DNA of 64,000 nucleotides, from positions 62,001-126,000 of the forward strand of contig POWY01000001.1 of NCBI GenBank assembly GCA_003044455.1. Direction: 5' to 3'. The notes under the pieces are model-generated. The model ran no database searches, had not been told where the DNA came from, and saw only the letters and a program-made list of their open reading frames with translations. The translations under genes and the position numbers were made by a program. The stretch is from Neisseria bergeri (GTDB lineage Bacteria > Pseudomonadota > Gammaproteobacteria > Burkholderiales > Neisseriaceae). Below are positions 1 through 64,000 of the stretch, one piece after another (within the stretch, counting starts at the first letter, position 1; each line of letters starts with the position of its first letter).

Positions 1-140
1 CCGCTTTTCAGGGCAGACCAAGCCCAGCGGTAGAAATCACGTTCGGCGGGGATGCCGGCGGCGGAAGAGGCGTTTTCAAAGTTCAAATGGAAACGTTGCC
101 GCTGCAACGTTAAGAAAGGGTATTTTTTGGCGCGTTTCAT
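1..140 (-). CDS. ybeY: Endoribonuclease YbeY, N-terminal fragment
   Basis: Only the first 46 codons lie in the window; the gene runs off the left edge. The start codon is the ATG whose complement ends at 140, and the protein begins MKRAKKYPFLTLQRQR, which matches the neisserial YbeY N-terminus as I remember it. YbeY is a single-strand-specific metallo-endoribonuclease for 16S rRNA 3'-end maturation and ribosome quality control. Its catalytic histidine motif lies in the missing C-terminal part, so the call rests on the N-terminal sequence. It is divergent from hemC across a 118-bp gap. Confidence 0.7.
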   Translation of the reverse strand, partial: MKRAKKYPFLTLQRQRFHLNFENASSAAGIPAERDFYRWAWSALKS

Positions 141-258
141 TGTGGCGGGTTTCGTGTTTTGTGGGCGTAAATATAACATAGACCTGACGGTGCCGTCTGA
201 AGAAACGTTCAAAATATGATAGACTTCACGCCGTTTCCATTCTTTGAACGCATTGAAC

Positions 259-1194
259 ATGAACCCGAAAAAACTCGTCATCGCCAGCCGCGAAAGCCTG
301 CTTGCTATGTGGCAGGCGAAACATATCCAAGGCCGTCTGAAGGCGCTGTATCCCGATTGCGAAGTCGAAATCTTGGGCATGACCACGCGCGGCGACCGGA
401 TTTTGGACAGAACTTTGTCAAAAGTCGGTGGTAAAGGCTTGTTTGTCAAAGAGTTGGAACAGGCTTTATATGACGGTCGCGCCGATTTGGCGGTGCATTC
501 GATTAAGGACGTGCCGATGGATTTGCCCGAAGGTTTCGCGCTTGCCGCCATCGGCGAACGCGCCAATCCGTTTGACGCGTTTGTGTCCAACCAATACGCG
601 CGTTTGGAAGAAATGCCCGAAGGCGCGGTTGTCGGCACATCCAGCCTGCGCCGCGAAGCCCAGTTGCGCGCGCGCTATCCGCATTTGCTTATCAAACCTT
701 TGCGCGGCAATGTGCAAACCCGTTTGTCCAAGTTGGACAATGGCGAATACGACGCAATTATCCTTGCCGCCGCCGGTTTGCAGCGTCTGGAATTGGACGG
801 ACGCATCCGCATGATTTTGTCGGAATCCGACAGCCTGCCTGCCGCCGGACAAGGCGCATTGGGTATTGAAATTGCCGCGCACCGCGAAGATTTGTATGAG
901 GTTTTGAAACCCTTGAACCACGGCGTTACCAATGCCTGCGTTACCGCCGAACGCGCCCTCGCACGCGCTTTGGGCGGAAGCTGCCAAGTGCCGCTGGCCG
1001 CATATTGCACGGAAGAAAACGGCTTGCTGACCTTGTGCGGCTTGGTCGGTCATCCTGACGGTTCGGTTGTGTTGCAGGCGGACGCGCAAGCACCTGCCGA
1101 ATACGCCGACGCGCTCGGACGCGCAGTCGCTAAGAAATTGGCGGACGACGGTGCGCAGGAATTGATTGAGGCGGTATTGAATACGGAAAATTGA
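259..1194 (+). CDS. hemC: Porphobilinogen deaminase (hydroxymethylbilane synthase)
   Basis: Cytoplasmic enzyme of heme synthesis that polymerises four porphobilinogens into hydroxymethylbilane. It has 311 residues, the normal length. The catalytic Asp84 (SIKDVP) and the dipyrromethane-attachment Cys242 (GGSCQVP) are at the same numbers as in E. coli HemC. A TTG lies in frame 15 nt upstream, but the ATG at 259 gives the family-like start [21 protein letters not shown] -10-like TATGAT lies near 214. It is transcribed alone, divergently from ybeY. An internal DUS (AGGCCGTCTGAA) is present near 330. hemA, the first enzyme of the same pathway, is about 48 kb away in this window. Confidence 0.97.
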
Positions 1195-1276
1195 TTTTAT
1201 CGAAAATTTAAGAAAATAATATAAGTTATTGTTTTTAATTAATTTGTTCCATCATTTTTGCTCGCCTTATTTCGTC

Positions 1277-1372
1277 ATTCCCGCGCAGGCGGGAATCCAG
1301 TTTGCTCGGTTTCAGTTGTTTCTAATCAATTCTTGCAGCATTGGGTTCCCGGATTCCCGCCTGCGCGGGAAT
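1277..1372. repeat. dRS3-flanked neisserial intergenic repeat
   Basis: Two 20-bp inverted copies of the dRS3 type, ATTCCC-N8-GGGAAT, sit at 1277-1296 and 1353-1372 and flank about 56 bp of RS-type sequence. These repeats are a hallmark of meningococcus-group Neisseria and are recombination and phage-integration targets. A short reading frame crosses the repeats but is not a gene. Confidence 0.85.
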
Positions 1373-1404
1373 GACGGCGGAAAGGTTTTTGTGGCTTCGG
1401 ATAA

Positions 1405-1515
1405 TATAGTGGATTAACAAAAATCAGGACAAGGCGACGAAGCCGCAGGCAGTACAGATAGTACGGCAAGGCGAGGCAACGCAACGCCGTACTGGTTTAA
1501 AGTTAATCCACTATA
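1405..1515. mobile_element. Correia repeat enclosed element (short form)
   Basis: Bounded by inverted TATAGTGGATTAA / TTAATCCACTATA ends with the typical GGACAAGGCGACGAAGCCGCA core. It is about 111 bp, so it is the form lacking the internal IHF-site segment. It is flanked by TA, consistent with a MITE-like insertion. It lies in the 520-bp gene-free gap between hemC and the convergent aminotransferase; the rest of that gap holds the dRS3 repeat and a terminator. Confidence 0.95.
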
Positions 1516-1652
1516 CTGTGGCGTTCAAATTTTGAATTTGAGAATGATGATATTCGTATTTTTTATTTGAGTTCATCATATTGGGTTGGTTTTATAGATG
1601 TTTTCAGCTTGTTTGAAATTGTTATAGTTTATTGTTTTTTAACAAAAAACAG

Positions 1653-1686
1653 ATGCCGTCTGAACTGGTTGAGGTTCAGACGGCAT
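1653..1686 (-). terminator. DUS inverted-pair terminator of the aromatic aminotransferase
   Basis: ATGCCGTCTGAA and its inverse TTCAGACGGCAT are separated by 10 bp. On the minus strand a T-rich tract (CTGTTTTTTG) follows, as in an intrinsic terminator. Confidence 0.85.
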
Positions 1687-1715
1687 TTCATATAGCTGCG
1701 CTTTTTACAGTACTT

Positions 1716-2909
1716 TTACAGTACTTTTACAATGCTTTCGCACAGATAATCGATGTTGTCGTCGGTAATGCCGGCGACGTTGATGCGGCCGGAGCGGACG
1801 GCATAAATGGCAAACTCGTTTTTCAAACGGTCAACTTGTTCGGGAGTCAAGCCGCTGAAAGAGAACATGCCGTTTTGTTCGATAATGAAATCAAAGTCTT
1901 GGTTAGCACCTTTGGCCTTGAGCAACTCGACAAATTTTTGGCGCATGGTTTTGATGCGGCCACGCATTTCATCGAGTTCGGCAATCCATTGTGCTTTCAA
2001 ATCATCATTTTTCAACACCAGCGCAATGGTGTTCGCACCATGTGAAGCCGGGTTGGAATACAAGGTACGGATGATGGTTTTGACTTGGCTGTGGGCGCGG
2101 GCTGCGGTTGCTTCGTCTTCGGCCACCAAAGTGAACGCGCCGACGCGCTCGTTGTACATACCGAAGTTTTTGGAATAAGAGCTGGCAATCAGCAATTCTG
2201 TATTGTGTTTCAAGAACACGCGCAGGCCGTAGGCATCTTCTTCCAAACCATTGCCGAAGCCTTGGTAGGCAAAGTCAAACAGCGGCAGCCAGCCTTTTTC
2301 GGCAGAAAGTTTCGCCAGAGTTTCCCATTGTTCGGGAGTAGGGTCGATGCCGGTAGGGTTGTGGCAGCAGCCGTGCAGCAGGACGATGTCGCCTTTTTGC
2401 GCTTGGTTCAAATCTTCAATCATACCGTCCCAATCCAAACCGTGTTTGGCGGCATCATAGTAGCGATAAGGTTGGTCTTGGATGCCGACGGCTTTGAAAA
2501 TGGCGTTGTGGTTGGGCCAGGTCGGATTGGAAATCCAGACGGTTTGCGCGTTCAACTGGCGTTTGGCAAACTCGGCGGCAATACGCAATGCGCCCGTACC
2601 GCCGAGGCTTTGCGCTGTTTTGGCGCGACGGCTGGCGATAATTTCGTGGTCTTTGCCGAACAGCAGAATTTGGGTTTGCGCGTTGTAGTCGGCAACGCCG
2701 TCGATGGTCAGGTAGTTTTTGGTGGTTTCGCTTTCCAACAGGCGTTTTTCAGCCTCTTTGACGGCTTTGACAATGGGTGTTGCGCCGGATGCGTCTTTGT
2801 ACACGCCGATGCCGAGGTTGACTTTTTCAGGGCGGGTTTCGGCTTTGAATGCTTCGCCCAAACCGAGAATCGGATCGGCGGGGGCGGCTTCGATGTGCTT
2901 GAAGAACAT
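1716..2909 (-). CDS. tyrB: Aromatic amino acid / aspartate aminotransferase (class I)
   Basis: PLP-dependent enzyme of 397 residues in the AspC/TyrB family, which exchanges amino groups between aspartate, glutamate, tyrosine or phenylalanine and their keto acids. The PLP lysine is Lys247 in [15 protein letters not shown]. Asp212 in FDFAYQGFG contacts the pyridine nitrogen, and NPTG at 184-187 is the substrate-site motif. An AAGGAG ribosome site lies 6 nt before the ATG. Upstream on the same strand is the DMP19 gene, 81 bp away, so it may be weakly co-transcribed. tyrB rather than aspC is by resemblance; sequence alone does not fix substrate preference. Confidence 0.9.
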
Positions 2910-2990
2910 AGCTTGCTCCTTGATGGGGACGGAAGGTAATTCGGGTTTGCCGATTTTACGCTGTTTTATATGTGCTGGAAACAGCAGTGC

Positions 2991-3488
2991 CTATACCTGC
3001 CCGATATGGGCGAAGGTTTCCCAGTTTGACCGTATGTGTTCGGCAAGCAGGGGCAGGTCTTGTTCGGCGGCTTCGTAGTATGCGCCGTCCCATTCTTCAA
3101 AGTCGGGGAACTGTTTGCGCAGGGATTCGATGTCTGCGCCTCCGTCGGCGAGCGTTTCGATGGTTTCGCCGTGTTGTTCGTAGAGGGCTTTGGCTTTGTC
3201 CAAGACTTTCGGCACGGCTTTGATTTTCCAGCGGCGCAGGCTGTCGGCAAGCGGGTTGCGGAAAATGTATTCGCCGTAGCCGGAGGCGATAAGCTGTACG
3301 AAGCCGCCTTCTTCGACTTGGCTGTCGAGGTAGCAGAATGCGGTCAGCGTGTGCTGGTCGTCGGACAGGCAGGAGAGGGATTCGTCGCCGGTTTGGGCGG
3401 TGTGTTCGAGGTAGGCGGAAACGAGGGTATAGAGCAGAACGGATGGCTCTTGTTGGCGGATGTCTTCCGGAAGGGTAAGCGCAGTCAT
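2991..3488 (-). CDS. dmp19: DNA-mimic protein DMP19 (DUF4375 family)
   Basis: A 165-residue acidic cytoplasmic protein, roughly 29 Asp/Glu against 12 Lys/Arg. It matches my memory of neisserial DMP19, whose dimer presents surface carboxylates that imitate DNA phosphates and sequester the HTH repressor NHTF, tied to nitrogen response. Family cues are the central VEEGGFVQLIASGYGEYIF segment and a C-terminal FEEWDGAYYE helix. A TATAAT -10 box (complement of 3512-3517) sits 23 nt before the ATG, and a single DUS lies between them, so the leader is very short with no evident Shine-Dalgarno. The partner NHTF gene is not in this window. Confidence 0.85.
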   Translation of the reverse strand: MTALTLPEDIRQQEPSVLLYTLVSAYLEHTAQTGDESLSCLSDDQHTLTAFCYLDSQVEEGGFVQLIASGYGEYIFRNPLADSLRRWKIKAVPKVLDKAKALYEQHGETIETLADGGADIESLRKQFPDFEEWDGAYYEAAEQDLPLLAEHIRSNWETFAHIGQV

Positions 3489-3603
3489 AGTATGCCGTCT
3501 GAAAAGTGGGGATTATAGCGGATTGCGGCTTTGCGCCGAAAATATCCTTTAGCCTGCCGATGGCGTAAAATAGGCGTACACCAACCACGTGAAGGAAAAT
3601 CGA

Positions 3604-3807
3604 ATGGACAATCTGAATCCGCAGGAAATTTCCGTGTTGCCGGAAAATCTGCCGCTGTATTGCTCGGGACCGGACAACGAGCAGTGGAACGGACATCCGA
3701 GGGTGTTTTTGCCTTTGGGCGAAGGAGAGTCGGGCAGCGTTGCCTGTCCGTATTGCGGCACGCGCTACCGCCTTGACGGAAAGATGCCGCATCATCACTA
3801 CGCCTGA
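3604..3807 (+). CDS. Small zinc-ribbon protein (zf-CHCC / COG4391 type)
   Basis: 67 residues. The zinc site is formed by YCSGP, NGHPRVFLPL and the CPYCGTRY pair, the C-x-H-x-CxxC layout of the zf-CHCC family that includes the mitochondrial complex I subunit NDUFS6. The start is the ATG at 3604, preceded by AAGGAA at good spacing; an in-frame GTG 15 nt upstream lacks a ribosome site. It is monocistronic, followed by a DUS hairpin terminator, and convergent with the lactate permease. Function in Neisseria is unknown; a link to respiratory-complex assembly is inference from the eukaryotic homologue only. Confidence 0.85.
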   Translation: MDNLNPQEISVLPENLPLYCSGPDNEQWNGHPRVFLPLGEGESGSVACPYCGTRYRLDGKMPHHHYA

Positions 3808-3824
3808 ATGCAAACGGCGGAAAA

Positions 3825-3860
3825 ATGCCGTCTGAAGCCTTTTCCGGTTTCAGACGGCAT
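3825..3860 (+). terminator. DUS inverted-pair terminator
   Basis: ATGCCGTCTGAA and TTCAGACGGCAT around a 12-bp loop, followed by TTTG. It lies in the convergent gap, so it may also serve lldP from the other strand (AAAAA flank at 3821). Confidence 0.75.
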
Positions 3861-3979
3861 TTGTTTGGCTGGGCGGGCTTGTTCCGGCACGGGTATTCTG
3901 CCCGACGCGCCGCCCTGACGGGGGAACGGCGGTTTCCGTTCCCCGTATGGTGCTGCCGCTATGGATGGCGGCGTTTCGC

Positions 3980-5566
3980 CTAGAGGAAGAAAATCATTGC
4001 CACGACGACGGCAATCACGCCGTAAATCGCCATCGGGATAACGGTTTTCTTGATAATCGCACCTTCGGAATTTTTCACGTCCAATACGGTACATACGGCG
4101 ATGATGTTGTTGAGGCACACCATATTGCCCATCGCGCCGCCGACGGATTGCAACGCCAGAATCAGGGTAACGGACAGGCCGGTATCCAAGGCGATTTGCT
4201 GCTGAATCGGGCCGAAGGTCAGGTTGGACACGGTGTTGGAGCCGGAGAAGAACGCGCCGATCGCGCCCAAATACGGCGAGAAGTAAACCCAGTGTTCGCC
4301 CGCCATTGCGGCAAATTCCTTACCGATGATTTTCACCATCGAATTGTCGCCGCCGACCAGCATCAGCTGAACCATAATCAGCGCGCCCATCAGGGCAAGC
4401 AGCGGTTTTTTGGTTTGATTGAAGGTTACGGCATAAATCGTCCAAGCATCTTTGAATTTGGTCTTATACAGCAGGATGCAGATCCAAACGGTAAAGACAA
4501 ACGGAATCCAAGCGGGAACGTACAGCGTTTGGTAGGACGCGCTGACATCTTGTCCGAAAATATTGCCGAAGGTAATTGTCAGGGAGTCGCTGACGGTAAT
4601 TTTGGACAAATCAAACGGCAGTTGGAAGCTGAACCATTCTTCTTTGCTGGTCAAAATGCCTTTGATGCCAAGTTGTTTGATGCGCGTAACCACCAGCATA
4701 CCGATCAGCATACCCAAAGGGGCGAGTGCTTTGGCGACTTGGGCGAACGGCACTTTTTCGGCATTCGGGTCTTTGGCGTGGTCTTTGCTCAAGCCCCAGC
4801 CTTTATTAGCTGCAAATACGGAAAACATCAGACCGATTGCGCCGGCAACCAAAGAAGGAAATTCTTCGTTGACCATTGCCAATGCGACATAGGGAAGGGT
4901 ACAGGAGAAAACGGCAATGGCGACGAAGCCCAAGTTTTTGCGGATTTCAGACCAAGGTACGATAAAACTCAAGCCGATGACGGGGATGACGAAACCTGCG
5001 AAGAAGTGCATCACGCCGGTCTGCCTGCCGATGGCGAGGATATCTTCGGCACTCAGGTTCAGCGGTGCAAAACCGAACCAAGTCGGCGTACCGACCGCAC
5101 CGAAAGAGACGGGGACGGAGTTCATCACCAAAGTGAAAATCGCTACTTTCAACGGATTGAAGCCCAAGCTCATCAGAATCGGCGCGGCAATCGCGGCAGG
5201 CGTGCCAAAGCCGGATGCGCCTTCAATCATAAAGGCAAACGACCAGCCGATAATCATCAGTTGCGCTACGGGGTTCGGGCTGATGGTCGCCAGCCATTTG
5301 CGGATGACATCGATGCAGCCCGTGGTTTCCATCATACGGTTGAACATAATCGCGCCGAAAATCACGGTAATCGGCGTGAGCGTTTTGACGAGGCCGGAAG
5401 CGGCGGTGGCGTTGAGCAGCATTCCCGCATCGCCGAAGTAGAAAAGTTTGATGGCGTAAATCAGCACTGCGGTAATCGGCAGTGCGACGTAGGAAGGCAT
5501 ACTGTTTTTTTTCACCATCAGCCAAATCAGCAGGACGATGGGGAATATGCTGAGGAAAAGTGCCAT
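3980..5566 (-). CDS. lldP: L-lactate permease
   Basis: A 528-residue inner-membrane transporter of the LctP/LldP family with about 12-14 hydrophobic helices, importing lactate with protons. Family landmarks include the EGASGFGTPAAIAAPIL segment near 115-130 and the conserved FFSGSNTVSNLTFGP loop in the last third. In meningococcus and gonococcus this transporter (lctP) supports growth on host lactate and contributes to colonisation and serum survival. AAGGA lies 7 nt before the ATG. The upstream region holds a GntR/FadR-type palindrome (5660-5676). It is monocistronic. Confidence 0.96.
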   Translation of the reverse strand: MALFLSIFPIVLLIWLMVKKNSMPSYVALPITAVLIYAIKLFYFGDAGMLLNATAASGLVKTLTPITVIFGAIMFNRMMETTGCIDVIRKWLATISPNPVAQLMIIGWSFAFMIEGASGFGTPAAIAAPILMSLGFNPLKVAIFTLVMNSVPVSFGAVGTPTWFGFAPLNLSAEDILAIGRQTGVMHFFAGFVIPVIGLSFIVPWSEIRKNLGFVAIAVFSCTLPYVALAMVNEEFPSLVAGAIGLMFSVFAANKGWGLSKDHAKDPNAEKVPFAQVAKALAPLGMLIGMLVVTRIKQLGIKGILTSKEEWFSFQLPFDLSKITVSDSLTITFGNIFGQDVSASYQTLYVPAWIPFVFTVWICILLYKTKFKDAWTIYAVTFNQTKKPLLALMGALIMVQLMLVGGDNSMVKIIGKEFAAMAGEHWVYFSPYLGAIGAFFSGSNTVSNLTFGPIQQQIALDTGLSVTLILALQSVGGAMGNMVCLNNIIAVCTVLDVKNSEGAIIKKTVIPMAIYGVIAVVVAMIFFL

Positions 5567-5659
5567 AACGAATCCTTTTTAGGCATTTGCATCATAAGGC
5601 GCGTCGAGGTTTGGAAAGACGTTCAAATCCCGCACACCCGATATTCTGGTTAAAAGATA

Positions 5660-5676
5660 AATTGGTAAGACCAATT
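5660..5676. promoter_or_regulatory. GntR/FadR-family operator upstream of lldP
   Basis: AATTGGTAAGACCAATT is a perfect 7-bp inverted repeat around 3 bp, matching the PdhR/LldR class consensus ATTGGTnnnACCAAT. It sits about 95 bp upstream of the lldP ATG. In gonococcus the GntR regulator GdhR is reported to repress lctP, so GdhR is the natural candidate. That assignment is inference. Confidence 0.75.
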
Positions 5677-5806
5677 ATTATGCGTTTGCACACTTTACGT
5701 AATCTTATGTAATCGGTCAAGCATTTTATCGATAATAGCTATTAATGCGGGTTAAGGATGGTGATGATGCGGCGGAGGGAGTGTGGGAAAGGGGCGTGTA
5801 AAAAAA

Positions 5807-5830
5807 GCCGTCCGAAAGGCTTCAGACGGC
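5807..5830 (-). terminator. Terminator of lpxH
   Basis: Imperfect DUS pair (GCCGTCCGAA / TTCAGACGGC) four bases beyond the lpxH stop. The minus strand continues into seven T residues. Confidence 0.8.
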
Positions 5831-5834
5831 ATTT

Positions 5835-6557
5835 TCAGCATTTTTCCAGCGGCACGAATACCGCGCCGTCCCCGTCCACACGGAGGATTGAAGCATAGTC
5901 GTTATGCCAGTCGCCCAAAACGATGCGGGTAAAGCCGTTTTCGTGATGGATATGCTCGCGGTGGGTGTGCCCGTGTATCAGCCTTTCCGCGTTAAAGGCG
6001 CGAACCTGCCGCGTGGTAAAGGCGGCATTGACATCCATAATATCGGCGGGCTTGACCTGTTTTTCCATTTTGCTGACACGCCTGATTTTGGCGGCAAGGC
6101 GTGTGCGCCACTTCAGAGGCAGCATCAGGAACAGTTTTTGCAGCCGCTTCCGATGCACGATTTTGCGGAAACGTTGGTATGCCCTGTCATCCGTACACAG
6201 AGTGTCGCCGTGGCAGATGAGGGTTTTGCAGCCGAACAAGTCCAAAACCGAGTAATCCGGCAGTAGCGTCATGCCCGCACGCCGGCAAAAATCCTGACCG
6301 ATTAGGAAGTCGCGGTTACCCCTGACAAAGAACACGGCAACGCCTTTGTCGGACAATTTCCTGATTTCACGCGCAACCGAAGTATTCAACTCGGAAACTT
6401 CGTCATCGCCCACCCAGAAATCAAACAAATCGCCCAAAATATAAACCGCCCGCGCCTGTCCGGCGGCGGAAGAACGTAAAAAACGCAGCAACAGCGCGGT
6501 CAGTTCGGGATGCTTTTCGCTCAAATGCAGGTCGGAGATGAAATAGGCGGGTTTCAT
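5835..6557 (-). CDS. lpxH: UDP-2,3-diacylglucosamine diphosphatase
   Basis: Mn2+-dependent calcineurin-type phosphoesterase that makes lipid X in lipid A synthesis, acting peripherally at the inner membrane. 240 residues, the usual length. Metal-site motifs in order: SDLHLSE (Asp9, His11), LGDLFDFWVGDD, RGNRDFL, CHGDTLC and HGHTHRE near the C-terminus. The frame is open further upstream, but MKPAYFISDLHLSE is the family start. A DUS pair (6680-6706) lies in the divergent gap towards smc. It supplies an essential step of lipooligosaccharide synthesis. Confidence 0.94.
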   Translation of the reverse strand: MKPAYFISDLHLSEKHPELTALLLRFLRSSAAGQARAVYILGDLFDFWVGDDEVSELNTSVAREIRKLSDKGVAVFFVRGNRDFLIGQDFCRRAGMTLLPDYSVLDLFGCKTLICHGDTLCTDDRAYQRFRKIVHRKRLQKLFLMLPLKWRTRLAAKIRRVSKMEKQVKPADIMDVNAAFTTRQVRAFNAERLIHGHTHREHIHHENGFTRIVLGDWHNDYASILRVDGDGAVFVPLEKC

Positions 6558-6679
6558 AGGTTGCTTTCCAATCGGGCGGATGTAGTGGCGGATTATAACG
6601 CGCCCAGCGGCGGGGCAATACGGCAAATGCCGCGCCAAGCATCGGGCGTTGGCGGAACCGGGGTTCGGGCGCGTTAAAA

Positions 6680-6706
6680 ATGCCATCTGAAGGCTTCAGA
6701 CGGCAT
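6680..6706. repeat. Imperfect DUS inverted pair in the lpxH-smc divergent gap
   Basis: ATGCCATCTGAA (one mismatch) faces TTCAGACGGCAT with a 3-bp loop. It lies between divergent genes, so it is an uptake signal rather than an obvious terminator. Confidence 0.7.
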
Positions 6707-6805
6707 CGCGGGTGCGGGATGCGGTAAGGTTTTGCCGGAAAGATATGGGGTGGTGCAGCGAGATTTCCGTTAAAATACGCTTCTTTTTTATTTTTTCCGA
6801 CCATT

Positions 6806-9800
6806 ATGCGCCTGACCCACATCAAACTCTCCGGCTTCAAATCTTTTACCGACCCGACCACGATTCATGTTCCGGGGCAGCTTGTTGCGGTTATCGGGCC
6901 GAACGGCTGCGGCAAGTCGAATGTGATTGATGCGGTGCGCTGGGTGTTGGGTGAGGCTTCGGCGAAACAGCTTCGCGGCGAGAGTATGCAGGACGTGATT
7001 TTTAACGGTGCGGCGACGCGCCGTCCTGCGCCGAGGGCTTCGGTGGAGCTGGTGTTTGACAACAGCGACCACAGTTTGCAGGGCGCGTGGGGGCAGTACG
7101 CCGAGGTAAGCATCAAGCGGCAGCTGACGCGGCAGGGCGAATCGACTTATTTCATCAACAATCAGACCGTGCGCCGCCGCGACATTACCGATTTATTTTT
7201 GGGTACGGGCGTGGGTGCGCGCGGTTATGCCGTTATCGAGCAGGGGATGATTTCGCGCATCATCGAAGCGCGGCCGGAGGAGTTGCGCGCCTATATCGAG
7301 GAGGCGGCGGGCGTGTCCAAATATAAGGAACGCCGCAAGGAGACGGAAGGCCGTCTGAAAGACACGCGCGAGCATTTGCAGCGTTTGGGCGATTTGCAGA
7401 ACGAGTTGGCGCGTCAGGTGGAAAAGCTGGAAAAACAGGCAGAAACCGCCGAACGCTACCAATCCCTGACCGCGCAGTTGAACCAACAACAGGATTTGCT
7501 CGATTACGCCCAATGGCAGCAATCGCTTGCCGCCGCCGACAAGGCGACCGCGCAGCATCAGTCTTTGCAGGCGCAGCAGGACGAAACCGCCGCGCAGGTT
7601 CAGGCGTTAAACGACGAAGTACACGCCTTGCAGACCGCCGAGCAGTCGCAGCAGCAGGCGGTACACGAATTGAGCAATAAACGCGGCGTGTTGCGCGAAC
7701 AGATTGCCCGTTTGGAAGAACAAATCCGCCATCAACAAAACCTGCACCAACGCATCGAACGCGACAAGCAGGCGGCTCAGGCGCAGTTGCAACGCATCCA
7801 TCAGGAGCAGCAGCAAATCCGCGTGCAGCTTGAAGAAAACGAGTTGCAGGCCGAAGAAAAGCAAACCGAGCTGGCGGAATGGGCGATGCAGGTTGCCGAA
7901 CACGAAGAACGTCTGCCCGAATTGGAAGAAGCCCAAGCCACGCTCAACACCGCCTTCCAAACCCAGCAGGACGAGGCAAACCGCATCCGCCGCGAACTGG
8001 CGTTGAAGCAGCAGCAGCTTGCCCATACCGGACAAACCGTTGCCAAGCACGAAGAGCGCAAAGGTCGTCTGAAACAGGAAAACCAAGCCCTGAACCTGCC
8101 CGACGAAGCCGAAACCGCCGCTGCGCAGGAAGCCGCCGCCTTGTTGCAAAGCCGGCAAGAGCATTACGAAGAACAAATCATTGCCGCCGAAGAAGCCTTA
8201 CACGCCGCCCGCGAGGCGTTTCAGACGGCCTCAAACCGCTTCCAAAACCTGAAGCAGCGACACATCACCTTGCAGGCGCAGCAGCAGGCGTTGTCGCAAA
8301 TCCTGTCGCAACAGCAGGAAGCCGCCGACTTCTGGCAGGCAACCGACCACGCCGCCGCGCCGCAGCTGTGGCAACACATCACCGCGCCCGCCGAGTGGCA
8401 GCACGCCTTGTCCGTCATCCTTGCCGAACGCCTGCACGCCCGCGCCGTGCCGCACGGCTTCGTTCCCCCCGTGCCGTTGCCGCAGGGGCAGGCAGCATGG
8501 CTTTCAGACGACCTCTCAGGCGGCCTCAAAAAATCCCTGCCCGTACAGGCATTGCTGAACCAAATCCAAGCACAGCCGCCGTTTCAGACGGCATTGCACC
8601 ACTGGCTCGACGGCGTATTGTGCGCACCCGATTTGAGCTACGCCCTCGCGCATCAAAGCGATTTGGGCGCACACCAAATCTGGCTCACGCCCGAAGGCCA
8701 TCAGGTCGACAAAGTCAGCGTCCTGCTCTATGCCAAACCCGCGCAGGAAAGCCTGATTGCCCAAAAAGCGCGCCTCGACGGCATCGCGTCCGAACTGGAA
8801 AACCTCGCCCCCGAACTCTCCGCCGCCGAAGCCGCGTTCAAACAGGAGGAGGCTGCTGTGCGCTCGTCCGAAGTGCAGCACAAAAACCTGATGCAGCAGC
8901 AACAACAGCACACGCGCCAATACAGCCAAGCGCAGCAACGCGCCGCCGAACTCTTGGCGCGCACCAACCAAGGGCAAATCCGCCGCGAACACATCGAGCG
9001 CGAACTGGCGCAATTGGCGGAAGAACAGACCGTGTTGCAACACACGTCCGACGGGCTTTCAGACGACATCGCTACTTTGCAGGAAGCCGCCGCCGAACTT
9101 GAACACCAACAGCAAACCACCGCACACAGCCGCCAAGAGCAGCAAGGCCGTCTGAAACAGGCGCAGCTTGCCCTATTGGAAGCCAACCGCCAATACGGGC
9201 TTGCCGAAGTCGCCGTCCACAAGCTCAACCAGCAAAAACAAAACTACCAACAGCAAATCGCCCGACTCGAACAGCAAACCCTAGACTGGCAGGAACGCCA
9301 GCAAGAGCTTGCCCTCGCCTATGAAACCGAGTTCCAAAACGACGAGCAGCACATCAAGCTCGACGAGCTGACCGAAGCCGTGCACACGCTGGACGAAGAA
9401 TACATCGCCGTGCAGGAAAAACTCGCGCAGATTCAGGAGCAGGGCAGGGAGCAATACGCCCGCGTACAAACCCTGCAAACCAAGCTGCCGCAGCTTCAGG
9501 CCGCCACCCAAACCGCCCTGTTGCAGCAGCAGGAAGCCCTGATTAACGCCAAACGCTACCATCAAAACCTGACCGAACGCGCCGCCGATTTGGACGCGCT
9601 CGAAGCGTTGGCGAAAGAATCGCCGAAAGTATTGAACAGCAGCATCGGCAGCCTCACCCGGCAAATCGAAGCCCTCGGCGCCGTCAACCTCGCCGCCCTG
9701 CAAGAACTCGAAGAAGCGCGCGAACGCGACGGCTACTACCGCAGCCAGAGCGAAGATGTACAGGCAGCCATCACCCTTTTGGAAGAAGCCATCGCCCAAA

Positions 9801-10291
9801 TCGACGACAAAACCAAAGCGCGTTTCAAAGAAACCTTCGATGCCGTCAACGGCAAAGTCCAAACCTTCTTCCCGACCCTGTTCGGCGGCGGCGAAGCCAC
9901 CCTCAAAATGATAGGCGACGACCTCCTGACCGCCGGCGTATCCATCATGGCGCGTCCGCCCGGCAAGAAAAACAGCACCATCCACCTCCTCTCCGGCGGC
10001 GAAAAAGCCCTCACCGCCATGAGCCTCGTGTTCGCCCTGTTCAGCCTCAACCCCGCCCCCTTCTGCCTTTTGGACGAAGTCGATGCCCCGCTGGACGACG
10101 CCAACACCTCGCGTTTCTGCAACCTGGTCAAAGAAATGTCGGCGCAAACCCAATTCCTCTACATCTCCCACAACCGCCTGACCATGGAAATGGCGGAACA
10201 GCTGGTCGGTGTAACCATGCAGGAAAAAGGAGTATCGCGTGTCGTCGCCGTGGACATCAAACAGGCATTGGAAATGGCGGAAGCCGTTTAA
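6806..10291 (+). CDS. smc: Chromosome segregation ATPase SMC
   Basis: A 1161-residue structural-maintenance-of-chromosomes protein that forms a ring-shaped dimer to compact and segregate DNA. The N-terminal head begins MRLTHIKLSGFKSF, with Walker A GPNGCGKSN at about 31-39. Two very Gln/Glu/Ala-rich coiled-coil arms span roughly 160-500 and 660-980 around a hinge. The C-terminal head has the signature LLSGGEKALTA and Walker B CLLDEVDAPLDD. It carries several internal DUS of different dialects (AGGCCGTCTGAA, AGGTCGTCTGAA, ATGCCGTCTGAA). It is transcribed alone; scpA and scpB are not adjacent. Confidence 0.96.
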   Translation: MRLTHIKLSGFKSFTDPTTIHVPGQLVAVIGPNGCGKSNVIDAVRWVLGEASAKQLRGESMQDVIFNGAATRRPAPRASVELVFDNSDHSLQGAWGQYAEVSIKRQLTRQGESTYFINNQTVRRRDITDLFLGTGVGARGYAVIEQGMISRIIEARPEELRAYIEEAAGVSKYKERRKETEGRLKDTREHLQRLGDLQNELARQVEKLEKQAETAERYQSLTAQLNQQQDLLDYAQWQQSLAAADKATAQHQSLQAQQDETAAQVQALNDEVHALQTAEQSQQQAVHELSNKRGVLREQIARLEEQIRHQQNLHQRIERDKQAAQAQLQRIHQEQQQIRVQLEENELQAEEKQTELAEWAMQVAEHEERLPELEEAQATLNTAFQTQQDEANRIRRELALKQQQLAHTGQTVAKHEERKGRLKQENQALNLPDEAETAAAQEAAALLQSRQEHYEEQIIAAEEALHAAREAFQTASNRFQNLKQRHITLQAQQQALSQILSQQQEAADFWQATDHAAAPQLWQHITAPAEWQHALSVILAERLHARAVPHGFVPPVPLPQGQAAWLSDDLSGGLKKSLPVQALLNQIQAQPPFQTALHHWLDGVLCAPDLSYALAHQSDLGAHQIWLTPEGHQVDKVSVLLYAKPAQESLIAQKARLDGIASELENLAPELSAAEAAFKQEEAAVRSSEVQHKNLMQQQQQHTRQYSQAQQRAAELLARTNQGQIRREHIERELAQLAEEQTVLQHTSDGLSDDIATLQEAAAELEHQQQTTAHSRQEQQGRLKQAQLALLEANRQYGLAEVAVHKLNQQKQNYQQQIARLEQQTLDWQERQQELALAYETEFQNDEQHIKLDELTEAVHTLDEEYIAVQEKLAQIQEQGREQYARVQTLQTKLPQLQAATQTALLQQQEALINAKRYHQNLTERAADLDALEALAKESPKVLNSSIGSLTRQIEALGAVNLAALQELEEARERDGYYRSQSEDVQAAITLLEEAIAQIDDKTKARFKETFDAVNGKVQTFFPTLFGGGEATLKMIGDDLLTAGVSIMARPPGKKNSTIHLLSGGEKALTAMSLVFALFSLNPAPFCLLDEVDAPLDDANTSRFCNLVKEMSAQTQFLYISHNRLTMEMAEQLVGVTMQEKGVSRVVAVDIKQALEMAEAV

Positions 10292-10357
10292 ACGGGTTGC
10301 AGAACGGCTGAATCTTGCCGTTTTTAATGACGTGTTGCGATACGGGTTTTCAGACGG

Positions 10358-10512
10358 TATAGTGAATTAAATTTAAACCGGTACAGCGTTGGCTCGCCTT
10401 AGCTCAAAGAGAACGATTCTCTAAGGTGCTGAAGCACCAAGTGAATCGGTTCCGTACTATCTGTACTGTCTGCGGCTCGCCGCCTTGTTCTGATTTTTGT
10501 TAATTCACTATA
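10358..10512. mobile_element. Correia repeat enclosed element (full length)
   Basis: Bounded by TATAGTGAATTAA and TTAATTCACTATA ends. The internal AGAACGATTCTCTAAGGTGC segment found in the about 155-bp form is present; the long form is the one reported to carry an IHF site. It lies between smc and the adhP terminator, close enough to influence the 3' end of smc transcripts. Confidence 0.95.
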
Positions 10513-10555
10513 TTTCAAACAGAACGGATTAAAATCAAATCCAAATCCATAAAAA

Positions 10556-10584
10556 ATGCCGTCTGAACAGCGTTCAGACGGCAT
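10556..10584 (-). terminator. DUS hairpin terminator of the alcohol dehydrogenase
   Basis: ATGCCGTCTGAA and TTCAGACGGCAT with a 5-bp loop, then a T run on the minus strand (complement of the A run at 10550-10556). Confidence 0.85.
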
Positions 10585-10608
10585 TTCGATGTGTACCGCC
10601 ACGTCAAA

Positions 10609-11655
10609 TCAGCGGTGGTGGCCGCAGCCGCATTCTTTTTTCATATCGATTACCATACGGCCGGTGATTTTGCCTTCGCGCATTTCTTGGAAAATGGCGG
10701 GAGCTTCATCCAAAGCACGCAGTTGGACTTTGGGTACAACCAAACCTTCCGCGCCGAATTGGAAGGCTTCTTCCAAATCTTTACGCGTGCCGACCAAAGA
10801 GCCGACCACTTCGATGCCGTCCAAAACCAAACGCGGGATGGACAAATCCATCGATTCCGGCGGCAGTCCGACGGCAACCACACGTCCGCCCGCACGGACG
10901 CAATCCACGGCAGAGTTGAATGCGGCAGCAGATACGGCGGTTACGACCGCAGCGTGTGCGCCGCCGGTTTTTTCCTGAATCACTTTGGCAGCGTCTTCTT
11001 TGGCGGCGTTGACAACCAAATCCGCGCCGGTTTCTTTGGCAAACGCCAGCTTGTCGTCGTTGATGTCGATGGCAACGACGTGTGCGCCGAATACTTTTTT
11101 CGCGTATTGGACACCCAAGTTGCCCAAACCGCCCGCGCCGTAGATGGCAATCCACTGTCCCGGACGCACGCCGGACACTTTCACGGCTTTGTAGCAGGTA
11201 ACGCCGGCGCAAGTGATGCTGGACGCTTGGGCGGGGTCGAGTCCGTCGGGGACTTTGACTGCATAATCCGCATTGACGATGCAGTGGGTCGCCATACCGC
11301 CGTCGGCGGTGTACCCCGCGTTCAATACGGAACGGCACAGGGTTTCGCGGCCGGTGTTGCAGTATTCGCAAGAGCCGCAGCTTTGGAACAGCCAGGCGAT
11401 GCTGACGCGGTCGCCGACTTTCAGATTTTTCACACCGTCGGCAACTTCTTTAACCAAACCGATGCCCTCGTGTCCCAGCACGCGGCCCGGTTTGTCGCCG
11501 TAGTCGCCTGCCGCAACGTGCAGGTCGGTGTGGCACACGCCGCAATATTCGACTTCGACCAACGCCTCGCCGTATTCCAACGGGCGAACCTCGCGTTCGA
11601 CTACTTCCACATCGCCCGCTACATTTTTATTCACAACAACTGCCTGCATTTTCAT
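10609..11655 (-). CDS. adhP: Zinc-dependent alcohol dehydrogenase
   Basis: 348-residue medium-chain dehydrogenase oxidising primary alcohols with NAD+. The catalytic zinc site is GVCHTDLH (Cys41) and GHEG (His62). The structural zinc cysteines are 93, 96, 99 and 107 in [15 protein letters not shown]. The Rossmann motif is [10 protein letters not shown]. The start chosen is the ATG with AAGGAG 7 nt upstream; an in-frame TTG six codons earlier overlaps that ribosome site. The protein ends with an unusual Cys/His tail, [10 protein letters not shown], that could bind metal. Monocistronic. Confidence 0.93.
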
Positions 11656-11875
11656 GATTGCGCTCCTTTTCAAGGTAAAAAACCTGTAAACGGAATGTTG
11701 TCCGATATAGGGGTAAGCATACGCTTCCGCATCTTGAGGGTCAAATGGTATGTTGTTGAAAAATATGGATCATATGTTATATTATAACAGTTAGGGAGGC
11801 GCGGCATCGTGGAGGTTGCCGGATGCGGGGCGGCAGGTTTCAAGTTTGAAAAAACGGATGGGCGAACCCGTAAAA

Positions 11876-11904
11876 ATGCCGTCTGAAGCTGTGTCCGGAC
11901 GGCA
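11876..11904 (-). terminator. Terminator downstream of pilV
   Basis: Degenerate DUS pair, ATGCCGTC facing GGACGGCAT, flanked by A5 and T5 so that it works on either strand. It lies about 30 bp past the pilV stop. Confidence 0.75.
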
Positions 11905-11935
11905 TTTTTACGGGTTTGGGGGCTTCGGCGGAGGG

Positions 11936-12325
11936 TCAGTCGAAGTCCGGGCAGTCCTGCCCGCTGCCGGCGGCGGAAAGCGTGCCGCCGTCGTTGAGCG
12001 TAACGATGCAGGTTTCGCCTTCGTTGGTCGCCCGATTGGGGTCGGCCTGAAGGGTGAAGTGGTCGGGGCTGACTTTGCTTAAGGTAATGTCGAAATATTT
12101 GTTTTGTTTCAGTTTGGTTTCGTCGTAGTTCTCAAACGTTCCTTTTTGGAGGTAGTAACGTTCCAAGTTTTGCGCGTTCATCAGCAGGGTGGATTTGACT
12201 TCCGACAGGCGGATGCGGCGGGTGTAGGTTTTATAGGAGGGGTAGGCGATGAGCGTCAGGATGCTGAGGATGGCGACGGCAATCAGCAGCTCGATCAGCG
12301 TGAAGCCTTTTTGAACGTTTTTCAT
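11936..12325 (-). CDS. pilV: Type IV minor pilin PilV
   Basis: 129-residue prepilin-like protein. A seven-residue basic leader ending in Gly (MKNVQKG) is followed by Phe and a hydrophobic helix FTLIELLIAVAILSILTLIA with the conserved Glu5, the site for prepilin peptidase cleavage and N-methylation. The C-terminal disulfide pair is Cys in GETCIVTL and GQDCPDFD. Length and sequence match neisserial PilV, a pilus-associated minor pilin that promotes adhesion and modulates DNA uptake by competing with ComP. It stands alone, divergent from macA. ComP is the main alternative, but its sequence differs. Confidence 0.9.
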   Translation of the reverse strand: MKNVQKGFTLIELLIAVAILSILTLIAYPSYKTYTRRIRLSEVKSTLLMNAQNLERYYLQKGTFENYDETKLKQNKYFDITLSKVSPDHFTLQADPNRATNEGETCIVTLNDGGTLSAAGSGQDCPDFD

Positions 12326-12550
12326 AGCAATGTGTTTCCATTTGTTTATCAGTCGGCGGCATTATAACGCCGTATCGGAAATGGCGGAATATGTAAACGG
12401 ATTGAAATTTTAGGGAAAGCAGATTGTATAAGCCATTTAAAACAAATGGTTATTTTTATTGTCGGTGGTTTGCCGCCTTGGATGGGGCAGGGACTTGCGG
12501 TAGAATCCGCTTCCGATTTATGGGATTGGCGCATACAGAGAATTGAAAAT

Positions 12551-13729
12551 ATGGCAAAAATGATGAAATGGGCGGCTGTTGCGGCGGTCGCGGCGGCAGC
12601 GGTTTGGGGCGGATGGTCTTATCTGAAGCCCGAGCCGCAGGCTTCTTATATTACGGAAACGGTCAGGCGCGGCGACATCAGCCGGACGGTTTCCGCGACG
12701 GGGGAAATTTCGCCGTCCAACCTGGTATCGGTCGGCGCGCAGGCTTCGGGGCAGATTAAGAAGCTTTATGTCAAACTCGGGCAACAGGTCAAAAAGGGCG
12801 ATTTGATTGCGGAAATTAATTCGACCACGCAGACCAACACGCTCAATATGGAAAAATCCAAATTGGAAACGTATCAGGCGAAGCTGGTGTCGGCACAGAT
12901 TGCATTGGGCAGTGCGGAGAAGAAATACAAACGCCAGGCGGCGTTATGGAAGGATGATGCGACCTCTAAAGAAGATTTGGAAAGCGCGCAGGATACGCTT
13001 GCCGCCGCCAAAGCCAATGTTGCCGAGCTGAAGGCTCTAATCAGACAGAGCAAAATTTCCATCAATACCGCCGAGTCGGAATTGGGCTACACGCGCATTA
13101 CCGCGACGATGGACGGCACGGTGGTGGCGATTCCCGTGGAAGAAGGGCAAACCGTGAACGCGGCGCAGTCCGCACCGACGATTATTCAGCTTGCCAATTT
13201 GGGTATGATGTTGAACAAAATGCAGATTGCCGAGGGCGATATTACCAAGGTGAAGGCGGGGCAGGATATTTCGTTTACGATTTTGTCCGAACCGGATACG
13301 CCGATTAAGGCAAAACTCGACAGCGTCGACCCCGGGCTGACCACGATGTCGTCGGGCGGCTACAACAGCAGTACGGATACGGCTTCCAATGCGGTCTATT
13401 ATTATGCCCGTTCGTTTGTGCCGAATCCGGACGGCAAACTCGCCACGGGGATGACGACGCAGAATACGGTTGAAATCGACGGTGTGAAAAATGTGCTGAT
13501 TATTCCGTCGCTGACCGTGAAAAATCGTGGCGGCAAGGCGTTCGTACGCGTGTTGGGTGCAGACGGCAAAGCAGTGGAGCGCGAAATCCGAACCGGTATG
13601 AAAGACAGTATGAATACCGAAGTGAAAAGCGGTTTGAAAGAGGGGGATAAAGTGGTCATCTCCGAAATGACCGCCGCCGAGCAACAGGAAAGCAGCGAAC
13701 GCGTCATGGGCGGCCCGCCGCGCCGATAA
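12551..13729 (+). CDS. macA: Macrolide efflux periplasmic adaptor MacA
   Basis: 392-residue membrane-fusion protein. It has an N-terminal membrane anchor (about 5-25), a barrel-sandwich half GEISPSNLVSVGAQASGQI near 55, a coiled hairpin at about 105-170 (KLETYQAKLVSAQ), then the second lipoyl half and a beta-barrel. It links MacB to a TolC-like outer membrane channel (MtrE in Neisseria). The start ATG at 12551 gives the basic-then-hydrophobic anchor; the reading frame is open upstream but without a better start. macB follows after 65 bp that contain a DUS hairpin, so the terminator may attenuate macB. Confidence 0.93.
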   Translation: MAKMMKWAAVAAVAAAAVWGGWSYLKPEPQASYITETVRRGDISRTVSATGEISPSNLVSVGAQASGQIKKLYVKLGQQVKKGDLIAEINSTTQTNTLNMEKSKLETYQAKLVSAQIALGSAEKKYKRQAALWKDDATSKEDLESAQDTLAAAKANVAELKALIRQSKISINTAESELGYTRITATMDGTVVAIPVEEGQTVNAAQSAPTIIQLANLGMMLNKMQIAEGDITKVKAGQDISFTILSEPDTPIKAKLDSVDPGLTTMSSGGYNSSTDTASNAVYYYARSFVPNPDGKLATGMTTQNTVEIDGVKNVLIIPSLTVKNRGGKAFVRVLGADGKAVEREIRTGMKDSMNTEVKSGLKEGDKVVISEMTAAEQQESSERVMGGPPRR

Positions 13730-13735
13730 ACGAAT

Positions 13736-13771
13736 ATGCCGTCTGAACACGGAAACGGTTTCAGACGGCAT
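13736..13771 (+). terminator. DUS hairpin between macA and macB
   Basis: ATGCCGTCTGAA and TTCAGACGGCAT with a 12-bp loop, then TTTG. Its place inside an otherwise collinear pair suggests partial termination. Confidence 0.65.
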
Positions 13772-13794
13772 TTGTTATTGATTTACGGAACATT

Positions 13795-15729
13795 ATGAGC
13801 TTGATCGAATGTAAAAACATCAACCGCTATTTCGGCAGCGGCGAGAACCGCGTCCATATTTTGAAAGACATCAGCCTGTCGATAGAGAAGGGCGATTTTG
13901 TCGCCATTATCGGGCAGTCCGGTTCGGGCAAGTCTACGCTGATGAACATACTCGGCTGTTTGGATACCGCCGGTTCCGGTTCGTACCGAATCGACGGCAT
14001 CGAAACTGCCAAAATGCAGCCTGACGAACTGGCGGCATTGCGCCGCGAACGCTTCGGTTTCATCTTCCAACGCTACAACCTCTTAAGCTCGCTGACCGCA
14101 AGGGACAACGTCGCGCTGCCAGCCGTGTATATGGGTATGGGCGGCAAAGAGCGTTCCGCGCGGGCGGAGAAGTTGTTGCAGGATTTGGGTTTGGCAAGCA
14201 AAGAGGGCAACAAGCCCGGCGAACTCTCGGGCGGACAGCAGCAGCGCGTCTCCATCGCCCGCGCCCTGATGAACGGCGGCGAAATCATCTTCGCCGACGA
14301 GCCGACCGGCGCGCTCGATACCGCCAGCGGCAAAAACGTGATGGAAATCATCCGCAGGCTGCACAAAGCGGGCCATACCGTCATTATGGTAACGCACGAC
14401 CCCGGCATCGCCGCCAACGCTAACCGCGTCATCGAAATCCGGGACGGCGAAATCATTTCCGACACCTCGAAAAATCCCGAAATCCCCGCAAGCAATGTCG
14501 GGAGGATTCAGGAAAAAGCCTCGTGGTCGTTTTATTACGACCAGTTTGTCGAAGCCTTCAGAATGTCGGTGCAAGCAGTATTGGCGCACAAAATGCGTTC
14601 GCTTCTGACGATGCTCGGCATCATCATCGGCATCGCATCCGTCGTCTCCGTCGTCGCACTGGGCAACGGTTCGCAGAAAAAAATCCTCGAAGACATCAGC
14701 TCGATGGGGACGAACACCATCAGCATCTTCCCCGGGCGCGGCTTCGGCGACAGGCGCAGCGGCAAAATCAGGACCCTGACCATAGACGACGCGAAAATCA
14801 TCGGCAAACAAAGCTATGTTGCTTCCGCCACGCCCATGACTTCGAGCGGCGGCACGCTGACTTACCGCAACACCGACCTGACCGCCTCGCTTTACGGCGT
14901 GGGCGAACAATATTTCGACGTGCGCGGGCTGAAGCTGGAAACGGGGCGGCTGTTTGACGAAAACGATGTGAAAGAAGACGCGCAAGTCGTCGTCATCGAC
15001 CAAAATGTCAAAGACAAACTCTTTGCGGACTCGGATCCGTTGGGTAAAACCATTTTGTTCAGGAAACGCCCCTTGACCGTCATCGGCGTGATGAAAAAAG
15101 ACGAAAATGCTTTCGGCAATTCCGACGTGCTGATGCTTTGGTCGCCCTATACGACCGTGATGCACCAAATCACAGGCGAGAGCCACACCAACTCCATCAC
15201 CGTCAAAATCAAAGACGATGCCAACACACAGGTTGCCGAAAAAGGGCTGACCGAGCTGCTCAAAGCACGGCACGGCACGGAAGATTTCTTTATGAACAAC
15301 AGCGACAGCATCAGGCAGATGGTTGAAAGCACCACCGGTACGATGAAGCTGCTGATTTCCTCCATCGCATTGATTTCGTTGGCAGTCGGCGGCATCGGCG
15401 TGATGAACATTATGCTGGTGTCCGTTACCGAGCGCACCAAAGAAATCGGCATACGGATGGCAATCGGTGCGCGGCGCGGCAATATTTTGCAGCAGTTTTT
15501 GATTGAGGCGGTGTTAATCTGCATCATCGGAGGCTTGGTCGGCGTAGGTTTGTCCGCCGCCGTCAGCCTCGTGTTCAATCATTTTGTAACCGACTTCCCG
15601 ATGGACATCTCGGCGGCATCCGTTATCGGGGCGGTCGCCTGCTCGACCGGAATCGGCATCGCGTTCGGCTTTATGCCTGCCAATAAGGCGGCCAAACTCA
15701 ATCCGATAGACGCATTGGCGCAGGATTGA
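13795..15729 (+). CDS. macB: Macrolide export ABC transporter MacB
   Basis: 644 residues, full family length. The ABC domain is N-terminal: Walker A GQSGSGKST at 40-48, signature LSGGQQQRVSIARAL, Walker B IIFADEPTGAL. A transmembrane helix near 275 (MLGIIIGIASVVSVVAL) leads to the large periplasmic MacB domain. Three C-terminal helices of the FtsX type include VGGIGVMNIMLVSVTERTKEIG. With MacA it transmits ATP-driven motion to export macrolides or lipopeptides across the outer membrane via the TolC-like partner encoded elsewhere. Confidence 0.95.
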   Translation: MSLIECKNINRYFGSGENRVHILKDISLSIEKGDFVAIIGQSGSGKSTLMNILGCLDTAGSGSYRIDGIETAKMQPDELAALRRERFGFIFQRYNLLSSLTARDNVALPAVYMGMGGKERSARAEKLLQDLGLASKEGNKPGELSGGQQQRVSIARALMNGGEIIFADEPTGALDTASGKNVMEIIRRLHKAGHTVIMVTHDPGIAANANRVIEIRDGEIISDTSKNPEIPASNVGRIQEKASWSFYYDQFVEAFRMSVQAVLAHKMRSLLTMLGIIIGIASVVSVVALGNGSQKKILEDISSMGTNTISIFPGRGFGDRRSGKIRTLTIDDAKIIGKQSYVASATPMTSSGGTLTYRNTDLTASLYGVGEQYFDVRGLKLETGRLFDENDVKEDAQVVVIDQNVKDKLFADSDPLGKTILFRKRPLTVIGVMKKDENAFGNSDVLMLWSPYTTVMHQITGESHTNSITVKIKDDANTQVAEKGLTELLKARHGTEDFFMNNSDSIRQMVESTTGTMKLLISSIALISLAVGGIGVMNIMLVSVTERTKEIGIRMAIGARRGNILQQFLIEAVLICIIGGLVGVGLSAAVSLVFNHFVTDFPMDISAASVIGAVACSTGIGIAFGFMPANKAAKLNPIDALAQD

Positions 15730-15742
15730 GGTTGGCACAAAG

Positions 15743-15780
15743 ATGCCGTCTGAAGCTGCCGGGCAGGCTTCAGACGGCAT
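15743..15780 (+). terminator. DUS hairpin terminator of macB
   Basis: ATGCCGTCTGAAGC faces GCTTCAGACGGCAT around a short loop, 14 bp after the macB stop. Confidence 0.8.
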
Positions 15781-15788
15781 TTGAAAAA

Positions 15789-15811
15789 GGCTTGGAACAC
15801 GGTTCCAAGCC
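15789..15811 (-). terminator. Hairpin terminator of dsbC
   Basis: GGCTTGGAAC faces GTTCCAAGCC with a 3-bp loop. It is flanked by AAAAA on the left (T run for dsbC on the minus strand) and TTTTGTTTT on the right. It is not DUS-based. Confidence 0.85.
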
Positions 15812-15829
15812 TTTTGTTTTGCGGATGGA

Positions 15830-16621
15830 TTATTGATTTTTGCGGATGATTTCCTCCAGTTGGGGCATCGGGCTGTAGCCGCTTTGGGTGCGCCCGTTGG
15901 GGAAGACGAGGGTCGGTGTGCCGTTGAATCCGAACTGTTCGCCCAAGGAAGTGGTTTCCGCGACGGGGTTGTCGCAGATGCTGCCGCCGGCCGGGAATTT
16001 GCCTTTACGCATCCATTCCGTCCACGCTTTGGCGCGGTCGTGCTGGCACCATAAGATTTGCGCTTTGCGTGCGGCATCGGGGTGCAGGCCGGCAATGGGC
16101 ATCATAAAGCTGTAAACCGTCACGTCGGTCATTTTTTCAAACTCGTGTTCCAAGCGTTTGCAGAACGGACAATCCGGGTCGGAGAAGACGGCGACTTTCA
16201 GCTTGCCGTTGCCGCGTACTTCTTTGATGGCTTTGTCCAAAGGCAGGGAGGCGAAGTCGATTTTGTTCAAATCTGCCATACGCTGTTCGGTGAGGTTTTT
16301 CCGGTTGTTGATGTCAAGAAGTTCGCCGGAAAATAGATAATCGGCGTTTGCATCGGTGTAGATAATCTGCCTTCCGCTGATGACGACTTCGTAAATGCCT
16401 CTGACCGGTGTTTCGCTGACGCTGATGACTTTCAGGTCTTGGGATTCGTAAATTTTTTCGAGGCGTGCTTTCAAGGCTTCGCCGACTTTTCCTTGTACGG
16501 GGGCGGCGGACTCGGCTTTGACGGCGGGTTCGGCGTTGGCGTTGGAAACGGGCGTTTGACCGCACGCCAGCAGCGGGAGGACGGTAAAGGGGGTTAAGAT
16601 TTTGATTAACTTGGTTTTCAT
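15830..16621 (-). CDS. dsbC: Thiol:disulfide interchange protein DsbC, predicted lipoprotein
   Basis: 263-residue periplasmic disulfide isomerase. An N-terminal dimerisation domain (about 40-125) is followed by a thioredoxin fold with the active-site pair Cys151-Pro-Phe-Cys154 in DPDCPFCKRLEHEF. The cis-proline loop is GTPTLVF. The signal sequence ends in LPLLAC, a good lipobox with lipidated Cys20, so unlike soluble E. coli DsbC it is probably membrane-tethered. The second cysteine pair typical of DsbC is present (WCQHD, SICDN). It isomerises wrong disulfides in outer-membrane and pilus proteins. It is divergent from the priA side. Confidence 0.93.
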   Translation of the reverse strand: MKTKLIKILTPFTVLPLLACGQTPVSNANAEPAVKAESAAPVQGKVGEALKARLEKIYESQDLKVISVSETPVRGIYEVVISGRQIIYTDANADYLFSGELLDINNRKNLTEQRMADLNKIDFASLPLDKAIKEVRGNGKLKVAVFSDPDCPFCKRLEHEFEKMTDVTVYSFMMPIAGLHPDAARKAQILWCQHDRAKAWTEWMRKGKFPAGGSICDNPVAETTSLGEQFGFNGTPTLVFPNGRTQSGYSPMPQLEEIIRKNQ

Positions 16622-16756
16622 ATCAGATGATTGCGCGTGTTGGAAAAGCGGCATTGTATCAAACCTCTGTTGCGCCTGCATTGCGCCGAGGCTCAATTTA
16701 TCGTCTGAAAATAGCTTCCGGCTGTTAAAATACGCAAAAATAATTTGATTGTTTGT

Positions 16757-16783
16757 ATGATCTACCACCGCATCGCTGTAAAT
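16757..16783 (+). pseudogene. Relic of the priA 5' end (duplicated start)
   Basis: The 27 bases from ATGATCTACCACCGC onward match the true priA start at 17582-17608 at 25 of 27 positions, then similarity stops. This is the abandoned original priA start left behind when the islet carrying the acidic orphan gene inserted. The old priA promoter region (TTAAAATACG near 16726) lies just upstream of it. Confidence 0.8.
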
Positions 16784-16872
16784 ATATGGCTAAGCGGATT
16801 TTAGTGCGGTTTGAGGCCGTCTGAAAGATTTGCTGCGGGCAACTGAAAGATTTTACCGACACTTTGAGAAAA

Positions 16873-17541
16873 ATGATGAACCAACAAGAATACGCTGAAT
16901 ATCTGTTTAAGCTGCTGGGCGAAGAGCCGCAGGCAGCAGATAAATATAATGGCTGGGAAGATTATTTCTACGGTTTGTTTCAAGGTTTTATGCCCGACGG
17001 AGAAGGCGTGGCTGCGGTGTTTGAACCTTTGGAAAAGGGACAGGAATTGCTGGCGCGCATCATGCCTGTGTATCAAAACACTGCCGAACACAATCAAGAA
17101 ATCCTCGACGGCGGCTATATTCCCGGCTATTTCTGCCCGCCTGTGCAAGATGAGGCAGAAGTGAGACAGACGGGCGAGCGTTTGCTGGAAGGTCTGCGCG
17201 AATTTGCCCGCTTTGTTGAAGACGAAGAGCTGATTGCAGCCTTGGCAGCGATTAAACAGATACGTTTGGGTGAGCCTGCGGAAGAGTTTGACGATACTCG
17301 GGACTTGTTTGGAGAAGCATTTGATGAATGGCGGATTAGTAATACAGATGACAACAGCCCCGAACAAGTGTTGGACGAAGCCTATTATTCTATAAATTGC
17401 GATTATTACCTGTCCGCCTATCTGCAATATCCGCTTTACCGCAACAAGCCTGACAGCGATTTTCTCCGTCCTTATTTCGATTTGTGGAAACAGGGTTACG
17501 GCTTTATTTTAGATAAAGACTGTTTGTATTTGTGCAAATAG
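16873..17541 (+). CDS. Acidic protein of unknown function in an insertion islet
   Basis: 222 residues, no family I recognise. It is strongly acidic, about 45 Asp/Glu against 18 Lys/Arg, rich in Tyr and Trp, with no signal peptide or membrane segment, so it is a cytoplasmic protein. Its charge resembles DNA-mimic or immunity proteins, but that is speculation. Adjacent ATGs at 16873 and 16876 are both possible; the second has better spacing from GAGA at 16866. It sits between a relic of the priA start (16757) and the working priA gene, so it arrived as an islet and now separates priA from its older upstream region. Confidence 0.65.
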   Translation: MMNQQEYAEYLFKLLGEEPQAADKYNGWEDYFYGLFQGFMPDGEGVAAVFEPLEKGQELLARIMPVYQNTAEHNQEILDGGYIPGYFCPPVQDEAEVRQTGERLLEGLREFARFVEDEELIAALAAIKQIRLGEPAEEFDDTRDLFGEAFDEWRISNTDDNSPEQVLDEAYYSINCDYYLSAYLQYPLYRNKPDSDFLRPYFDLWKQGYGFILDKDCLYLCK

Positions 17542-17581
17542 CTTCCGTTTTTTCAGACGGCCCCAAACATTTTTACACACC

Positions 17582-19750
<2,169 letters not shown>

Positions 19751-19764
19751 TTATTGGCAATCCG

Positions 19765-19794
19765 ATGCCGTCTGAAAACCGTTTCAGACGGCAT
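19765..19794 (+). terminator. DUS hairpin terminator between priA and nnrS
   Basis: ATGCCGTCTGAAA and TTTCAGACGGCAT with a short loop, then T5. It lies in the convergent gap two bases from the nnrS stop, so nnrS has no separate terminator. Confidence 0.85.
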
Positions 19795-19796
19795 TT

Positions 19797-20894
19797 TTAT
19801 TCCGGATCGTCTGTAAACGCGTTCGCCCGAAAAATAGGTACGAATGTCAGCAGGTAAAGCACGAACACGGCGGCGGTCAGAATCGCGGGGACGGTGATGA
19901 AGAATATCGGGTTCACGTTCATTAAAACAGCGCGCGAGACGGCGGCGGCGAAGAGGATGGGGACGGCGATGCGGCAGAGTTTGGGGTAGTCGAGTTTGGT
20001 AAAGCCGCTGTGCCACAGTCCGGCAGTCAGCCACACCATCATCACGCCACCCATCATGCCGCCGAGGGTAATCAGGTGCAGGGGGGCGGAGGCGGGCAGG
20101 TTTTGCAGTTTCGCCGCGCCTGCCCACAGATAGCCTACGGCGGCAAAGAGTTGGAGCAGGTAATAGGTGCGGACGTAGTGTTTGCGCAGGAGTTCGTGAT
20201 GGTGCAGTTCGCGCAGCTTGGCGAGCAGGATGAAGCCGACGGCAAGCGCGGTAAAGCCGGCAGTTTGTGCAGGCAGCCAAAGTTCGGCGGCGGCGTGCAG
20301 CAGCAAGAAAGTAATAGCAATGTTTTTATAAACGATATTTGGAATAAAAACAGGGTCTTTCAGACGGCATTCTTTCAGGGCTTCCGCACCCAAGAGGACG
20401 CTGACGCGGACGGATACGAACATGACTGCCGCCATGTTCAGATGCACTTGCGCACGCAGCAGGTTCAAATCGCCGCTGACGGCATAGGCCGTCTGAAAAA
20501 CGGTAAATGCGGCAAGCAGCATCAACAGGGCAAAGTTGTCGGTGTTACGGTCGAGCCAAATCAGCCAGGCGCAGAACAGCAGCAACACCAGCCAATAGGC
20601 GGCGACGAAAAACGAAGCGGTTTGCGGCGCAAACGGCAGCAGGGCGGATGCGGCGAGCAGTAATGCCGCCATCAAAGTAGCGACAGGTTTCAGACGGCCT
20701 TGATAGCCCGTCCATTCAAGCATAGCGGCAGTCAGAAAACCGCCGTATGCCGCAGGCAGCATGAGTTCTAAGAAGATTTGGCGGTGCAAAATGACGGCAC
20801 TAGGGCTGATGAAAAACACCAACGCGCCGAGTATGGCAAGTACCGCCGCGCCGACGAAAAACGGCCGCATAGGGTGGGTGAAAAATTTATTCAT
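19797..20894 (-). CDS. nnrS: NnrS family heme-copper membrane protein
   Basis: 365 residues with about 12 hydrophobic helices. NnrS proteins are membrane heme- and copper-binding proteins linked to nitric oxide metabolism and protection from nitrosative stress. Family cues are the N-terminal HPMRPFFVGAA motif and conserved histidines in ELHHHELLRKHYVRTYY and LHLITLGGMMGGVM. Neisseria denitrifies through AniA and NorB, so NO defence fits, as does the nos cluster in this window. It is the last gene of a minus-strand run, but cadD upstream is foreign and 121 bp away. Confidence 0.88.
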   Translation of the reverse strand: MNKFFTHPMRPFFVGAAVLAILGALVFFISPSAVILHRQIFLELMLPAAYGGFLTAAMLEWTGYQGRLKPVATLMAALLLAASALLPFAPQTASFFVAAYWLVLLLFCAWLIWLDRNTDNFALLMLLAAFTVFQTAYAVSGDLNLLRAQVHLNMAAVMFVSVRVSVLLGAEALKECRLKDPVFIPNIVYKNIAITFLLLHAAAELWLPAQTAGFTALAVGFILLAKLRELHHHELLRKHYVRTYYLLQLFAAVGYLWAGAAKLQNLPASAPLHLITLGGMMGGVMMVWLTAGLWHSGFTKLDYPKLCRIAVPILFAAAVSRAVLMNVNPIFFITVPAILTAAVFVLYLLTFVPIFRANAFTDDPE

Positions 20895-20980
20895 GGCTTG
20901 GCTTGATTCTGCATGAAGATGCTTTCGGATATGGATTTATTGGGCGGACAGGGCTGTATCTTTTGCCAAAGAGGCAAGCC

Positions 20981-21020
20981 GCAAGGTTTGTCAGATACTC
21001 AAATGCCCGTATCATTCATA
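20981..21020. repeat. Left copy of the flank duplicated around cadD
   Basis: GCAAGGTTTGTCAGATACTC and the following 20 bases recur almost identically at 21797-21836. A weaker extension (AAAGAGGCAAGCC) is shared by 20968-20980 and 21722-21734. The cadD stop codon lies inside this copy. Confidence 0.8.
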
Positions 21021-21630
21021 TTATTGATATTATTGTTCGAATTGTATTATTTTCAATAATAATAAATAACCCTAAACCAATATAAATAACAGCCATTATC
21101 CAACGACTAAACTTCTCTATAATTTCACCAACACCTGAAATATTAGCCAATCTTTGTGCTGTATATACTAAAACAAAAATCAATATTAAAAATACAAGAA
21201 GAGTAACTAATAAGTCGACAAGATCTAAAGTCACAAAGTAAGGAACAAAAAGTCCAATATTATCTGCACCACAACTAGCAACTGTAACCAAAGCAACAAT
21301 ACCGACTAATTTTGACAACCCTTTTTCATCCAATTCTTTTTTAGCTCTTTTTTCGCCCTCACAATCGTCGTAAATAGCAACTTTAATACCTAAGTAAATC
21401 GGTATTAAACCTAATAAACCCAACACCCATTTTTCCGGAACATAATTCAAAACAAAAGCTAGAAATAAACTAACTAATATTAAAATTACAGAACCTAAAT
21501 ATTGTCCGATATAAATATCTCGATATTCTTTTCTAGTATTTGCTCTAGCAAAAAATATTAATAGTATTACCAACAAATCTACTGCTGTAGCAATATATAA
21601 AACAGCAGCAGTAATCACAGTCGAAAACAT
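21016..21630 (-). CDS. cadD: Cadmium resistance transporter, CadD family
   Basis: 204 residues with five to six membrane helices. The sequence closely resembles Gram-positive (staphylococcal) CadD as I recall it: FSTVITAAVLYIATAVDLLV, FFARANTRKEYRDIYIGQYL and the central VTVASCGADNIGLFVPYF loop with a likely metal-binding Cys/Asp. It would export Cd2+ or a similar cation. The start is the ATG 6 nt after GAGG; the frame is open upstream only because it runs into a copied piece of the neighbouring ATPase gene. It is conspicuously AT-rich against its surroundings and flanked by duplicated sequence, so it was acquired from outside the genus. Confidence 0.85.
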   Translation of the reverse strand: MFSTVITAAVLYIATAVDLLVILLIFFARANTRKEYRDIYIGQYLGSVILILVSLFLAFVLNYVPEKWVLGLLGLIPIYLGIKVAIYDDCEGEKRAKKELDEKGLSKLVGIVALVTVASCGADNIGLFVPYFVTLDLVDLLVTLLVFLILIFVLVYTAQRLANISGVGEIIEKFSRWIMAVIYIGLGLFIIIENNTIRTIISII

Positions 21631-21640
21631 AAAGCACCTC

Positions 21641-21704
21641 ATAATGAATCCCCTGCCTCCTTGGCACCACGGCTTTTTCAAAAACCGAATCGCGTTCGGA
21701 TAAC
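21641..21704 (-). pseudogene. Duplicated 3' tail of the ABC ATPase gene
   Basis: Degenerate copy of the last about 65 bp of the ATPase gene at 21838-21904 (shared GAATCCCCTG, CACCACGGCTT and TTCAAAA blocks). It is fused in frame ahead of cadD but has no start of its own. It marks the right edge of the cadD insertion. Confidence 0.8.
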
Positions 21705-21748
21705 AGATTCGTATCTTTCGCTAAAGAGGCAAGCCTGCGGCTTGCTTA

Positions 21749-21784
21749 CCCTCTCCCTGGCCCTCGCCCCGTGGGAGAGGGTTA
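21749..21784. repeat. Inverted repeat CCCTCTCCC ... GGGAGAGGG
   Basis: ACCCTCTCCC faces GGGAGAGGGT around about 16 bp of GC-rich sequence, a type of intergenic hairpin found in many proteobacteria. It lies between the cadD insertion and the ATPase gene and could act as a transcription stop or pause for the ATPase transcript. Confidence 0.65.
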
Positions 21785-21796
21785 GGGAAACGAACC

Positions 21797-21836
21797 GCAA
21801 GGTTCGTCAGATACTCAAATGCCCGTATTATTCATA
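21797..21836. repeat. Right copy of the flank duplicated around cadD
   Basis: Partner of 20981-21020. It overlaps the last bases of the ABC ATPase gene, so this is probably the original location and the left copy is the duplicate. Confidence 0.8.
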
Positions 21837-22523
21837 ATAATGAATCCCCTGAAACTCCCTTGCCACCACGGCTTCTTCAAAAGCTGAATTGCGTTCTGAC
21901 AACGGCGTGGGCAGGGTTATCACGTTTTGCACGTTCATGCCCTTAGCGGAAAGCAGCATGATTTCATGGCTCAGGCGCGCGGCTTCGAAGCGGTCGTGCG
22001 TGACCAGCATACACGCCATGCCCTGCCGCTCGATTTTTTTCACCAGCATGGCAACCAAAATATCGCGCAAATCGCGGTCCAAACCGACAAACGGCTCGTC
22101 CAGCAAGGCAAGGTCGCAACCACACAGCAGCAGGCGCAGAAACGCCACCCGTTTCGCCATGCCGCCGGACAACTCGGTCGGATATTTGTTCAAATCGCCC
22201 GCAGTCAGCCCGACTTTCGCCGCCAGCGCGATGATTTCGTCCTCATCGGGTTTATCCATAAAAATGGCGATATTCTGCATCGCGGTCAGGTTTTCCGGCA
22301 GGCGGTTTTCCTGAAACAGAAAACCCGTTTTGCGAAAAGTATTGCGTATCGTGCCCGATTTCGGCGTTTCCAAGCCCGCAATCAGCCGCAAAACCGTCGT
22401 CTTGCCGCAGCCGCTCGGTCCGAACAAGGCCTTCACTTCGCCGTGTTGCAGGTTCAAACTGAAATCGCGCACGATGGGGTCGCGGAGAATTTCAAAACGC
22501 ACGTTTTCAAGACAGAGCATCAT
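21828..22523 (-). CDS. NitT/TauT-type ABC transporter ATP-binding protein
   Basis: 231 residues. Walker A GPSGCGKTT, Q-loop FLFQENRLPENL, signature LSGGMAKRVAFLRLL and Walker B LALLDEPFVGLD are all intact. It energises import through the adjacent permease. Its ATG overlaps the permease stop as ATGA, so the two are translationally coupled; GGAG lies just upstream. The family covers nitrate, sulfonates, thiamine precursors and similar small molecules; the substrate here is not determinable. The 3' end of this gene was partly duplicated when cadD inserted. Confidence 0.85.
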   Translation of the reverse strand: MMLCLENVRFEILRDPIVRDFSLNLQHGEVKALFGPSGCGKTTVLRLIAGLETPKSGTIRNTFRKTGFLFQENRLPENLTAMQNIAIFMDKPDEDEIIALAAKVGLTAGDLNKYPTELSGGMAKRVAFLRLLLCGCDLALLDEPFVGLDRDLRDILVAMLVKKIERQGMACMLVTHDRFEAARLSHEIMLLSAKGMNVQNVITLPTPLSERNSAFEEAVVAREFQGIHYYE

Positions 22524-23317
22524 CTTCTCCACGGCATAAACAAAATTTCCAAAGGCTTGGTAATCAGGTATTCAAACAGCGACACAAACACGATGACCAA
22601 CACCACATAAGCCATCACCGTTGAAGTCTCCAGCATCGCCCTCGCGTCCGCAATCCGCGCGCCCACGCCTTCGCTCGCGCCCAAGAGTTCCGCCATAATT
22701 ACCACCTTCACCCCCATCGCCACCGCCACGCCGATGCTGGAAATCACATAGCCCGTCAGATGCGGGATATACAGATAGCGGATTTTTTTCAGACGGCCTA
22801 ATTTATAAGCGTCAAACAACTCTTCATGCTGCTTGTTCACGCTCGCCATCCCGACCGCCGCACTCGCAAACGTCAGCGGCGCAACCAACACAATGATGGT
22901 AAACAGCACGCTCGGATTGCCGAAACCGAACCAAAACAACGCCATCACCACCCAAATAATCGGCGGCATCGCCAACAAAATCGTAATCACAGGCTTGAGC
23001 AACGCCATCGCCGTCTTAAAACTGCCCGCCACCAGCCCCGCAGCCAATCCCGCTACCAAAGCAATCGAAATCCCCACCACCGACCGCCACAGCGAAATGC
23101 CGATTTCGTTTTCCTGAAAATGTTTCAATAAATCAAACGACTTTTGAAACACCTCGACCGGCGCAGGCAGCATAAACTCGCCGAACACGGCGCTGCCCCA
23201 CGCCCACAACGCCACCACCACCATCGCCACGCCCAGACCGGCAAAGCCGCTCCAAAGGTAGTCGATGATGTAAAACACCGCGGGCTGCGGTTTGCGGATT
23301 TTGTCGGTTTTAATCAT
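22520..23317 (-). CDS. NitT/TauT-type ABC transporter permease
   Basis: 265-residue BPD-transporter inner-membrane protein with about six helices. The EAA loop that docks the ATPase is HEELFDAYKLGRLKKIRYLYIPHL. The start MIKTDKIRKPQ follows a region with a DUS of the AGGTCGTCTGAA type; the frame extends further upstream without a good start. It is coupled to the ATPase by a 4-bp overlap. The cognate binding protein probably lies 1.3 kb upstream at 24649, on the other side of an intruding DUF2971 gene. Confidence 0.86.
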   Translation of the reverse strand: MIKTDKIRKPQPAVFYIIDYLWSGFAGLGVAMVVVALWAWGSAVFGEFMLPAPVEVFQKSFDLLKHFQENEIGISLWRSVVGISIALVAGLAAGLVAGSFKTAMALLKPVITILLAMPPIIWVVMALFWFGFGNPSVLFTIIVLVAPLTFASAAVGMASVNKQHEELFDAYKLGRLKKIRYLYIPHLTGYVISSIGVAVAMGVKVVIMAELLGASEGVGARIADARAMLETSTVMAYVVLVIVFVSLFEYLITKPLEILFMPWRR

Positions 23318-23356
23318 GGTTTGAGTGTTGGTTGATGGGGATGGTTTGGGGACGAT

Positions 23357-23447
23357 AGGTCGTCTGAAAAATGGTAATTGGGTTAGACGGAACACAGTAA
23401 CCCAACGAAACGGTTTGATTTCCCAAATAGTGTTTTTCAGACGACCT
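23357..23447. repeat. Pair of AG-mucDUS (AGGTCGTCTGAA dialect) upstream of the permease
   Basis: AGGTCGTCTGAA at 23357-23368 and its inverse TTCAGACGACCT at 23436-23447. This 12-mer is the uptake-sequence dialect described for N. mucosa and relatives, not the ATGCCGTCTGAA used in the rest of the window. Confidence 0.75.
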
Positions 23448-23502
23448 TGGTTTGGAGTTTCAGGGGTATAACTACGCCAGCATACTGTTGCTGCTTATTA
23501 TT

Positions 23503-24222
23503 TTATAAATTGAATTTAAAATTTTCAGGTGGATCATACAACTTAGAACGTTTAAATTTAAATTCACCCGTCTCAAAAATTTGACCTTTATATGCCTCTT
23601 TCAAATATGGATTTATCCTAGGGTCAAACAGGAGATCCTTAAATAATTCTGTTGGTTTAATATCAAATTTAAAGATGTCTTCTTTGCATAACCCATCTTG
23701 TCCAAAATAGATTAAGCGTACTTCATTTTCATGTTGGAATGCTTCTCGTTTGTACAATAACGATTCTGCGATACCGCTTCCATCTGTTTTTAATAGTTCT
23801 ATTTTTTGAAATTTATTTATCAAATCCTTACTTGTCGCATACTGCACCTGACCAAGAAAACCACGAAATTTTGCAAACTTTCCGATTTCCTTATGTAAAG
23901 CTGCTAATAATTTTCTAGGTGTTGTAGAAACTCTAATACCATCTTTATTAGGAGAGTAAATGCGCCACATTGCATCTGATTCCCGATGCCAAGTCCAGCA
24001 TTGACCATATACTGAATTTCTCGCCTCTATGCTGGTTTCTTCTCCTGACATGATGAATGTTGAAGATAATAGGGCATTTTCAAACGGGTCATCCCATAAT
24101 TTGGGTTTTACCAAAGTCAATTTATTGGTATCTAAAATTTCTAAAAAACGGTGTATAGGAAAAATTCTATAAATTGTTGTATCTAATTTTTTGTGATCTA
24201 TAAATAGGAAATTCTTTTCCAT
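23503..24222 (-). CDS. DUF2971 domain protein
   Basis: 239 residues, visibly AT-rich. The family pattern is an N-terminal YRIFPIHRFLEILDTNKLTL strand-helix, then CWTWHRESDAMWRIYSPNKDGIRVS near 75-100 and a late NEVRLIYF strand. DUF2971 proteins are soluble proteins of unknown function that often sit in variable islands; some occur near phage-defence genes. It separates the ABC permease from its probable binding protein, in the same orientation, and is followed downstream by 185 bp containing foreign-dialect DUS. No partner gene for a recognisable defence system is visible. Confidence 0.75.
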   Translation of the reverse strand: MEKNFLFIDHKKLDTTIYRIFPIHRFLEILDTNKLTLVKPKLWDDPFENALLSSTFIMSGEETSIEARNSVYGQCWTWHRESDAMWRIYSPNKDGIRVSTTPRKLLAALHKEIGKFAKFRGFLGQVQYATSKDLINKFQKIELLKTDGSGIAESLLYKREAFQHENEVRLIYFGQDGLCKEDIFKFDIKPTELFKDLLFDPRINPYLKEAYKGQIFETGEFKFKRSKLYDPPENFKFNL

Positions 24223-24344
24223 AAATCATCCCTTTCAATAAAATATTGTATTGAACTTGTAGGTTGGATCATGACCTAACATTTCAGGCAATCCAACGGT
24301 TTTGTTGAGTTTAACAACTCAACCTACGGTTATCACCCACCGTC

Positions 24345-24439
24345 ATTCCCGCGCAGGCGGGAATCCAGAGGTTTGACGTTGCTGCAATTTTAAAACATTC
24401 CTGCAATATCAAAGACTGGATTCCCGCTTGCGCAGGAAT
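24345..24439. repeat. dRS3-flanked repeat
   Basis: ATTCCC-N8-GGGAAT at 24345-24364 and a copy with one changed arm base at 24420-24439 enclose about 55 bp, the same architecture as at 1277-1372. Confidence 0.8.
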
Positions 24440-24492
24440 GACGGCTCTTTGTGTACTGTTTGAACTATTATCTGATAGGCCGTCTGAAAAGA

Positions 24493-24559
24493 GTAGGTCG
24501 GATACTTGTATCCGACAGCCCCGTTTAGCCGAAATATCGAATTCAAGAATCCGACCTAC
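24493..24559. repeat. Inverted repeat with GTAGGTCGGA ends
   Basis: GTAGGTCGGA at 24493-24502 faces TCCGACCTAC at 24550-24559, with an inner GGATAC ... GTATCC hairpin. A related element (GTAGGTTG / CAACCTAC) lies at 24259-24327. Confidence 0.7.
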
Positions 24560-24579
24560 GCTGCTGATAATGTCCTTAT

Positions 24580-24638
24580 AGGCCGTCTGAAAATGACAAG
24601 TCAGATTTCATGGCTACTCCACTATTTTCAGACGGCCT
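24580..24638 (-). terminator. AG-DUS inverted pair downstream of the binding-protein gene
   Basis: AGGCCGTCTGAAAAT faces ATTTTCAGACGGCCT around about 29 bp, 11 bp past the stop codon of the binding protein. The stem is strong but no clear T run follows on the minus strand, so termination is likely rather than certain. Confidence 0.6.
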
Positions 24639-24648
24639 TTTTCCTCTT

Positions 24649-25626
24649 CTAAGCCAAGAAGAACCCGTTATCCGGCAGCTTGCCGCCCAAAAGTTTTGGG
24701 TTGAATTGCATCAGGATTTCGTAAAACTTCAAAATCTCGTTCTTCACTTCGCTGCCTTTGGTTACCGTTAGCCGCGCGCCGTCCAAGCCCATGACTAGGG
24801 CGGGTTCGGGGGCGGGGAGGTAGTTTTTGCCGATTTTCGCGGCGCTTTGGCGGTTGGCGAGTATCCAGTTGAGCGCGTTTTTCAAATCCTGATGGAAGAT
24901 GTCGAACTGTGCCTTGTGTGCGTGGAAATATTCTTCGTTGGCGATGATGCCTGCCATCGGAATCAGCGGTTTGGTGTCAAACGCCTGCCCCCATGCTTTC
25001 ACCAAGTCAAATCCACGCACGACGTTTACGCCCATGGTTTTGCCTTTAAGTAGGCTGGCTGTTGCCATCGGTTCGGGCAGGATGGTGGCGTGGTAGTCCT
25101 TGCTCAAAAATAGTCCGACTGCTTCGGGCGGCGTGGCGGTGTAAGTGATGCCGACTTTATGCGCGTCGATTTTCAGTTTTTTCAGCAAGGCTTGCAGCAC
25201 GATGTCGGGCATATCGTTTTTAAACGGCACGAGGATTTTTTTGCCGACCAAATCCTGCGGCGAGGCAATCGCGCTGCCTTTGCACATCAGCTGCGTGATG
25301 CCGTTGGTCAAAATATTCACCATGCCGACTTTCTGCCCTTGGTTGCGCAGGTTCACGCCGACATTGCTCGGACTCATCATGACTTTAAATTGTCCGCTTG
25401 CTACACCTGCGCGCAGTTGGTCGGGTGAACGCCAAATTTTCAGCGATACATCCGCCTGTTTCGCCAGCTTGCCTTGCAACGCCGCTACGGCAATGGTTAC
25501 GCTGGGCATTGCTGGTGCGCCGTACACGGTAAATTGTTCTTTACCGGCAGCCAACAATGAAGGCGAAACGCCTGCCGCTGCCAGAGCGGCGGTCATTTTT
25601 AAGAAATCGCGTCTTTTCATATCCAT
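24649..25626 (-). CDS. Tat-exported NitT/TauT-type substrate-binding protein
   Basis: 325 residues. The N-terminus MDMKRRDFLKMTAALAAAGVS is a twin-arginine signal (RRDFLK). The mature protein has the SBP_bac/NMT1-like fold: YGAPAMPSVTIAVAALQG, a KIWRSPDQLRAGVASGQF segment and a domain-crossing DLVGKKILVPF. It would capture a small ligand in the periplasm for the permease/ATPase at 21828-23317. AGGAG lies 7 nt before the ATG. It starts 58 bp after the TonB-dependent receptor stop and is probably co-transcribed with it under the Fur-box-like promoter. The ligand is unknown; metal chelate or cofactor are possibilities because of the receptor. Confidence 0.82.
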   Translation of the reverse strand: MDMKRRDFLKMTAALAAAGVSPSLLAAGKEQFTVYGAPAMPSVTIAVAALQGKLAKQADVSLKIWRSPDQLRAGVASGQFKVMMSPSNVGVNLRNQGQKVGMVNILTNGITQLMCKGSAIASPQDLVGKKILVPFKNDMPDIVLQALLKKLKIDAHKVGITYTATPPEAVGLFLSKDYHATILPEPMATASLLKGKTMGVNVVRGFDLVKAWGQAFDTKPLIPMAGIIANEEYFHAHKAQFDIFHQDLKNALNWILANRQSAAKIGKNYLPAPEPALVMGLDGARLTVTKGSEVKNEILKFYEILMQFNPKLLGGKLPDNGFFLA

Positions 25627-25683
25627 TTTTTATCTCCTAATTCTTAATAAGCCAGTGTAGGCATTCTTTCAGACGGCCTGATT

Positions 25684-27549
25684 TTAAAACGCCGCATGCA
25701 AACTCAACCAATATGTCCTGCCCGGTGCATACACTACGCTGGGCGACAGGGCGAGGACGTGGTCGCCGCTGATGTGTTCGGCGTATTTTTTGTTGAACAC
25801 GTTGTTCACGCCCAAGCGTAAGCCGTATTTGTCTTTGATGTTTACGCCTGCGTAAAGGTCGGCAACGGTAAAGCCTTTGGCGGCTTCGCGTTTGTCTATG
25901 CCCAGACCGCTTGCCGCGTCAAAATCGCCGCGCGTTTGTTTGGCGACAAAGCGTGTTGCGGCGCCGATGTTGTAGCTGCCGTGGGCAAAGTAGTTTTTGT
26001 AGTCGGCTTGGACGGCGGCTTCAAACGGACGGATTTGATAGAGCGGTCTACCGTCGGTTTCATTGTGTCCGTAGTTGTAGGTGGCTTTAATGCCTGCCGC
26101 CCAATGCGGATTGAAGTTGTAACGCGCGTAGGCCTGTGCGGTGAACAGGCGCGCATCGACATTGCGTGTGATGATGCCGTTGCCTTTGGATGAAATACCG
26201 CTTTGTCCGCGTGCGCGGTCAAAAATAATCAGGTCTTTGACTTTGTCCGCTACAAGCGTGCCGCCCACGTTCCATCCCGCGCCTGCGAGCGAGTTCATAT
26301 AGCCGTTGTAGTAGTCGTTGCGGCTGTCGGCGGTGAGCTTGATGCGGTTGTGTTTTTCAGTTTTCAGCAGGGGATTGCCTGCGATGGTGGCAAGCGAGTT
26401 GAAGCGTTCGGTGTTGTCGCCGATGCGTTCTAAGTGAGCAAGGGAAACGCTGTATTTTTGCGTTTCAGACGGCGTGAAATCGTATTTGAGTTCGCCCGAC
26501 AAAGCATGACGGCGCACTTTGCCGTTGAAGTCGTAGCCGTAATGGGTTTTCCAGATTTGTTGTGATGAGGCGAAGGCGAGATTGCGGTTCATCGGATGGG
26601 CGGGCTGCGCCGTATTTTTGCGTACGTCCGCTTCGTTGATTTCGTAGCTTAAGCCCAAGTCCAGTTTGTGTTGGTCGTTGAACTTGTAAGACAGGGTATC
26701 GGTAATGCGCCAGCGGTCGAGGTGTACATCGGCGAAACGGTAGCCGTTGAGGAAATCGCGCATGGGAGTGTGGGCGTTGCGCTCGCCGTTTTGGCTGTCG
26801 TTGCGGTAGCTGACGGCGGCGTTGTTGTGGAATTTGCCGAAATCCGCGTCGTGTTTGAGCGAGAAGTCGTACACTTTGCGGTCAAGTTCTACGAACACTT
26901 TCTGCTGCGTATTGTTTGGACGCAGGGAGTAATTGTCGGCATGGCGTTTGAGTTTGATGATGCCTGCTTCCGCGCTGACCGTATTGCTCAAATCTGCATT
27001 GCCCCAACGCGCGTTGAGTTTGGCGATGTGGCGTTCGGTGTCCAATGCGTCGTTGACGAACTGCGGTTGGCGGTCGTTGTTGATGTCGTCGTGCAGATAA
27101 GTGAGGCGGTATTCTTGATTTTCAGACGGCACGAAACCGAGTACCAAAGCCTGATTGAAGCGGCTGTATTTCCAATCGGTCTGATTGCCGTCGCCGTCTT
27201 TATAGCCGTTTGCCTTGGTATGGTTGATATTGGCAATGCCGTAAACATTCGCCCCACGCGCTTTCGCGGTAACGGAATTGTAAAAACTTTTGCCGTAAAA
27301 ACCGCTGTTTGCCTTCAGCGGACGGAAGGCTTGGTCTATGTTTTCGGTAACAAAGTAATGATCGCTGCGGTCGGAGCGGTCGAATTGGTTTTCGGGGAAA
27401 TAGCCTTGCGCTGCGGTCGGTGCAATCGGTTTGGGAGGGGAGAAGGTTTTGACGGATTGTATTTCTTCAGTATTTGCCAGTTGTTCTGCCCAAGATGGAG
27501 CAACGGACAAAACGGTCATCAAAGCCCATGTGAGAGTATTTAGTTTCAT
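25684..27549 (-). CDS. TonB-dependent receptor barrel, OprC/NosA-like, plug apparently missing
   Basis: 621 residues with signal peptide (cleavage after PSWA, about 21). From about residue 95 the sequence follows the beta-barrel of copper receptors OprC/NosA: NINHTKANGYKDGDGNQTDWKY, NVDARLFTAQAYARYNFNPHWAAG, and a C-terminal PGRTYWLSLHAAF ending in Phe for Bam recognition. Between the signal and the barrel only about 70 residues remain, where a plug of about 150 and a TonB box are expected. The frame is open, so this looks like an in-frame deletion or a divergent form. It resembles gonococcal Tdf-type receptors encoded beside ABC genes; exact identity is unsure. Confidence 0.75.
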   Translation of the reverse strand: MKLNTLTWALMTVLSVAPSWAEQLANTEEIQSVKTFSPPKPIAPTAAQGYFPENQFDRSDRSDHYFVTENIDQAFRPLKANSGFYGKSFYNSVTAKARGANVYGIANINHTKANGYKDGDGNQTDWKYSRFNQALVLGFVPSENQEYRLTYLHDDINNDRQPQFVNDALDTERHIAKLNARWGNADLSNTVSAEAGIIKLKRHADNYSLRPNNTQQKVFVELDRKVYDFSLKHDADFGKFHNNAAVSYRNDSQNGERNAHTPMRDFLNGYRFADVHLDRWRITDTLSYKFNDQHKLDLGLSYEINEADVRKNTAQPAHPMNRNLAFASSQQIWKTHYGYDFNGKVRRHALSGELKYDFTPSETQKYSVSLAHLERIGDNTERFNSLATIAGNPLLKTEKHNRIKLTADSRNDYYNGYMNSLAGAGWNVGGTLVADKVKDLIIFDRARGQSGISSKGNGIITRNVDARLFTAQAYARYNFNPHWAAGIKATYNYGHNETDGRPLYQIRPFEAAVQADYKNYFAHGSYNIGAATRFVAKQTRGDFDAASGLGIDKREAAKGFTVADLYAGVNIKDKYGLRLGVNNVFNKKYAEHISGDHVLALSPSVVYAPGRTYWLSLHAAF

Positions 27550-27561
27550 TTCTTATCTCAT

Positions 27562-27580
27562 GATAATAATTATTATTTAT
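27562..27580. promoter_or_regulatory. Fur-box-like operator of the TonB receptor locus
   Basis: GATAATAATTATTATTTAT matches the 19-bp Fur consensus GATAATGATAATCATTATC at 13 positions. It lies 12 bp upstream of the receptor ATG, where repressor binding would block transcription of receptor and binding protein. Iron control is inference. Confidence 0.65.
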
Positions 27581-27868
27581 TATCCTATTAAAAAAAATTT
27601 AAGTAAATAAGAAAATGATATAAAAACGCCTAGAGCATGATACATCGGTTGAAACTTGATTTTTGGAGCGTAGCAGCAGATTGATTTGGAACTGTTGCCA
27701 TACTGTCGTTTTTGCCGCGGCTGATAAAAAAGGCTGTATTTTAATAATCCGTTGATTGCAACTATTTGTCAGGGAAAAGAAAATTATTTTTTCGGTTGGG
27801 TAGAAACCTATCCTATTAAATACCTTGAAGCCGAGTATGCCTGTCGGTACTATATTAAAACACAGCCT
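27581..27868. other. Gene-free AT-rich stretch with long inverted repeat
   Basis: Nothing coding is seen between the receptor promoter and the dnaK terminator. GGCTGTATTTTAAT (27732-27745) faces ATTAAAACACAGCC (27854-27867) with one mismatch, bounding a 136-bp segment that could be a small MITE-like element or relic. Confidence 0.5.
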
Positions 27869-27902
27869 AAAAAAGCGCGAACCAAACGGTTCGCGCTTTT
27901 TT
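27869..27902 (-). terminator. Strong intrinsic terminator of dnaK
   Basis: AGCGCGAACC faces GGTTCGCGCT with a 4-base loop, flanked by A6 and T6. It is followed towards the gene by a TTCAGACGGCAT DUS. Confidence 0.9.
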
Positions 27903-27915
27903 CAGACGGCATCAA

Positions 27916-29844
27916 TTATTTTTTGTCGTCTTTAACTTCGGTAAAGTCTGCATCGACCACGTCATCGTCTTTTTGGGATGATGCGTCCGCTTGTGCGTCC
28001 TCGCCGGTTTGGGCTTCGGCTTGCGCTTGTGCGTAAACCATTTCGCCCAGTTTTTGGCTGGCTGCACCCAAAGCTTCGGCTTTGGCATCGATGGCGGCTT
28101 TGTCGTCGCCTTTCACGGCTTCTTCGGCTTCTTTCAGCGCGGCTTCGATTTTTTCTTTCTCGGCTGCGTCGAGTTTGTCGCCGTAGTCGGTCAAAGATTT
28201 TTTCACGGAGTGAATCAGGGCTTCGGCTTGGTTGCGGGAAGCGACCAATTCAGTCAGTTTTTTATCTTCCTCGGCATTGGCTTCGGCATCTTTCACCATG
28301 CGTTCGATTTCTTCTTCGCTCAAACCTGAAGAACCTTGGATGGTGATGTTGGCGGCTTTGCCTGTGCCTTTGTCTTTGGCGGAAACGTGCAGGATCCCAT
28401 TGGCGTCAATGTCGAAGGTTACTTCGATTTGCGGCATGCCGCGCGGTGCGGGTGCGATGTCGCCCAAGTTGAACTGACCCAAAGATTTGTTGGCGGAGGC
28501 GCGTTCGCGTTCGCCTTGCAGCACATGGATGGTTACTGCGCTTTGGTTGTCTTCGGCGGTAGAGAACACTTGCGACGCTTTGGTCGGGATGGTGGTGTTC
28601 TTCTGAATCAGCTTGGTCATCACGCCGCCCATGGTTTCGATACCCAAAGACAGGGGCGTTACGTCCAGCAGCAATACATCGCTGCGGCCGCCGCTCAATA
28701 CTTCGCCTTGAATCGCCGCGCCTACGGCAACGGCTTCGTCAGGGTTCACGTCTTTGCGCGGTTCTTTGCCGAAGAAGTCTCTAACGGCTTCTTGTACTTT
28801 CGGCATACGGGACTGACCGCCGACCAAAATCACGTCGTCGATGTCGCCGGTGCTCAAGCCGGCATCTTTCAATGCGATTTTGCAAGGTTCGATAGAGCGG
28901 GCAATCAGGTCTTCAACCAGGCTCTCGAATTTGGCGCGGGTAATTTTCATCGCCAAGTGTTTCGGACCGGTTGCGTCCATGGTGATGTATGGCAGGTTGA
29001 TTTCGGTTTGCTGACCGCTGGACAATTCGATTTTGGCTTTTTCGGCAGCTTCTTTCAGGCGTTGCAAAGCCATCACGTCTTGTTTCAAATCAATGCCTTG
29101 TTCTTTTTTGAACTCGGCGATGATGTGGTCAATCAAGCGTTGGTCGAAGTCTTCGCCGCCCAAGAAGGTGTCGCCGTTGGTTGCCAAAACTTCAAATTGT
29201 TTGTCGCCGTCGAGGTTGGCGATTTCGATGATGGAAATATCGAAGGTGCCGCCACCCAAGTCATACACGGCGATTTTACGGTCTTTGCTGTCGCCTTTGT
29301 CCATACCGAATGCCAAAGCGGCTGCGGTCGGTTCGTTGATGATGCGTTTTACATCCAAACCAGCGATGCGACCTGCGTCTTTAGTCGCTTGACGTTGGCT
29401 GTCGTTGAAGTAGGCCGGAACGGTAATCACGGCTTCGGTTACTTTTTCGCCCAAGTAAGCTTCGGCGGCTTCTTTCATTTTACGCAGGACTTCTGCGGAA
29501 ATTTGGGGAGGAGACAGCTCTTTGCCTTGTGCTTTCACCCACGCATCGCCGTTGTTGGCTTTGATGATTTCAAAAGGCATAGATTCGATGTCGCGTTGGA
29601 CTTCTTTGTCTTCAAATTTGTGACCAATCAAACGTTTGGCGGCGTAAATAGTGTTTTTAGCGTTGGTTACCGCTTGGCGTTTTGCCGGTGCGCCGACGAG
29701 GATTTCACCGCCGTCCAAATAAGCGATAACGGACGGCGTAGTGCGTGCGCCTTCTGCGTTTTCGATAACTTTGGTTTGACCGTTTTCAGAAATGGATACA
29801 CAAGAGTTGGTTGTACCTAAGTCGATACCGATTACTTTTGCCAT
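27916..29844 (-). CDS. dnaK: Chaperone DnaK (Hsp70)
   Basis: 642 residues. The ATPase domain begins [18 protein letters not shown], with phosphate motif [15 protein letters not shown] and adenosine motif [14 protein letters not shown]. The linker [14 protein letters not shown] leads to the substrate-binding domain, and the protein ends in the charged [14 protein letters not shown] tail. It folds and protects proteins in ATP-driven cycles with DnaJ and GrpE; grpE is 5 kb away in this window and dnaJ is elsewhere. A sigma-32-type promoter lies upstream (29912-29941). An alternative long frame on the opposite strand is a codon-structure artefact. Confidence 0.99.
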
Positions 29845-29911
29845 GTGGATACTCCTATTTGATTTTGCTTATTTTGCGAAATATGTTGGAACATTTTGTC
29901 CCGATGGGCTG

Positions 29912-29941
29912 TAAATAGGGCAGGCGGCGGGCTGTTTCAAG
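29912..29941 (-). promoter_or_regulatory. Sigma-32 (RpoH)-type heat-shock promoter of dnaK
   Basis: On the minus strand CTTGAAA, 14 bp, CCCTATTTA, matching the sigma-32 consensus CTTGAA-N13/14-CCCATnT. It lies about 70 bp upstream of the dnaK ATG. Confidence 0.8.
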
Positions 29942-30051
29942 CCACAGTACGGGTATAAGTATGTAACTTTATGAATATATTGGTTTTATATTTGATTTAA
30001 TACATTTGGCTCCAATGCATTCCAGCATAATATTTCAAATGGCAGGCAGGT

Positions 30052-30324
30052 TTATTCATAGACGATGCCGGCGAGCATTTCCTGTTCGTTCAAGTTGCCG
30101 TACTCTTTTTCCCAGTCGTGTGAAGACTCGATGATGTCGCATTCTTTGGAAAGGGAGACTTGTTCTGCATCCATATCTTTGGCGTTCAGCATATTGAATT
30201 GTTCGCACAGGGATGCGGATAAAGTGATGTCGGGCTGTTTGGCTTCAGAACGGTTTTCTTGGAAGGCAAAGCAGAATGCGGTAAATGCCGTAGTATAGAT
30301 AAGATATTTGCCGGTTTTCTTCAT
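30052..30324 (-). CDS. Small secreted protein of unknown function
   Basis: 90 residues. The N-terminus MKKTGKYLIYTTAFTAFCFAF is a signal peptide, with cleavage probably near SEA at 30-32. The mature part is acidic with two cysteines (ASLCEQF and KECDII) that could form a disulfide in the periplasm. AAGGA lies 8 nt before the ATG. It stands alone between dnaK and the divergent LexA-like gene. I do not recognise a family. Confidence 0.7.
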   Translation of the reverse strand: MKKTGKYLIYTTAFTAFCFAFQENRSEAKQPDITLSASLCEQFNMLNAKDMDAEQVSLSKECDIIESSHDWEKEYGNLNEQEMLAGIVYE

Positions 30325-30452
30325 TTTTTTATCCTTTTTCTGTCAATTCAGGATCAAACCTATGGAAAATCTGAAAAATTATGCGTTAAGTAAGGAAAAT
30401 CATAACTTAAATTTAGTTTATCATAGTTATTCCGTTTTTTGGATAGCTAAGG

Positions 30453-30466
30453 TAAAATATATTTTA
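30453..30466. promoter_or_regulatory. Palindrome upstream of the LexA-like gene
   Basis: TAAAATATATTTTA is a perfect 14-bp palindrome 45 bp before the start codon and overlaps any core promoter there. It is a candidate autoregulatory operator, by position only. Confidence 0.4.
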
Positions 30467-30510
30467 TGTTTACTTTAAATGATTGAATGAAGGGGAACGG
30501 AAGGATATTT

Positions 30511-31197
30511 ATGGAAACCTTTAAAGACAGACTGGTTTTTTTATGGAAAAGCGAAGCGAAGCAGGCAAAAATCGCATCCGATATTGAAATGACGATTGCG
30601 GGCTTCAGCAGGATATGGAATGAAGGCGGTCTGCCGAAGTCTGAAACATTAAAAAAAATCAAGCAGTTGAAGGGGTGTAGTATCGATTGGCTGCTGACGG
30701 GGGAGGGTAATCCGTTTCCGGATGAAGCCCCAAAAAAATCCCTTGCTTACGATACCTTGGGCAATGAAGTTGATACTGACGAGTTTGTCTTCGTGCCGAG
30801 ATATGATATTCGGGCGGCTGCGGGATACGGGCAGTTTGTCGATCATGAGGAACCGGTATTTACAATGGCGTTCAGACGGCATTGGATTGAGAATTATGTT
30901 ACCCGTGATGTGAAAAACCTGTCTGTAATTTCCGTCAAGGGGGATTCGATGGAGGGGGTTTTGAATGACGGGGATTCAATTTTGGTCAACCATAGCGAGA
31001 ATACGCCGAAGGACGGACTGTATGTGTTGCGGATTAATGAAAACTTGTTGGTCAAACGCCTGCAAATCGTCCCCGGCGGGATTATCAATGTCATTTCCGC
31101 CAACGAGGCTTACCCTGCTTTTGAAATCAATTTGAACGACTTGACCGATGATGTGGAGATTATCGGGCGTGTCGAGTGGTTCGGCAGGGCAGTTTGA
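30511..31197 (+). CDS. LexA-like S24 transcriptional regulator
   Basis: 228 residues. The N-terminal part is an XRE-type HTH (KQAKIASDIEMTIAGFSRIWNEGGLP). The C-terminal S24 domain has the self-cleavage bond in RAAAGYG (Ala104-Gly105), nucleophile Ser146 in KGDSMEGVLNDGD and general base Lys182 in LLVKRL, the normal dyad spacing. The sequence corresponds to the gonococcal LexA-like regulator (NG1427) described as controlling recN and responding to oxidative damage. GGAAGGA five bases before ATG 30511 decides the start; an ATG 24 nt upstream has no ribosome site. It is not part of a prophage: neighbours are housekeeping genes. Confidence 0.85.
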   Translation: METFKDRLVFLWKSEAKQAKIASDIEMTIAGFSRIWNEGGLPKSETLKKIKQLKGCSIDWLLTGEGNPFPDEAPKKSLAYDTLGNEVDTDEFVFVPRYDIRAAAGYGQFVDHEEPVFTMAFRRHWIENYVTRDVKNLSVISVKGDSMEGVLNDGDSILVNHSENTPKDGLYVLRINENLLVKRLQIVPGGIINVISANEAYPAFEINLNDLTDDVEIIGRVEWFGRAV

Positions 31198-31329
31198 GTT
31201 TGGGGCTTGAAATTGCAGGCGGCCAAACTTATCTATTGGGACAATTCCTTTTTCAAAGGCGAAGCCCTGCTTGCCTTTGAAGGGGGTTTGAGAGAGAATG
31301 CAGAAAATACTATATTAAGGAATAACACC

Positions 31330-31668
31330 ATGTCGGATGAAAGTCCCATTATTTTTACTGACAGCTGCTGTGCCAAAGTTGCCGATTTGATTGCCGAAGA
31401 AAACAACCCTGATTTGAAATTGCGGGTTTTTGTCAACGGCGGCGGCTGCTCGGGTTTCCAGTACGGATTTACTTTTGACGAAATCAAAAACGACGACGAT
31501 TTTGAAATTGAGAAAAACGGTTTGGTCTTTTTGGTCGATCCGATGAGCTATCAATATCTGGTCGGTGCGGAAATTGACTATACGGAAAGTTTGCAGGGTT
31601 CGCAATTCGTCATCCGTAATCCCAATGCGGAAACGACCTGCGGTTGCGGATCGTCGTTTTCCGTATGA
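31330..31668 (+). CDS. erpA: Iron-sulfur cluster insertion protein ErpA
   Basis: 112-residue A-type Fe-S carrier. The three conserved cysteines are Cys40 ([12 protein letters not shown]), Cys104 and Cys106 (TTCGCGSSF). It hands [4Fe-4S] or [2Fe-2S] clusters to apoenzymes, likely customers here including NqrF, ETF-QO and NosR. AAGGAA precedes the ATG; the upstream open frame lacks a ribosome site. It is 132 bp downstream of the LexA-like gene and followed by a DUS hairpin terminator. Confidence 0.95.
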
Positions 31669-31684
31669 CCGCTTGGTTCGTGTG

Positions 31685-31710
31685 ATGCCGTCTGAACGTT
31701 CAGACGGCAT
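31685..31710 (+). terminator. DUS hairpin terminator of erpA
   Basis: ATGCCGTCTGAACG directly abuts TTCAGACGGCAT, then T5. Confidence 0.85.
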
Positions 31711-31827
31711 TTTTACTTTTGGAAAATATATTATCGGGATGAATTCACATATAATCCGATTGTTTGAAGATGAATCGGGTTTCCCGAAAGGAACGGGCGG
31801 AACGGTATCAGGCGTATTTGTTCCCTT

Positions 31828-32292
31828 ATGATTGAGATGAGTAAAGATTACCGAAACGATTTGTACGATGTATATGTTTCCTACCCGCCCCAAGTGGATC
31901 GCGGGCTTATCCGGGAGTGCCTTAAGGAGAATCTCGGCGAAGAAAAGGCGGAAGGATTGATTGAATCGCTCGATTCCAAACCGCAAGTGCTGGTTGAGGA
32001 AAAATGCACTTGGGCGAAACGGGAAGAGTTGCACGATTATTTCAGCTATTTGGGTTTGGATATTATTACCCGGAGATATATGGAGTTGGAAACGGTTGTG
32101 CCTCCAGAGGAAGGGGAGGGCGAAGGAGAAGGCGCGGATGGGGAAATGCCCGAATATCTTGAACTTCACGGCGGGCGGGAAGATGATATTTCCGCACCTT
32201 CGCAACCCGAACCGCCGCCCCGCAATATCAAACCGCTGGTTTTCGGGCTGCTGATTGCCTTTTTGGGCTATCTGCTTGGTAAGATTTTTTGA
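31828..32292 (+). CDS. Tail-anchored acidic protein of unknown function
   Basis: 154 residues: an N-terminal soluble domain ([21 protein letters not shown]) of the kind that reads as a ribosomal-L7/L12-like or SPOR-sized alpha/beta unit, a low-complexity acidic linker ([13 protein letters not shown]) with a proline stretch, and one C-terminal membrane helix ([18 protein letters not shown]). The topology suggests a cytoplasmic domain tethered to the inner membrane. An internal ATG three codons later is an alternative start; neither has a clear ribosome site. It lies 34 bp upstream of ubiB and is likely co-transcribed, but a shared function is not established. Confidence 0.7.
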
Positions 32293-32326
32293 TTGTCCGA
32301 TAAATGCTGTATTCGGGATTTTATAT

Positions 32327-33838
32327 ATGAAATGGTTGAAACGCCTGACGGTCATTGTCGGGACTTTTTACCGCTATCGGCTGGCAGGCCTGTGCGCTTC
32401 GCTGATGGGTAGCGGTTGGATATGCGCTCTGCTGAAAATGATGCCGCAGTCGTCCAAATTGAAAAACGAACCGCCCGCCGTCCGCCTGCGCCTTGCCTTG
32501 GAAAGCCTGGGGCCGATTTTCATCAAGTTCGGGCAGGTATTGTCCACACGCCCCGATTTGATTCCGCACGATTACGCCGTCGAACTGGCAAAGCTGCAAG
32601 ACAAAGTACCGCCTTTTGACGCGCGGCTTTCGCGTGAACAAATCGAAAAATCGCTGGGGCAGCCCATCGAAAAGCTGTATGCGGAATTTGAAACCGAACC
32701 CGTCGCCAGTGCGTCCATCGCTCAAGTACACAAAGCCCGCCTGCATTCGGGCGAACGAGTGGCGGTCAAAGTTTTGCGCCCCAACCTCTTGCCCCTTATC
32801 GAACAGGACTTGTCGCTGATGCGTTTCGGCGCGGCTTGGGTCGAACGCTTGTTTTCAGACGGCAAGCGTCTGAAGCCGCACGAAGTGGTGGCGGAGTTCG
32901 ACAAATATCTGCACGACGAGTTGGATTTGATGTGCGAAGCCGCCAATGCCGGACAGCTCGGACGCAATTTCCAAAACAGCAATATGCTGATTGTGCCCAA
33001 GGTGTTTTACGACTACTGCACAAGCGACGTGCTGACCATCGAATGGATGGACGGCACGCCGGTTTCCGACATCGCCAAACTCAAAGCAGACGGCATCGAT
33101 TTGCACAAACTCGCCGATTACGGCGTGGAAATCTTTTTCACGCAAGTCTTCCGCGACGGCTTTTTCCACGCGGATATGCACCCCGGCAATATTTTGGTCG
33201 CCGCCGACAACCGCTACATCGCCCTTGATTTCGGCATCGTCGGCACGCTGACCGATTACGACAAACGCTATCTCGCCATCAACTTCCTCGCCTTTTTCAA
33301 CCGCGATTACCGGCGCGTCGCCACCGCCCACATCGAATCGGGCTGGGTACCTGCCGACACGCGTGCGGAAGAATTGGAAGCCGCCGTCCGCGCCGTTTGC
33401 GAACCGGTGTTCAACAAACCGATTTCGCAGATTTCCTTCGGCTTGGTACTGATGCGCCTGTTTGAAGTCAGCCGCCGCTTCAACGTCGAAATCCAACCGC
33501 AGCTGGTATTGCTGCAAAAAACGCTGCTCAACATCGAAGGCTTGGGCCGCCAACTCGATCCCGATTTGGACTTGTGGAAGACCGCCAAACCGTTTTTGGT
33601 GCGCTGGATGAACGAACAGGTCGGCCCCAAAGCCCTTTGGCGCAACCTCAAAAACGAAGCCCCCGACTGGGCGCAAATCATCCCTTCATTGCCGCGCAAA
33701 ATCAATGCCTTGGTCGATGAGGCGCGCCGGCAGGAAATGCGCGATGCCTATATCCATTTGGTCAAAGTGCAGCAGCGGCAAAGCCTGTGGCTGGCGGCGA
33801 TAGCGGTTGTTTTGCTGCTGATTTTGCTTTTGAAATAG
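32327..33838 (+). CDS. ubiB: Ubiquinone biosynthesis protein UbiB
   Basis: 503-residue atypical (ADCK/ABC1) kinase-like ATPase needed for ubiquinone synthesis, possibly by extracting lipid intermediates from the membrane. Hallmarks: KxGQ motif Lys67-Phe-Gly-Gln70 in [10 protein letters not shown], Ala-rich nucleotide loop [11 protein letters not shown], catalytic-loop-like HADMHPGN and metal motif ALDFGIVG. Two C-terminal helices end in [14 protein letters not shown]. The ATG at 32327 gives the family N-terminus; the frame is open upstream. Ubiquinone feeds Na+-NQR and ETF-QO encoded in the same window. Confidence 0.95.
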
Positions 33839-33976
33839 GCTTTGTCCGAATCATCGCCCGACTCCGCCCGTTTATAAGGAAATCGGTTATTTCCGGTTGT
33901 GTGGGAATCGGGTGTATCGAATAAAAGGCATTTTGTCCGACTGGCAAGTGCCGGCATCGGCGGCTTGAAGCGGGCA

Positions 33977-34013
33977 ATGCCGTCTGAAGCCCGTTTGGCG
34001 TTTCAGACGGCAT
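33977..34013 (-). terminator. DUS hairpin between ubiB and cysE
   Basis: ATGCCGTCTGAA and TTCAGACGGCAT with a 13-bp loop in the convergent gap, 13 bp past the cysE stop. Confidence 0.7.
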
Positions 34014-34025
34014 TGGTGCGGATAT

Positions 34026-34844
34026 TCAAATCATAAAGTCGATTTCGGCAAACTGGATATTTTGATCCATATCCGCCGACGGGGTTTTGAGCGATCGCGC
34101 CACGGGTTTGGCGGGTACGCCGACAACCGTGATGGACGGCGGCACGTCTGAAACCACGACGCTGCCCGCGCCGATTTTGGCATTGCTGCCGATGCGGATA
34201 TTGCCCAATATTGAGGCGTTTGCGCCGATCATCACGCCGTCGCCGATTTTGGGGTGGCGGTCGCCGCCTTCTTTGCCCGAACCGCCTAAGGTTACGCCGT
34301 GTAGAATCGAAATGTTGTTGCCCAACACGGCAGTCTCGCCGGCAACAAAGCCTGTGGCGTGGTCGAGCATCAGTCCGTATCCGAAACGGGCGGCAGGATG
34401 GATGTCCACGCCGAATACTTCGGACATACGGTTTTGCAGGAAATACGCCAGCGTTTTGCGCCCGTCGAGATACAGCCGGTGGTTGATTCGGTGTGCCTGA
34501 ATCGCGTGGAAGCCTTTGAAATATAAAAGCGGCAGCGAATATTCGTCGCAGGCGGGATCGCGTTCGTAGATGGCTTTTAAGTCTGCTTCGACACATTTGC
34601 CGATTTGGGTGTCGCTGCCCAACGCCTGCTGGTAGATTTCAAACAGCGCACGCACGTCCATAATCGGGCTGCCGAGTTTGCTGGAAAGGTGGTAGGCAAG
34701 GACGGAGCCGAGGGACTCGTGGCGCAACACGGTTTGGTGCAAAAAACTTGCCAGCATCGGTTCGGCGGCGGCGGCGGCCGCGGTTTCTTCGCGGATGGTG
34801 TGCCAGAGGTCGAAACCGTTTGTGTTCAAATGGTTTTTTTTCAT
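34026..34844 (-). CDS. cysE: Serine O-acetyltransferase
   Basis: 272 residues. The N-terminal alpha-helical domain is followed by a left-handed beta-helix of hexapeptide repeats (IGDGVMIGANASILGNIRIG). The acetyl-CoA and serine sites lie in MLDHATGFVAGETAVLGNNISILHGVTLGGSGK with the catalytic Asp/His pair. It makes O-acetylserine for cysteine synthesis and is normally feedback-inhibited by cysteine through its C-terminal tail. Monocistronic. An Ala-rich run (AAAAAAE) is present near residue 25. Confidence 0.95.
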   Translation of the reverse strand: MKKNHLNTNGFDLWHTIREETAAAAAAEPMLASFLHQTVLRHESLGSVLAYHLSSKLGSPIMDVRALFEIYQQALGSDTQIGKCVEADLKAIYERDPACDEYSLPLLYFKGFHAIQAHRINHRLYLDGRKTLAYFLQNRMSEVFGVDIHPAARFGYGLMLDHATGFVAGETAVLGNNISILHGVTLGGSGKEGGDRHPKIGDGVMIGANASILGNIRIGSNAKIGAGSVVVSDVPPSITVVGVPAKPVARSLKTPSADMDQNIQFAEIDFMI

Positions 34845-34945
34845 AATGGATGCCGTCTGAAAAGCATAAGGTCGGCGGTATCTTACCGTTTATATGGTTT
34901 TTGCGGTAGGGTATTCGGAGATAAGTTTGAGATTTTCTGTTTCGT

Positions 34946-34975
34946 CTTGAAGTTTCTTTCCGGCGTCCTTATATT
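34946..34975 (+). promoter_or_regulatory. Sigma-32-type heat-shock promoter of grpE
   Basis: CTTGAAG, 14 bp, CCTTATATT, close to the sigma-32 consensus and matching the dnaK promoter in spacing. It lies about 45 bp upstream of the grpE ATG. Confidence 0.75.
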
Positions 34976-35021
34976 CAGCGCAATCAGATTTTGATTTCCA
35001 ATTTGTTTTAAGGGATACGAT

Positions 35022-35609
35022 ATGAGCGAACAGACGCAGCAGCAAAATAGTGAAGAGGCGGTTGAAAATGTGGAAACAGTTGAAACCGTAGAGGCTGCCG
35101 AAACAGCAGAAAATGGTGCAGGGGAGCAGGAACCAGTCTCTGCCGAGCCGACTTATGAGGATTTACAGGCGCGGATTGCCGAGCTGGAAGCGCAGTTGAA
35201 AGACGAGCAGCTGCGTGCTTTGGCAAACGAGCAAAACCTGCGCCGCCGCCATCAGCAGGAAATTGCCGATACGCACAAGTTCGCCGGACAGAAGTTTGCC
35301 GTGGAAATGCTGCCGGTCAAGGATTATCTGGAAATGGCGCTTTTGGATCAGAGCGGCAATTTCGATGCGCTGAAAATGGGCGTGCAGATGACTTTGAACG
35401 AGTTGCAGAAAGCATTTGATGCCACGCAAATCAAGGAAATCAACCCTAAAGCGGGCGACAAGCTCAATCCGAATATCCATCAGGCGATGCAGGCGGTGGC
35501 CAGTGAGCAGGAACCCAATACCGTGGTCGGCGTGATGAAGAAGGGTTATACGCTGTCCGACCGCGTGTTGCGCCCGGCTATGGTTACGGTGGCACAGAAG
35601 GAAGCCTGA
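35022..35609 (+). CDS. grpE: Nucleotide exchange factor GrpE
   Basis: 195 residues. A disordered Glu/Val-rich N-terminus (about 1-40, partly repetitive ENVETVETVEAAETAEN) is followed by a long coiled-coil helix (LQARIAELEAQLKDEQLRAL) and the C-terminal beta domain that contacts DnaK (VVGVMKKGYTLSDRVLRPAMVTV). It accelerates ADP release from DnaK. The promoter is of sigma-32 type, as for dnaK. The GAAACAGTTGAAACC-like repeats in the 5' end could vary in copy number between strains. Confidence 0.97.
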   Translation: MSEQTQQQNSEEAVENVETVETVEAAETAENGAGEQEPVSAEPTYEDLQARIAELEAQLKDEQLRALANEQNLRRRHQQEIADTHKFAGQKFAVEMLPVKDYLEMALLDQSGNFDALKMGVQMTLNELQKAFDATQIKEINPKAGDKLNPNIHQAMQAVASEQEPNTVVGVMKKGYTLSDRVLRPAMVTVAQKEA

Positions 35610-35682
35610 AGGCGTCTGGGGAATAATCTGATTTATTTCCTGAAGCGCGTTTTGCGTATGAACCGATTGAAGTAAAACGGCA

Positions 35683-35720
35683 ATGCCGTCTGAACCCGCC
35701 TGTCGGGCTTCAGACGGCAT
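35683..35720 (+). terminator. DUS hairpin downstream of grpE
   Basis: ATGCCGTCTGAA(C)CC faces GGCTTCAGACGGCAT, then TTTTA. The T tract leads directly into the Correia element at 35723. Confidence 0.8.
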
Positions 35721-35722
35721 TT

Positions 35723-35828
35723 TATAGTGGATTAACAAAAATCAGGACAAGGCGACGAAGCCGCAGACAGTACAAATAGTACGACAAGGCGAGGCAACGC
35801 TGTACTGGTTTAAATTTAATCCACTATA
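35723..35828. mobile_element. Correia repeat enclosed element (short form)
   Basis: TATAGTGGATTAAC and TTAATCCACTATA ends, about 106 bp. It is inserted directly next to the grpE terminator and 8 bp from the nqrM stop. Confidence 0.95.
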
Positions 35829-35836
35829 TTTCGGCG

Positions 35837-36052
35837 TTAACGGTCAACCCGTATGCCGCCTGCCTGTTTTTCTTTATCCAGTTTCTTTTGCAGGGTGTCG
35901 CAAGGCGTGTCGCAGTCGCACATTTTTTTCATACCCAAGGCGGTAATGCCGCCGCAACTGCCTTTGATGGTGCGTTTGGAGAAAATATAGCCGACCGCCA
36001 TACCGATGATGACGGTCAGGAAGATGCCGAAGGTGAGGAGCAGGGTTTTCAT
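35837..36052 (-). CDS. nqrM: Na+-NQR maturation protein NqrM
   Basis: 71 residues: one N-terminal membrane helix (LLLTFGIFLTVIIGMAVGYIF) and a cysteine cluster (GSCGG, KMCDCDTPC) characteristic of NqrM (DUF539), which is required for assembly of Na+-NQR, probably by delivering iron to the NqrD/NqrE site. The ATG at 36052 is chosen over an in-frame TTG four codons upstream. It lies 23 bp after apbE, both just downstream of the nqr operon, so the three units form a maturation set. Confidence 0.9.
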   Translation of the reverse strand: MKTLLLTFGIFLTVIIGMAVGYIFSKRTIKGSCGGITALGMKKMCDCDTPCDTLQKKLDKEKQAGGIRVDR

Positions 36053-36075
36053 AGTGTTTCCCAATCGGTGTGTGT

Positions 36076-37131
36076 TTAACGGAGCAGTTTTTCAAATTCG
36101 GAAGACATGGCGGTGCGGTAGCCGCCTTTATCCCTGACAATCAGGAAAATGGCGAGTTTTTCGCGCTCTGCCAGCTTCAGGGCTTCGGTTTCTCCTAAAA
36201 CAAATAATCCTGTGGACAAGCCGTCCGCCGTCATTGCACTGTCTGCGACCACGCTGATGGAGGCGAGGTTGTGGCTGATGGGGCGTTTGTTGTTCGGGTT
36301 GATGATGTGGGAGAGGCGTTTGCCGCTTTTATCGACGTGGAAAATACGGTAATCGCCGGAAGTGGCAAGCGAACGGTTGTTCAGCGGGACGATAATCTGC
36401 GTATTGCCGCCTTGGACGATATTGGGCTGTTCGATGCCGATGCGCCACGGTTCGCCGCGCGCGTTTTTGCCTTTGCCGTGCAACTCGCCGCCGATTTCGA
36501 CCAGATAATTTTGAATGCCGTATTTTTCCAGTTCGCCCGCAACTTTATCAACGCCGAAGCCTTTGGCAATCGAAGATAAATCCAAATAGGCCTTGGGGTG
36601 GGTTTTGCTCAAGGAGGCGTAATCTTTGCCTTGTTTCAAAATGATTTTGTCTATGCCCGTATAAGATGCCGCCTGTTTGATTTGTTCCGGCGACGGTTCA
36701 CGGGTAACGGATTTGTCGGGGCCGAATCCCCAAAGGTTGACCAAGGGGCCGACAGTTACGTCCAGCGCGCCGTGTGTCAGGCGGTTCAGGCGGACGGCCT
36801 CGGCGGTAACGTGTGCGAAGTCGCTTGAAATGCGGAGGGGCTTGCCGGCTGTGTGTTGGTTGAACCGGCTGATTTCGGAGTCGGGCTGATAGGTGGACAT
36901 CTGCCGGTTGACTTCTTTAAGCGCGTCATCGATGCGCTTTTGTATTTCGGCAGGTGAGGGGAGTTTGTCCCGATTATTTGAAAGGTATTTGACGGTATAG
37001 GTCGTGCCCATCGTTTCGCCTTGCAGGGTAACGGTTTGCGCGGTTTGTTCCGAACAGGCGTTCAGGAAGATGAAACCCAGGGCAAATATCAAGGCGCGGA
37101 TAAGGTTCGGCAGGCGTGTTTCAGACGGCAT
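36076..37131 (-). CDS. apbE: FAD:protein FMN transferase ApbE, lipoprotein
   Basis: 351 residues. The lipoprotein signal ends in FIFLNAC (Cys26). The ApbE core begins GETMGTTYTVKYLSN, with QMSTYQPDSEISRFN and GGELHGKGKN as FAD/Mg2+ contacts. It transfers FMN from FAD to Thr/Ser of target proteins in the periplasm: NqrB and NqrC upstream, and probably NosR at 50845 because no nosX is present. The likely start ATG is itself the first three bases of a DUS (ATGCCGTCTGAA, encoding MPSE), with no clear ribosome site. Confidence 0.92.
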   Translation of the reverse strand: MPSETRLPNLIRALIFALGFIFLNACSEQTAQTVTLQGETMGTTYTVKYLSNNRDKLPSPAEIQKRIDDALKEVNRQMSTYQPDSEISRFNQHTAGKPLRISSDFAHVTAEAVRLNRLTHGALDVTVGPLVNLWGFGPDKSVTREPSPEQIKQAASYTGIDKIILKQGKDYASLSKTHPKAYLDLSSIAKGFGVDKVAGELEKYGIQNYLVEIGGELHGKGKNARGEPWRIGIEQPNIVQGGNTQIIVPLNNRSLATSGDYRIFHVDKSGKRLSHIINPNNKRPISHNLASISVVADSAMTADGLSTGLFVLGETEALKLAEREKLAIFLIVRDKGGYRTAMSSEFEKLLR

Positions 37132-37196
37132 AGTGTTTGACGGTTTTGGCAAATGGCTTGAATTATATCGCAAAATGGCCGATATGTTTCTATGCC

Positions 37197-37228
37197 GATG
37201 CCGTCTGAAGGGTGTTCGGGCGGCATCG
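37197..37228. repeat. Left direct repeat of the small-gene islet
   Basis: GATGCCGTCTGAAGGGTGTTCGG followed by GCGGCATCG. It recurs with two differences at 37678-37709. The pair brackets the Correia element and the 36-residue gene. Confidence 0.75.
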
Positions 37229-37250
37229 CCCGTCGTTTGGGTGGCGGTAA

Positions 37251-37357
37251 TATAGTGGATTAAATTTAAATCAGGACAAGGCGACGAAGCCGCAGACAGT
37301 ACAAATAGTACGGCAAGGCGAGGCAACGCCGTACTGGTTTAAATTTAATCCACTATA
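37251..37357. mobile_element. Correia repeat enclosed element (short form)
   Basis: TATAGTGGATTAAA and TTTAATCCACTATA ends, about 107 bp, immediately downstream of the terminator of the 36-residue gene. Confidence 0.95.
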
Positions 37358-37361
37358 AAAA

Positions 37362-37390
37362 ACAAACCGGTGTTTTACCAACCGGTTTGT
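37362..37390 (-). terminator. Intrinsic terminator of the 36-residue gene
   Basis: ACAAACCGGT faces ACCGGTTTGT with a 9-base loop. The minus strand then reads TTTTTTATAG. It supports the small gene as a real transcription unit. Confidence 0.85.
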
Positions 37391-37403
37391 CAGGGTTTAA
37401 TGG

Positions 37404-37514
37404 TCAGCGCGTCCTGCGTTGCCATTTGTTGTAGTAGTATTCGTAATCTTCATCACGACCGCCCGATTCAATCCAATCATCGTATTCGGGGCTGTTTTCA
37501 AAGCTGTCAGACAT
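37404..37514 (-). CDS. 36-residue small protein of unknown function
   Basis: Starts MSDSFENSPEYDDWIESGGR and ends YYNKWQRRTR: an acidic, aromatic-rich first part and a basic tail, no signal peptide or membrane helix. GAGG lies 8-9 nt before the ATG and a strong intrinsic terminator begins 14 bp after the stop, so it looks like a genuine gene too short for most gene callers. It lies on the minus strand between nqrF and apbE within a repeat-bounded islet, with a palindromic promoter region upstream. I do not recognise a family. Confidence 0.7.
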   Translation of the reverse strand: MSDSFENSPEYDDWIESGGRDEDYEYYYNKWQRRTR

Positions 37515-37543
37515 TATCCGTACCTCGCAAAATGAGTTTATCG

Positions 37544-37594
37544 ATACTTTTTTAGTTATGGAATCAACCATAACTAAAAAGAAGTATACTTCTT
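37544..37594. promoter_or_regulatory. Nested inverted repeats upstream of the 36-residue gene
   Basis: TTTTTAGTTATGG faces CCATAACTAAAAA around 5 bp; with outer ATACT/AGTAT the repeat spans 37544-37587. The right arm runs into a perfect 16-bp palindrome AAGAAGTATACTTCTT (37579-37594). The arrangement looks like a two-site operator. Confidence 0.55.
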
Positions 37595-37677
37595 TGCTTT
37601 TCCGCCAAAATATTTAACCGCACATCCGCCGCAGGGTAAAAATGGAAGTTCAACGATATTGATACGGGTATGGGCGG

Positions 37678-37709
37678 ATGCCGTCTGAAGGGTGTTCGGA
37701 CGGTATCGG
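37678..37709. repeat. Right direct repeat of the small-gene islet
   Basis: Copy of 37197-37228 with two changes (GGACGGTATCG for GGGCGGCATCG). It lies just downstream of the nqr terminator and is probably the original downstream DUS hairpin of the operon. Confidence 0.75.
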
Positions 37710-37715
37710 ATAAAA

Positions 37716-37745
37716 AAAAGGAAGAAACCGAGGTTTCTTCCTTTT
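37716..37745 (-). terminator. Intrinsic terminator of the nqr operon
   Basis: AAAAGGAAGAAACC faces GGTTTCTTCCTTTT with a 2-base loop; the minus strand continues with T8. A strong stop 18 bp after nqrF, so apbE and nqrM need their own promoter or read-through. Confidence 0.9.
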
Positions 37746-37763
37746 GTGTTTGAAGCCGAATAT

Positions 37764-38981
37764 TTAACCGCCGAAATCGTCCAAGAGGATGTTTTCGTCT
37801 TCCACGCCCAAGTCTTTGAGCATTTTAATGACGGACTGGTTCATAATCGGGGGGCCGCACATATAAAATTCGCAGTCTTCCGGTGCTTCGTGGTTTTTCA
37901 GGTGGTTTTCGTAAACCACGTTGTGGATGAAGCCTGTGTAGCCGTCCCAGTTGTCTTCCGGCAGCGGATCGGACAGGGCGACGTGCCACGTGAAGTTCGG
38001 GAATTCTGCCGCGAGTTGGTCAAAGTCTTCGACATAGAACATCTCGCGTTTGGAACGTGCGCCGTACCAGAAGGTAATCTTACGTTTGGAGTTCAAACGT
38101 TTCAACTGGTCGAAAATGTGGGAACGCATCGGAGCCATACCCGCACCGCCGCCGATAAATACCATTTCGGCATCGGTGTCTTTGGCGAAAAATTCGCCGA
38201 ACGGGCCGGAAATCGTAACTTTGTCGCCGGGTTTGAGCGACCAGATGTAAGACGACATTTGTCCCGGAGGCGCATCGGGTACGCGCGGAGGCGGCGTGGC
38301 GATACGCACGTTCAGCATAATGATGCCTTTTTCTTCAGGGTATGAAGCCATAGAGTAGGCGCGCAAAATCGGTTCGTCCACTTTGGAAACGTATTGCCAC
38401 AGATTGTATTTGTCCCAGTCTTCGTGATATTCCTCAGGAATGTCGAAGTCTTTGTAGGCAACAGTGTGCGGCGGGGCTTCGATTTGGATGTAGCCGCCGG
38501 CGCGGAAAGGCACTTCTTCGCCTTCCGGAATGGCAAGCTTGAGTTCTTTAATGAACGTGGCTTTGTTGTCATTGGAGATGACGGTACATTCCCATTTTTT
38601 CACGCCGAACACTTCTTCGGGGACTTCAATCTCCATATCGGTTTTGACGTTGACTTGGCACGACAGCCGGCAGCCTTCGCGCGCTTCGCGTTTGTTGATG
38701 TGGGACAGCTCGGTCGGCAGGATGTCGCCGCCGCCGCTTTTTACGACGACGCGGCACTGACCGCACGAACCGCCCCCGCCGCAGGCGGAGGGGATAAAGA
38801 TGCCTTCGTTGGCAAGCGCGCCCAAGAGTTTGCCGCCGGCGGGCATCGTCAGCTCTTTTTCGCCGTTGACTTTGATGGTGATGTCGCCTTCGCTCACCAA
38901 CTTGGATTTGGCAAACAGAATCATCAGTGCCAAAACCAAAACGATGACGGTAAACATCACAATACCTAAAATAATCTCCAT
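37764..38981 (-). CDS. nqrF: Na+-NQR subunit F (NADH dehydrogenase subunit)
   Basis: 405 residues. One N-terminal membrane helix (4-24), then a plant-type [2Fe-2S] ferredoxin domain with Cys67, 73, 76 and 108, then an FNR-like FAD/NADH domain (RAYSMAS for [23 protein letters not shown] for NADH). It oxidises NADH and passes electrons to the membrane subunits of the sodium-pumping quinone reductase, the major NADH dehydrogenase of this group. Last gene of nqrABCDEF, 13 bp after nqrE. Confidence 0.98.
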
Positions 38982-38994
38982 ACCGGTCCCTTTC

Positions 38995-39588
38995 TTATAA
39001 CTGGATGCCGGAGAACGACATAAACGCCATCGCCATCAGGCCTGCGGCGATAAAGGTAATGCCCAAGCCTTTGAGGCCTTTGGGAGCGTCCGAATATTTC
39101 ATTTTTTCGGTAATGCCCGCCAAAGCGACAATCGCCAACATCCAGCCCAGGCCTGCGCCGAAGCCGTACACGACGGACTCGCCGAAGTTGTATTCGCGTT
39201 GCGCCATAAACGATACGGCACCGAAAATCGCGCAGTTTACGGTAATCAGCGGCAGGTAGATACCCAATGCGTTGTAGAGGGCTGGGACGAATTTGTCCAA
39301 GAACATTTCCAAAATCTGTACCAAAGCGGCAATCACGCCGATGAAGGTGATGAATTTCAAAAAGGTCAAATCCACGCCTTCGACAATCGCGCCGTCTTTG
39401 AGCAGCGAGTAAACGAGTTGGTTGGCAGGGACGGACAGCCCGAGTACGAAAATTACCGCCACACCCAAACCGAATGCGGTGGATACTTTTTTGGATACCG
39501 CCAAAAACGTGCACATACCCAAAAAGAAGGATAGCGCCATATTTTCAATGAAGACGGATTTGATGAAGAGGCTCAAATAGTGTTCCAT
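38995..39588 (-). CDS. nqrE: Na+-NQR subunit E
   Basis: 197 residues with six membrane helices, a paralogue of NqrD in inverted topology. The two share a membrane-embedded iron site with cysteines from each; here they lie in [10 protein letters not shown] and [11 protein letters not shown]. The shared site relays electrons between NqrF and NqrC during sodium pumping. It is 3 bp after nqrD. Confidence 0.97.
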
Positions 39589-39591
39589 AGC

Positions 39592-40218
39592 TTATTCCTC
39601 CGCCTGTTCGGGTTTCCAAGTACGCAGTCCCCAAATCAAAAAGCCGATGATGAAGAACGCGCTGGGGGCGAGCAGGAAGAGGCCGTTGGTCTGATACCAG
39701 CCGCCGTCCTGCACGGTTTGGAAAACGGTGTAGCCCAAGAGCTTGCCCGAGCCGATCAGTTCGCGGACGGTGGCGACGACAAGCAGCATCATCCCGTAGC
39801 CCGCGCCGTTGCCGATGCCGTCGATCAGGCTTTCCAGCGGCGGCTCTTTCATCGCAAATGCTTCGGCGCGGCCCATCACGATACAGTTGGTAATAATCAG
39901 ACCGACGAATACGGAAAGCTGTTTGGACAATTCGTAGGCAAATGCCTGCAAGAGTTGGTCGACCAGCGTAACCAGTGACGCGATAATCGCCATTTGCACG
40001 ATAATACGGATGCTGTTGGGGATGTAGTTGCGTACCAGCGAAATGAAGAAGCTGGAAAAACCGGTTACCAAAGCTACGGAAATACCCATCACGATGGCCG
40101 TCTGAAGTTTGGTGGTAACCGCCAAAGCCGAACAAATACCCAAAACCTGCAAGGCAATCGGGTTGTTGTCGATAAAGGGTGAAAACATCAAATGTTTCAA
40201 GCGTTTCATATCAGCCAT
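39592..40218 (-). CDS. nqrD: Na+-NQR subunit D
   Basis: 208 residues, six membrane helices. The cysteines of the NqrD/E metal site are in [11 protein letters not shown] and [17 protein letters not shown]. It overlaps the nqrC stop by one base (shared base at 40218), showing tight translational coupling in the operon. Confidence 0.97.
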
Positions 40219-40994
40219 TATTGCGCTCCTGCTGATTTCAATTTGTTCAGGTAGGGGATATAGCCGTTTTCGCCGAACCAGTAGGCGAACGAACCTTGCA
40301 CGCCTTTGGATGTCAGCGATGCGCCGGAGAGGGCATCTACGCCGTGTTCTTTGTCCGAACCCGCGCCTTTGCCGACGTGCAGGGCGAGTTTGCCTTGTCC
40401 GTCAAACAGTTTTTTGCCGACGAATTTTTGCTGCCACAAAGGATTGCCGATTTCGCCGCCCAAGCCCGGGGTTTCGCCTTGCTCGTAGTAGGTAATGCCG
40501 TTGATGGTGTTGCCGTCGGGTTGGATGGCGACAAAGCCGTACATGACCGACCACAAACCGTTGCCGTGCATCGGCAGGATGATTTGGCCGATTTTGCCGT
40601 CTTCGCCTTTTACCAAATAAACCTCGGTGTATTTGGCACGGCTTTTGATGCCTGCCAAATCGTCTTCAGGTTTGATTTGGATGCTTTGCGCGGGGTCTTT
40701 GCCGGCAATGCGCGCGCTGAAGTCTTTCGGCGCGTCTTTCACATATTCGCCGGTCGCCAAGTCCACGACACGTTGCTCGATACGCTCGGCAAAGGTTTTG
40801 CTAATGTCGGTGTTTTTATCCATCAAACCGGCTACGCTCAAGATATAGCCTTGTTTGTCTTGGAGTTTTTGTTTCTCTTGGATGGGTTTCAAGCCGACGA
40901 CCGCACCGGCAACGATGACCGAGCAAATCAGGCTGACCGCCAACACGACAATCAGCGTGCCGCTGAAGCTGTCTTTATCGAATTTCTTAGCCAT
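40218..40994 (-). CDS. nqrC: Na+-NQR subunit C (covalent FMN)
   Basis: 258 residues. One N-terminal membrane helix and a periplasmic FMN-binding domain. The flavinylation motif is [16 protein letters not shown] (about 218-233): the residue after Ala, normally Thr in Vibrio NqrC, is Ser226 here. FMN is attached by ApbE, whose gene lies downstream. The ATG at 40994 lies 8 bp inside the nqrB end, so the genes overlap. An in-frame upstream extension lacks support. Confidence 0.96.
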
Positions 40995-42219
40995 TGCTGC
41001 GCGCCTTTCTGCGTTTGATGTTCGCTTGTGCGACGAAATAGTCGAAAATCGGGGCAAACAGGTTGGCAAACAGAATCGCCAACATCATGCCTTCGGGGTA
41101 AGCAGGGTTGACCACGCGGATCAACACGCACATCACGCCGATCAGCGCGCCGTACCACCATTTGCCGACATTGGTAAAGGAAGCGGAAACAGGGTCGGTC
41201 GCCATAAACAGCATACCGATGGCGAAGCCGCCGACGACCAAATGCCAGTACCAAGGCATAGCAAACATAGCGTTGGTGTCCGAACCGATGAAGTTGAACA
41301 GCGAAGACATTGCAATCATACCGATCATCACGCCGGCAATAATGCGCCAAGAAGCGATGCGGGCAAACACGATAAACGCGCCGCCGATTAAGAGTGCCAA
41401 AGTGGAGACTTCGCCAATGGAGCCGGGCAGTTTGCCGATAAACGCGTCCATCCAAGTGATGGTTTGACCGGTTACGGCGTTTTTCAGGCCGTCTGCACCG
41501 TGTGCCGCCCATTGCGCTAAAGCAGTGGCACCGGAATAGCCGTCAACCGCCGTCCAAACCGCATCGCCGCTCAGGTTGGCGGGGTAGGCGAAGAACAGGA
41601 AGGCACGCCCTGCCAGCGCAGGGTTCATGAAGTTTTTACCCGTACCGCCGAATACTTCTTTTGCAACCACCACGCCGAAGGTAATGCCCAATGCAGCCTG
41701 CCACAGCGGCAGCGTGGGCGGAACAATTAAGGCAAACAGAATCGAAGTAACAAAGAAACCTTCGTTGATTTCGTGTTTGCGCACGGTGGCGAACAAGACT
41801 TCCCAGAAGCCGCCCACAACAAATACAGTCGCGTAAATCGGCAGGAAGAAAATCGCGCCGAAGAGCATTTTGCCCAACACGCCCGCTTCAGACGACATAT
41901 TGATGCCCAAAGCGTCGGCAAGGGCGTAATGCCAGTCGTTGGCGATGCTTTGTTGCAGCAAATCGGGCGTTAAGGCACCGAATGCCTGTACGCCGACGTT
42001 GTACATACCGTAAAACATAGCGGGGAACAAAGCCAGCCACACCAAAATCATCATGCGCTTGGAGTCGAGCGCGTCGCGGACGTGTGCCGCTTTGCGCGTT
42101 ACCGCGCCGGATGTATAGAAAATCGTCGCCGCAGCTTCGTAGAGGGCATACCATTTTTCATGTTTGCCGCCCGGCAGGAAGTGCGGTTCGATTTTTTCAA
42201 GAAAATGTTTCAAGCCCAT
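40987..42219 (-). CDS. nqrB: Na+-NQR subunit B (covalent FMN, sodium pathway)
   Basis: 410 residues, about ten membrane helices. FMN is attached to Thr232 in the motif [12 protein letters not shown]. It also carries riboflavin and the ubiquinone-site region near [16 protein letters not shown], and the sodium channel. It follows nqrA by 2 bp and overlaps nqrC by 8 bp. Confidence 0.97.
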
Positions 42220-42221
42220 AA

Positions 42222-43565
42222 TCAGCCTTCCTTCTCAATGGTTTCCAGCACCTTGCGCAACAGCGGGCCGTATTCGTATTTACCCGGGCAGACGAAGCTG
42301 CACAAAGCGAGGTCTTCTTCGTCCAATTCCAAGCAACCCAAAGCCTGCGCGCTGTCGGTGTCGCCGACGATTAAATCGCGCAGAAGCAGGGTAGGCAGGA
42401 TGTCCAGCGGCATCACGCGCTCGTAAGTACCGATCGGCACCATGGCGCGGTCGCCGCCGTTGACGGCTGTCGTGAACTTGAAGAGTTTGTTTTTCAGGAA
42501 ATGGCCGAGGGTCGTGCGCGTAATCGAGTATTTGTCCGGCTGCGGCGCAACCCAGCCGAACAGCTCTTTGCTGCGGCCTTCTTCGATAACGGAAATCTGA
42601 TTGTGGTAGCGGCCGAGGTAATCGTGCGCGCCTTGCGCAATCGCGCCGTTCAATACCGAACCGGAAATGACGCGGTTGTCTGCATCAACCAATTCGCCCG
42701 CAGTAATTTGCGATACTTTCGCACCCAAAACGGTACGCAAGAGGCGCGGTTTGTTGACTTGAGAACCACCCAAAGCAATCACGCGCTCGGTGTTCAGACG
42801 GCCTGTTGCAAACAAACGGCCAATGGCAATTACATCTTGATAATTGATGGTCCAAACGGTTTTGTTCGCACCGACCGGCTCGATGAAATGAATGTGTGTG
42901 CCGCTCAAACCCGCGGGATGCGGGCCGCCGAATTCGTGCGTTTCAATGTTGGCGGCGTTTTCAGACGGCACGTCCGCACCGGCTGCTTTACACACATGGA
43001 TTTTACGTTCGGTCAGGCGGCTTAATACCAACAGACCGCGTTTGAAGTCTTCGGCGGCTTCTTTGATAACGACCACGGGATCGGCAGCCAGCGGGTTAGT
43101 GTCCATCGCATTGACGAAGATGGCGAACGGCTCGGCATCGACGGCAGGGATTTTGCTGAACGGACGGGTACGCAGCGCAGTCCACAAACCGGATTGAATC
43201 AGGTTGCGGCGCACTTCTTCGCCGCTTAAGTTTGCCAACGCTTCGGGCGCGTAGCGTTCAAACTCGATTTCGTCGTTGCCTTCAACGGCAATCACGACCG
43301 ACTGAAGTACGCGCTTTTCGCCACGGTGAATCGCGGCGATTTTGCCTGAAACCGGAGCAGTAAATACTACGCCCGGATTCTTTTTGTCTTCAAACAGCAC
43401 TTGGCCTTTTTTGACGGCATCGCCTTCCTTGACTTTCATCGAGGGGCGCATACCGGCATATTCTTCGCCAAGCAACGCGACTTCGGTAATGGCCGGACCG
43501 TCATAAATGACTTGCTCCGGTCTGCCTGCGATGGGCAGGTCTAGACCTTTTTTGATTTTAATCAT
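42222..43565 (-). CDS. nqrA: Na+-NQR subunit A
   Basis: 447-residue peripheral cytoplasmic subunit, starting [18 protein letters not shown]. It contains a biotinyl-lipoyl-like domain near residues 60-90 ([19 protein letters not shown]) and a Rossmann-like centre, with a [23 protein letters not shown] motif near the C-terminus as in RnfC. First gene of the operon. The 240-bp region upstream ends at a DUS hairpin shared with nhaD; no clear promoter motif was identified. Confidence 0.97.
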
Positions 43566-43778
43566 AGATTTGCATTACTTGTGATGGTTAAGGTAAAAAC
43601 GGCGTGTTTTTGATACGGTGTCGCGGGGCATCAAAAGCATTGAATAAATTAATGTAGCAAAGTGTTAGATTTTATCAGGAATTGTACCTGTTTGTCAGAT
43701 TTGCCGCTTTTTTCCTTGCGGAAGCCGTTTTTAATTGTCGGAAGGGGGAATATCGATTTGATTATGCTGAAATTTAAA

Positions 43779-43804
43779 ATGCCGTCTGAAGGTTCAGACG
43801 GCAT
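43779..43804 (-). terminator. DUS hairpin terminator of nhaD
   Basis: ATGCCGTCTGAA directly followed by GGTTCAGACGGCAT, six bases beyond the antiporter stop; the minus strand continues ATTTTAAATT. Confidence 0.8.
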
Positions 43805-43809
43805 AGCGT

Positions 43810-45231
43810 TTACAGCAGTTTGAAAACGAAAAAGACAAGGGTGTGGATGATGAAGACGGGTATCAGGAAAGCAACCGACCACATCATATAGCCGAAGAAA
43901 GTCGGCATCGGTACGCCGCGCTGTTCGGCAATGGCTTTGACCATAAAGTTCGGCGCGTTGCCGATGTAGGTCAGTGCGCCCATAAATACCGAACCCATAG
44001 AAACGGCCAGCAGGGTATGGAACAGGGGTCCCGTCATCAAGGCTTGGGCATCGCCGCCCGCCATATTGAAAAACACGAGATAAGTGGGCGCGTTATCCAA
44101 GAATGCCGACAATATGCCGCTCATCCAAAAATACATCGTATTGATCGGATGGCCTGCCGTATCGTGAACCAGCGATACCACCCCGCCCAGCGCGCCTGCC
44201 TCGCCTGCTTTCAGAATGCTCAGGACGGGGAAGATGGTGATGAAGATGCCGAGGAAGAGTTTGCCCACTTCGGCGATGGGTTCAAAGTTGAATTCGTTGC
44301 CTGCGCGGACTTGTTTGGGCGTGATTGCCATAGATACGGCGGTCAATGCAATCAGGATGACATCGCGGACGAGGTTTTGCAGGGCGTAACGGCTGCCGAG
44401 GATTTCAAATCCCGGGTGTTCGGGTTTCCAAAGACCGGACATTAGAACCGCGCCGACCACGCCTGTCAGCAGGAGGAAGTTCCATTTGCCGAAGATGGCG
44501 ATTTTTTCGGGTTTTTCCTGTTGTGCCGGTGTATCTTGTGCAATGTTTTCCTGTTTGAAGAAACGGTTGTCGATGAAATAGAAGGCGGTCAACAGGACGG
44601 CGGTGCTGATCAGGACAGGGGTAAGCATATGTTTGACCGTCCACATGAAATCTACGCCTTTGAGGAAGCCGAGGAAGAGTGGGGGGTCGCCCAAAGGGGT
44701 CAGGCCGCCGCCGATGTTTGCAACCAAGAAAATGAAGAAGATGACGATGTGCACGCGTTGGGCACGGGTTTGATTGGCTTTCAGCAGCGGACGGATCATC
44801 AGCATTGCCGCGCCGGTCGTGCCCATAATTGAAGCCAGTGCCGTGCCGACGGCAAGCAGGGCGGTGTTGAGCTTGGGTGTGCCGTTCAAGTCGCCCCAAA
44901 CCAAAATGCCGCCTGAAATGGTGTACAGGGCAAGCAGCAGCAGGATAAAGGGGATATATTCTTCGATTAATGCGTGTGCGACGGTATGTATGCCGGCGGA
45001 CGCGCCAAAAACCAAACTGAACGGGATGAGGAAGAGCAATGTCCAAAAGGCGGTGATTTTGCCGTAATGGTGATGCCATGTATGCGAAAAAAACAAGGGG
45101 CCCAATGCGATAGACAGCAAAATCAGGGCAAAGGGCAGACCCCACAGCAGGTTTAGGTTTGCGCCGTCCAAATTTGCGGCGTAAACCGATGCCGGGAAAA
45201 GCATTAGTGAAAACAGGGGTAGGTGGCGCAT
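43810..45231 (-). CDS. nhaD: NhaD-type sodium:proton antiporter (ion transporter superfamily)
   Basis: 473 residues with about 12-13 helices and a cleavable-looking N-terminal segment ending SVYA. Family cues: GASAGIHTVAHALIEEYIPFILLLLALYTISGG, IMGTTGAAMLMIRPLL, NIGGGLTPLGDPPLFLGFLKGV and FLDNAPTYLVFFNMAGG. NhaD exchanges Na+ or Li+ for protons, which suits a cell using a sodium-pumping NADH dehydrogenase encoded next door. GAGGAA precedes the chosen ATG. The superfamily also contains citrate and arsenite carriers, so substrate is inferred. Confidence 0.85.
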   Translation of the reverse strand: MRHLPLFSLMLFPASVYAANLDGANLNLLWGLPFALILLSIALGPLFFSHTWHHHYGKITAFWTLLFLIPFSLVFGASAGIHTVAHALIEEYIPFILLLLALYTISGGILVWGDLNGTPKLNTALLAVGTALASIMGTTGAAMLMIRPLLKANQTRAQRVHIVIFFIFLVANIGGGLTPLGDPPLFLGFLKGVDFMWTVKHMLTPVLISTAVLLTAFYFIDNRFFKQENIAQDTPAQQEKPEKIAIFGKWNFLLLTGVVGAVLMSGLWKPEHPGFEILGSRYALQNLVRDVILIALTAVSMAITPKQVRAGNEFNFEPIAEVGKLFLGIFITIFPVLSILKAGEAGALGGVVSLVHDTAGHPINTMYFWMSGILSAFLDNAPTYLVFFNMAGGDAQALMTGPLFHTLLAVSMGSVFMGALTYIGNAPNFMVKAIAEQRGVPMPTFFGYMMWSVAFLIPVFIIHTLVFFVFKLL

Positions 45232-45577
45232 CGTGTTTCCTCGATTCAAGCACTGCCTTGCGCGGAGCGCGGGAGTGATACAGGCTTCGTGCCGCCCGGA
45301 CATAGGCGGACTGTGCTGCCTGTTTGTTTTTGAAAAAAGTTTTCCGATTGATTGTAAAGTAAATAATTAGGATAAACCAGTTTCCCAAACCGGAAGGCGG
45401 CGGGAAGGGGGATTGGCCGTGCTTGGGAATATATGTTCTTTTTGATAAATAATTTTATTTAAAACAAAGAAATATATATCTTTAATAAATAATCTATCAA
45501 AAACGAAAAATGAATTTATTTTAACATATATTTGCAATGAAGCAGGTTTGCCCCGTCCGTTTGTTTGCCCTTATCCC
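45232..45577. other. AT-rich upstream region of nhaD, no gene seen
   Basis: About 350 bp without a supported gene. Positions 45430-45540 are extremely AT-rich, with TTTTTGATA and TATCAAAAA forming a distant inverted pair. It may hold the nhaD promoter. The DUS TTTCAGACGGCATT at 45579-45591 closes the neighbouring gene pair. Confidence 0.5.
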
Positions 45578-45590
45578 TTTCAGACGGCAT

Positions 45591-45950
45591 TCAAGATTCG
45601 GGCCTGCGCCACATCCATATGGCGACAAGGGAACAGAAAACCGATGAAATTGCGCCTACCCACCAGCGTTGGGGGAACTGCCAAAACATCATCAGGCAGG
45701 ATGCGGTCATCATGCTGATGGCGAAAATCTTGGCTTTGCGCGGTACTGCGCCGTTTTGTTCCCAGTTATGAACCATCGGGCCGAAATAACGGTGCCGGTG
45801 CAGCCAGCGGTGAAAACGCGGGGATGCCTTTGCCCAGCAGGCGGCGGAGAGCAGTACGAACGGCGTGGTCGGCAACAGCGGCAAAAAAATGCCGATTATC
45901 CCCAGCAGCAGGGAAATGCAGCCGCAGGCAATCAACAGGTAGCGTATCAT
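45591..45950 (-). CDS. ybaN: YbaN / DUF454 inner-membrane protein
   Basis: 119 residues with three or four hydrophobic helices. The DUF454 signature is GIIGIFLPLLPTTPFVLLSAACWAKASPRFHRWL. Function unknown; in some bacteria the family is linked to heme uptake or to membrane stress. It overlaps the upstream DUF1415 gene by 4 bp (ATGA), so the two are coupled. Confidence 0.87.
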   Translation of the reverse strand: MIRYLLIACGCISLLLGIIGIFLPLLPTTPFVLLSAACWAKASPRFHRWLHRHRYFGPMVHNWEQNGAVPRKAKIFAISMMTASCLMMFWQFPQRWWVGAISSVFCSLVAIWMWRRPES

Positions 45951-46552
45951 TTTTCACCCTGCTGTTTATTGCGGGTAAACGGACATTGCGAAATCCCCAG
46001 TTTTTCCCAACCTTCATGCCCCATTTTTTCCAGCAGGGCGATATTGCGTTCGAATATTGCTGAAGCGTCGGGAAAGGCTTGCGCAGCTTTGGCAATGCTG
46101 TCTTCTCGGATGAGGTGCAGCGTCGGATAGGGAGAACGGTTGGTGTAGTTGCCGATGTCGTCGGGTTCGGTATTCTGAAAGCGGAATTGGGGATGGAACG
46201 GTGCGATTTGGACGATGCCTTCCAAGCCGTTTTCGACAACGGCGGCATCGGCAATGTCGAGCATATCGTTGAATACGTCGAAATCGGGGAATAGGGTCGG
46301 GTGAACCAGCAGGGTGGTTTCCAGTTCGGTGGCGGGCGTATTGCCCAGTCGCTGCAGTTCTTCGTCCAAGTCTTCCAAAAAACCGTCAAGGTGTTTGGCT
46401 TCGCTGATTGCGATGCGGACAAGGTTTTTAACGTGGGGGGCTTTGGCAAAGGGACACAGGTTCAGACCGATGACGGCTTTTTCCAACCATTGTCCGGTGT
46501 GTTCGGCAACAGCATCTTTATTTTCGGAAGTATTGATATTCATTATTGTCAT
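45947..46552 (-). CDS. DUF1415 family protein
   Basis: 201 residues, soluble. Family landmarks are WLEKAVIGLNLCPFAKAP near residue 22-39 and a C-terminal GISQCPFTRNK, with conserved Cys in each; PFHPQFRF lies in the middle. No activity is known for DUF1415. ATG 46552 (MTIMNINTS) and ATG 46543 (MNINTS) are both plausible and neither has a clear ribosome site. It precedes the membrane gene ybaN with a 4-bp overlap. Confidence 0.85.
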   Translation of the reverse strand: MTIMNINTSENKDAVAEHTGQWLEKAVIGLNLCPFAKAPHVKNLVRIAISEAKHLDGFLEDLDEELQRLGNTPATELETTLLVHPTLFPDFDVFNDMLDIADAAVVENGLEGIVQIAPFHPQFRFQNTEPDDIGNYTNRSPYPTLHLIREDSIAKAAQAFPDASAIFERNIALLEKMGHEGWEKLGISQCPFTRNKQQGEK

Positions 46553-46594
46553 GTAAATGTGTTTGCAGATTGCATGTGCGGGAAAGGAAGGACA

Positions 46595-47077
46595 TTATTC
46601 CTTCAGCAGGTGGTTGAGCGGCAGGGATGTGGTGTGTTTGATTTCTTTTAAAACAAAGCTCGATTGCGCATCCTGTACGCCGTGGTGGGACAGGAGCGTA
46701 TCCAAAACAAAATGGGAAAACGCGTTCATATCGGTAAAAAATGCCTGAAGCAGGTAGTCGGTTTCCCCTGTCAGGGCGAAGCAGCTCAAGACTTCCGGCC
46801 ATTTTCGAACCGATGCGGCAAAATCTTCCCGCGCATCTTTTGCTTTGCTGATGGAAACGCGGATAAATGCCTGAAGCCCCAGATTAACGGATTCCGGAGA
46901 CAGCAGCGCGGCATATTGGCGGACGATGCCGGCATCTTCCAACTGCTTCAGACGGCGCAGGCACGGAGAAGGCGAAAGTGCGACACGTTCGGACAGTTCG
47001 ACATTGGTGAGCCTGCCGTTTTCCTGGAGAACCTGTAAGATTTTAATATCGGTTTTGTCTAAAGTGAGTTGGGGCAT
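46595..47077 (-). CDS. lrp: Lrp/AsnC family transcriptional regulator
   Basis: 160 residues. N-terminal winged HTH (LDKTDIKILQVLQENGRLTNVELSERVALSPSPCLRRLKQLEDAGIV) and a C-terminal RAM ligand domain ending near the VLKEIKHTTSLPL strand. It matches the meningococcal Lrp-like regulator NMB0573, reported to bind leucine and methionine and to control responses to nutrient-poor conditions. It reads away from the glycine cleavage genes, with 210 bp between its start and the riboswitch. Confidence 0.92.
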   Translation of the reverse strand: MPQLTLDKTDIKILQVLQENGRLTNVELSERVALSPSPCLRRLKQLEDAGIVRQYAALLSPESVNLGLQAFIRVSISKAKDAREDFAASVRKWPEVLSCFALTGETDYLLQAFFTDMNAFSHFVLDTLLSHHGVQDAQSSFVLKEIKHTTSLPLNHLLKE

Positions 47078-47287
47078 ATTTGCGTTCCGTTTTAAGGAAT
47101 CCGGATTGTCTGTCCGTATGTTTGCGGCAATCCGCACAGATGGAGGCCATATTAACATATAAAAAGTTATACCGTCATCCGGGACAAATTTTGTTTTCGG
47201 AAAATCATGTGGAAACAGAGGCGGTCGGTTTGCATCTTTTTAAGACGGCTTGCCCAAACCGCCGATTCAAGACATAATCGCGCCATG

Positions 47288-47535
47288 TGCAGGAGAGAGC
47301 TACACCCGATTACGCGTAGCCGCCGAAGGCGCAGATGCCCTTAAATCGCTCAGGCAACAGGGACTGCACATTGAAATAAAACATCTGGAGAGCGGCGTTT
47401 CCCAAAGATACGCCCACCGAAGGGGAGAAGGCCGTCTGAACCACCATTCAGACAACCGCGCAAAGCAGTGAGCAGACTGGTTTGCCATCAAGCGGATACG
47501 GCCGAAAATCTCAGGTCCAAGGACAGATAGGGTCT
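47288..47535 (+). promoter_or_regulatory. Tandem glycine riboswitch controlling gcvT
   Basis: Aptamer 1 (about 47290-47370) shows GGAGAGA, the CCGCCGAAGGCGCA core and CTCAGGCAACAGGGACTG. Aptamer 2 (about 47384-47534) shows GGAGAGCG, CACCGAAGGGGAGAA and ATCTCAGGTCCAAGGACAGA. The two are joined by a short linker, as in the gcvT-class tandem riboswitch. Aptamer 2 has an enlarged variable arm containing AGGCCGTCTGAA and ATTCAGAC, i.e. a DUS forming part of a stem. A CCGC ... GCGG hairpin follows at 47537-47553, within 40 bp of the gcvT start, suggesting control of translation or early termination. Confidence 0.9.
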
Positions 47536-47589
47536 TCCGCGCATCTTGTGCGGACGACATCTGAACAATAAATCTGGAGAAACTTGAGA

Positions 47590-48690
47590 ATGACTGCCCT
47601 GAAAACCACCCCATTTCATCAAGCCCATCAAGATGCAGGCGCGAAGCTGGTAGATTTTGTCGGCTGGGAGCTGCCCATCCATTATGGTTCACAAATCGCC
47701 GAACACGAAGCCGTGCGCACCGATGCTGGTATGTTCGACGTATCCCATATGCTCGTTACCGACGTCGCCGGAGCGAACGCCAAAGCCTTTTTCCGCAAAC
47801 TGATTGCCAACGACGTTGCCAAACTTGCTTTCGTCGGCAAAGCCCTTTATTCCGCGCTGCTCAACGACAACGGCGGCGTGATTGACGACTTAATCGTTTA
47901 CCGCACCAACGAAGCCGAAACCCAATACCGCATCGTGTCCAACGGCGCGACCCGCGAAAAAGACACGGCGCAATTCCACAAAGTTGGACAAGAGTTCGGC
48001 GTTGTCTTTAATCCGCGCTACGACCTCGGCATGCTCGCCGTGCAAGGTCCTAAAGCCATCAAAAAACTCCTGACCGTTAAACCCGAATGGGCGGATGTCG
48101 TCCACAACCTCAAACCGTTCCAAGGCGCGGATTTGGGCAACGATTGGTTTGTCGCCCGCACCGGCTATACCGGCGAAGACGGCGTCGAAGTGATTCTGCC
48201 GAGCACTGAAGCCGTCGCATTCTTCAAAGCCCTGCAAGCAGCAGGCGTACAGCCTTGCGGCCTCGGCGCACGTGACACCCTGCGCATGGAAGCTGGTATG
48301 AACCTCTACGGCAACGATATGGACGACAATACCAGCCCGCTCGAAGCAGGCATGGGTTGGACCGTTGACTTGAAAGACGAAAGCCGCGACTTCGTCGGCA
48401 AAGCAGCCTTGCTGGCATTGAAAGAAAAAGGTGTTGCCGTCAAACAAGTCGGTTTGCTGCTCGACAAAGGCGGCATCCTGCGCGCGCATATGGAAGTGTT
48501 GACCGACAAAGGCAAAGGCGAAACCACCAGCGGCGTATTCTCGCCCAGCCTGAAACAATCCATCGCCATCGCCCGCGTACCGAAAGATTTTGACGGCGAT
48601 ACCGCCAAAGTGCTGATGCGCGGCAAGGAAGTGGACGTGCGCATACTGAAGCTGCCGTTCGTCCGCAACGGTCAAAAACAGTTTGATTAA
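47590..48690 (+). CDS. gcvT: Aminomethyltransferase, glycine cleavage T-protein
   Basis: 366 residues. It releases ammonia from aminomethyl-lipoyl GcvH and transfers the methylene to tetrahydrofolate. Landmarks: start [29 protein letters not shown], folate-site VSHM and [18 protein letters not shown], and [18 protein letters not shown]. The ATG at 47590 follows GGAGAAACTTGAGA; an in-frame TTG two codons earlier is not needed. Expression is under the upstream glycine riboswitch. gcvH follows 160 bp later; gcvP is not nearby. Confidence 0.97.
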
Positions 48691-48696
48691 TATCGG

Positions 48697-48731
48697 TTCA
48701 GACGGCATTTTCATTTCATATGCCGTCTGAA
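48697..48731 (+). terminator. DUS inverted pair after gcvT
   Basis: TTCAGACGGCAT faces ATGCCGTCTGAA around 11 bp, the reverse order to most pairs here. The stem is perfect, with only a short T tract. Confidence 0.6.
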
Positions 48732-48852
48732 AGCAGGTTTTAATTGTTGTCCGATACGGACGTTTGTAGAAAGCCTTGAACAAGGTATCTGTGGATATTG
48801 ATTTATACAGATGCCGTCTGAAAATAACCCCCTACCAATGGAGAATCAAACC

Positions 48853-49239
48853 ATGAGCAACAACATCCCGGTCGAACTGAAATACGTTGCCAGCCATGAA
48901 TGGCTGCGCCTTGAAGAAGACGGTACCATCACCGTCGGCATTACCCACCACGCGCAAGAGCTGTTGGGCGACATCGTGTTTGTCGAGCTGCCTGAAGTCG
49001 GCGCGAACCTTGCCGCCGAAGAACAAGCCGGTGTGGTTGAGTCTGTAAAAGCCGCATCTGACGTGTACGCGCCGGTTGCAGGCGAAGTCGTTGCCGTCAA
49101 TGATGACTTGCCCAGCGCACCGGAAACTGCCAACAGCGACCCTTACGGCGCAGGCTGGTTCTTCAAAATCAAACCTGCCAATCCTGCCGATTACGACGGT
49201 CTTTTGACTGCCGAACAATACGCGGGCGAAGTAGATTAA
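48853..49239 (+). CDS. gcvH: Glycine cleavage H-protein
   Basis: 128 residues, normal length. The lipoyl lysine is Lys66 in [14 protein letters not shown]. It shuttles the aminomethyl group between P, T and L proteins. The ATG at 48853 with GGAG 9 nt upstream fits the family N-terminus ([18 protein letters not shown]). An in-frame ATG 42 nt upstream is just a DUS reading MPSE. It is separated from gcvT by a DUS pair but probably co-transcribed at least in part. Confidence 0.97.
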
Positions 49240-49270
49240 ACTGCCTGACGGCAACCGTCGGACAAACGGA

Positions 49271-49317
49271 AACTGCACCTTCAGACGGTATTTCTGCGGT
49301 CGGAGGTGCAGTTTTTT
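49271..49317 (+). terminator. Intrinsic terminator of gcvH
   Basis: AACTGCACCT faces AGGTGCAGTT, then T6. A DUS-like TTCAGACGGTAT sits in the loop, so here the uptake motif is not the stem. Confidence 0.88.
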
Positions 49318-49382
49318 GTCCGTGTTTTAAGGAAGCAGTTAGGCTATAATAACGGCCTATATTCATCTTTACCGATTTTTTC

Positions 49383-50630
49383 ATGCAACTTACCGCCGTC
49401 GGACTCAATCATCAAACCGCACCTTTAAGCATACGGGAAAAGCTGGCGTTTGCCGCCGCCACCCTGCCTGAAGCTGTCCGCAATCTTGCCCGAAGCAATG
49501 CGGCAACGGAGGCGGTAATCCTTTCTACCTGCAACCGCACCGAGCTTTACTGCGTCGGCGATTCGGAAGAAATCATCCGATGGCTTGCCGATTACCACAG
49601 TTTGCCGATTGAAGAAATCCGTCCGTATCTGTACACGCTGGATATGCAGGAAACCGTGCGCCATGCTTTCCGCGTCGCCTGCGGGCTGGATTCGATGGTG
49701 TTGGGCGAGCCGCAGATTTTGGGGCAGATTAAGGATGCGGTCAGAGTTGCTCAAGAGCAGGAAAGTATGGGTAAGAAACTCAATGCCCTGTTCCAAAAAA
49801 CCTTTTCTGTTGCTAAAGAGGTCCGTACCGATACCGCTGTCGGCGAAAACTCGGTTTCCATGGCTTCAGCTTCCGTCAAATTGGCAGAGCAGATTTTCCC
49901 CGATATAGGCGACCTTAATGTTTTATTCATCGGTGCGGGTGAGATGATTGAGCTGGTTGCCACTTATTTTGCTGCTAAAAACCCCAGATTGATGACGGTT
50001 GCCAACCGGACGTTGGCGCGTGCACAGGAGTTATGCGACAAGCTCGGTGTTAACGCCGAACCGTGCCTGCTGTCCGATCTGCCTGCCATTCTGCACGATT
50101 ACGACGTAGTGGTTTCTTCAACGGCGAGCCAGCTTCCGATAGTCGGCAAAGGTATGGTGGAGCGTGCATTGAAACAAAGGCAGAGTATGCCGTTGTTCAT
50201 GCTTGATTTGGCAGTGCCGCGCGATATTGAAGCGGAAGTCGGCGATTTGAATGATGCCTATCTTTATACTGTGGACGATATGGTCAATATCGTCCAAAGC
50301 GGTAAGGAGGCAAGGCAGAAGGCCGCCGCCGCCGCCGAAACGCTGGTGTCCGAGAAGGTTGCCGAATTTGTCAGGCAGCAGCAGGGCAGGCAGAGTGTCC
50401 CCTTGATTAAAGCCTTGCGGGACGAGGGCGAAAAAGCGCGCAAACAGGTGTTGGAAAATGCGATGAAACAGCTTGCCAAAGGCGCAACGGCAGAAGAGGT
50501 TTTGGAAAGGCTGTCGATCCAACTGACCAACAAGCTGCTGCATTCGCCGACCCAAACCTTGAATAAGGCGGGGGAAGAAGATAAAGATTTGGTTCATGCC
50601 GTCGCGCAGATTTATCATTTGGACAAATAA
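49383..50630 (+). CDS. hemA: Glutamyl-tRNA reductase
   Basis: 415 residues. First committed enzyme of the C5 heme pathway, reducing glutamyl-tRNA to glutamate-1-semialdehyde with NADPH. The catalytic Cys50 is in STCNRTELY; GLNHQTAPLSIREK opens the catalytic domain, VLFIGAGEM is the NADPH motif, and a long C-terminal helix dimerises. A TATAAT -10 (GGCTATAATAAC near 49346) lies about 30 bp before the ATG. Monocistronic, closed by a DUS hairpin. Confidence 0.97.
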   Translation: MQLTAVGLNHQTAPLSIREKLAFAAATLPEAVRNLARSNAATEAVILSTCNRTELYCVGDSEEIIRWLADYHSLPIEEIRPYLYTLDMQETVRHAFRVACGLDSMVLGEPQILGQIKDAVRVAQEQESMGKKLNALFQKTFSVAKEVRTDTAVGENSVSMASASVKLAEQIFPDIGDLNVLFIGAGEMIELVATYFAAKNPRLMTVANRTLARAQELCDKLGVNAEPCLLSDLPAILHDYDVVVSSTASQLPIVGKGMVERALKQRQSMPLFMLDLAVPRDIEAEVGDLNDAYLYTVDDMVNIVQSGKEARQKAAAAAETLVSEKVAEFVRQQQGRQSVPLIKALRDEGEKARKQVLENAMKQLAKGATAEEVLERLSIQLTNKLLHSPTQTLNKAGEEDKDLVHAVAQIYHLDK

Positions 50631-50646
50631 CGGTGCGCCGGGAAAA

Positions 50647-50675
50647 ATGCCGTCTGAAGAGGTTTCAGACGGCAT
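50647..50675 (+). terminator. DUS hairpin terminator of hemA
   Basis: ATGCCGTCTGAA and TTCAGACGGCAT with a 5-bp loop, then T5. Confidence 0.85.
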
Positions 50676-50771
50676 TTTTGTGCAGGCCGGCAACATCGTA
50701 AAATCCCACATTATATAGATGTAATCACAAAGTATTATCTTGTATGCGGATTGGTTTTAAGATTTGTAAAC

Positions 50772-50820
50772 TTGACTTGCGTCAAAAAAATGCCGTTAGT
50801 TGATTCATATAATATCCATA
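50772..50820 (+). promoter_or_regulatory. FNR-type class II promoter of the nos cluster
   Basis: TTGACttgcGTCAA (50772-50785) is a perfect FNR/ANR/NNR-family half-site pair; the FNR consensus is TTGAT-N4-ATCAA. TATAAT lies at 50808-50813. A start site near 50820 puts the operator centre at -41.5, the class II activator position, with no separate -35 box. Activation under low oxygen, possibly also NO, is inferred. Confidence 0.82.
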
Positions 50821-50844
50821 TTAAAGAGTATCGGTATATCGGTG

Positions 50845-53181
50845 ATGGCTATGTCCTGTTTTTCAATCCGGCGTATGTCCGTGTTTCGGGCGCGGATAAC
50901 GGCGTTTTTTGCCGCCTTTGTCTTTTTGACGGCGGCATTGCCCGCCTATGCGGAGCGTCTGCCTGATTTTTTGGCGAAAATCCAACCTTCGGAAATCTTC
51001 CCGGGAGCGGATCGTTACGGCAAGCCGGAAGGCAAGCCTATGGTCGCCCGCGTTTACAAAGGCGATGAGCAGCTCGGTTTGGTCTATATCACGACCGATG
51101 TGGTTAATACGCGCGGTTATTCGAGCAAGCCGATCGATACGCTGATGGCGTTGGCAAACGACGGCACGATAGCAGGGGCGAAACTGGTCGATCATCACGA
51201 GCCGATTATGCTGATCGGTATTCCGCAGTCGCGTGTCGATAAATTCATCGACAAATATATCGGTCTGAACTTTATTAAAAATCCGCCGACTCCGGGCGTG
51301 GCGCCGGGCGACATTATCAGCGGTGCGACTGTTACGCTGATGGTGATTAACGACAGTATCCAGCGTTCGTACAAGGTCATTGCCAACCAATACCGCTTGG
51401 GTTCGGATAAGGCTCTTCAGACGGCATCCGCTTCCGATGTTCAGGAAGCCGCGCCTGCGGTAAAAACCCGTCCGCGCCGTATGGCAAATCCCGACAAGCA
51501 GGATATTTTGTCTTGGGACGAACTTTTGAAACAAAAGGCCGTCGGCCATCTGCATATCACGCTCGATCAAATCAACAAGCTTTTTGAGAAAGGCGGCAAG
51601 GCCGGCGTGGCCGATCACGCCGAACAGGGCGATCCTGACGATACCTTTATTGATTTGTATGTTGCCTTGGTCAGCCAGCCTTCCATCGGTAAAAGCTTGC
51701 TGGGTGAGGACGGCTGGGCGCATCTGCAAAAACGGCTGAAGCCCGGGCAGCAGGCGGTTTTGGTTGCCGGAGAGGGCCGTTATTCTTGGAAAGGTTCGGG
51801 CTATGTGCGCGGCGGTATTTTCGACCGTATCGAGATGATTCAGGGGGAGAACAGCTTCCGTTTTACCGATGCCCAACACGAACGCGTCGTCGCACTGTCT
51901 GCCGCCGGTGCGCCGCGTTTTAAAGAAGTTTCTTGGTTTACCATCCCTGAAGGCGTAGAGTTTGACGGTGCGGAGCCGTGGCGGCTGCAATTGATGGTTC
52001 AGCGCGTATTGAGCGTGAACGATAAAGCCTTCGTTACCGCCGATTTGGATTACGAACTGCCCCAAGGTTATTACGTCGACGACCCTAAAGCGCCGCCCGT
52101 AGAAATCAGCGCGCCTGTCGAAGCCGTACCTGCCGCAGCATCCGATACCGCTTCAGACGGCATTGCCGAAGATGCGTCAGCTGAAAACGGTGTATCCAAC
52201 CAATTATGGAAACAGATTTGGAAAGCGAAACAGGGGCAGATTATCGTTGTCGGCATTGCGCTGACCATCCTGCTTTTGGTATTCCTGTTCCAAGACTGGA
52301 TTGTGCGTTACGAAAAATGGTACGACCGCTTCCGCCTCGCCTTTTTGACCTTCACGCTCTTCTATATCGGCTGGTATGCGCAGGCACAGCTTTCGGTCGT
52401 CAATACGCTGACGCTGTTTTCCGCCATCCTTACCGAATTTCATTGGGAATTTTTCCTGATGGATCCGATAGTGTTCATCCTTTGGCTGTTTACGGCTGCA
52501 ACTATGCTGCTGTGGAACAGGGGGACGTTTTGCGGTTGGCTGTGTCCGTTCGGCTCATTGCAGGAATTGACCAACCGCATTGCCAAAAAACTGGGTGTGA
52601 AACAGATTATCGTGCCGCATATGCTGCATACCCGTTTAAGCGTCATCAAGTATCTGATTTTCTTCGGGCTTTTGGCAATTTCTCTGTATGATCTGGGTAC
52701 GGCGGAAAAATTTGCAGAAGTCGAACCCTTCAAAACCGCGATTATCTTGAAATTTATGCGCGATTGGTGGTTTGTCGCCTTTGCCGTCGCCCTTTTGGTT
52801 GCAGGACTGTTTATCGAACGTTTCTTCTGCCGTTATCTGTGTCCTTTGGGTGCGGGCATCGCGCTGCCGGGCAGATTCCGCGTGTTCGACTGGCTGCGCC
52901 GCTACAAAATGTGCGGCAACCCCTGCCAAATCTGCACACACGAATGCCCTGTACAAGCGATTGCCCCGGAGGGAGATATCCATCCGAACGAATGTATCCA
53001 GTGCCTGCACTGCCAAGTCATGTACCACCACGATACGCGCTGCCCGCAAGTTGTGGCAGTGAATAAGAAAAAACAAAAACAGGCTGCTGCCAAATCAGGG
53101 GAATTGGAGGGTGTATCCAAGCAGCCGCAGGAACAGGTCGTTCATTTTGTCAAACCCGAAACGGCGCAACCTGAAAAATAA
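50845..53181 (+). CDS. nosR: Nitrous oxide reductase maturation/electron donor protein NosR
   Basis: 778 residues from ATG 50845 (a second possible start is 50875). Signal peptide ends near PAYA; a periplasmic FMN domain follows with flavinylation motif GDIISGATVTL (Thr162). Several membrane helices come next, with CGWLCP and CRYLCP cysteine motifs, and a C-terminal polyferredoxin (CGNPCQICTHECP, CIQCLHCQ). NosR passes quinol electrons to NosZ and is needed for its activity. The frame is uninterrupted, unlike the truncated nosR I recall from gonococcus. The FNR-type promoter lies directly upstream. Confidence 0.95.
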   Translation: MAMSCFSIRRMSVFRARITAFFAAFVFLTAALPAYAERLPDFLAKIQPSEIFPGADRYGKPEGKPMVARVYKGDEQLGLVYITTDVVNTRGYSSKPIDTLMALANDGTIAGAKLVDHHEPIMLIGIPQSRVDKFIDKYIGLNFIKNPPTPGVAPGDIISGATVTLMVINDSIQRSYKVIANQYRLGSDKALQTASASDVQEAAPAVKTRPRRMANPDKQDILSWDELLKQKAVGHLHITLDQINKLFEKGGKAGVADHAEQGDPDDTFIDLYVALVSQPSIGKSLLGEDGWAHLQKRLKPGQQAVLVAGEGRYSWKGSGYVRGGIFDRIEMIQGENSFRFTDAQHERVVALSAAGAPRFKEVSWFTIPEGVEFDGAEPWRLQLMVQRVLSVNDKAFVTADLDYELPQGYYVDDPKAPPVEISAPVEAVPAAASDTASDGIAEDASAENGVSNQLWKQIWKAKQGQIIVVGIALTILLLVFLFQDWIVRYEKWYDRFRLAFLTFTLFYIGWYAQAQLSVVNTLTLFSAILTEFHWEFFLMDPIVFILWLFTAATMLLWNRGTFCGWLCPFGSLQELTNRIAKKLGVKQIIVPHMLHTRLSVIKYLIFFGLLAISLYDLGTAEKFAEVEPFKTAIILKFMRDWWFVAFAVALLVAGLFIERFFCRYLCPLGAGIALPGRFRVFDWLRRYKMCGNPCQICTHECPVQAIAPEGDIHPNECIQCLHCQVMYHHDTRCPQVVAVNKKKQKQAAAKSGELEGVSKQPQEQVVHFVKPETAQPEK

Positions 53182-53308
53182 GCATCCGGAGGAAGCCTGA
53201 AGCCAAAGTGTCAGACGGGCAGGGCTTTCCCGGTAAAAGAACAAAATTTTTTCCCATCGGCTTGCCGTCTGAAAACCGGTTTGCCGTATTTTATCCAAGG
53301 AGTGTTGT

Positions 53309-55276
53309 ATGTCAGACGAAAAATTAGAACAAAACGGCTTGAGCCGTCGTTCATTCTTAGGTACGGCCGCCGCTTCCGGTGCAGGTATTGCCGGTGCGGG
53401 TCTGTTGGGTTTGGCGGGTTGCTCTAAAAACGGCGAACCGGCTGCCGCTAACGCTTCCGGAGCGGCCCCCGTCGCCAAGGCGCAAGGGGAATCCAAACCG
53501 GGCCAACTGTCTTCCGAAGTCGGTCCGGGCGAACTCGATCAATATTACGGTTTCCTTTCCGGCGGCCAGTCCGGCGAGATGCGCCTGATCGGCCTGCCTT
53601 CTATGCGCGAACTGATGCGTATCCCCGTGTTCAATATGGACAGCGCGACCGGTTGGGGACGTACCAATGAGAGTTTGAAAGTCCTCAACGGCAATATTAC
53701 CGAAGAAACCCGTAAATTCTTAAAAGACAGCGGTCTGCGCTGCTACCCCAACGGCGACCTTCACCACCCGCACCTGTCGTTTACCGACCAAACTTACGAC
53801 GGCCGCTATGCCTATGCCAACGATAAGGCAAACAACCGCGTCTGCCGCGTGCGTCTGGATGTGATGAAGGCCGACAAAATCATCGACATCCCCAATGCCT
53901 CGGGTATCCACGGCCTGCGTCCGCAACGTTATCCGAAAACCGGTTATGTCTTTGCCAACGGCGAACATATTACCCCTGTCAGCGGTGTAGGCAAACTGGA
54001 TGATGCGAAAACCTGGAATGCCGTTTATACCGCCATCGACGGCGAAACCATGGAAATCGCATGGCAGGTATTGGTTGACGGCAACCTGGACAACGGCGAT
54101 GCCGACTACCAAGGCAAATATTCTTTTGCCACCTGCTACAACTCCGAGCGCGCGCTGACCGTGCAAGGTGCGTCTTCCAACGAACAGGACTGGTGCGTCG
54201 TTTTCGACTTGAAAGCCATCGAGGAAGGCATCAAAGCGGGCGACTTCAAAGAAGTGAACGGCGTGAAAATGCTGGACGGCCGCGCTGAAGCCAAATCCAA
54301 ATACACGCGTTATATCCCTGTGCCGAACTCTCCGCACGGCTGTAACGCAAGCCCCGACGGCAAATACATTATGCTCAACGGCAAACTGTCTCCGACCGTT
54401 ACCGTATTGGATGTCAGCAAACTGGACGATTTGTTTGCCGGCAAAATCAAAGAGCGCGATGTGGTCGTAGCCGAACCGCAACTGGGTCTCGGCCCCTTAC
54501 ACACTGCATTTGACGGTCGCGGCAATGCTTATACGACATTGTTTATCGACAGCCAAATGGTGAAATGGAATATCGACGACGCAATCAAAGCCTACAAAGG
54601 CGACAAAGTCGATCCGATCAAACAAAAACTCGACGTTCACTACCAACCGGGCCACAACCATACGACTATGGGCGAAACCAAAGAAGCCGACGGCCAATGG
54701 CTGGTGTCTTTGAACAAGTTTTCTAAAGACCGCTTCCTGAATGCCGGCCCGTTGAAACCCGAGTGCGACCAATTGATCGACATCTCCGGCGACGAAATGC
54801 GTCTGGTACACGATAATCCGACTTTTGCCGAACCGCACGACTTGTGTTTGGTTGCCGCGTCCAAACTGAACCCGGGCAAAACTTGGGACCGCAAAGACCC
54901 GTGGTTCTGGCAGGATGCTTTGGAACAGGCGAAAAAAGACGGTGTTGAGTTGGAAAAAGCCGCCAAAGTCGTACGCGAAGGCAACAAAGTACGCGTGTAT
55001 ATGACGGCCGTCGCGCCTGCTTACAGTATCCCGCAATTTGAAGTGAACCAAGGCGACGAAGTAACCGTTTACGTTACCAACGTCGAAACCATCGAGGATC
55101 TGACCCACGGTTTCACTTTGGAAGGCTACGGCATCGCTATGGAAATCGGTCCGCAAGCCACTTCTTCCGTAACCTTCAAAGCCGTCCGTCCGGGCGTGCA
55201 CTGGTACTACTGCCAATGGTTCTGCCACGCCTTGCACATGGAAATGTCCGGTCAGATGATTGTTCATCCCAAATAA
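53309..55276 (+). CDS. nosZ: Nitrous oxide reductase NosZ (clade I), possible Tat lipoprotein
   Basis: 655 residues. Reduces N2O to N2, the last denitrification step. Twin-arginine signal LSRRSFLG (Arg13-14) followed by GLLGLAGC, a lipobox with Cys38, then an Ala-rich linker. The seven-bladed CuZ propeller contains [22 protein letters not shown] and GHNHTTMGE. The cupredoxin CuA domain near the end has Cys635, Trp637, Cys639, His643 and Met646 in [12 protein letters not shown]. All copper ligands that can be recognised are present. AAGGAG precedes the ATG. It lies 127 bp after nosR. Confidence 0.96.
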
Positions 55277-55302
55277 TGCGGCCTGACGGCTGAATATGGA
55301 GA

Positions 55303-55337
55303 ATGCCGTCTGAAGACAACCGGTCTTCAGACGGCAT
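55303..55337 (+). terminator. DUS hairpin between nosZ and nosD
   Basis: ATGCCGTCTGAAGAC faces GTCTTCAGACGGCAT, then TTTATAG. It probably limits read-through so that nosDFYL is expressed below nosZ. Confidence 0.75.
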
Positions 55338-55448
55338 TTATAGCCAAACCGTTTGCCGTACCGTTTCAGGCGGTTTCGCTATAAAAACAGGCACATTTGA
55401 ATGATGCTTTATTTTGTTCGGCCATACCGAACGAAACAGAGGGACACT

Positions 55449-56804
55449 ATGCACACATCCGCGCTCCGTATATGGCTGAAGGCCGTGCTGATACTTGCCG
55501 CCGGCAGCATTTTTCAGACGGCACCGGCAGCCGTCGTCCACGTTTCCCCGCAAGACAACCTTGCCGAAATTTTTGCCCGTGCTCATGCGGGCGATACGCT
55601 CAAACTGGCTTCCGGCGTATATCAAACCAAACTTTATATCGACAAACCGATTACGATTGAAGGGCCTGCCGACCGTTCCGCAACCATCGAAGGGGACAGG
55701 AGCGGGCGTACCATAGCCGTACACGCGCCGGACGTAACGCTCCGCAACCTGACCGTTACCCGTTCCGGTATGAGCCTGCCGGCAATGGATGCCGGTATTT
55801 ATCTCGAAGAAACCGCCCCGCGCGCCATGATCGAACACAACAATATTTTGGATAATTCGGTCGGCGTATATCTGCATGGTTCTGCCGATGCGATGGTGCG
55901 GGAGAATAAAATTGTCGGCGACGCGACTTTGCGCGTGAACGAGCGCGGCAACGGCGTTACCGTTTGGAACGCGCCCGGCGCGCAGGTCGTCGGCAACGAC
56001 ATTTCCAAAGGGCGGGACGGTATTTTTTCCAATACCAGCACGCACAACACCTATAAAAACAACCGTTTCAGCGATTTGCGTTTCGCCGTCCACTATATGT
56101 ACACCAACGACAGCGAAGTCAGCGGCAATATTTCCGTGGGCAACAATATGGGCTATGTGCTGATGTTTTCCGAGCGGCTCAAAGTATTCGACAATATCGC
56201 CGTCGGCAGCCGCGACCAGGGCATTATGCTCAACTATGTCAACTATTCCGATATTCACGACAACATTATCAACAAGGCGGGCAAGTGCGTTTTTGCCTAC
56301 AATGCCAACTACGATAAACTGTCCGCCAATCATTTTGAAAACTGTCAAATCGGCATACACTTTACCGCCGCCATCGAAGGCACGTCCCTGCATGACAATT
56401 CCTTTATCAACAACGAAAGCCAGGTCAAATACGTCAGCACGCGCTTTCTCGACTGGAGCGAAGGCGGACACGGCAACTATTGGAGCGACAACAGCGCGTT
56501 CGATTTGAACGGCGACGGCTTCGGCGACAGCGCGTACCGTCCCAACGGCATTATCGACCAAATCATCTGGCGCGCGCCCGTATCACGCCTCTTGATGAAC
56601 AGCCCTGCAATCAGCATCGTCAAATGGGCGCAGGCGCAGTTTCCCGCCGTTTTGCCCGGAGGCGTGGTGGACAGCAAACCGCTGATGAAGCCTTATGCCC
56701 CCAAAATTCAAACCCGTTATCAGGCGATGAAGGACGAACTGCTCAAAGAAGCCGAAACGCGGCAGTCGGAATGGGGCAGGGCGGAAAACGGTTCTTTGAA
56801 CTAG
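55449..56804 (+). CDS. nosD: NosD, copper-site maturation protein for NosZ
   Basis: 451 residues. Signal peptide (RIWLKAVLILAAGSIFQTAPA) whose coding sequence contains a DUS. The mature protein is a right-handed beta-helix of CASH repeats (IMIEHNN-, VRENKIV-, VVGNDIS-, YKNNRF-type rungs). With the NosFY ABC transporter it helps deliver sulfur/copper for assembly of the CuZ cluster in the periplasm. The frame is intact. The ATG at 55449 is chosen for the signal peptide; GAGGGACACT lies just upstream. Confidence 0.94.
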   Translation: MHTSALRIWLKAVLILAAGSIFQTAPAAVVHVSPQDNLAEIFARAHAGDTLKLASGVYQTKLYIDKPITIEGPADRSATIEGDRSGRTIAVHAPDVTLRNLTVTRSGMSLPAMDAGIYLEETAPRAMIEHNNILDNSVGVYLHGSADAMVRENKIVGDATLRVNERGNGVTVWNAPGAQVVGNDISKGRDGIFSNTSTHNTYKNNRFSDLRFAVHYMYTNDSEVSGNISVGNNMGYVLMFSERLKVFDNIAVGSRDQGIMLNYVNYSDIHDNIINKAGKCVFAYNANYDKLSANHFENCQIGIHFTAAIEGTSLHDNSFINNESQVKYVSTRFLDWSEGGHGNYWSDNSAFDLNGDGFGDSAYRPNGIIDQIIWRAPVSRLLMNSPAISIVKWAQAQFPAVLPGGVVDSKPLMKPYAPKIQTRYQAMKDELLKEAETRQSEWGRAENGSLN

Positions 56805-56809
56805 TCTGC

Positions 56810-56843
56810 TTCAGACGGCATCCGGATTCAAATGCCGTCTGAA
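56810..56843. repeat. DUS inverted pair between nosD and nosF
   Basis: TTCAGACGGCAT then, after 10 bp, ATGCCGTCTGAA. It follows the nosD stop closely and precedes the nosF ribosome site. It lies within an operon, so it is more likely an uptake signal or attenuator than a full stop. Confidence 0.7.
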
Positions 56844-56861
56844 AACACAAAAGGAACAACC

Positions 56862-57758
56862 ATGACCACACATCATGTCGAATTGAGGAAGGTAACCAAA
56901 CGCTTCGGGGCGCAAAAAGCCGTCAACCAAGTCGATTTGGTTTTGAAGGCAGGAGAAAGCGTCGGGCTTGCCGGACACAACGGCGCGGGCAAGTCCACCA
57001 TTATGAAGCTGATACTCGGGCTGATTACCCCGACCGAAGGCGAAGTGATGCTTTTGGGCGAACGTACCGGCAGCAAAGCGGGGGCGCGGCTTCGCAGCCA
57101 AATCGGCTACCTGCCCGAAACTGTTGCGCTGCACCCTTCGCTGACCGGCATCGAAACGCTGGATTTTTACGCCAAACTTAAAAAACAGCCGCTCACGCAG
57201 AACCGGGGGCTGCTTGAGCGCGTCGGTATTTCACAGGCGGCACACCGCCGCGTCGGCACTTATTCTAAAGGTATGCGCCAACGCCTTGCCTTGGCACAAG
57301 CCCTGCTGGGCGAGCCCAAAGTCCTGCTGTTTGACGAACCGACAACCGGTCTTGACCCTGCATCAAGGCAAATGTTTTACGAAGTCGTGCGCGAACTCAA
57401 CGGGCGCGGCGCGACCGTATTGCTCAGCACCCACGCCCTTGCCGAGTTGGACGGACACGCCGACCGCATTATCGTGATGAAAAACGGCGTTAAGGTTGCC
57501 GACGGCAGCATGGACGAATTGCACGTTCAAAGCGGACTGCCGCTGACCGTCAATATCCGCCTCAAAGCCCCGCGTACCCTGAGCGGACGCTGGCAGCCGC
57601 TTTCAGACGGCATTTCCTATCGGGCGCAATGTCAGGCGGAAGAACGTATGGAACTGTTGGGCGAATTGGGCAGTCTGTCCGACCTTGCCTATCTCGACAT
57701 CCACACGCCGACGCTTGATGAAATGTATGCACAGTTCTTGAAAAGGGAGGACGTATGA
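56862..57758 (+). CDS. nosF: NosF, ABC ATPase of the NosDFY complex
   Basis: 298 residues. Walker A GHNGAGKST, signature YSKGMRQRLALAQALL, Walker B VLLFDEPTTGLD, H-loop STHAL. A C-terminal regulatory part follows residue 210. AAGGAA precedes ATG 56862; an in-frame ATG 30 nt upstream is a DUS (MPSE). It overlaps nosY by 4 bp (ATGA). Confidence 0.96.
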   Translation: MTTHHVELRKVTKRFGAQKAVNQVDLVLKAGESVGLAGHNGAGKSTIMKLILGLITPTEGEVMLLGERTGSKAGARLRSQIGYLPETVALHPSLTGIETLDFYAKLKKQPLTQNRGLLERVGISQAAHRRVGTYSKGMRQRLALAQALLGEPKVLLFDEPTTGLDPASRQMFYEVVRELNGRGATVLLSTHALAELDGHADRIIVMKNGVKVADGSMDELHVQSGLPLTVNIRLKAPRTLSGRWQPLSDGISYRAQCQAEERMELLGELGSLSDLAYLDIHTPTLDEMYAQFLKREDV

Positions 57759-58585
57759 ACCCCGTTTGGATTATTACCGGAAAAGAAGTCCGCGACAGCC
57801 TGCGCAACCGTTGGGTGCTTGCCGCCGCCCTCTTGCTTGCCGCACTCGCCCTTTCTTTGGGTTTTCTCGGCAGCTCGCCCACCGGTTCGGTCAAGGTCGA
57901 TCCGCTGACCGTTACTGTCGTCAGCCTGTCGAGCCTGTCTATTTTCCTGATTCCGCTGATTGCGATGCTGCTCTCATACGATGCACTGATTGGGGAGATT
58001 GAGCGCGGTACGATGGCGTTGCTGTTGAGTTATCCCATTTCGCGCAACCAAATCCTTGCCGGCAAGTTTGTCGGACACCTCATCATCCTCGCCCTTGCCA
58101 CCACGGCAGGCTACGGATTGGCAGGCATTACGCTGCAACTTGCCAACGGCAGTTTCGACATCGCCGCTTGGAAACCCTTTGCCCTTCTGATTGCCGCCAG
58201 CGTGATTTTGGGTGCGGCTTTTCTGTCTATGGGCTACTTGATTAGTGCGAAAGTCAAAGAGCGGGGGACGGCGGCCGGTATTTCCATCGGTGTGTGGTTG
58301 TTTTTCGTCGTCATCTTCGATATGGCGCTTTTGGGTATTCTGGTTGCCGACTCGAAACAGGTTATCACCGCGCCTGTCGTTGAAACCGTGCTGCTGTTCA
58401 ATCCTACCGACATTTACCGCCTGCTCAACCTGACCGGTTACGAAAATACGGCTATGTATGCGGGTATGGCGGGTTTGAGCGGACAAATCAGCCTGACCGT
58501 CCCCGTTTTGCTGACCGCGCAGGTTTTATGGGTTATCATTCCGCTTGTTTTGGCAGCCGGAATTTTTAGAAAGCGACAAATATGA
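57755..58585 (+). CDS. nosY: NosY, membrane permease of the NosDFY complex
   Basis: 276 residues, six membrane helices, ABC-2 type. Starts MNPVWIITGKEVRDSLRNRWVLAAALLLAAL. Segment YDALIGEIERGTMALLLSYPISRNQIL is the coupling region. It forms the transporter with NosF that works with periplasmic NosD. It overlaps nosF and nosL by 4 bp each. Confidence 0.95.
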   Translation: MNPVWIITGKEVRDSLRNRWVLAAALLLAALALSLGFLGSSPTGSVKVDPLTVTVVSLSSLSIFLIPLIAMLLSYDALIGEIERGTMALLLSYPISRNQILAGKFVGHLIILALATTAGYGLAGITLQLANGSFDIAAWKPFALLIAASVILGAAFLSMGYLISAKVKERGTAAGISIGVWLFFVVIFDMALLGILVADSKQVITAPVVETVLLFNPTDIYRLLNLTGYENTAMYAGMAGLSGQISLTVPVLLTAQVLWVIIPLVLAAGIFRKRQI

Positions 58586-59076
58586 AGAAAACCCTGTTGG
58601 CAATTGTTGCCGTTTTCGCCTTAAGTGCCTGCCGGCAGGCGGAAGAGGGGCCGCCGCCTTTACCCCAGCAGATTAGCGACCGTTCGGTCGGACACTATTG
58701 CAGTATGAACCTGACCGAACACAACGGCCCCAAAGCCCAGATTTTCTTGAACGGCAAACCCGATCAGCCCGTTTGGTTCTCTACCATCAAGCAGATGTTC
58801 GGCTATACCAAGCTGCCCGAAGAACCTAAAGGCATCCGCGTGATTTACGTTACCGATATGGGCAATGTTACCGATTGGACGAATCCCAATGCCGACACGG
58901 AGTGGATAGATGCGAAAAAAGCCTTTTACGTCATCGACAGCGGCTTTATCGGCGGTATGGGTGCGGAAGACGCGCTGCCGTTCGGCAAAAAGGAGCAGGC
59001 TGAAAAATTTGCAAAGGATAAAGGCGGCAAGGTTGTCGGTTTCGACGATATGCCCGATGCTTACATTTTCAAGTAA
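58582..59076 (+). CDS. nosL: NosL, copper chaperone lipoprotein
   Basis: 164 residues. Lipoprotein signal MKKTLLAIVAVFALSAC with Cys17. The Cu(I) site is formed by the Cys40-Ser-Met42 motif in HYCSMNL. Mature fold cues are KAQIFLNGKP and AYVIDSGFIGGMGAEDALPFG-like segments. It delivers copper for NosZ. Last gene of nosRZDFYL, followed by a DUS hairpin and a Correia element. No nosX is present. Confidence 0.95.
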   Translation: MKKTLLAIVAVFALSACRQAEEGPPPLPQQISDRSVGHYCSMNLTEHNGPKAQIFLNGKPDQPVWFSTIKQMFGYTKLPEEPKGIRVIYVTDMGNVTDWTNPNADTEWIDAKKAFYVIDSGFIGGMGAEDALPFGKKEQAEKFAKDKGGKVVGFDDMPDAYIFK

Positions 59077-59088
59077 ATCCAAACAGAA

Positions 59089-59126
59089 ATGCCGTCTGAA
59101 CGTTGAAGCCAAGGTTCAGACGGCAT
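59089..59126 (+). terminator. DUS hairpin terminator of the nos cluster
   Basis: ATGCCGTCTGAACG and TTCAGACGGCAT, then T6. Confidence 0.85.
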
Positions 59127-59130
59127 TTTT

Positions 59131-59287
59131 TATAGTGGATTAAATTTAAACCAGTACAGCGTTGCCTCGCCTTAGCTCAAAGAGAACGATTCTCTAAGGT
59201 GCTCAAGCACCAAGTGAATCGGTTCCGTACTATTTGTACTGTCTGCGGCTTCGTCGCCTTGTCATGATTTAAGTTTAATCCACTATA
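59131..59287. mobile_element. Correia repeat enclosed element (full length)
   Basis: TATAGTGGATTAAA and TTTAATCCACTATA ends, about 157 bp with the internal AGAACGATTCTCTAAGGTGC segment. It is inserted against the T tract of the nosL terminator, between convergent nosL and the ETF-QO gene. Confidence 0.95.
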
Positions 59288-59364
59288 TTATGGGTTCAAA
59301 CGGGGCAGGTTTGAACAACGGCCCCATTCCTTATTCCTGACCGGGCGTAACGGCGGAATAAGGT

Positions 59365-61026
59365 TTACATCCCGCCGTAATTCGGCCCGCTCGCGCCTTC
59401 GGGACAAATCCAAGTGATGTTTTGCGTCGGGTCTTTGATGTCGCAGGTTTTGCAGTGAACGCAGTTGGCGGCGTTGATTTGCAGGCGCGGGCTGCCGTTT
59501 TCTTCGACGATTTCATACACACCGGCCGGACAATAGCGCGTTTCGGGCGAGGCGTATTCTTTGTAGTTCACGTCTATCATTGTTTGCGGATTTTTCAGCA
59601 CCAAATGGTCGGGCTGGTTTTCTTCGTGCGCGAGATTGGCGAGGAAGACGCTGCTTAAGCGGTCGAAGGTCAACACGCCGTCGGGTTTCGGATAATCAAT
59701 CGGCTTGCACGCGGCGGCTTTTTTGAGCTGCTCGTTGTCTTTACCGTGATGTTTCAAGGTCCACGGGGCTTTGCCTCTGAAAATCATTTGGTCGATGCCG
59801 GTATAGATTGAGCCGAGGTAAACGCCCCATTTGAATGACGGACGGACATTGCGCGCGGCGTAAAGCTCTTGATACAGCCAGCTTTGTTCAAAACGTTGTT
59901 GATAATCCGCCGCCTCTTTGTCGCTGTCGAAGTTTTCCACTTCTTCAAGGTTTTCCAACAAGGGGAATACGGCTTCGGCGGCGAGCATGGCAGATTTCAT
60001 CGCGGTATGAATGCCTTTGATGCGCGGCATATTGAGGAAGCCCGCCGCGTCGCCGATTAAAACGCCGCCTTTGAACGAGAGCTTCGGCAGGCTTTGCAAA
60101 CCGCCTTCAATCAGCGAACGCGCGCCGTAAGCGATGCGGCGGCCGCCTTCGAAGGTTTTGCGGATTTCGGGATGGGTTTTGAAACGTTGGAACTCTTCAA
60201 ACGGCGACAGATACGGGTTTTGATAGTCCAAACCGACCACGAAACCGACGGCGACTTTGTTATCGTCAAAATGGTAAACAAACGCGCCGCCGTAGGTTTT
60301 GCTGTCCAGCGGCCAGCCCGCGCTGTGCACCACCAAGCCGGGTTGATGTTTTTCAGACGGCACTTCCCAAATTTCTTTGATGCCCAAGCCGTAAGTTTGC
60401 GGCTGGCTGTTTTGGTCGAGTTGGAAACGTTCGATGACTTGTTTGGAAAGCGAACCGCGACAACCTTCGGCAAACAGGGTTTGCTGCGCCCAAAGCTCCA
60501 TGCCGGGCTGGAAACTGTCGGTCGGCTCGCCGTCTTTGCCCACGCCCATATTGCCGGTCGCAATGCCTTTGACCGAACCGTCTTCGTGATACAGTACTTC
60601 GGCAGCGGCAAAGCCCGGATAGATTTCCACGCCCATATTCTCCGCCTGCTCCGCCAACCAGCGCACAACTTCGCCCAAGCTGACGATGTAGTTGCCGTGA
60701 TTGTCGAAATTGGGGGTAATGGGTAGATTGAACGCTTTTTTCTCGGTCAGGAATACAACCCTGTCCTTCGTCACTGTGCGTGTCAGCGGAGCGCCTTTTT
60801 CTTTCCAATCAGGAATCAGCTCATTCAGCGCAATCGGGTCAATGACCGCGCCCGCCAGCGAATGTGCACCCGCCTCCGAACCTTTCTCCACCACGCAAAC
60901 GCTGATTTCGCGCCCGTTCTGTTCGGCAAGCTGCTTGAGTTTGATGGCGGCGGACAAACCCGACGGGCCTGCGCCGACAATCACGACATCGTATTGCATA
61001 CTGTCGCGGGTGATGGATTCTGTCAT
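59365..61026 (-). CDS. etfD: Electron transfer flavoprotein-ubiquinone oxidoreductase
   Basis: 553 residues. FAD-binding VGAGPSGLSAAI at the N-terminus, quinone-binding membrane-surface region (FLNMPRIKGIHTAMKSAMLAAE follows the second FAD motif GVLIGDAAGFLN), and a C-terminal [4Fe-4S] domain with CVHCKTCDIKDPTQNITWICPEG. It passes electrons from ETF to ubiquinone at the inner membrane. AGGAACCGCC precedes the ATG. Monocistronic. Confidence 0.95.
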   Translation of the reverse strand: MTESITRDSMQYDVVIVGAGPSGLSAAIKLKQLAEQNGREISVCVVEKGSEAGAHSLAGAVIDPIALNELIPDWKEKGAPLTRTVTKDRVVFLTEKKAFNLPITPNFDNHGNYIVSLGEVVRWLAEQAENMGVEIYPGFAAAEVLYHEDGSVKGIATGNMGVGKDGEPTDSFQPGMELWAQQTLFAEGCRGSLSKQVIERFQLDQNSQPQTYGLGIKEIWEVPSEKHQPGLVVHSAGWPLDSKTYGGAFVYHFDDNKVAVGFVVGLDYQNPYLSPFEEFQRFKTHPEIRKTFEGGRRIAYGARSLIEGGLQSLPKLSFKGGVLIGDAAGFLNMPRIKGIHTAMKSAMLAAEAVFPLLENLEEVENFDSDKEAADYQQRFEQSWLYQELYAARNVRPSFKWGVYLGSIYTGIDQMIFRGKAPWTLKHHGKDNEQLKKAAACKPIDYPKPDGVLTFDRLSSVFLANLAHEENQPDHLVLKNPQTMIDVNYKEYASPETRYCPAGVYEIVEENGSPRLQINAANCVHCKTCDIKDPTQNITWICPEGASGPNYGGM

Positions 61027-61102
61027 GGCGGTTCCTATGATTTATTATCGATTATAAAACGGGCAATTATACAACGCAGACAGTTGCTTACCAAATAAAA
61101 CA

Positions 61103-61141
61103 ATGCCGTCTGAAATAGCTTCTCAGGCATTCAGACGGCAT
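61103..61141 (-). terminator. DUS inverted pair, terminator of the glycosyltransferase gene
   Basis: ATGCCGTCTGAA and TTCAGACGGCAT around a 15-bp loop, 15 bp past the stop of the glycosyltransferase; the minus strand continues TGTTTTATTTG. Confidence 0.75.
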
Positions 61142-61155
61142 TTGCCCCCATATGG

Positions 61156-62076
61156 TCAAAGATATTTTTTATCCGGCAGTTGCGTAAAGAGGCTGTCATA
61201 TTCTTTCTTCAGTTCAGGGATATTTTTGACAATTCTGCCAACTTTATCGAATTCAATCAGTAGGATTTGACGGACAGTTTCTGCGTATCTTGAATCGGTC
61301 TGCCTTTCCATCAGCGGTACGAGGTAGGTAAGCAGATTGTGAAGGTAATCGGTCAGCCTGTGGTCGGGTAGGGCGGTTGTCAGACTTCCTTCTCTGCGGT
61401 GGTAAATAAAAAAGGGAATATCAACCTCCAAGACTTTTCCGCCTGCAATCAGAAATTCAGAGATGAAAACCATATCTTCCCCAAAACGCATACCGTTGCG
61501 ATAGGTAACACCCGTAGCGACAAGGTGGCGACGGTCAATCATAAAGCACATATTGTGTAGAGGCCAGTGATGAGGCAGACTCTGCATCAATATCCCCTGC
61601 ATAGATGAGATTTTCCCATTGTGCTGTTCTTTAAATTGAAAAACGGGCTTACACCTCAACATATTTTTCCCCTCTTCATAAGGAGGACGGAGATATACGC
61701 CTTTAATCGCTTGAAGTCCGTTATCTTGAGCAAGTCTTGCCCACAAACCGAAATCTATGGGGTAAAGTTCGTCATCGGGGTCTAAGAACATGATGAAATC
61801 CCCCGTTGCAAGTTTTAATCCGGCATTGCGTGCCGCCGCCACGCCCCTGTTTTGGCTGCTGACAACGGTAATAAAGGGATATTGGTGCATATATTTCGCC
61901 AGAATTTCCGCACTGCCATCTGTCGAACCGTCATCTATCAAAATAATTTCTTTGCGTACCGTTTGAAGCAATATGCTTTCGAGCGCGCGGGGGATATAGG
62001 GTGCAACATTATATACGGGCAGGATGAAGCTGATACTGGGTAGATTATCGGAGGTTGCTTTATCGTTGGAGTACAT
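61156..62076 (-). CDS. Family 2 glycosyltransferase
   Basis: 306 residues, GT-A fold. SFILPVYNVAPYIPRALESIL opens the domain, IDDGSTDGS is the nucleotide-sugar motif, RGVAAARNAGLKLATGDFIMFLDPDDE carries the metal-binding DxD region, and GEDMVFISEFLI supplies a likely catalytic base. It is probably cytoplasmic or membrane-associated and adds a sugar to LOS, a glycolipid or a protein glycan; the acceptor is not determinable. Codon use is less GC-rich than the core genes. Downstream of the adhesin gene on the same strand but separated from it by a terminator. Confidence 0.85.
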   Translation of the reverse strand: MYSNDKATSDNLPSISFILPVYNVAPYIPRALESILLQTVRKEIILIDDGSTDGSAEILAKYMHQYPFITVVSSQNRGVAAARNAGLKLATGDFIMFLDPDDELYPIDFGLWARLAQDNGLQAIKGVYLRPPYEEGKNMLRCKPVFQFKEQHNGKISSMQGILMQSLPHHWPLHNMCFMIDRRHLVATGVTYRNGMRFGEDMVFISEFLIAGGKVLEVDIPFFIYHRREGSLTTALPDHRLTDYLHNLLTYLVPLMERQTDSRYAETVRQILLIEFDKVGRIVKNIPELKKEYDSLFTQLPDKKYL

Positions 62077-62154
62077 CTGAATCCTTAATTTGTTGTAAAA
62101 GGCGAAGTATGCAGATGGGCAACTTTAGGATATGGTCTGCATACAAAATCCAAA

Positions 62155-62182
62155 ATGCCGCACTTATCTGCAAGTGCGGCAT
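62155..62182 (-). terminator. Intrinsic terminator of the autotransporter gene
   Basis: ATGCCGCACTT faces AAGTGCGGCAT with a 6-base loop, flanked by A4 and T5; not a DUS although it starts ATGCCG. Confidence 0.88.
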
Positions 62183-62225
62183 TTTTACTATAGGCTGTGT
62201 TCCAATAGGTATTAATGGCGGAAGA

Positions 62226-63020
62226 TCACCATTGATAGCCGACAGCCGCTCCAAATAACGGTTTTTTGGTATTGTTGCCGGAGAAATTGAACGAAGCACC
62301 TGCCTTCAGGATTACTTTGCCGTTATCTGAGAGGCTGGAGTAACCGATTGCAAGAGCCTGTTCACCGTTGTAGTGTGCCGTAGAAGCGGATACCATCGAG
62401 TGTCCCGCATAAGTCGGTTGAGGAAGGAGTGCAACCGCTCCTGCTTTGGCGATACCGCCGTTCATTGATTTATCCAACTTGTCGACTTTTTGCTCTATAG
62501 AGGAAATCTGTTCAGAGGAGGACATATTGTTGATTTTCTCTTTCCCATTTTCGGAAAGGGTTAGAGTTAGTTTGTTATTTGAATATTCAATTTTAACGTC
62601 TGATTCAGACTCATTGAATTTATCCGGTAATCCTTGAATTAGATTCTCACGAAATTCCTCAAGCTTTTCCTCAATCTTTTCAGGTACGTGGTTATACAGT
62701 TGATACAGTTGATCTCCGGTAACCGCATCAGTCGAACCCAGACCAATCCCACCATTTGCAATATTGGTAATCAGGGTGCCACCGCCGTCATAGCCGATGG
62801 GAAACGGCCCACGTGTAATAAAGTTCTCCGGATCGTATGTATCTTCAACTGTTTGTTTATTTTCATCATCAGTTATTGGGTTTATAACCAGTTTTCCAAC
62901 CGTCGTTGCCCCATTGCCGTCAGCCTGAGCGTATGGTACGGCGGATATGCCGATTCCTGTGGCTGCTGCTGTGAGGATGAGTTTGGATATTGTCGTATGT
63001 TTTTTGTCGGTGCGGGTCAT
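62226..63020 (-). CDS. Short trimeric autotransporter (YadA-like) adhesin
   Basis: 264 residues. Signal peptide near residues 13-33 (LILTAAATGIGISAVPYAQA). A head remnant leads to a neck-like motif GGIGLGSTDAVTGDQLYQL, then a coiled-coil stalk (about 110-185) and the C-terminal YadA membrane anchor (GIAKAGAVALLPQP ... KPLFGAAVGYQW). Trimeric autotransporters form an outer-membrane barrel of three subunits and display the head. This one is far shorter than NhhA or NadA, so it may be a minimal adhesin or a reduced relative. Promoter TTTACA-N17-TATAAT lies upstream, and a 15-T tract lies upstream of that. Confidence 0.82.
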   Translation of the reverse strand: MTRTDKKHTTISKLILTAAATGIGISAVPYAQADGNGATTVGKLVINPITDDENKQTVEDTYDPENFITRGPFPIGYDGGGTLITNIANGGIGLGSTDAVTGDQLYQLYNHVPEKIEEKLEEFRENLIQGLPDKFNESESDVKIEYSNNKLTLTLSENGKEKINNMSSSEQISSIEQKVDKLDKSMNGGIAKAGAVALLPQPTYAGHSMVSASTAHYNGEQALAIGYSSLSDNGKVILKAGASFNFSGNNTKKPLFGAAVGYQW

Positions 63021-63058
63021 GATTGTATCGATTAGAGTAAAGTTAACGTAACCTTCCG

Positions 63059-63087
63059 ATTATATATTCAGACCCTTACTCTGTAAA
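63059..63087 (-). promoter_or_regulatory. Sigma-70 promoter of the autotransporter
   Basis: On the minus strand TTTACA (63087-63082), 17 bp, TATAAT (63064-63059): five of six and six of six matches. A start site near 63052 leaves a short leader to the ATG at 63020. Confidence 0.8.
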
Positions 63088-63111
63088 TAATACGTTGTAT
63101 TATCTTATCCA

Positions 63112-63126
63112 TTTTTTTTTTTTTTT
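63112..63126. repeat. Homopolymeric tract of 15 T
   Basis: Fifteen consecutive T (A on the gene strand), 24 bp upstream of the -35 box of the autotransporter. Tracts of this length are slippage-prone and in Neisseria tune promoter strength of surface genes. Confidence 0.85.
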
Positions 63127-63148
63127 CAATGGTTTATGTTGGTCATTG

Positions 63149-63303
63149 TATAGTGGGTTAACAAAAATCAGGACAAGGCGACGAAGTCGCAGACAGTACA
63201 AATAGTACGGAACCGATTCACTTGGTGCTTGAGCACCTTAGAGAATCGTTCTCTTTGAGCTAAGGCGAGGCAACGCCGTACCGGTTTTTGTTAATCCACT
63301 ATA
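63149..63303. mobile_element. Correia repeat enclosed element (full length)
   Basis: TATAGTGGGTTAAC and TTAATCCACTATA ends, about 155 bp, inverted internal segment relative to the copy at 59131. It lies between the adhesin promoter and the znuA terminator; the gap 63021-63390 otherwise holds only that promoter, the T tract and the terminator. Confidence 0.95.
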
Positions 63304-63346
63304 TATTTGTGCGTTGTGGGGCTGCCTTTTATGCACGGGTATGAGA

Positions 63347-63376
63347 ATGCCGTCTGAAAAAGGTTTCAGACGGCAT
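63347..63376 (-). terminator. DUS hairpin terminator of znuA
   Basis: ATGCCGTCTGAAA and TTTCAGACGGCAT, 15 bp past the znuA stop. Confidence 0.75.
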
Positions 63377-63390
63377 TGTGTGTTTAGGGT

Positions 63391-64000
63391 TTATTTTTTC
63401 ATCGCTTCGCTCATTGCCTTGATATTGTGGCGGTACATGCCGATGTAGGTGTCTGCGGGCGCGCTGCCGAGTGCGTCAGAGTAGAGTTTGCCGCTGACGT
63501 TGACGCCGGTCTCTTTGGCGATGCGGTCAACCATACGGGTGTCTTTGATATTTTCGGTAAATACGGCTTTGATGCCTTCGCGTTTGATTTGTCGGATGAT
63601 GGCGGCGACTTGTTTGGCTGAAGGCTCGGCTTCGCTGCTCACGCCTTGCGGGGCGATAAATTCGATATGGTAACGTTTGCCCATATAGGAAAAGGCATCG
63701 TGCCCGGTCAGGACTTTGCGTTTGGCGGCAGGGACGGCGTTAAATGCGGCTTGTGCGTCGCTGTGCAGTTTTTTGAGCTGCATTTGGTAGTTGCCCAAGC
63801 GTTGTTGATAATAAACTTTGCCTTCGGGGTCGGCCTTTATCAGGGCTTCGGCGACGTTTTGGGCATAGGTGGACATAAGGACGGGGTCGTTCCAGACGTG
63901 GGGGTCATATTCGCCGTGGTCATGGTGGTGTCCTTCGTGGTCATGGTCATGATCGTGGTCATGATCGTGGTCGTGATGGTGTCCGCCTTCTTCTTCGGCT
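63391..64000 (-). CDS. znuA: Zinc (manganese) ABC transporter binding protein ZnuA, C-terminal part
   Basis: The 5' end lies beyond the right edge; about 203 codons are present. Cluster A-1 binding protein fold. The piece nearest the edge is a histidine/aspartate-rich loop (alternating HD, ending HHHDHGEYDPHVW), a hallmark of zinc-specific ZnuA, followed by the metal-ligand WNDP region and later GHDAFSYMGKRY with a conserved His. In gonococcus the orthologue is also called MntC and handles Zn2+ and Mn2+. It would deliver metal to a ZnuBC transporter encoded outside the window. Confidence 0.9.
   Translation of the reverse strand, partial: AEEEGGHHHDHDHDHDHDHDHEGHHHDHGEYDPHVWNDPVLMSTYAQNVAEALIKADPEGKVYYQQRLGNYQMQLKKLHSDAQAAFNAVPAAKRKVLTGHDAFSYMGKRYHIEFIAPQGVSSEAEPSAKQVAAIIRQIKREGIKAVFTENIKDTRMVDRIAKETGVNVSGKLYSDALGSAPADTYIGMYRHNIKAMSEAMKK

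What the first reader, a model, noticed from the sequence alone, without database searches (positions are those of the whole stretch)
20965..21904. Gram-positive-like cadD inserted with duplication of the neighbouring ATPase tail
cadD is strongly AT-rich and reads like staphylococcal CadD. It is bracketed by a degenerate copy of the last about 65 bp of the ABC ATPase gene on one side and a 40-bp near-identical flank (20981-21020 vs 21797-21836) on the other. This structure points to insertion by illegitimate recombination during transformation rather than by a transposon, and shows transfer across phyla into a commensal Neisseria.
Basis: partly seen in the sequence, partly recalled or inferred. 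Interest (0 to 1): 0.75.

Follow-up and report, generated by a model that had tools for sequence, protein, structure and literature searches.

The report
Staphylococcal cadmium pump spreading through Neisseria
A cadmium-pump gene that is 98-99% identical to a gene on staphylococcal plasmids, but without that gene's own switch, sits at the same spot in 14 of 46 Neisseria species genomes, including a gonococcus, and its copies differ far less than the genes around it, so it was likely picked up once, likely spread between species by DNA uptake and was then likely handed on to Haemophilus; it is predicted to protect the cells from toxic metals.

Summary
cadD (21016-21630, minus strand) is staphylococcal: eight Staphylococcus plasmids match exactly 21029-21642 at 98-99%, GC3 is 0.16 against 0.65-0.69 in five neighbouring genes, and the tree puts the 21 sampled Neisseria and Haemophilus copies inside a Staphylococcus plasmid clade. 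Only the coding fragment and its ribosome-binding site came over; promoter, operator and the adjacent cadX did not, and the last four residues and stop codon are not staphylococcal. The joints show no target duplication or inverted repeats.

It is not a private insertion. The same joints occur in 14 of 46 Neisseria genomes. Median synonymous divergence is 0.007 in cadD but 0.14 (ATPase), 0.23 (priA) and 0.32 (nnrS) in the same genomes, so cadD spread by recombination. In Haemophilus it is still wrapped in Neisseria DNA.

The duplication is larger than described: up to about 250 bp of spacer plus about 64 bp of ATPase tail, in tandem. It is too diverged to be as young as the cadD insertion, so it is probably not the insertion's scar.

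The parts
21016..21630 (-). cadD coding sequence, 204 aa, CadD-family cadmium/divalent-metal transporter
   Evidence: Pfam Cad and TIGR00779 over cut-off; at the 54 columns where 27 relatives agree it departs nowhere
21029..21642 (-). DNA of Staphylococcus plasmid origin: cadD body plus ribosome-binding site, nothing else
   Evidence: 98.0-99.0% identity to 8 Staphylococcus plasmid records, all eight matches ending at 21029 and 21642; more distant records end at 21032 and 21642
21021..21029 (.). 9-nt filler TTATTGATA at the 3' joint, a repeat of the adjacent TTATTG; repeated once more in G006
   Evidence: joint alignment
21016..21020 (-). cadD stop codon, supplied by Neisseria flank DNA; the last four residues (ISII) come from filler and flank
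   Evidence: sequence comparison with the Staphylococcus 3' end
20895..21020 (.). spacer copy 1 (nnrS side), shortened in this genome
21641..21704 (-). second, drifted copy of the ABC ATPase 3' end, directly upstream of cadD
   Evidence: the same in 13 of 14 Neisseria genomes apart from 1-2 nt, variant in G035
21705..21836 (.). spacer copy 2, between native ATPase tail and tail copy
   Evidence: elsewhere in the genome only three short pieces (21-28 nt) match
21828..22532 (-). intact ABC transporter ATPase gene
   Evidence: Pfam ABC_tran
19797..20894 (-). nnrS gene downstream; in G039 its ATG overlaps the ATPase stop codon (empty, spacer-free site)
   Evidence: Pfam NnrS
20488..20497 (+). 10-nt Neisseria DNA uptake sequence (motif recalled); further copies nearby at 20689 and 22788 on the minus strand

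Best explanation
This is a cadD gene of staphylococcal plasmid type, predicted to be a metal-efflux pump, that was likely joined once into a Neisseria chromosome between an ABC-transporter ATPase gene and nnrS and has since likely spread through the genus by transformation and homologous recombination. Shown by sequence: the 614-bp Staphylococcus match with its edges, the absence of promoter, operator and cadX beside it, the same joints in 14 of 46 Neisseria genomes, a cadD divergence 20 to 45 times below that of priA and the flanking genes, and Haemophilus copies embedded in Neisseria DNA. Inferred: (1) a fragment of a staphylococcal plasmid was end-joined at an AT-rich near-palindrome (CATTCATAATAATGAATC) at the stop codon of a second, already dead copy of the ATPase tail, so the working ATPase was spared; (2) without its own promoter, cadD is transcribed with the ABC operon and is no longer repressed by CadX; (3) uptake sequences 0.3 and 1.1 kb away let the block move between species; (4) a donor close to G037/G026 passed a Neisseria piece of up to about 1.8 kb to Haemophilus, joined at an 8-nt microhomology in an OsmC-family gene; (5) the protein exports Cd2+ and perhaps Zn2+, as its experimentally studied relatives do.
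For: Edges of Staphylococcus identity at 21029 and 21642 in the eight best Staphylococcus plasmid hits; best a 2835-bp plasmid with cadD next to an ArsR-family gene, 99.0%. Tree of 59 sequences: 21 Neisseria/Haemophilus rows form one clade (98/94) inside a clade with S. xylosus and two plasmid copies (100/100) (midpoint root, bootstrap not fully settled). Same joints in 14 Neisseria genomes, G035 with small changes. Median dS in 91 pairs of the same 14 genomes: cadD 0.007, ATPase 0.14, priA 0.23, nnrS 0.32. Mean pairwise identity 98.0-100% in the 100-bp windows from 21000 to 21699, 92-95% in the windows next to them, 85-98% farther out. Haemophilus: 8 of 11 genomes carry it; the ATPase piece is 97.9-99.5% identical to Neisseria G037/G026; 11 of 11 also have their own ATPase-nnrS locus elsewhere at 77-78% in the ATPase; nnrS is fused to an OsmC-family gene at TCATTTTG. 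No inverted repeat or target duplication at the joints and no transposase among the seven genes of 19797-27549 given to Pfam. Relatives: cadD deletion in Streptococcus agalactiae lowers metal efflux and resistance (PMC9474517, abstract and passages); CadX represses cadD in S. suis (PMC11430099, passages).
Against: No expression or phenotype data. On the minus strand no promoter-like site was found between cadD and 22000, and the one terminator-like site of the region (21699-21685, 5 pairs; 1.3 expected by chance) lies on that strand in the tail copy just upstream of cadD; both speak against simple read-through, and the gene could be silent. Within Neisseria median dN (0.0064) is about equal to dS (0.0071), so purifying selection is not visible, although counts are tiny. 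The age order of duplication and insertion rests on about 60 nt, and the G035 tail copy lacks two of the four drift changes. Transformation as vehicle is inferred from short recombined tracts and nearby uptake sequences, not observed. Three of 11 Haemophilus genomes lack it, and 3 of the 17 genomes of the Neisseria clade lack this type.
Confidence: 0.82

Rival explanations
1. One reading: cadD came in by illegitimate recombination and the ATPase-tail and flank duplication was made by that same event.
For: The repeats do bracket cadD, and 14 of 14 Neisseria copies have them.
Against: Copies made together with cadD should now differ by about 1%; the spacer copies differ by 9-16% and the tail by 4 substitutions plus a deletion, all four non-synonymous, while 16 native tails vary by 12 kinds of synonymous and 3 kinds of non-synonymous change (my exact test 0.009).
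Confidence: 0.2
2. A piece of another, unsampled Neisseria lineage (spacer, cadD, ATPase tail) was joined beside the recipient's own spacer and tail by insertion-duplication, so the second tail is foreign rather than old.
For: Gives exactly the order nnrS-spacer1-cadD-tail copy-spacer2-native tail-ATPase; the spacer copies differ by 9-16%.
Against: A working foreign ATPase tail should differ mostly synonymously; the 4 changes seen are all non-synonymous, and none of the 16 native tails compared is of that type.
Confidence: 0.3
3. cadD was inherited vertically by this Neisseria clade and is simply very conserved.
For: All 14 carriers fall in the group of 17 genomes with PriA at least 95% identical to the window's.
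Against: Synonymous sites of cadD are about 32 times less diverged than those of priA in the same genomes; 3 of the 17 lack it; Staphylococcus plasmids are 1% away.
Confidence: 0.02
4. A transposon, integron or plasmid integration delivered cadD.
For: The donor-type copies are on plasmids.
Against: The staphylococcal DNA is only 614 bp and holds nothing but cadD; no inverted ends or target duplication.
Confidence: 0.04
5. cadD is a silent passenger that hitchhiked with a selected neighbour.
For: No promoter-like site upstream on its strand and a weak terminator-like site there; dN about equal to dS.
Against: The identity peak is centred on cadD, not on a neighbour; the frame is open in 14 of 14 Neisseria and in the 6 named Haemophilus copies translated.
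Confidence: 0.15

Closest known systems
Staphylococcus plasmid cadD-cadX (p22194_1, pStO2014-01, Staphylococcus xylosus plasmids)
   Same: cadD coding sequence 98-99% identical, same ribosome-binding site
   Different: In Neisseria no cadX, promoter or operator beside it; last four residues and stop codon replaced; chromosomal and next to an ABC operon
Orphan cadD of Neisseria as reported in PMC11430099 (passages) and the N. meningitidis NZ05/33 gene 95% identical to S. agalactiae cadD in PMC9474517 (passages)
   Same: Orphan Cad gene of Gram-positive type in Neisseria; already in print
   Different: By its 95% match the NZ05/33 gene should be of the Streptococcus type, which in this genome is a second locus (L001) with 56% protein identity to the window's CadD; which type PMC11430099 means was not seen. 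The staphylococcal type, its joints, its sweep and its move to Haemophilus were not met in the listings
Exchange of chromosomal genes between Neisseria species by transformation, as for resistance alleles (search listing only)
   Same: Short homologous tracts crossing species borders
   Different: Here the cargo is a new gene from another phylum, not an allele

Membership tests
CadD transporter family (TIGR00779 / PF03596) | Score over curated cut-off along nearly the full length | tested here: met
   286.4 bits vs 181.65, residues 12-204; 247 vs 26.2 bits, residues 12-202
CadD transporter family (TIGR00779 / PF03596) | Family-conserved residues kept, e.g. SCGADN | tested here: met
   at all 54 columns where the other 27 sequences agree, and at every column where 25 or more of 27 agree, it has the same residue
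CadD transporter family (TIGR00779 / PF03596) | Confers Cd2+ resistance by efflux | not testable with these tools
   no phenotype here; known for relatives (PMC9474517, PMC11430099, passages)
cadDX operon | cadX (ArsR-type repressor) adjacent | tested here: not met
   spacer and nnrS lie downstream, ATPase upstream; the Staphylococcus plasmids have it. The rest of the genome was not searched for cadX
cadDX operon | operator/promoter upstream of cadD | tested here: not met
   Staphylococcus sequence stops at the ribosome-binding site
Transposon or IS insertion | target-site duplication or inverted ends | tested here: not met
   the two flank ends equal the two halves of the intact spacer-2 site, 0 bp lost or doubled
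Transposon or IS insertion | transposase within or beside the insert | tested here: not met
   the 614-bp insert holds only cadD; the seven genes of 19797-27549 given to Pfam include none
Recombinational spread across species | synonymous divergence far below that of core and flanking genes | tested here: met
   0.007 vs 0.14, 0.23, 0.32
Spread by DNA-uptake-sequence transformation | uptake sequences close by | tested here: inconclusive
   present at 20488, 20689, 22788, but they are frequent in Neisseria (recalled) and no enrichment was tested

The most novel reading that the evidence does not exclude
A staphylococcal plasmid gene is being relayed across human mucosal bacteria: it was captured as a bare coding fragment at the end of an ABC operon, in a dead duplicate of a gene tail that shielded the host gene, it swept through at least 14 Neisseria species almost unchanged, and it jumped on to Haemophilus. 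Together with an independent Streptococcus-type capture, it gives all 17 genomes of this Neisseria group, and none of the other 29 of the genus searched, at least one Gram-positive Cad pump, pointing to convergent selection for cadmium/zinc export.
Probability: 0.5. Interest if true: 0.75.

Novelty: new variant of a known kind. Interest (0 to 1): 0.6.

Why it matters
It gives a readable case of how a gene crosses a phylum border without a visible mobile element and then becomes common: both breakpoints are visible to the base, a donor-type plasmid is known to 99%, the spread can be read from divergence, and an onward jump to a third group still carries the second host's DNA as a label. It also makes selection for metal export on human mucosa testable in commensal Neisseria.

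Tried and rejected
Vertical inheritance of cadD: rejected on dS. Transposon: rejected on joints. The idea that the 40-bp flank is a dispersed repeat: rejected; of five matches of the spacer block in the own genome two are the two copies here and three are pieces of 21-28 nt. The idea that single-tail Haemophilus copies are the ancestral form: rejected; the four copies show three different crossovers between the two tails, so they are best read as collapses. Reverse direction, Haemophilus to Neisseria: rejected, because the Haemophilus copies carry Neisseria nnrS and ATPase pieces beside their own divergent locus. Solved-structure search: no CadD relative; three weak hits over 36-64 residues of unrelated proteins. 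Paper searches on cadD or cadmium with Neisseria, gonorrhoeae or Haemophilus parainfluenzae listed no account of the staphylococcal type or of the relay; of the listed papers only PMC9474517 and PMC11430099 were opened, and only in passages; the single hit (PMC8674272) was not opened. PMC11430099 calls CadD a P-type ATPase, which the family hits do not bear out. Not tried: structure prediction, metagenome scans, a search for cadX elsewhere in the genome.

Full report
What is there. cadD lies at 21016-21630 on the minus strand, downstream of a TonB receptor, substrate-binding protein, permease and ATPase, and upstream of nnrS. It is a full CadD-family protein. Its GC3 is 0.16 while nnrS, ATPase, permease, SBP and TonB receptor have 0.65-0.69.

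Origin. In the plasmid collection 26 records match. Two are gonococcal chromosomes; the next eight are Staphylococcus plasmids at 98.0-99.0%, and each of those eight matches stops at the same two bases, 21029 and 21642; more distant records stop at 21032 and 21642. The best, a 2835-bp plasmid from a human ear swab, has cadD followed by an ArsR-family gene. The tree puts 21 Neisseria and Haemophilus rows in one clade (98/94) within a clade (100/100) with S. xylosus CCM 2738 and two Staphylococcus plasmids (59 sequences, midpoint root). With the GC content this makes the direction Staphylococcus to Neisseria.

The joints. On the promoter side the Staphylococcus sequence ends ...GCACCTCAT and the Neisseria sequence goes on ATAATGAATCCCC, sharing two bases. 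On the other side Neisseria ends ...CCCGTATCATTCATA, then a 9-nt repeat TTATTGATA, then Staphylococcus TTATTGTT(C/T)G. The two Neisseria ends equal the two halves of the intact second copy of the site, with no base lost or doubled. The stop codon of cadD is in the Neisseria part and the last four residues differ from the staphylococcal ones, in a part of the protein that is not conserved in a 28-sequence alignment; the protein departs at none of the 54 columns where the other 27 agree. The ribosome-binding site is staphylococcal; promoter, operator and cadX are not beside it.

The duplication. In the 14 genomes the two spacer copies align over 70-254 bp at 84-91% identity; the window's copy 1 has shrunk. 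The order is nnrS - spacer 1 - cadD - tail copy - spacer 2 - native tail - ATPase. The tail copy differs from the native consensus by four substitutions, all non-synonymous, and an in-frame 3-nt deletion; native tails of 16 genomes vary by 12 kinds of synonymous and 3 kinds of non-synonymous change. cadD copies in Neisseria differ by at most 1.4% at synonymous sites. So the tail copy was most likely already out of use when cadD landed in it, which would explain why the ATPase is intact. G035 is an exception in detail: its tail copy lacks two of the four changes and its joints to cadD and to spacer 2 differ.

Spread. The Cad family was found over its cut-off in 17 of 46 Neisseria genomes: 14 have the staphylococcal type at this locus, 6 a Streptococcus type elsewhere, 3 of them both; G012 has one more match below the cut-off. 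At E 1e-60 none of the 37 genomes of other Neisseriaceae genera had a match. Four carriers could be named by exact containment of their locus in a named record: N. gonorrhoeae DSM 9188, N. elongata ATCC 25295, N. sicca C2010005502 and Neisseria sp. HMSC077D05. Two gonococcal chromosomes that sit in the plasmid collection also carry it; one was read and has an open cadD frame. Median dS in 91 pairs: cadD 0.007, ATPase 0.14, priA 0.23, nnrS 0.32. The identity peak has its edges at the cadD block. The 17 carriers of either type are exactly the 17 genomes with PriA at least 95% identical to the window's; of the other 29, 28 have PriA at 81% or less and one, an incomplete genome, gave no match. Among the 17, G022 and G039 keep the ATPase-nnrS locus without cadD; in G039 the ATPase stop overlaps the nnrS start, and G022 has a spacer but no tail copy. 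G019 has no close ATPase relative.

Onward to Haemophilus. In 8 of 11 genomes of the genus group of G084, and in H. seminalis, cadD lies in a Neisseria piece that starts inside nnrS at 20787; in five of the six named loci it reaches into the ATPase or permease gene (to 22327-22631), in L053 only to 21781. The ATPase part is 97.9-99.5% identical to Neisseria G037 and G026. All 11 genomes also have an ATPase of 77-78% elsewhere; in five of the six genomes an nnrS match lies right beside it, and H. seminalis (G088) showed neither. The nnrS end is fused to an OsmC-family gene at the shared 8-mer TCATTTTG, and in two of the six named loci a 323- or 447-bp stretch of Haemophilus DNA is repeated on both sides.

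A natural experiment. Of the nine Haemophilus genomes, four keep both tails (G085-G088), four have collapsed to one (G084, G091, G093, G094, with three different crossovers) and one has lost the ATPase side (G083). None of 14 Neisseria has collapsed. 0 of 14 against 4 of 8 gives 0.0096, but the genomes are not independent. The reading is that in Neisseria a collapse would put cadD on to the end of the working ATPase, whereas in Haemophilus the ATPase piece is dead. This is inference.

Function. Relatives export or resist Cd, Zn and other divalent metals (PMC9474517, PMC11430099; abstract and passages). In S. suis, raised cadD expression without cadX lowers peroxide resistance (PMC11430099), so an unregulated copy may carry a cost. 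Upstream of cadD on its strand there is no promoter-like site up to 22000, and one weak terminator-like site lies in the tail copy (both scans are near chance). Co-transcription with the ABC operon is the simplest guess but untested. Efflux in Neisseria is a prediction.

Known and new. That Neisseria has orphan cadD is in print (PMC11430099), and the N. meningitidis NZ05/33 gene in PMC9474517 is, by its 95% match to a streptococcal gene, of the Streptococcus type. The staphylococcal type, its joints, its sweep and its relay to Haemophilus were not found in the listings. The library lacks most subscription papers, so this is a limited statement.

Noticed in passing
L001:1480-2106 (G000 contig 3): A second Cad gene of Streptococcus type, GC 0.35, 94-95% DNA identity to streptococci among the fetched loci and 96% to Lactococcus plasmids, with its upstream region kept. 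Six Neisseria genomes have it, median dS 0.05 against 0.22 for priA, so it is an independent and older-looking capture.
   Followed up: partly
23503-24222: AT-rich DUF2971 gene (GC 0.32, GC3 0.25) lying between permease and substrate-binding protein of the same ABC operon; the matches of G014 and G022 skip it.
   Followed up: no
L144 (NZ_CP119140.1): Two gonococcal records of 2.17 Mb (NZ_CP119140, NZ_CP119142) are filed as plasmids in PLSDB; no gene is listed over cadD.
   Followed up: no
L053:3458-3780 and 4836-5158; L059:2649-3094 and 4836-5282: Haemophilus DNA of the OsmC-AraC region is directly repeated on both sides of the Neisseria piece, and the ATPase-side end of the piece varies between strains.
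   Followed up: partly
P0002: A protein cluster of 1328 member sequences has the Neisseria-type C-terminus (ISII) but the staphylococcal lysine where the Neisseria copies have arginine: perhaps close to the founder; its organism is not known.
   Followed up: no
L004 (G022): The Streptococcus-type Cad of G022 has an in-frame TAG near its C-terminus.
   Followed up: no
L070, P0016: Staphylococcal-type cadD on a 3.4-kb contig labelled Oxalobacteraceae and in a protein labelled Helicobacter pylori; contamination is possible.
   Followed up: no
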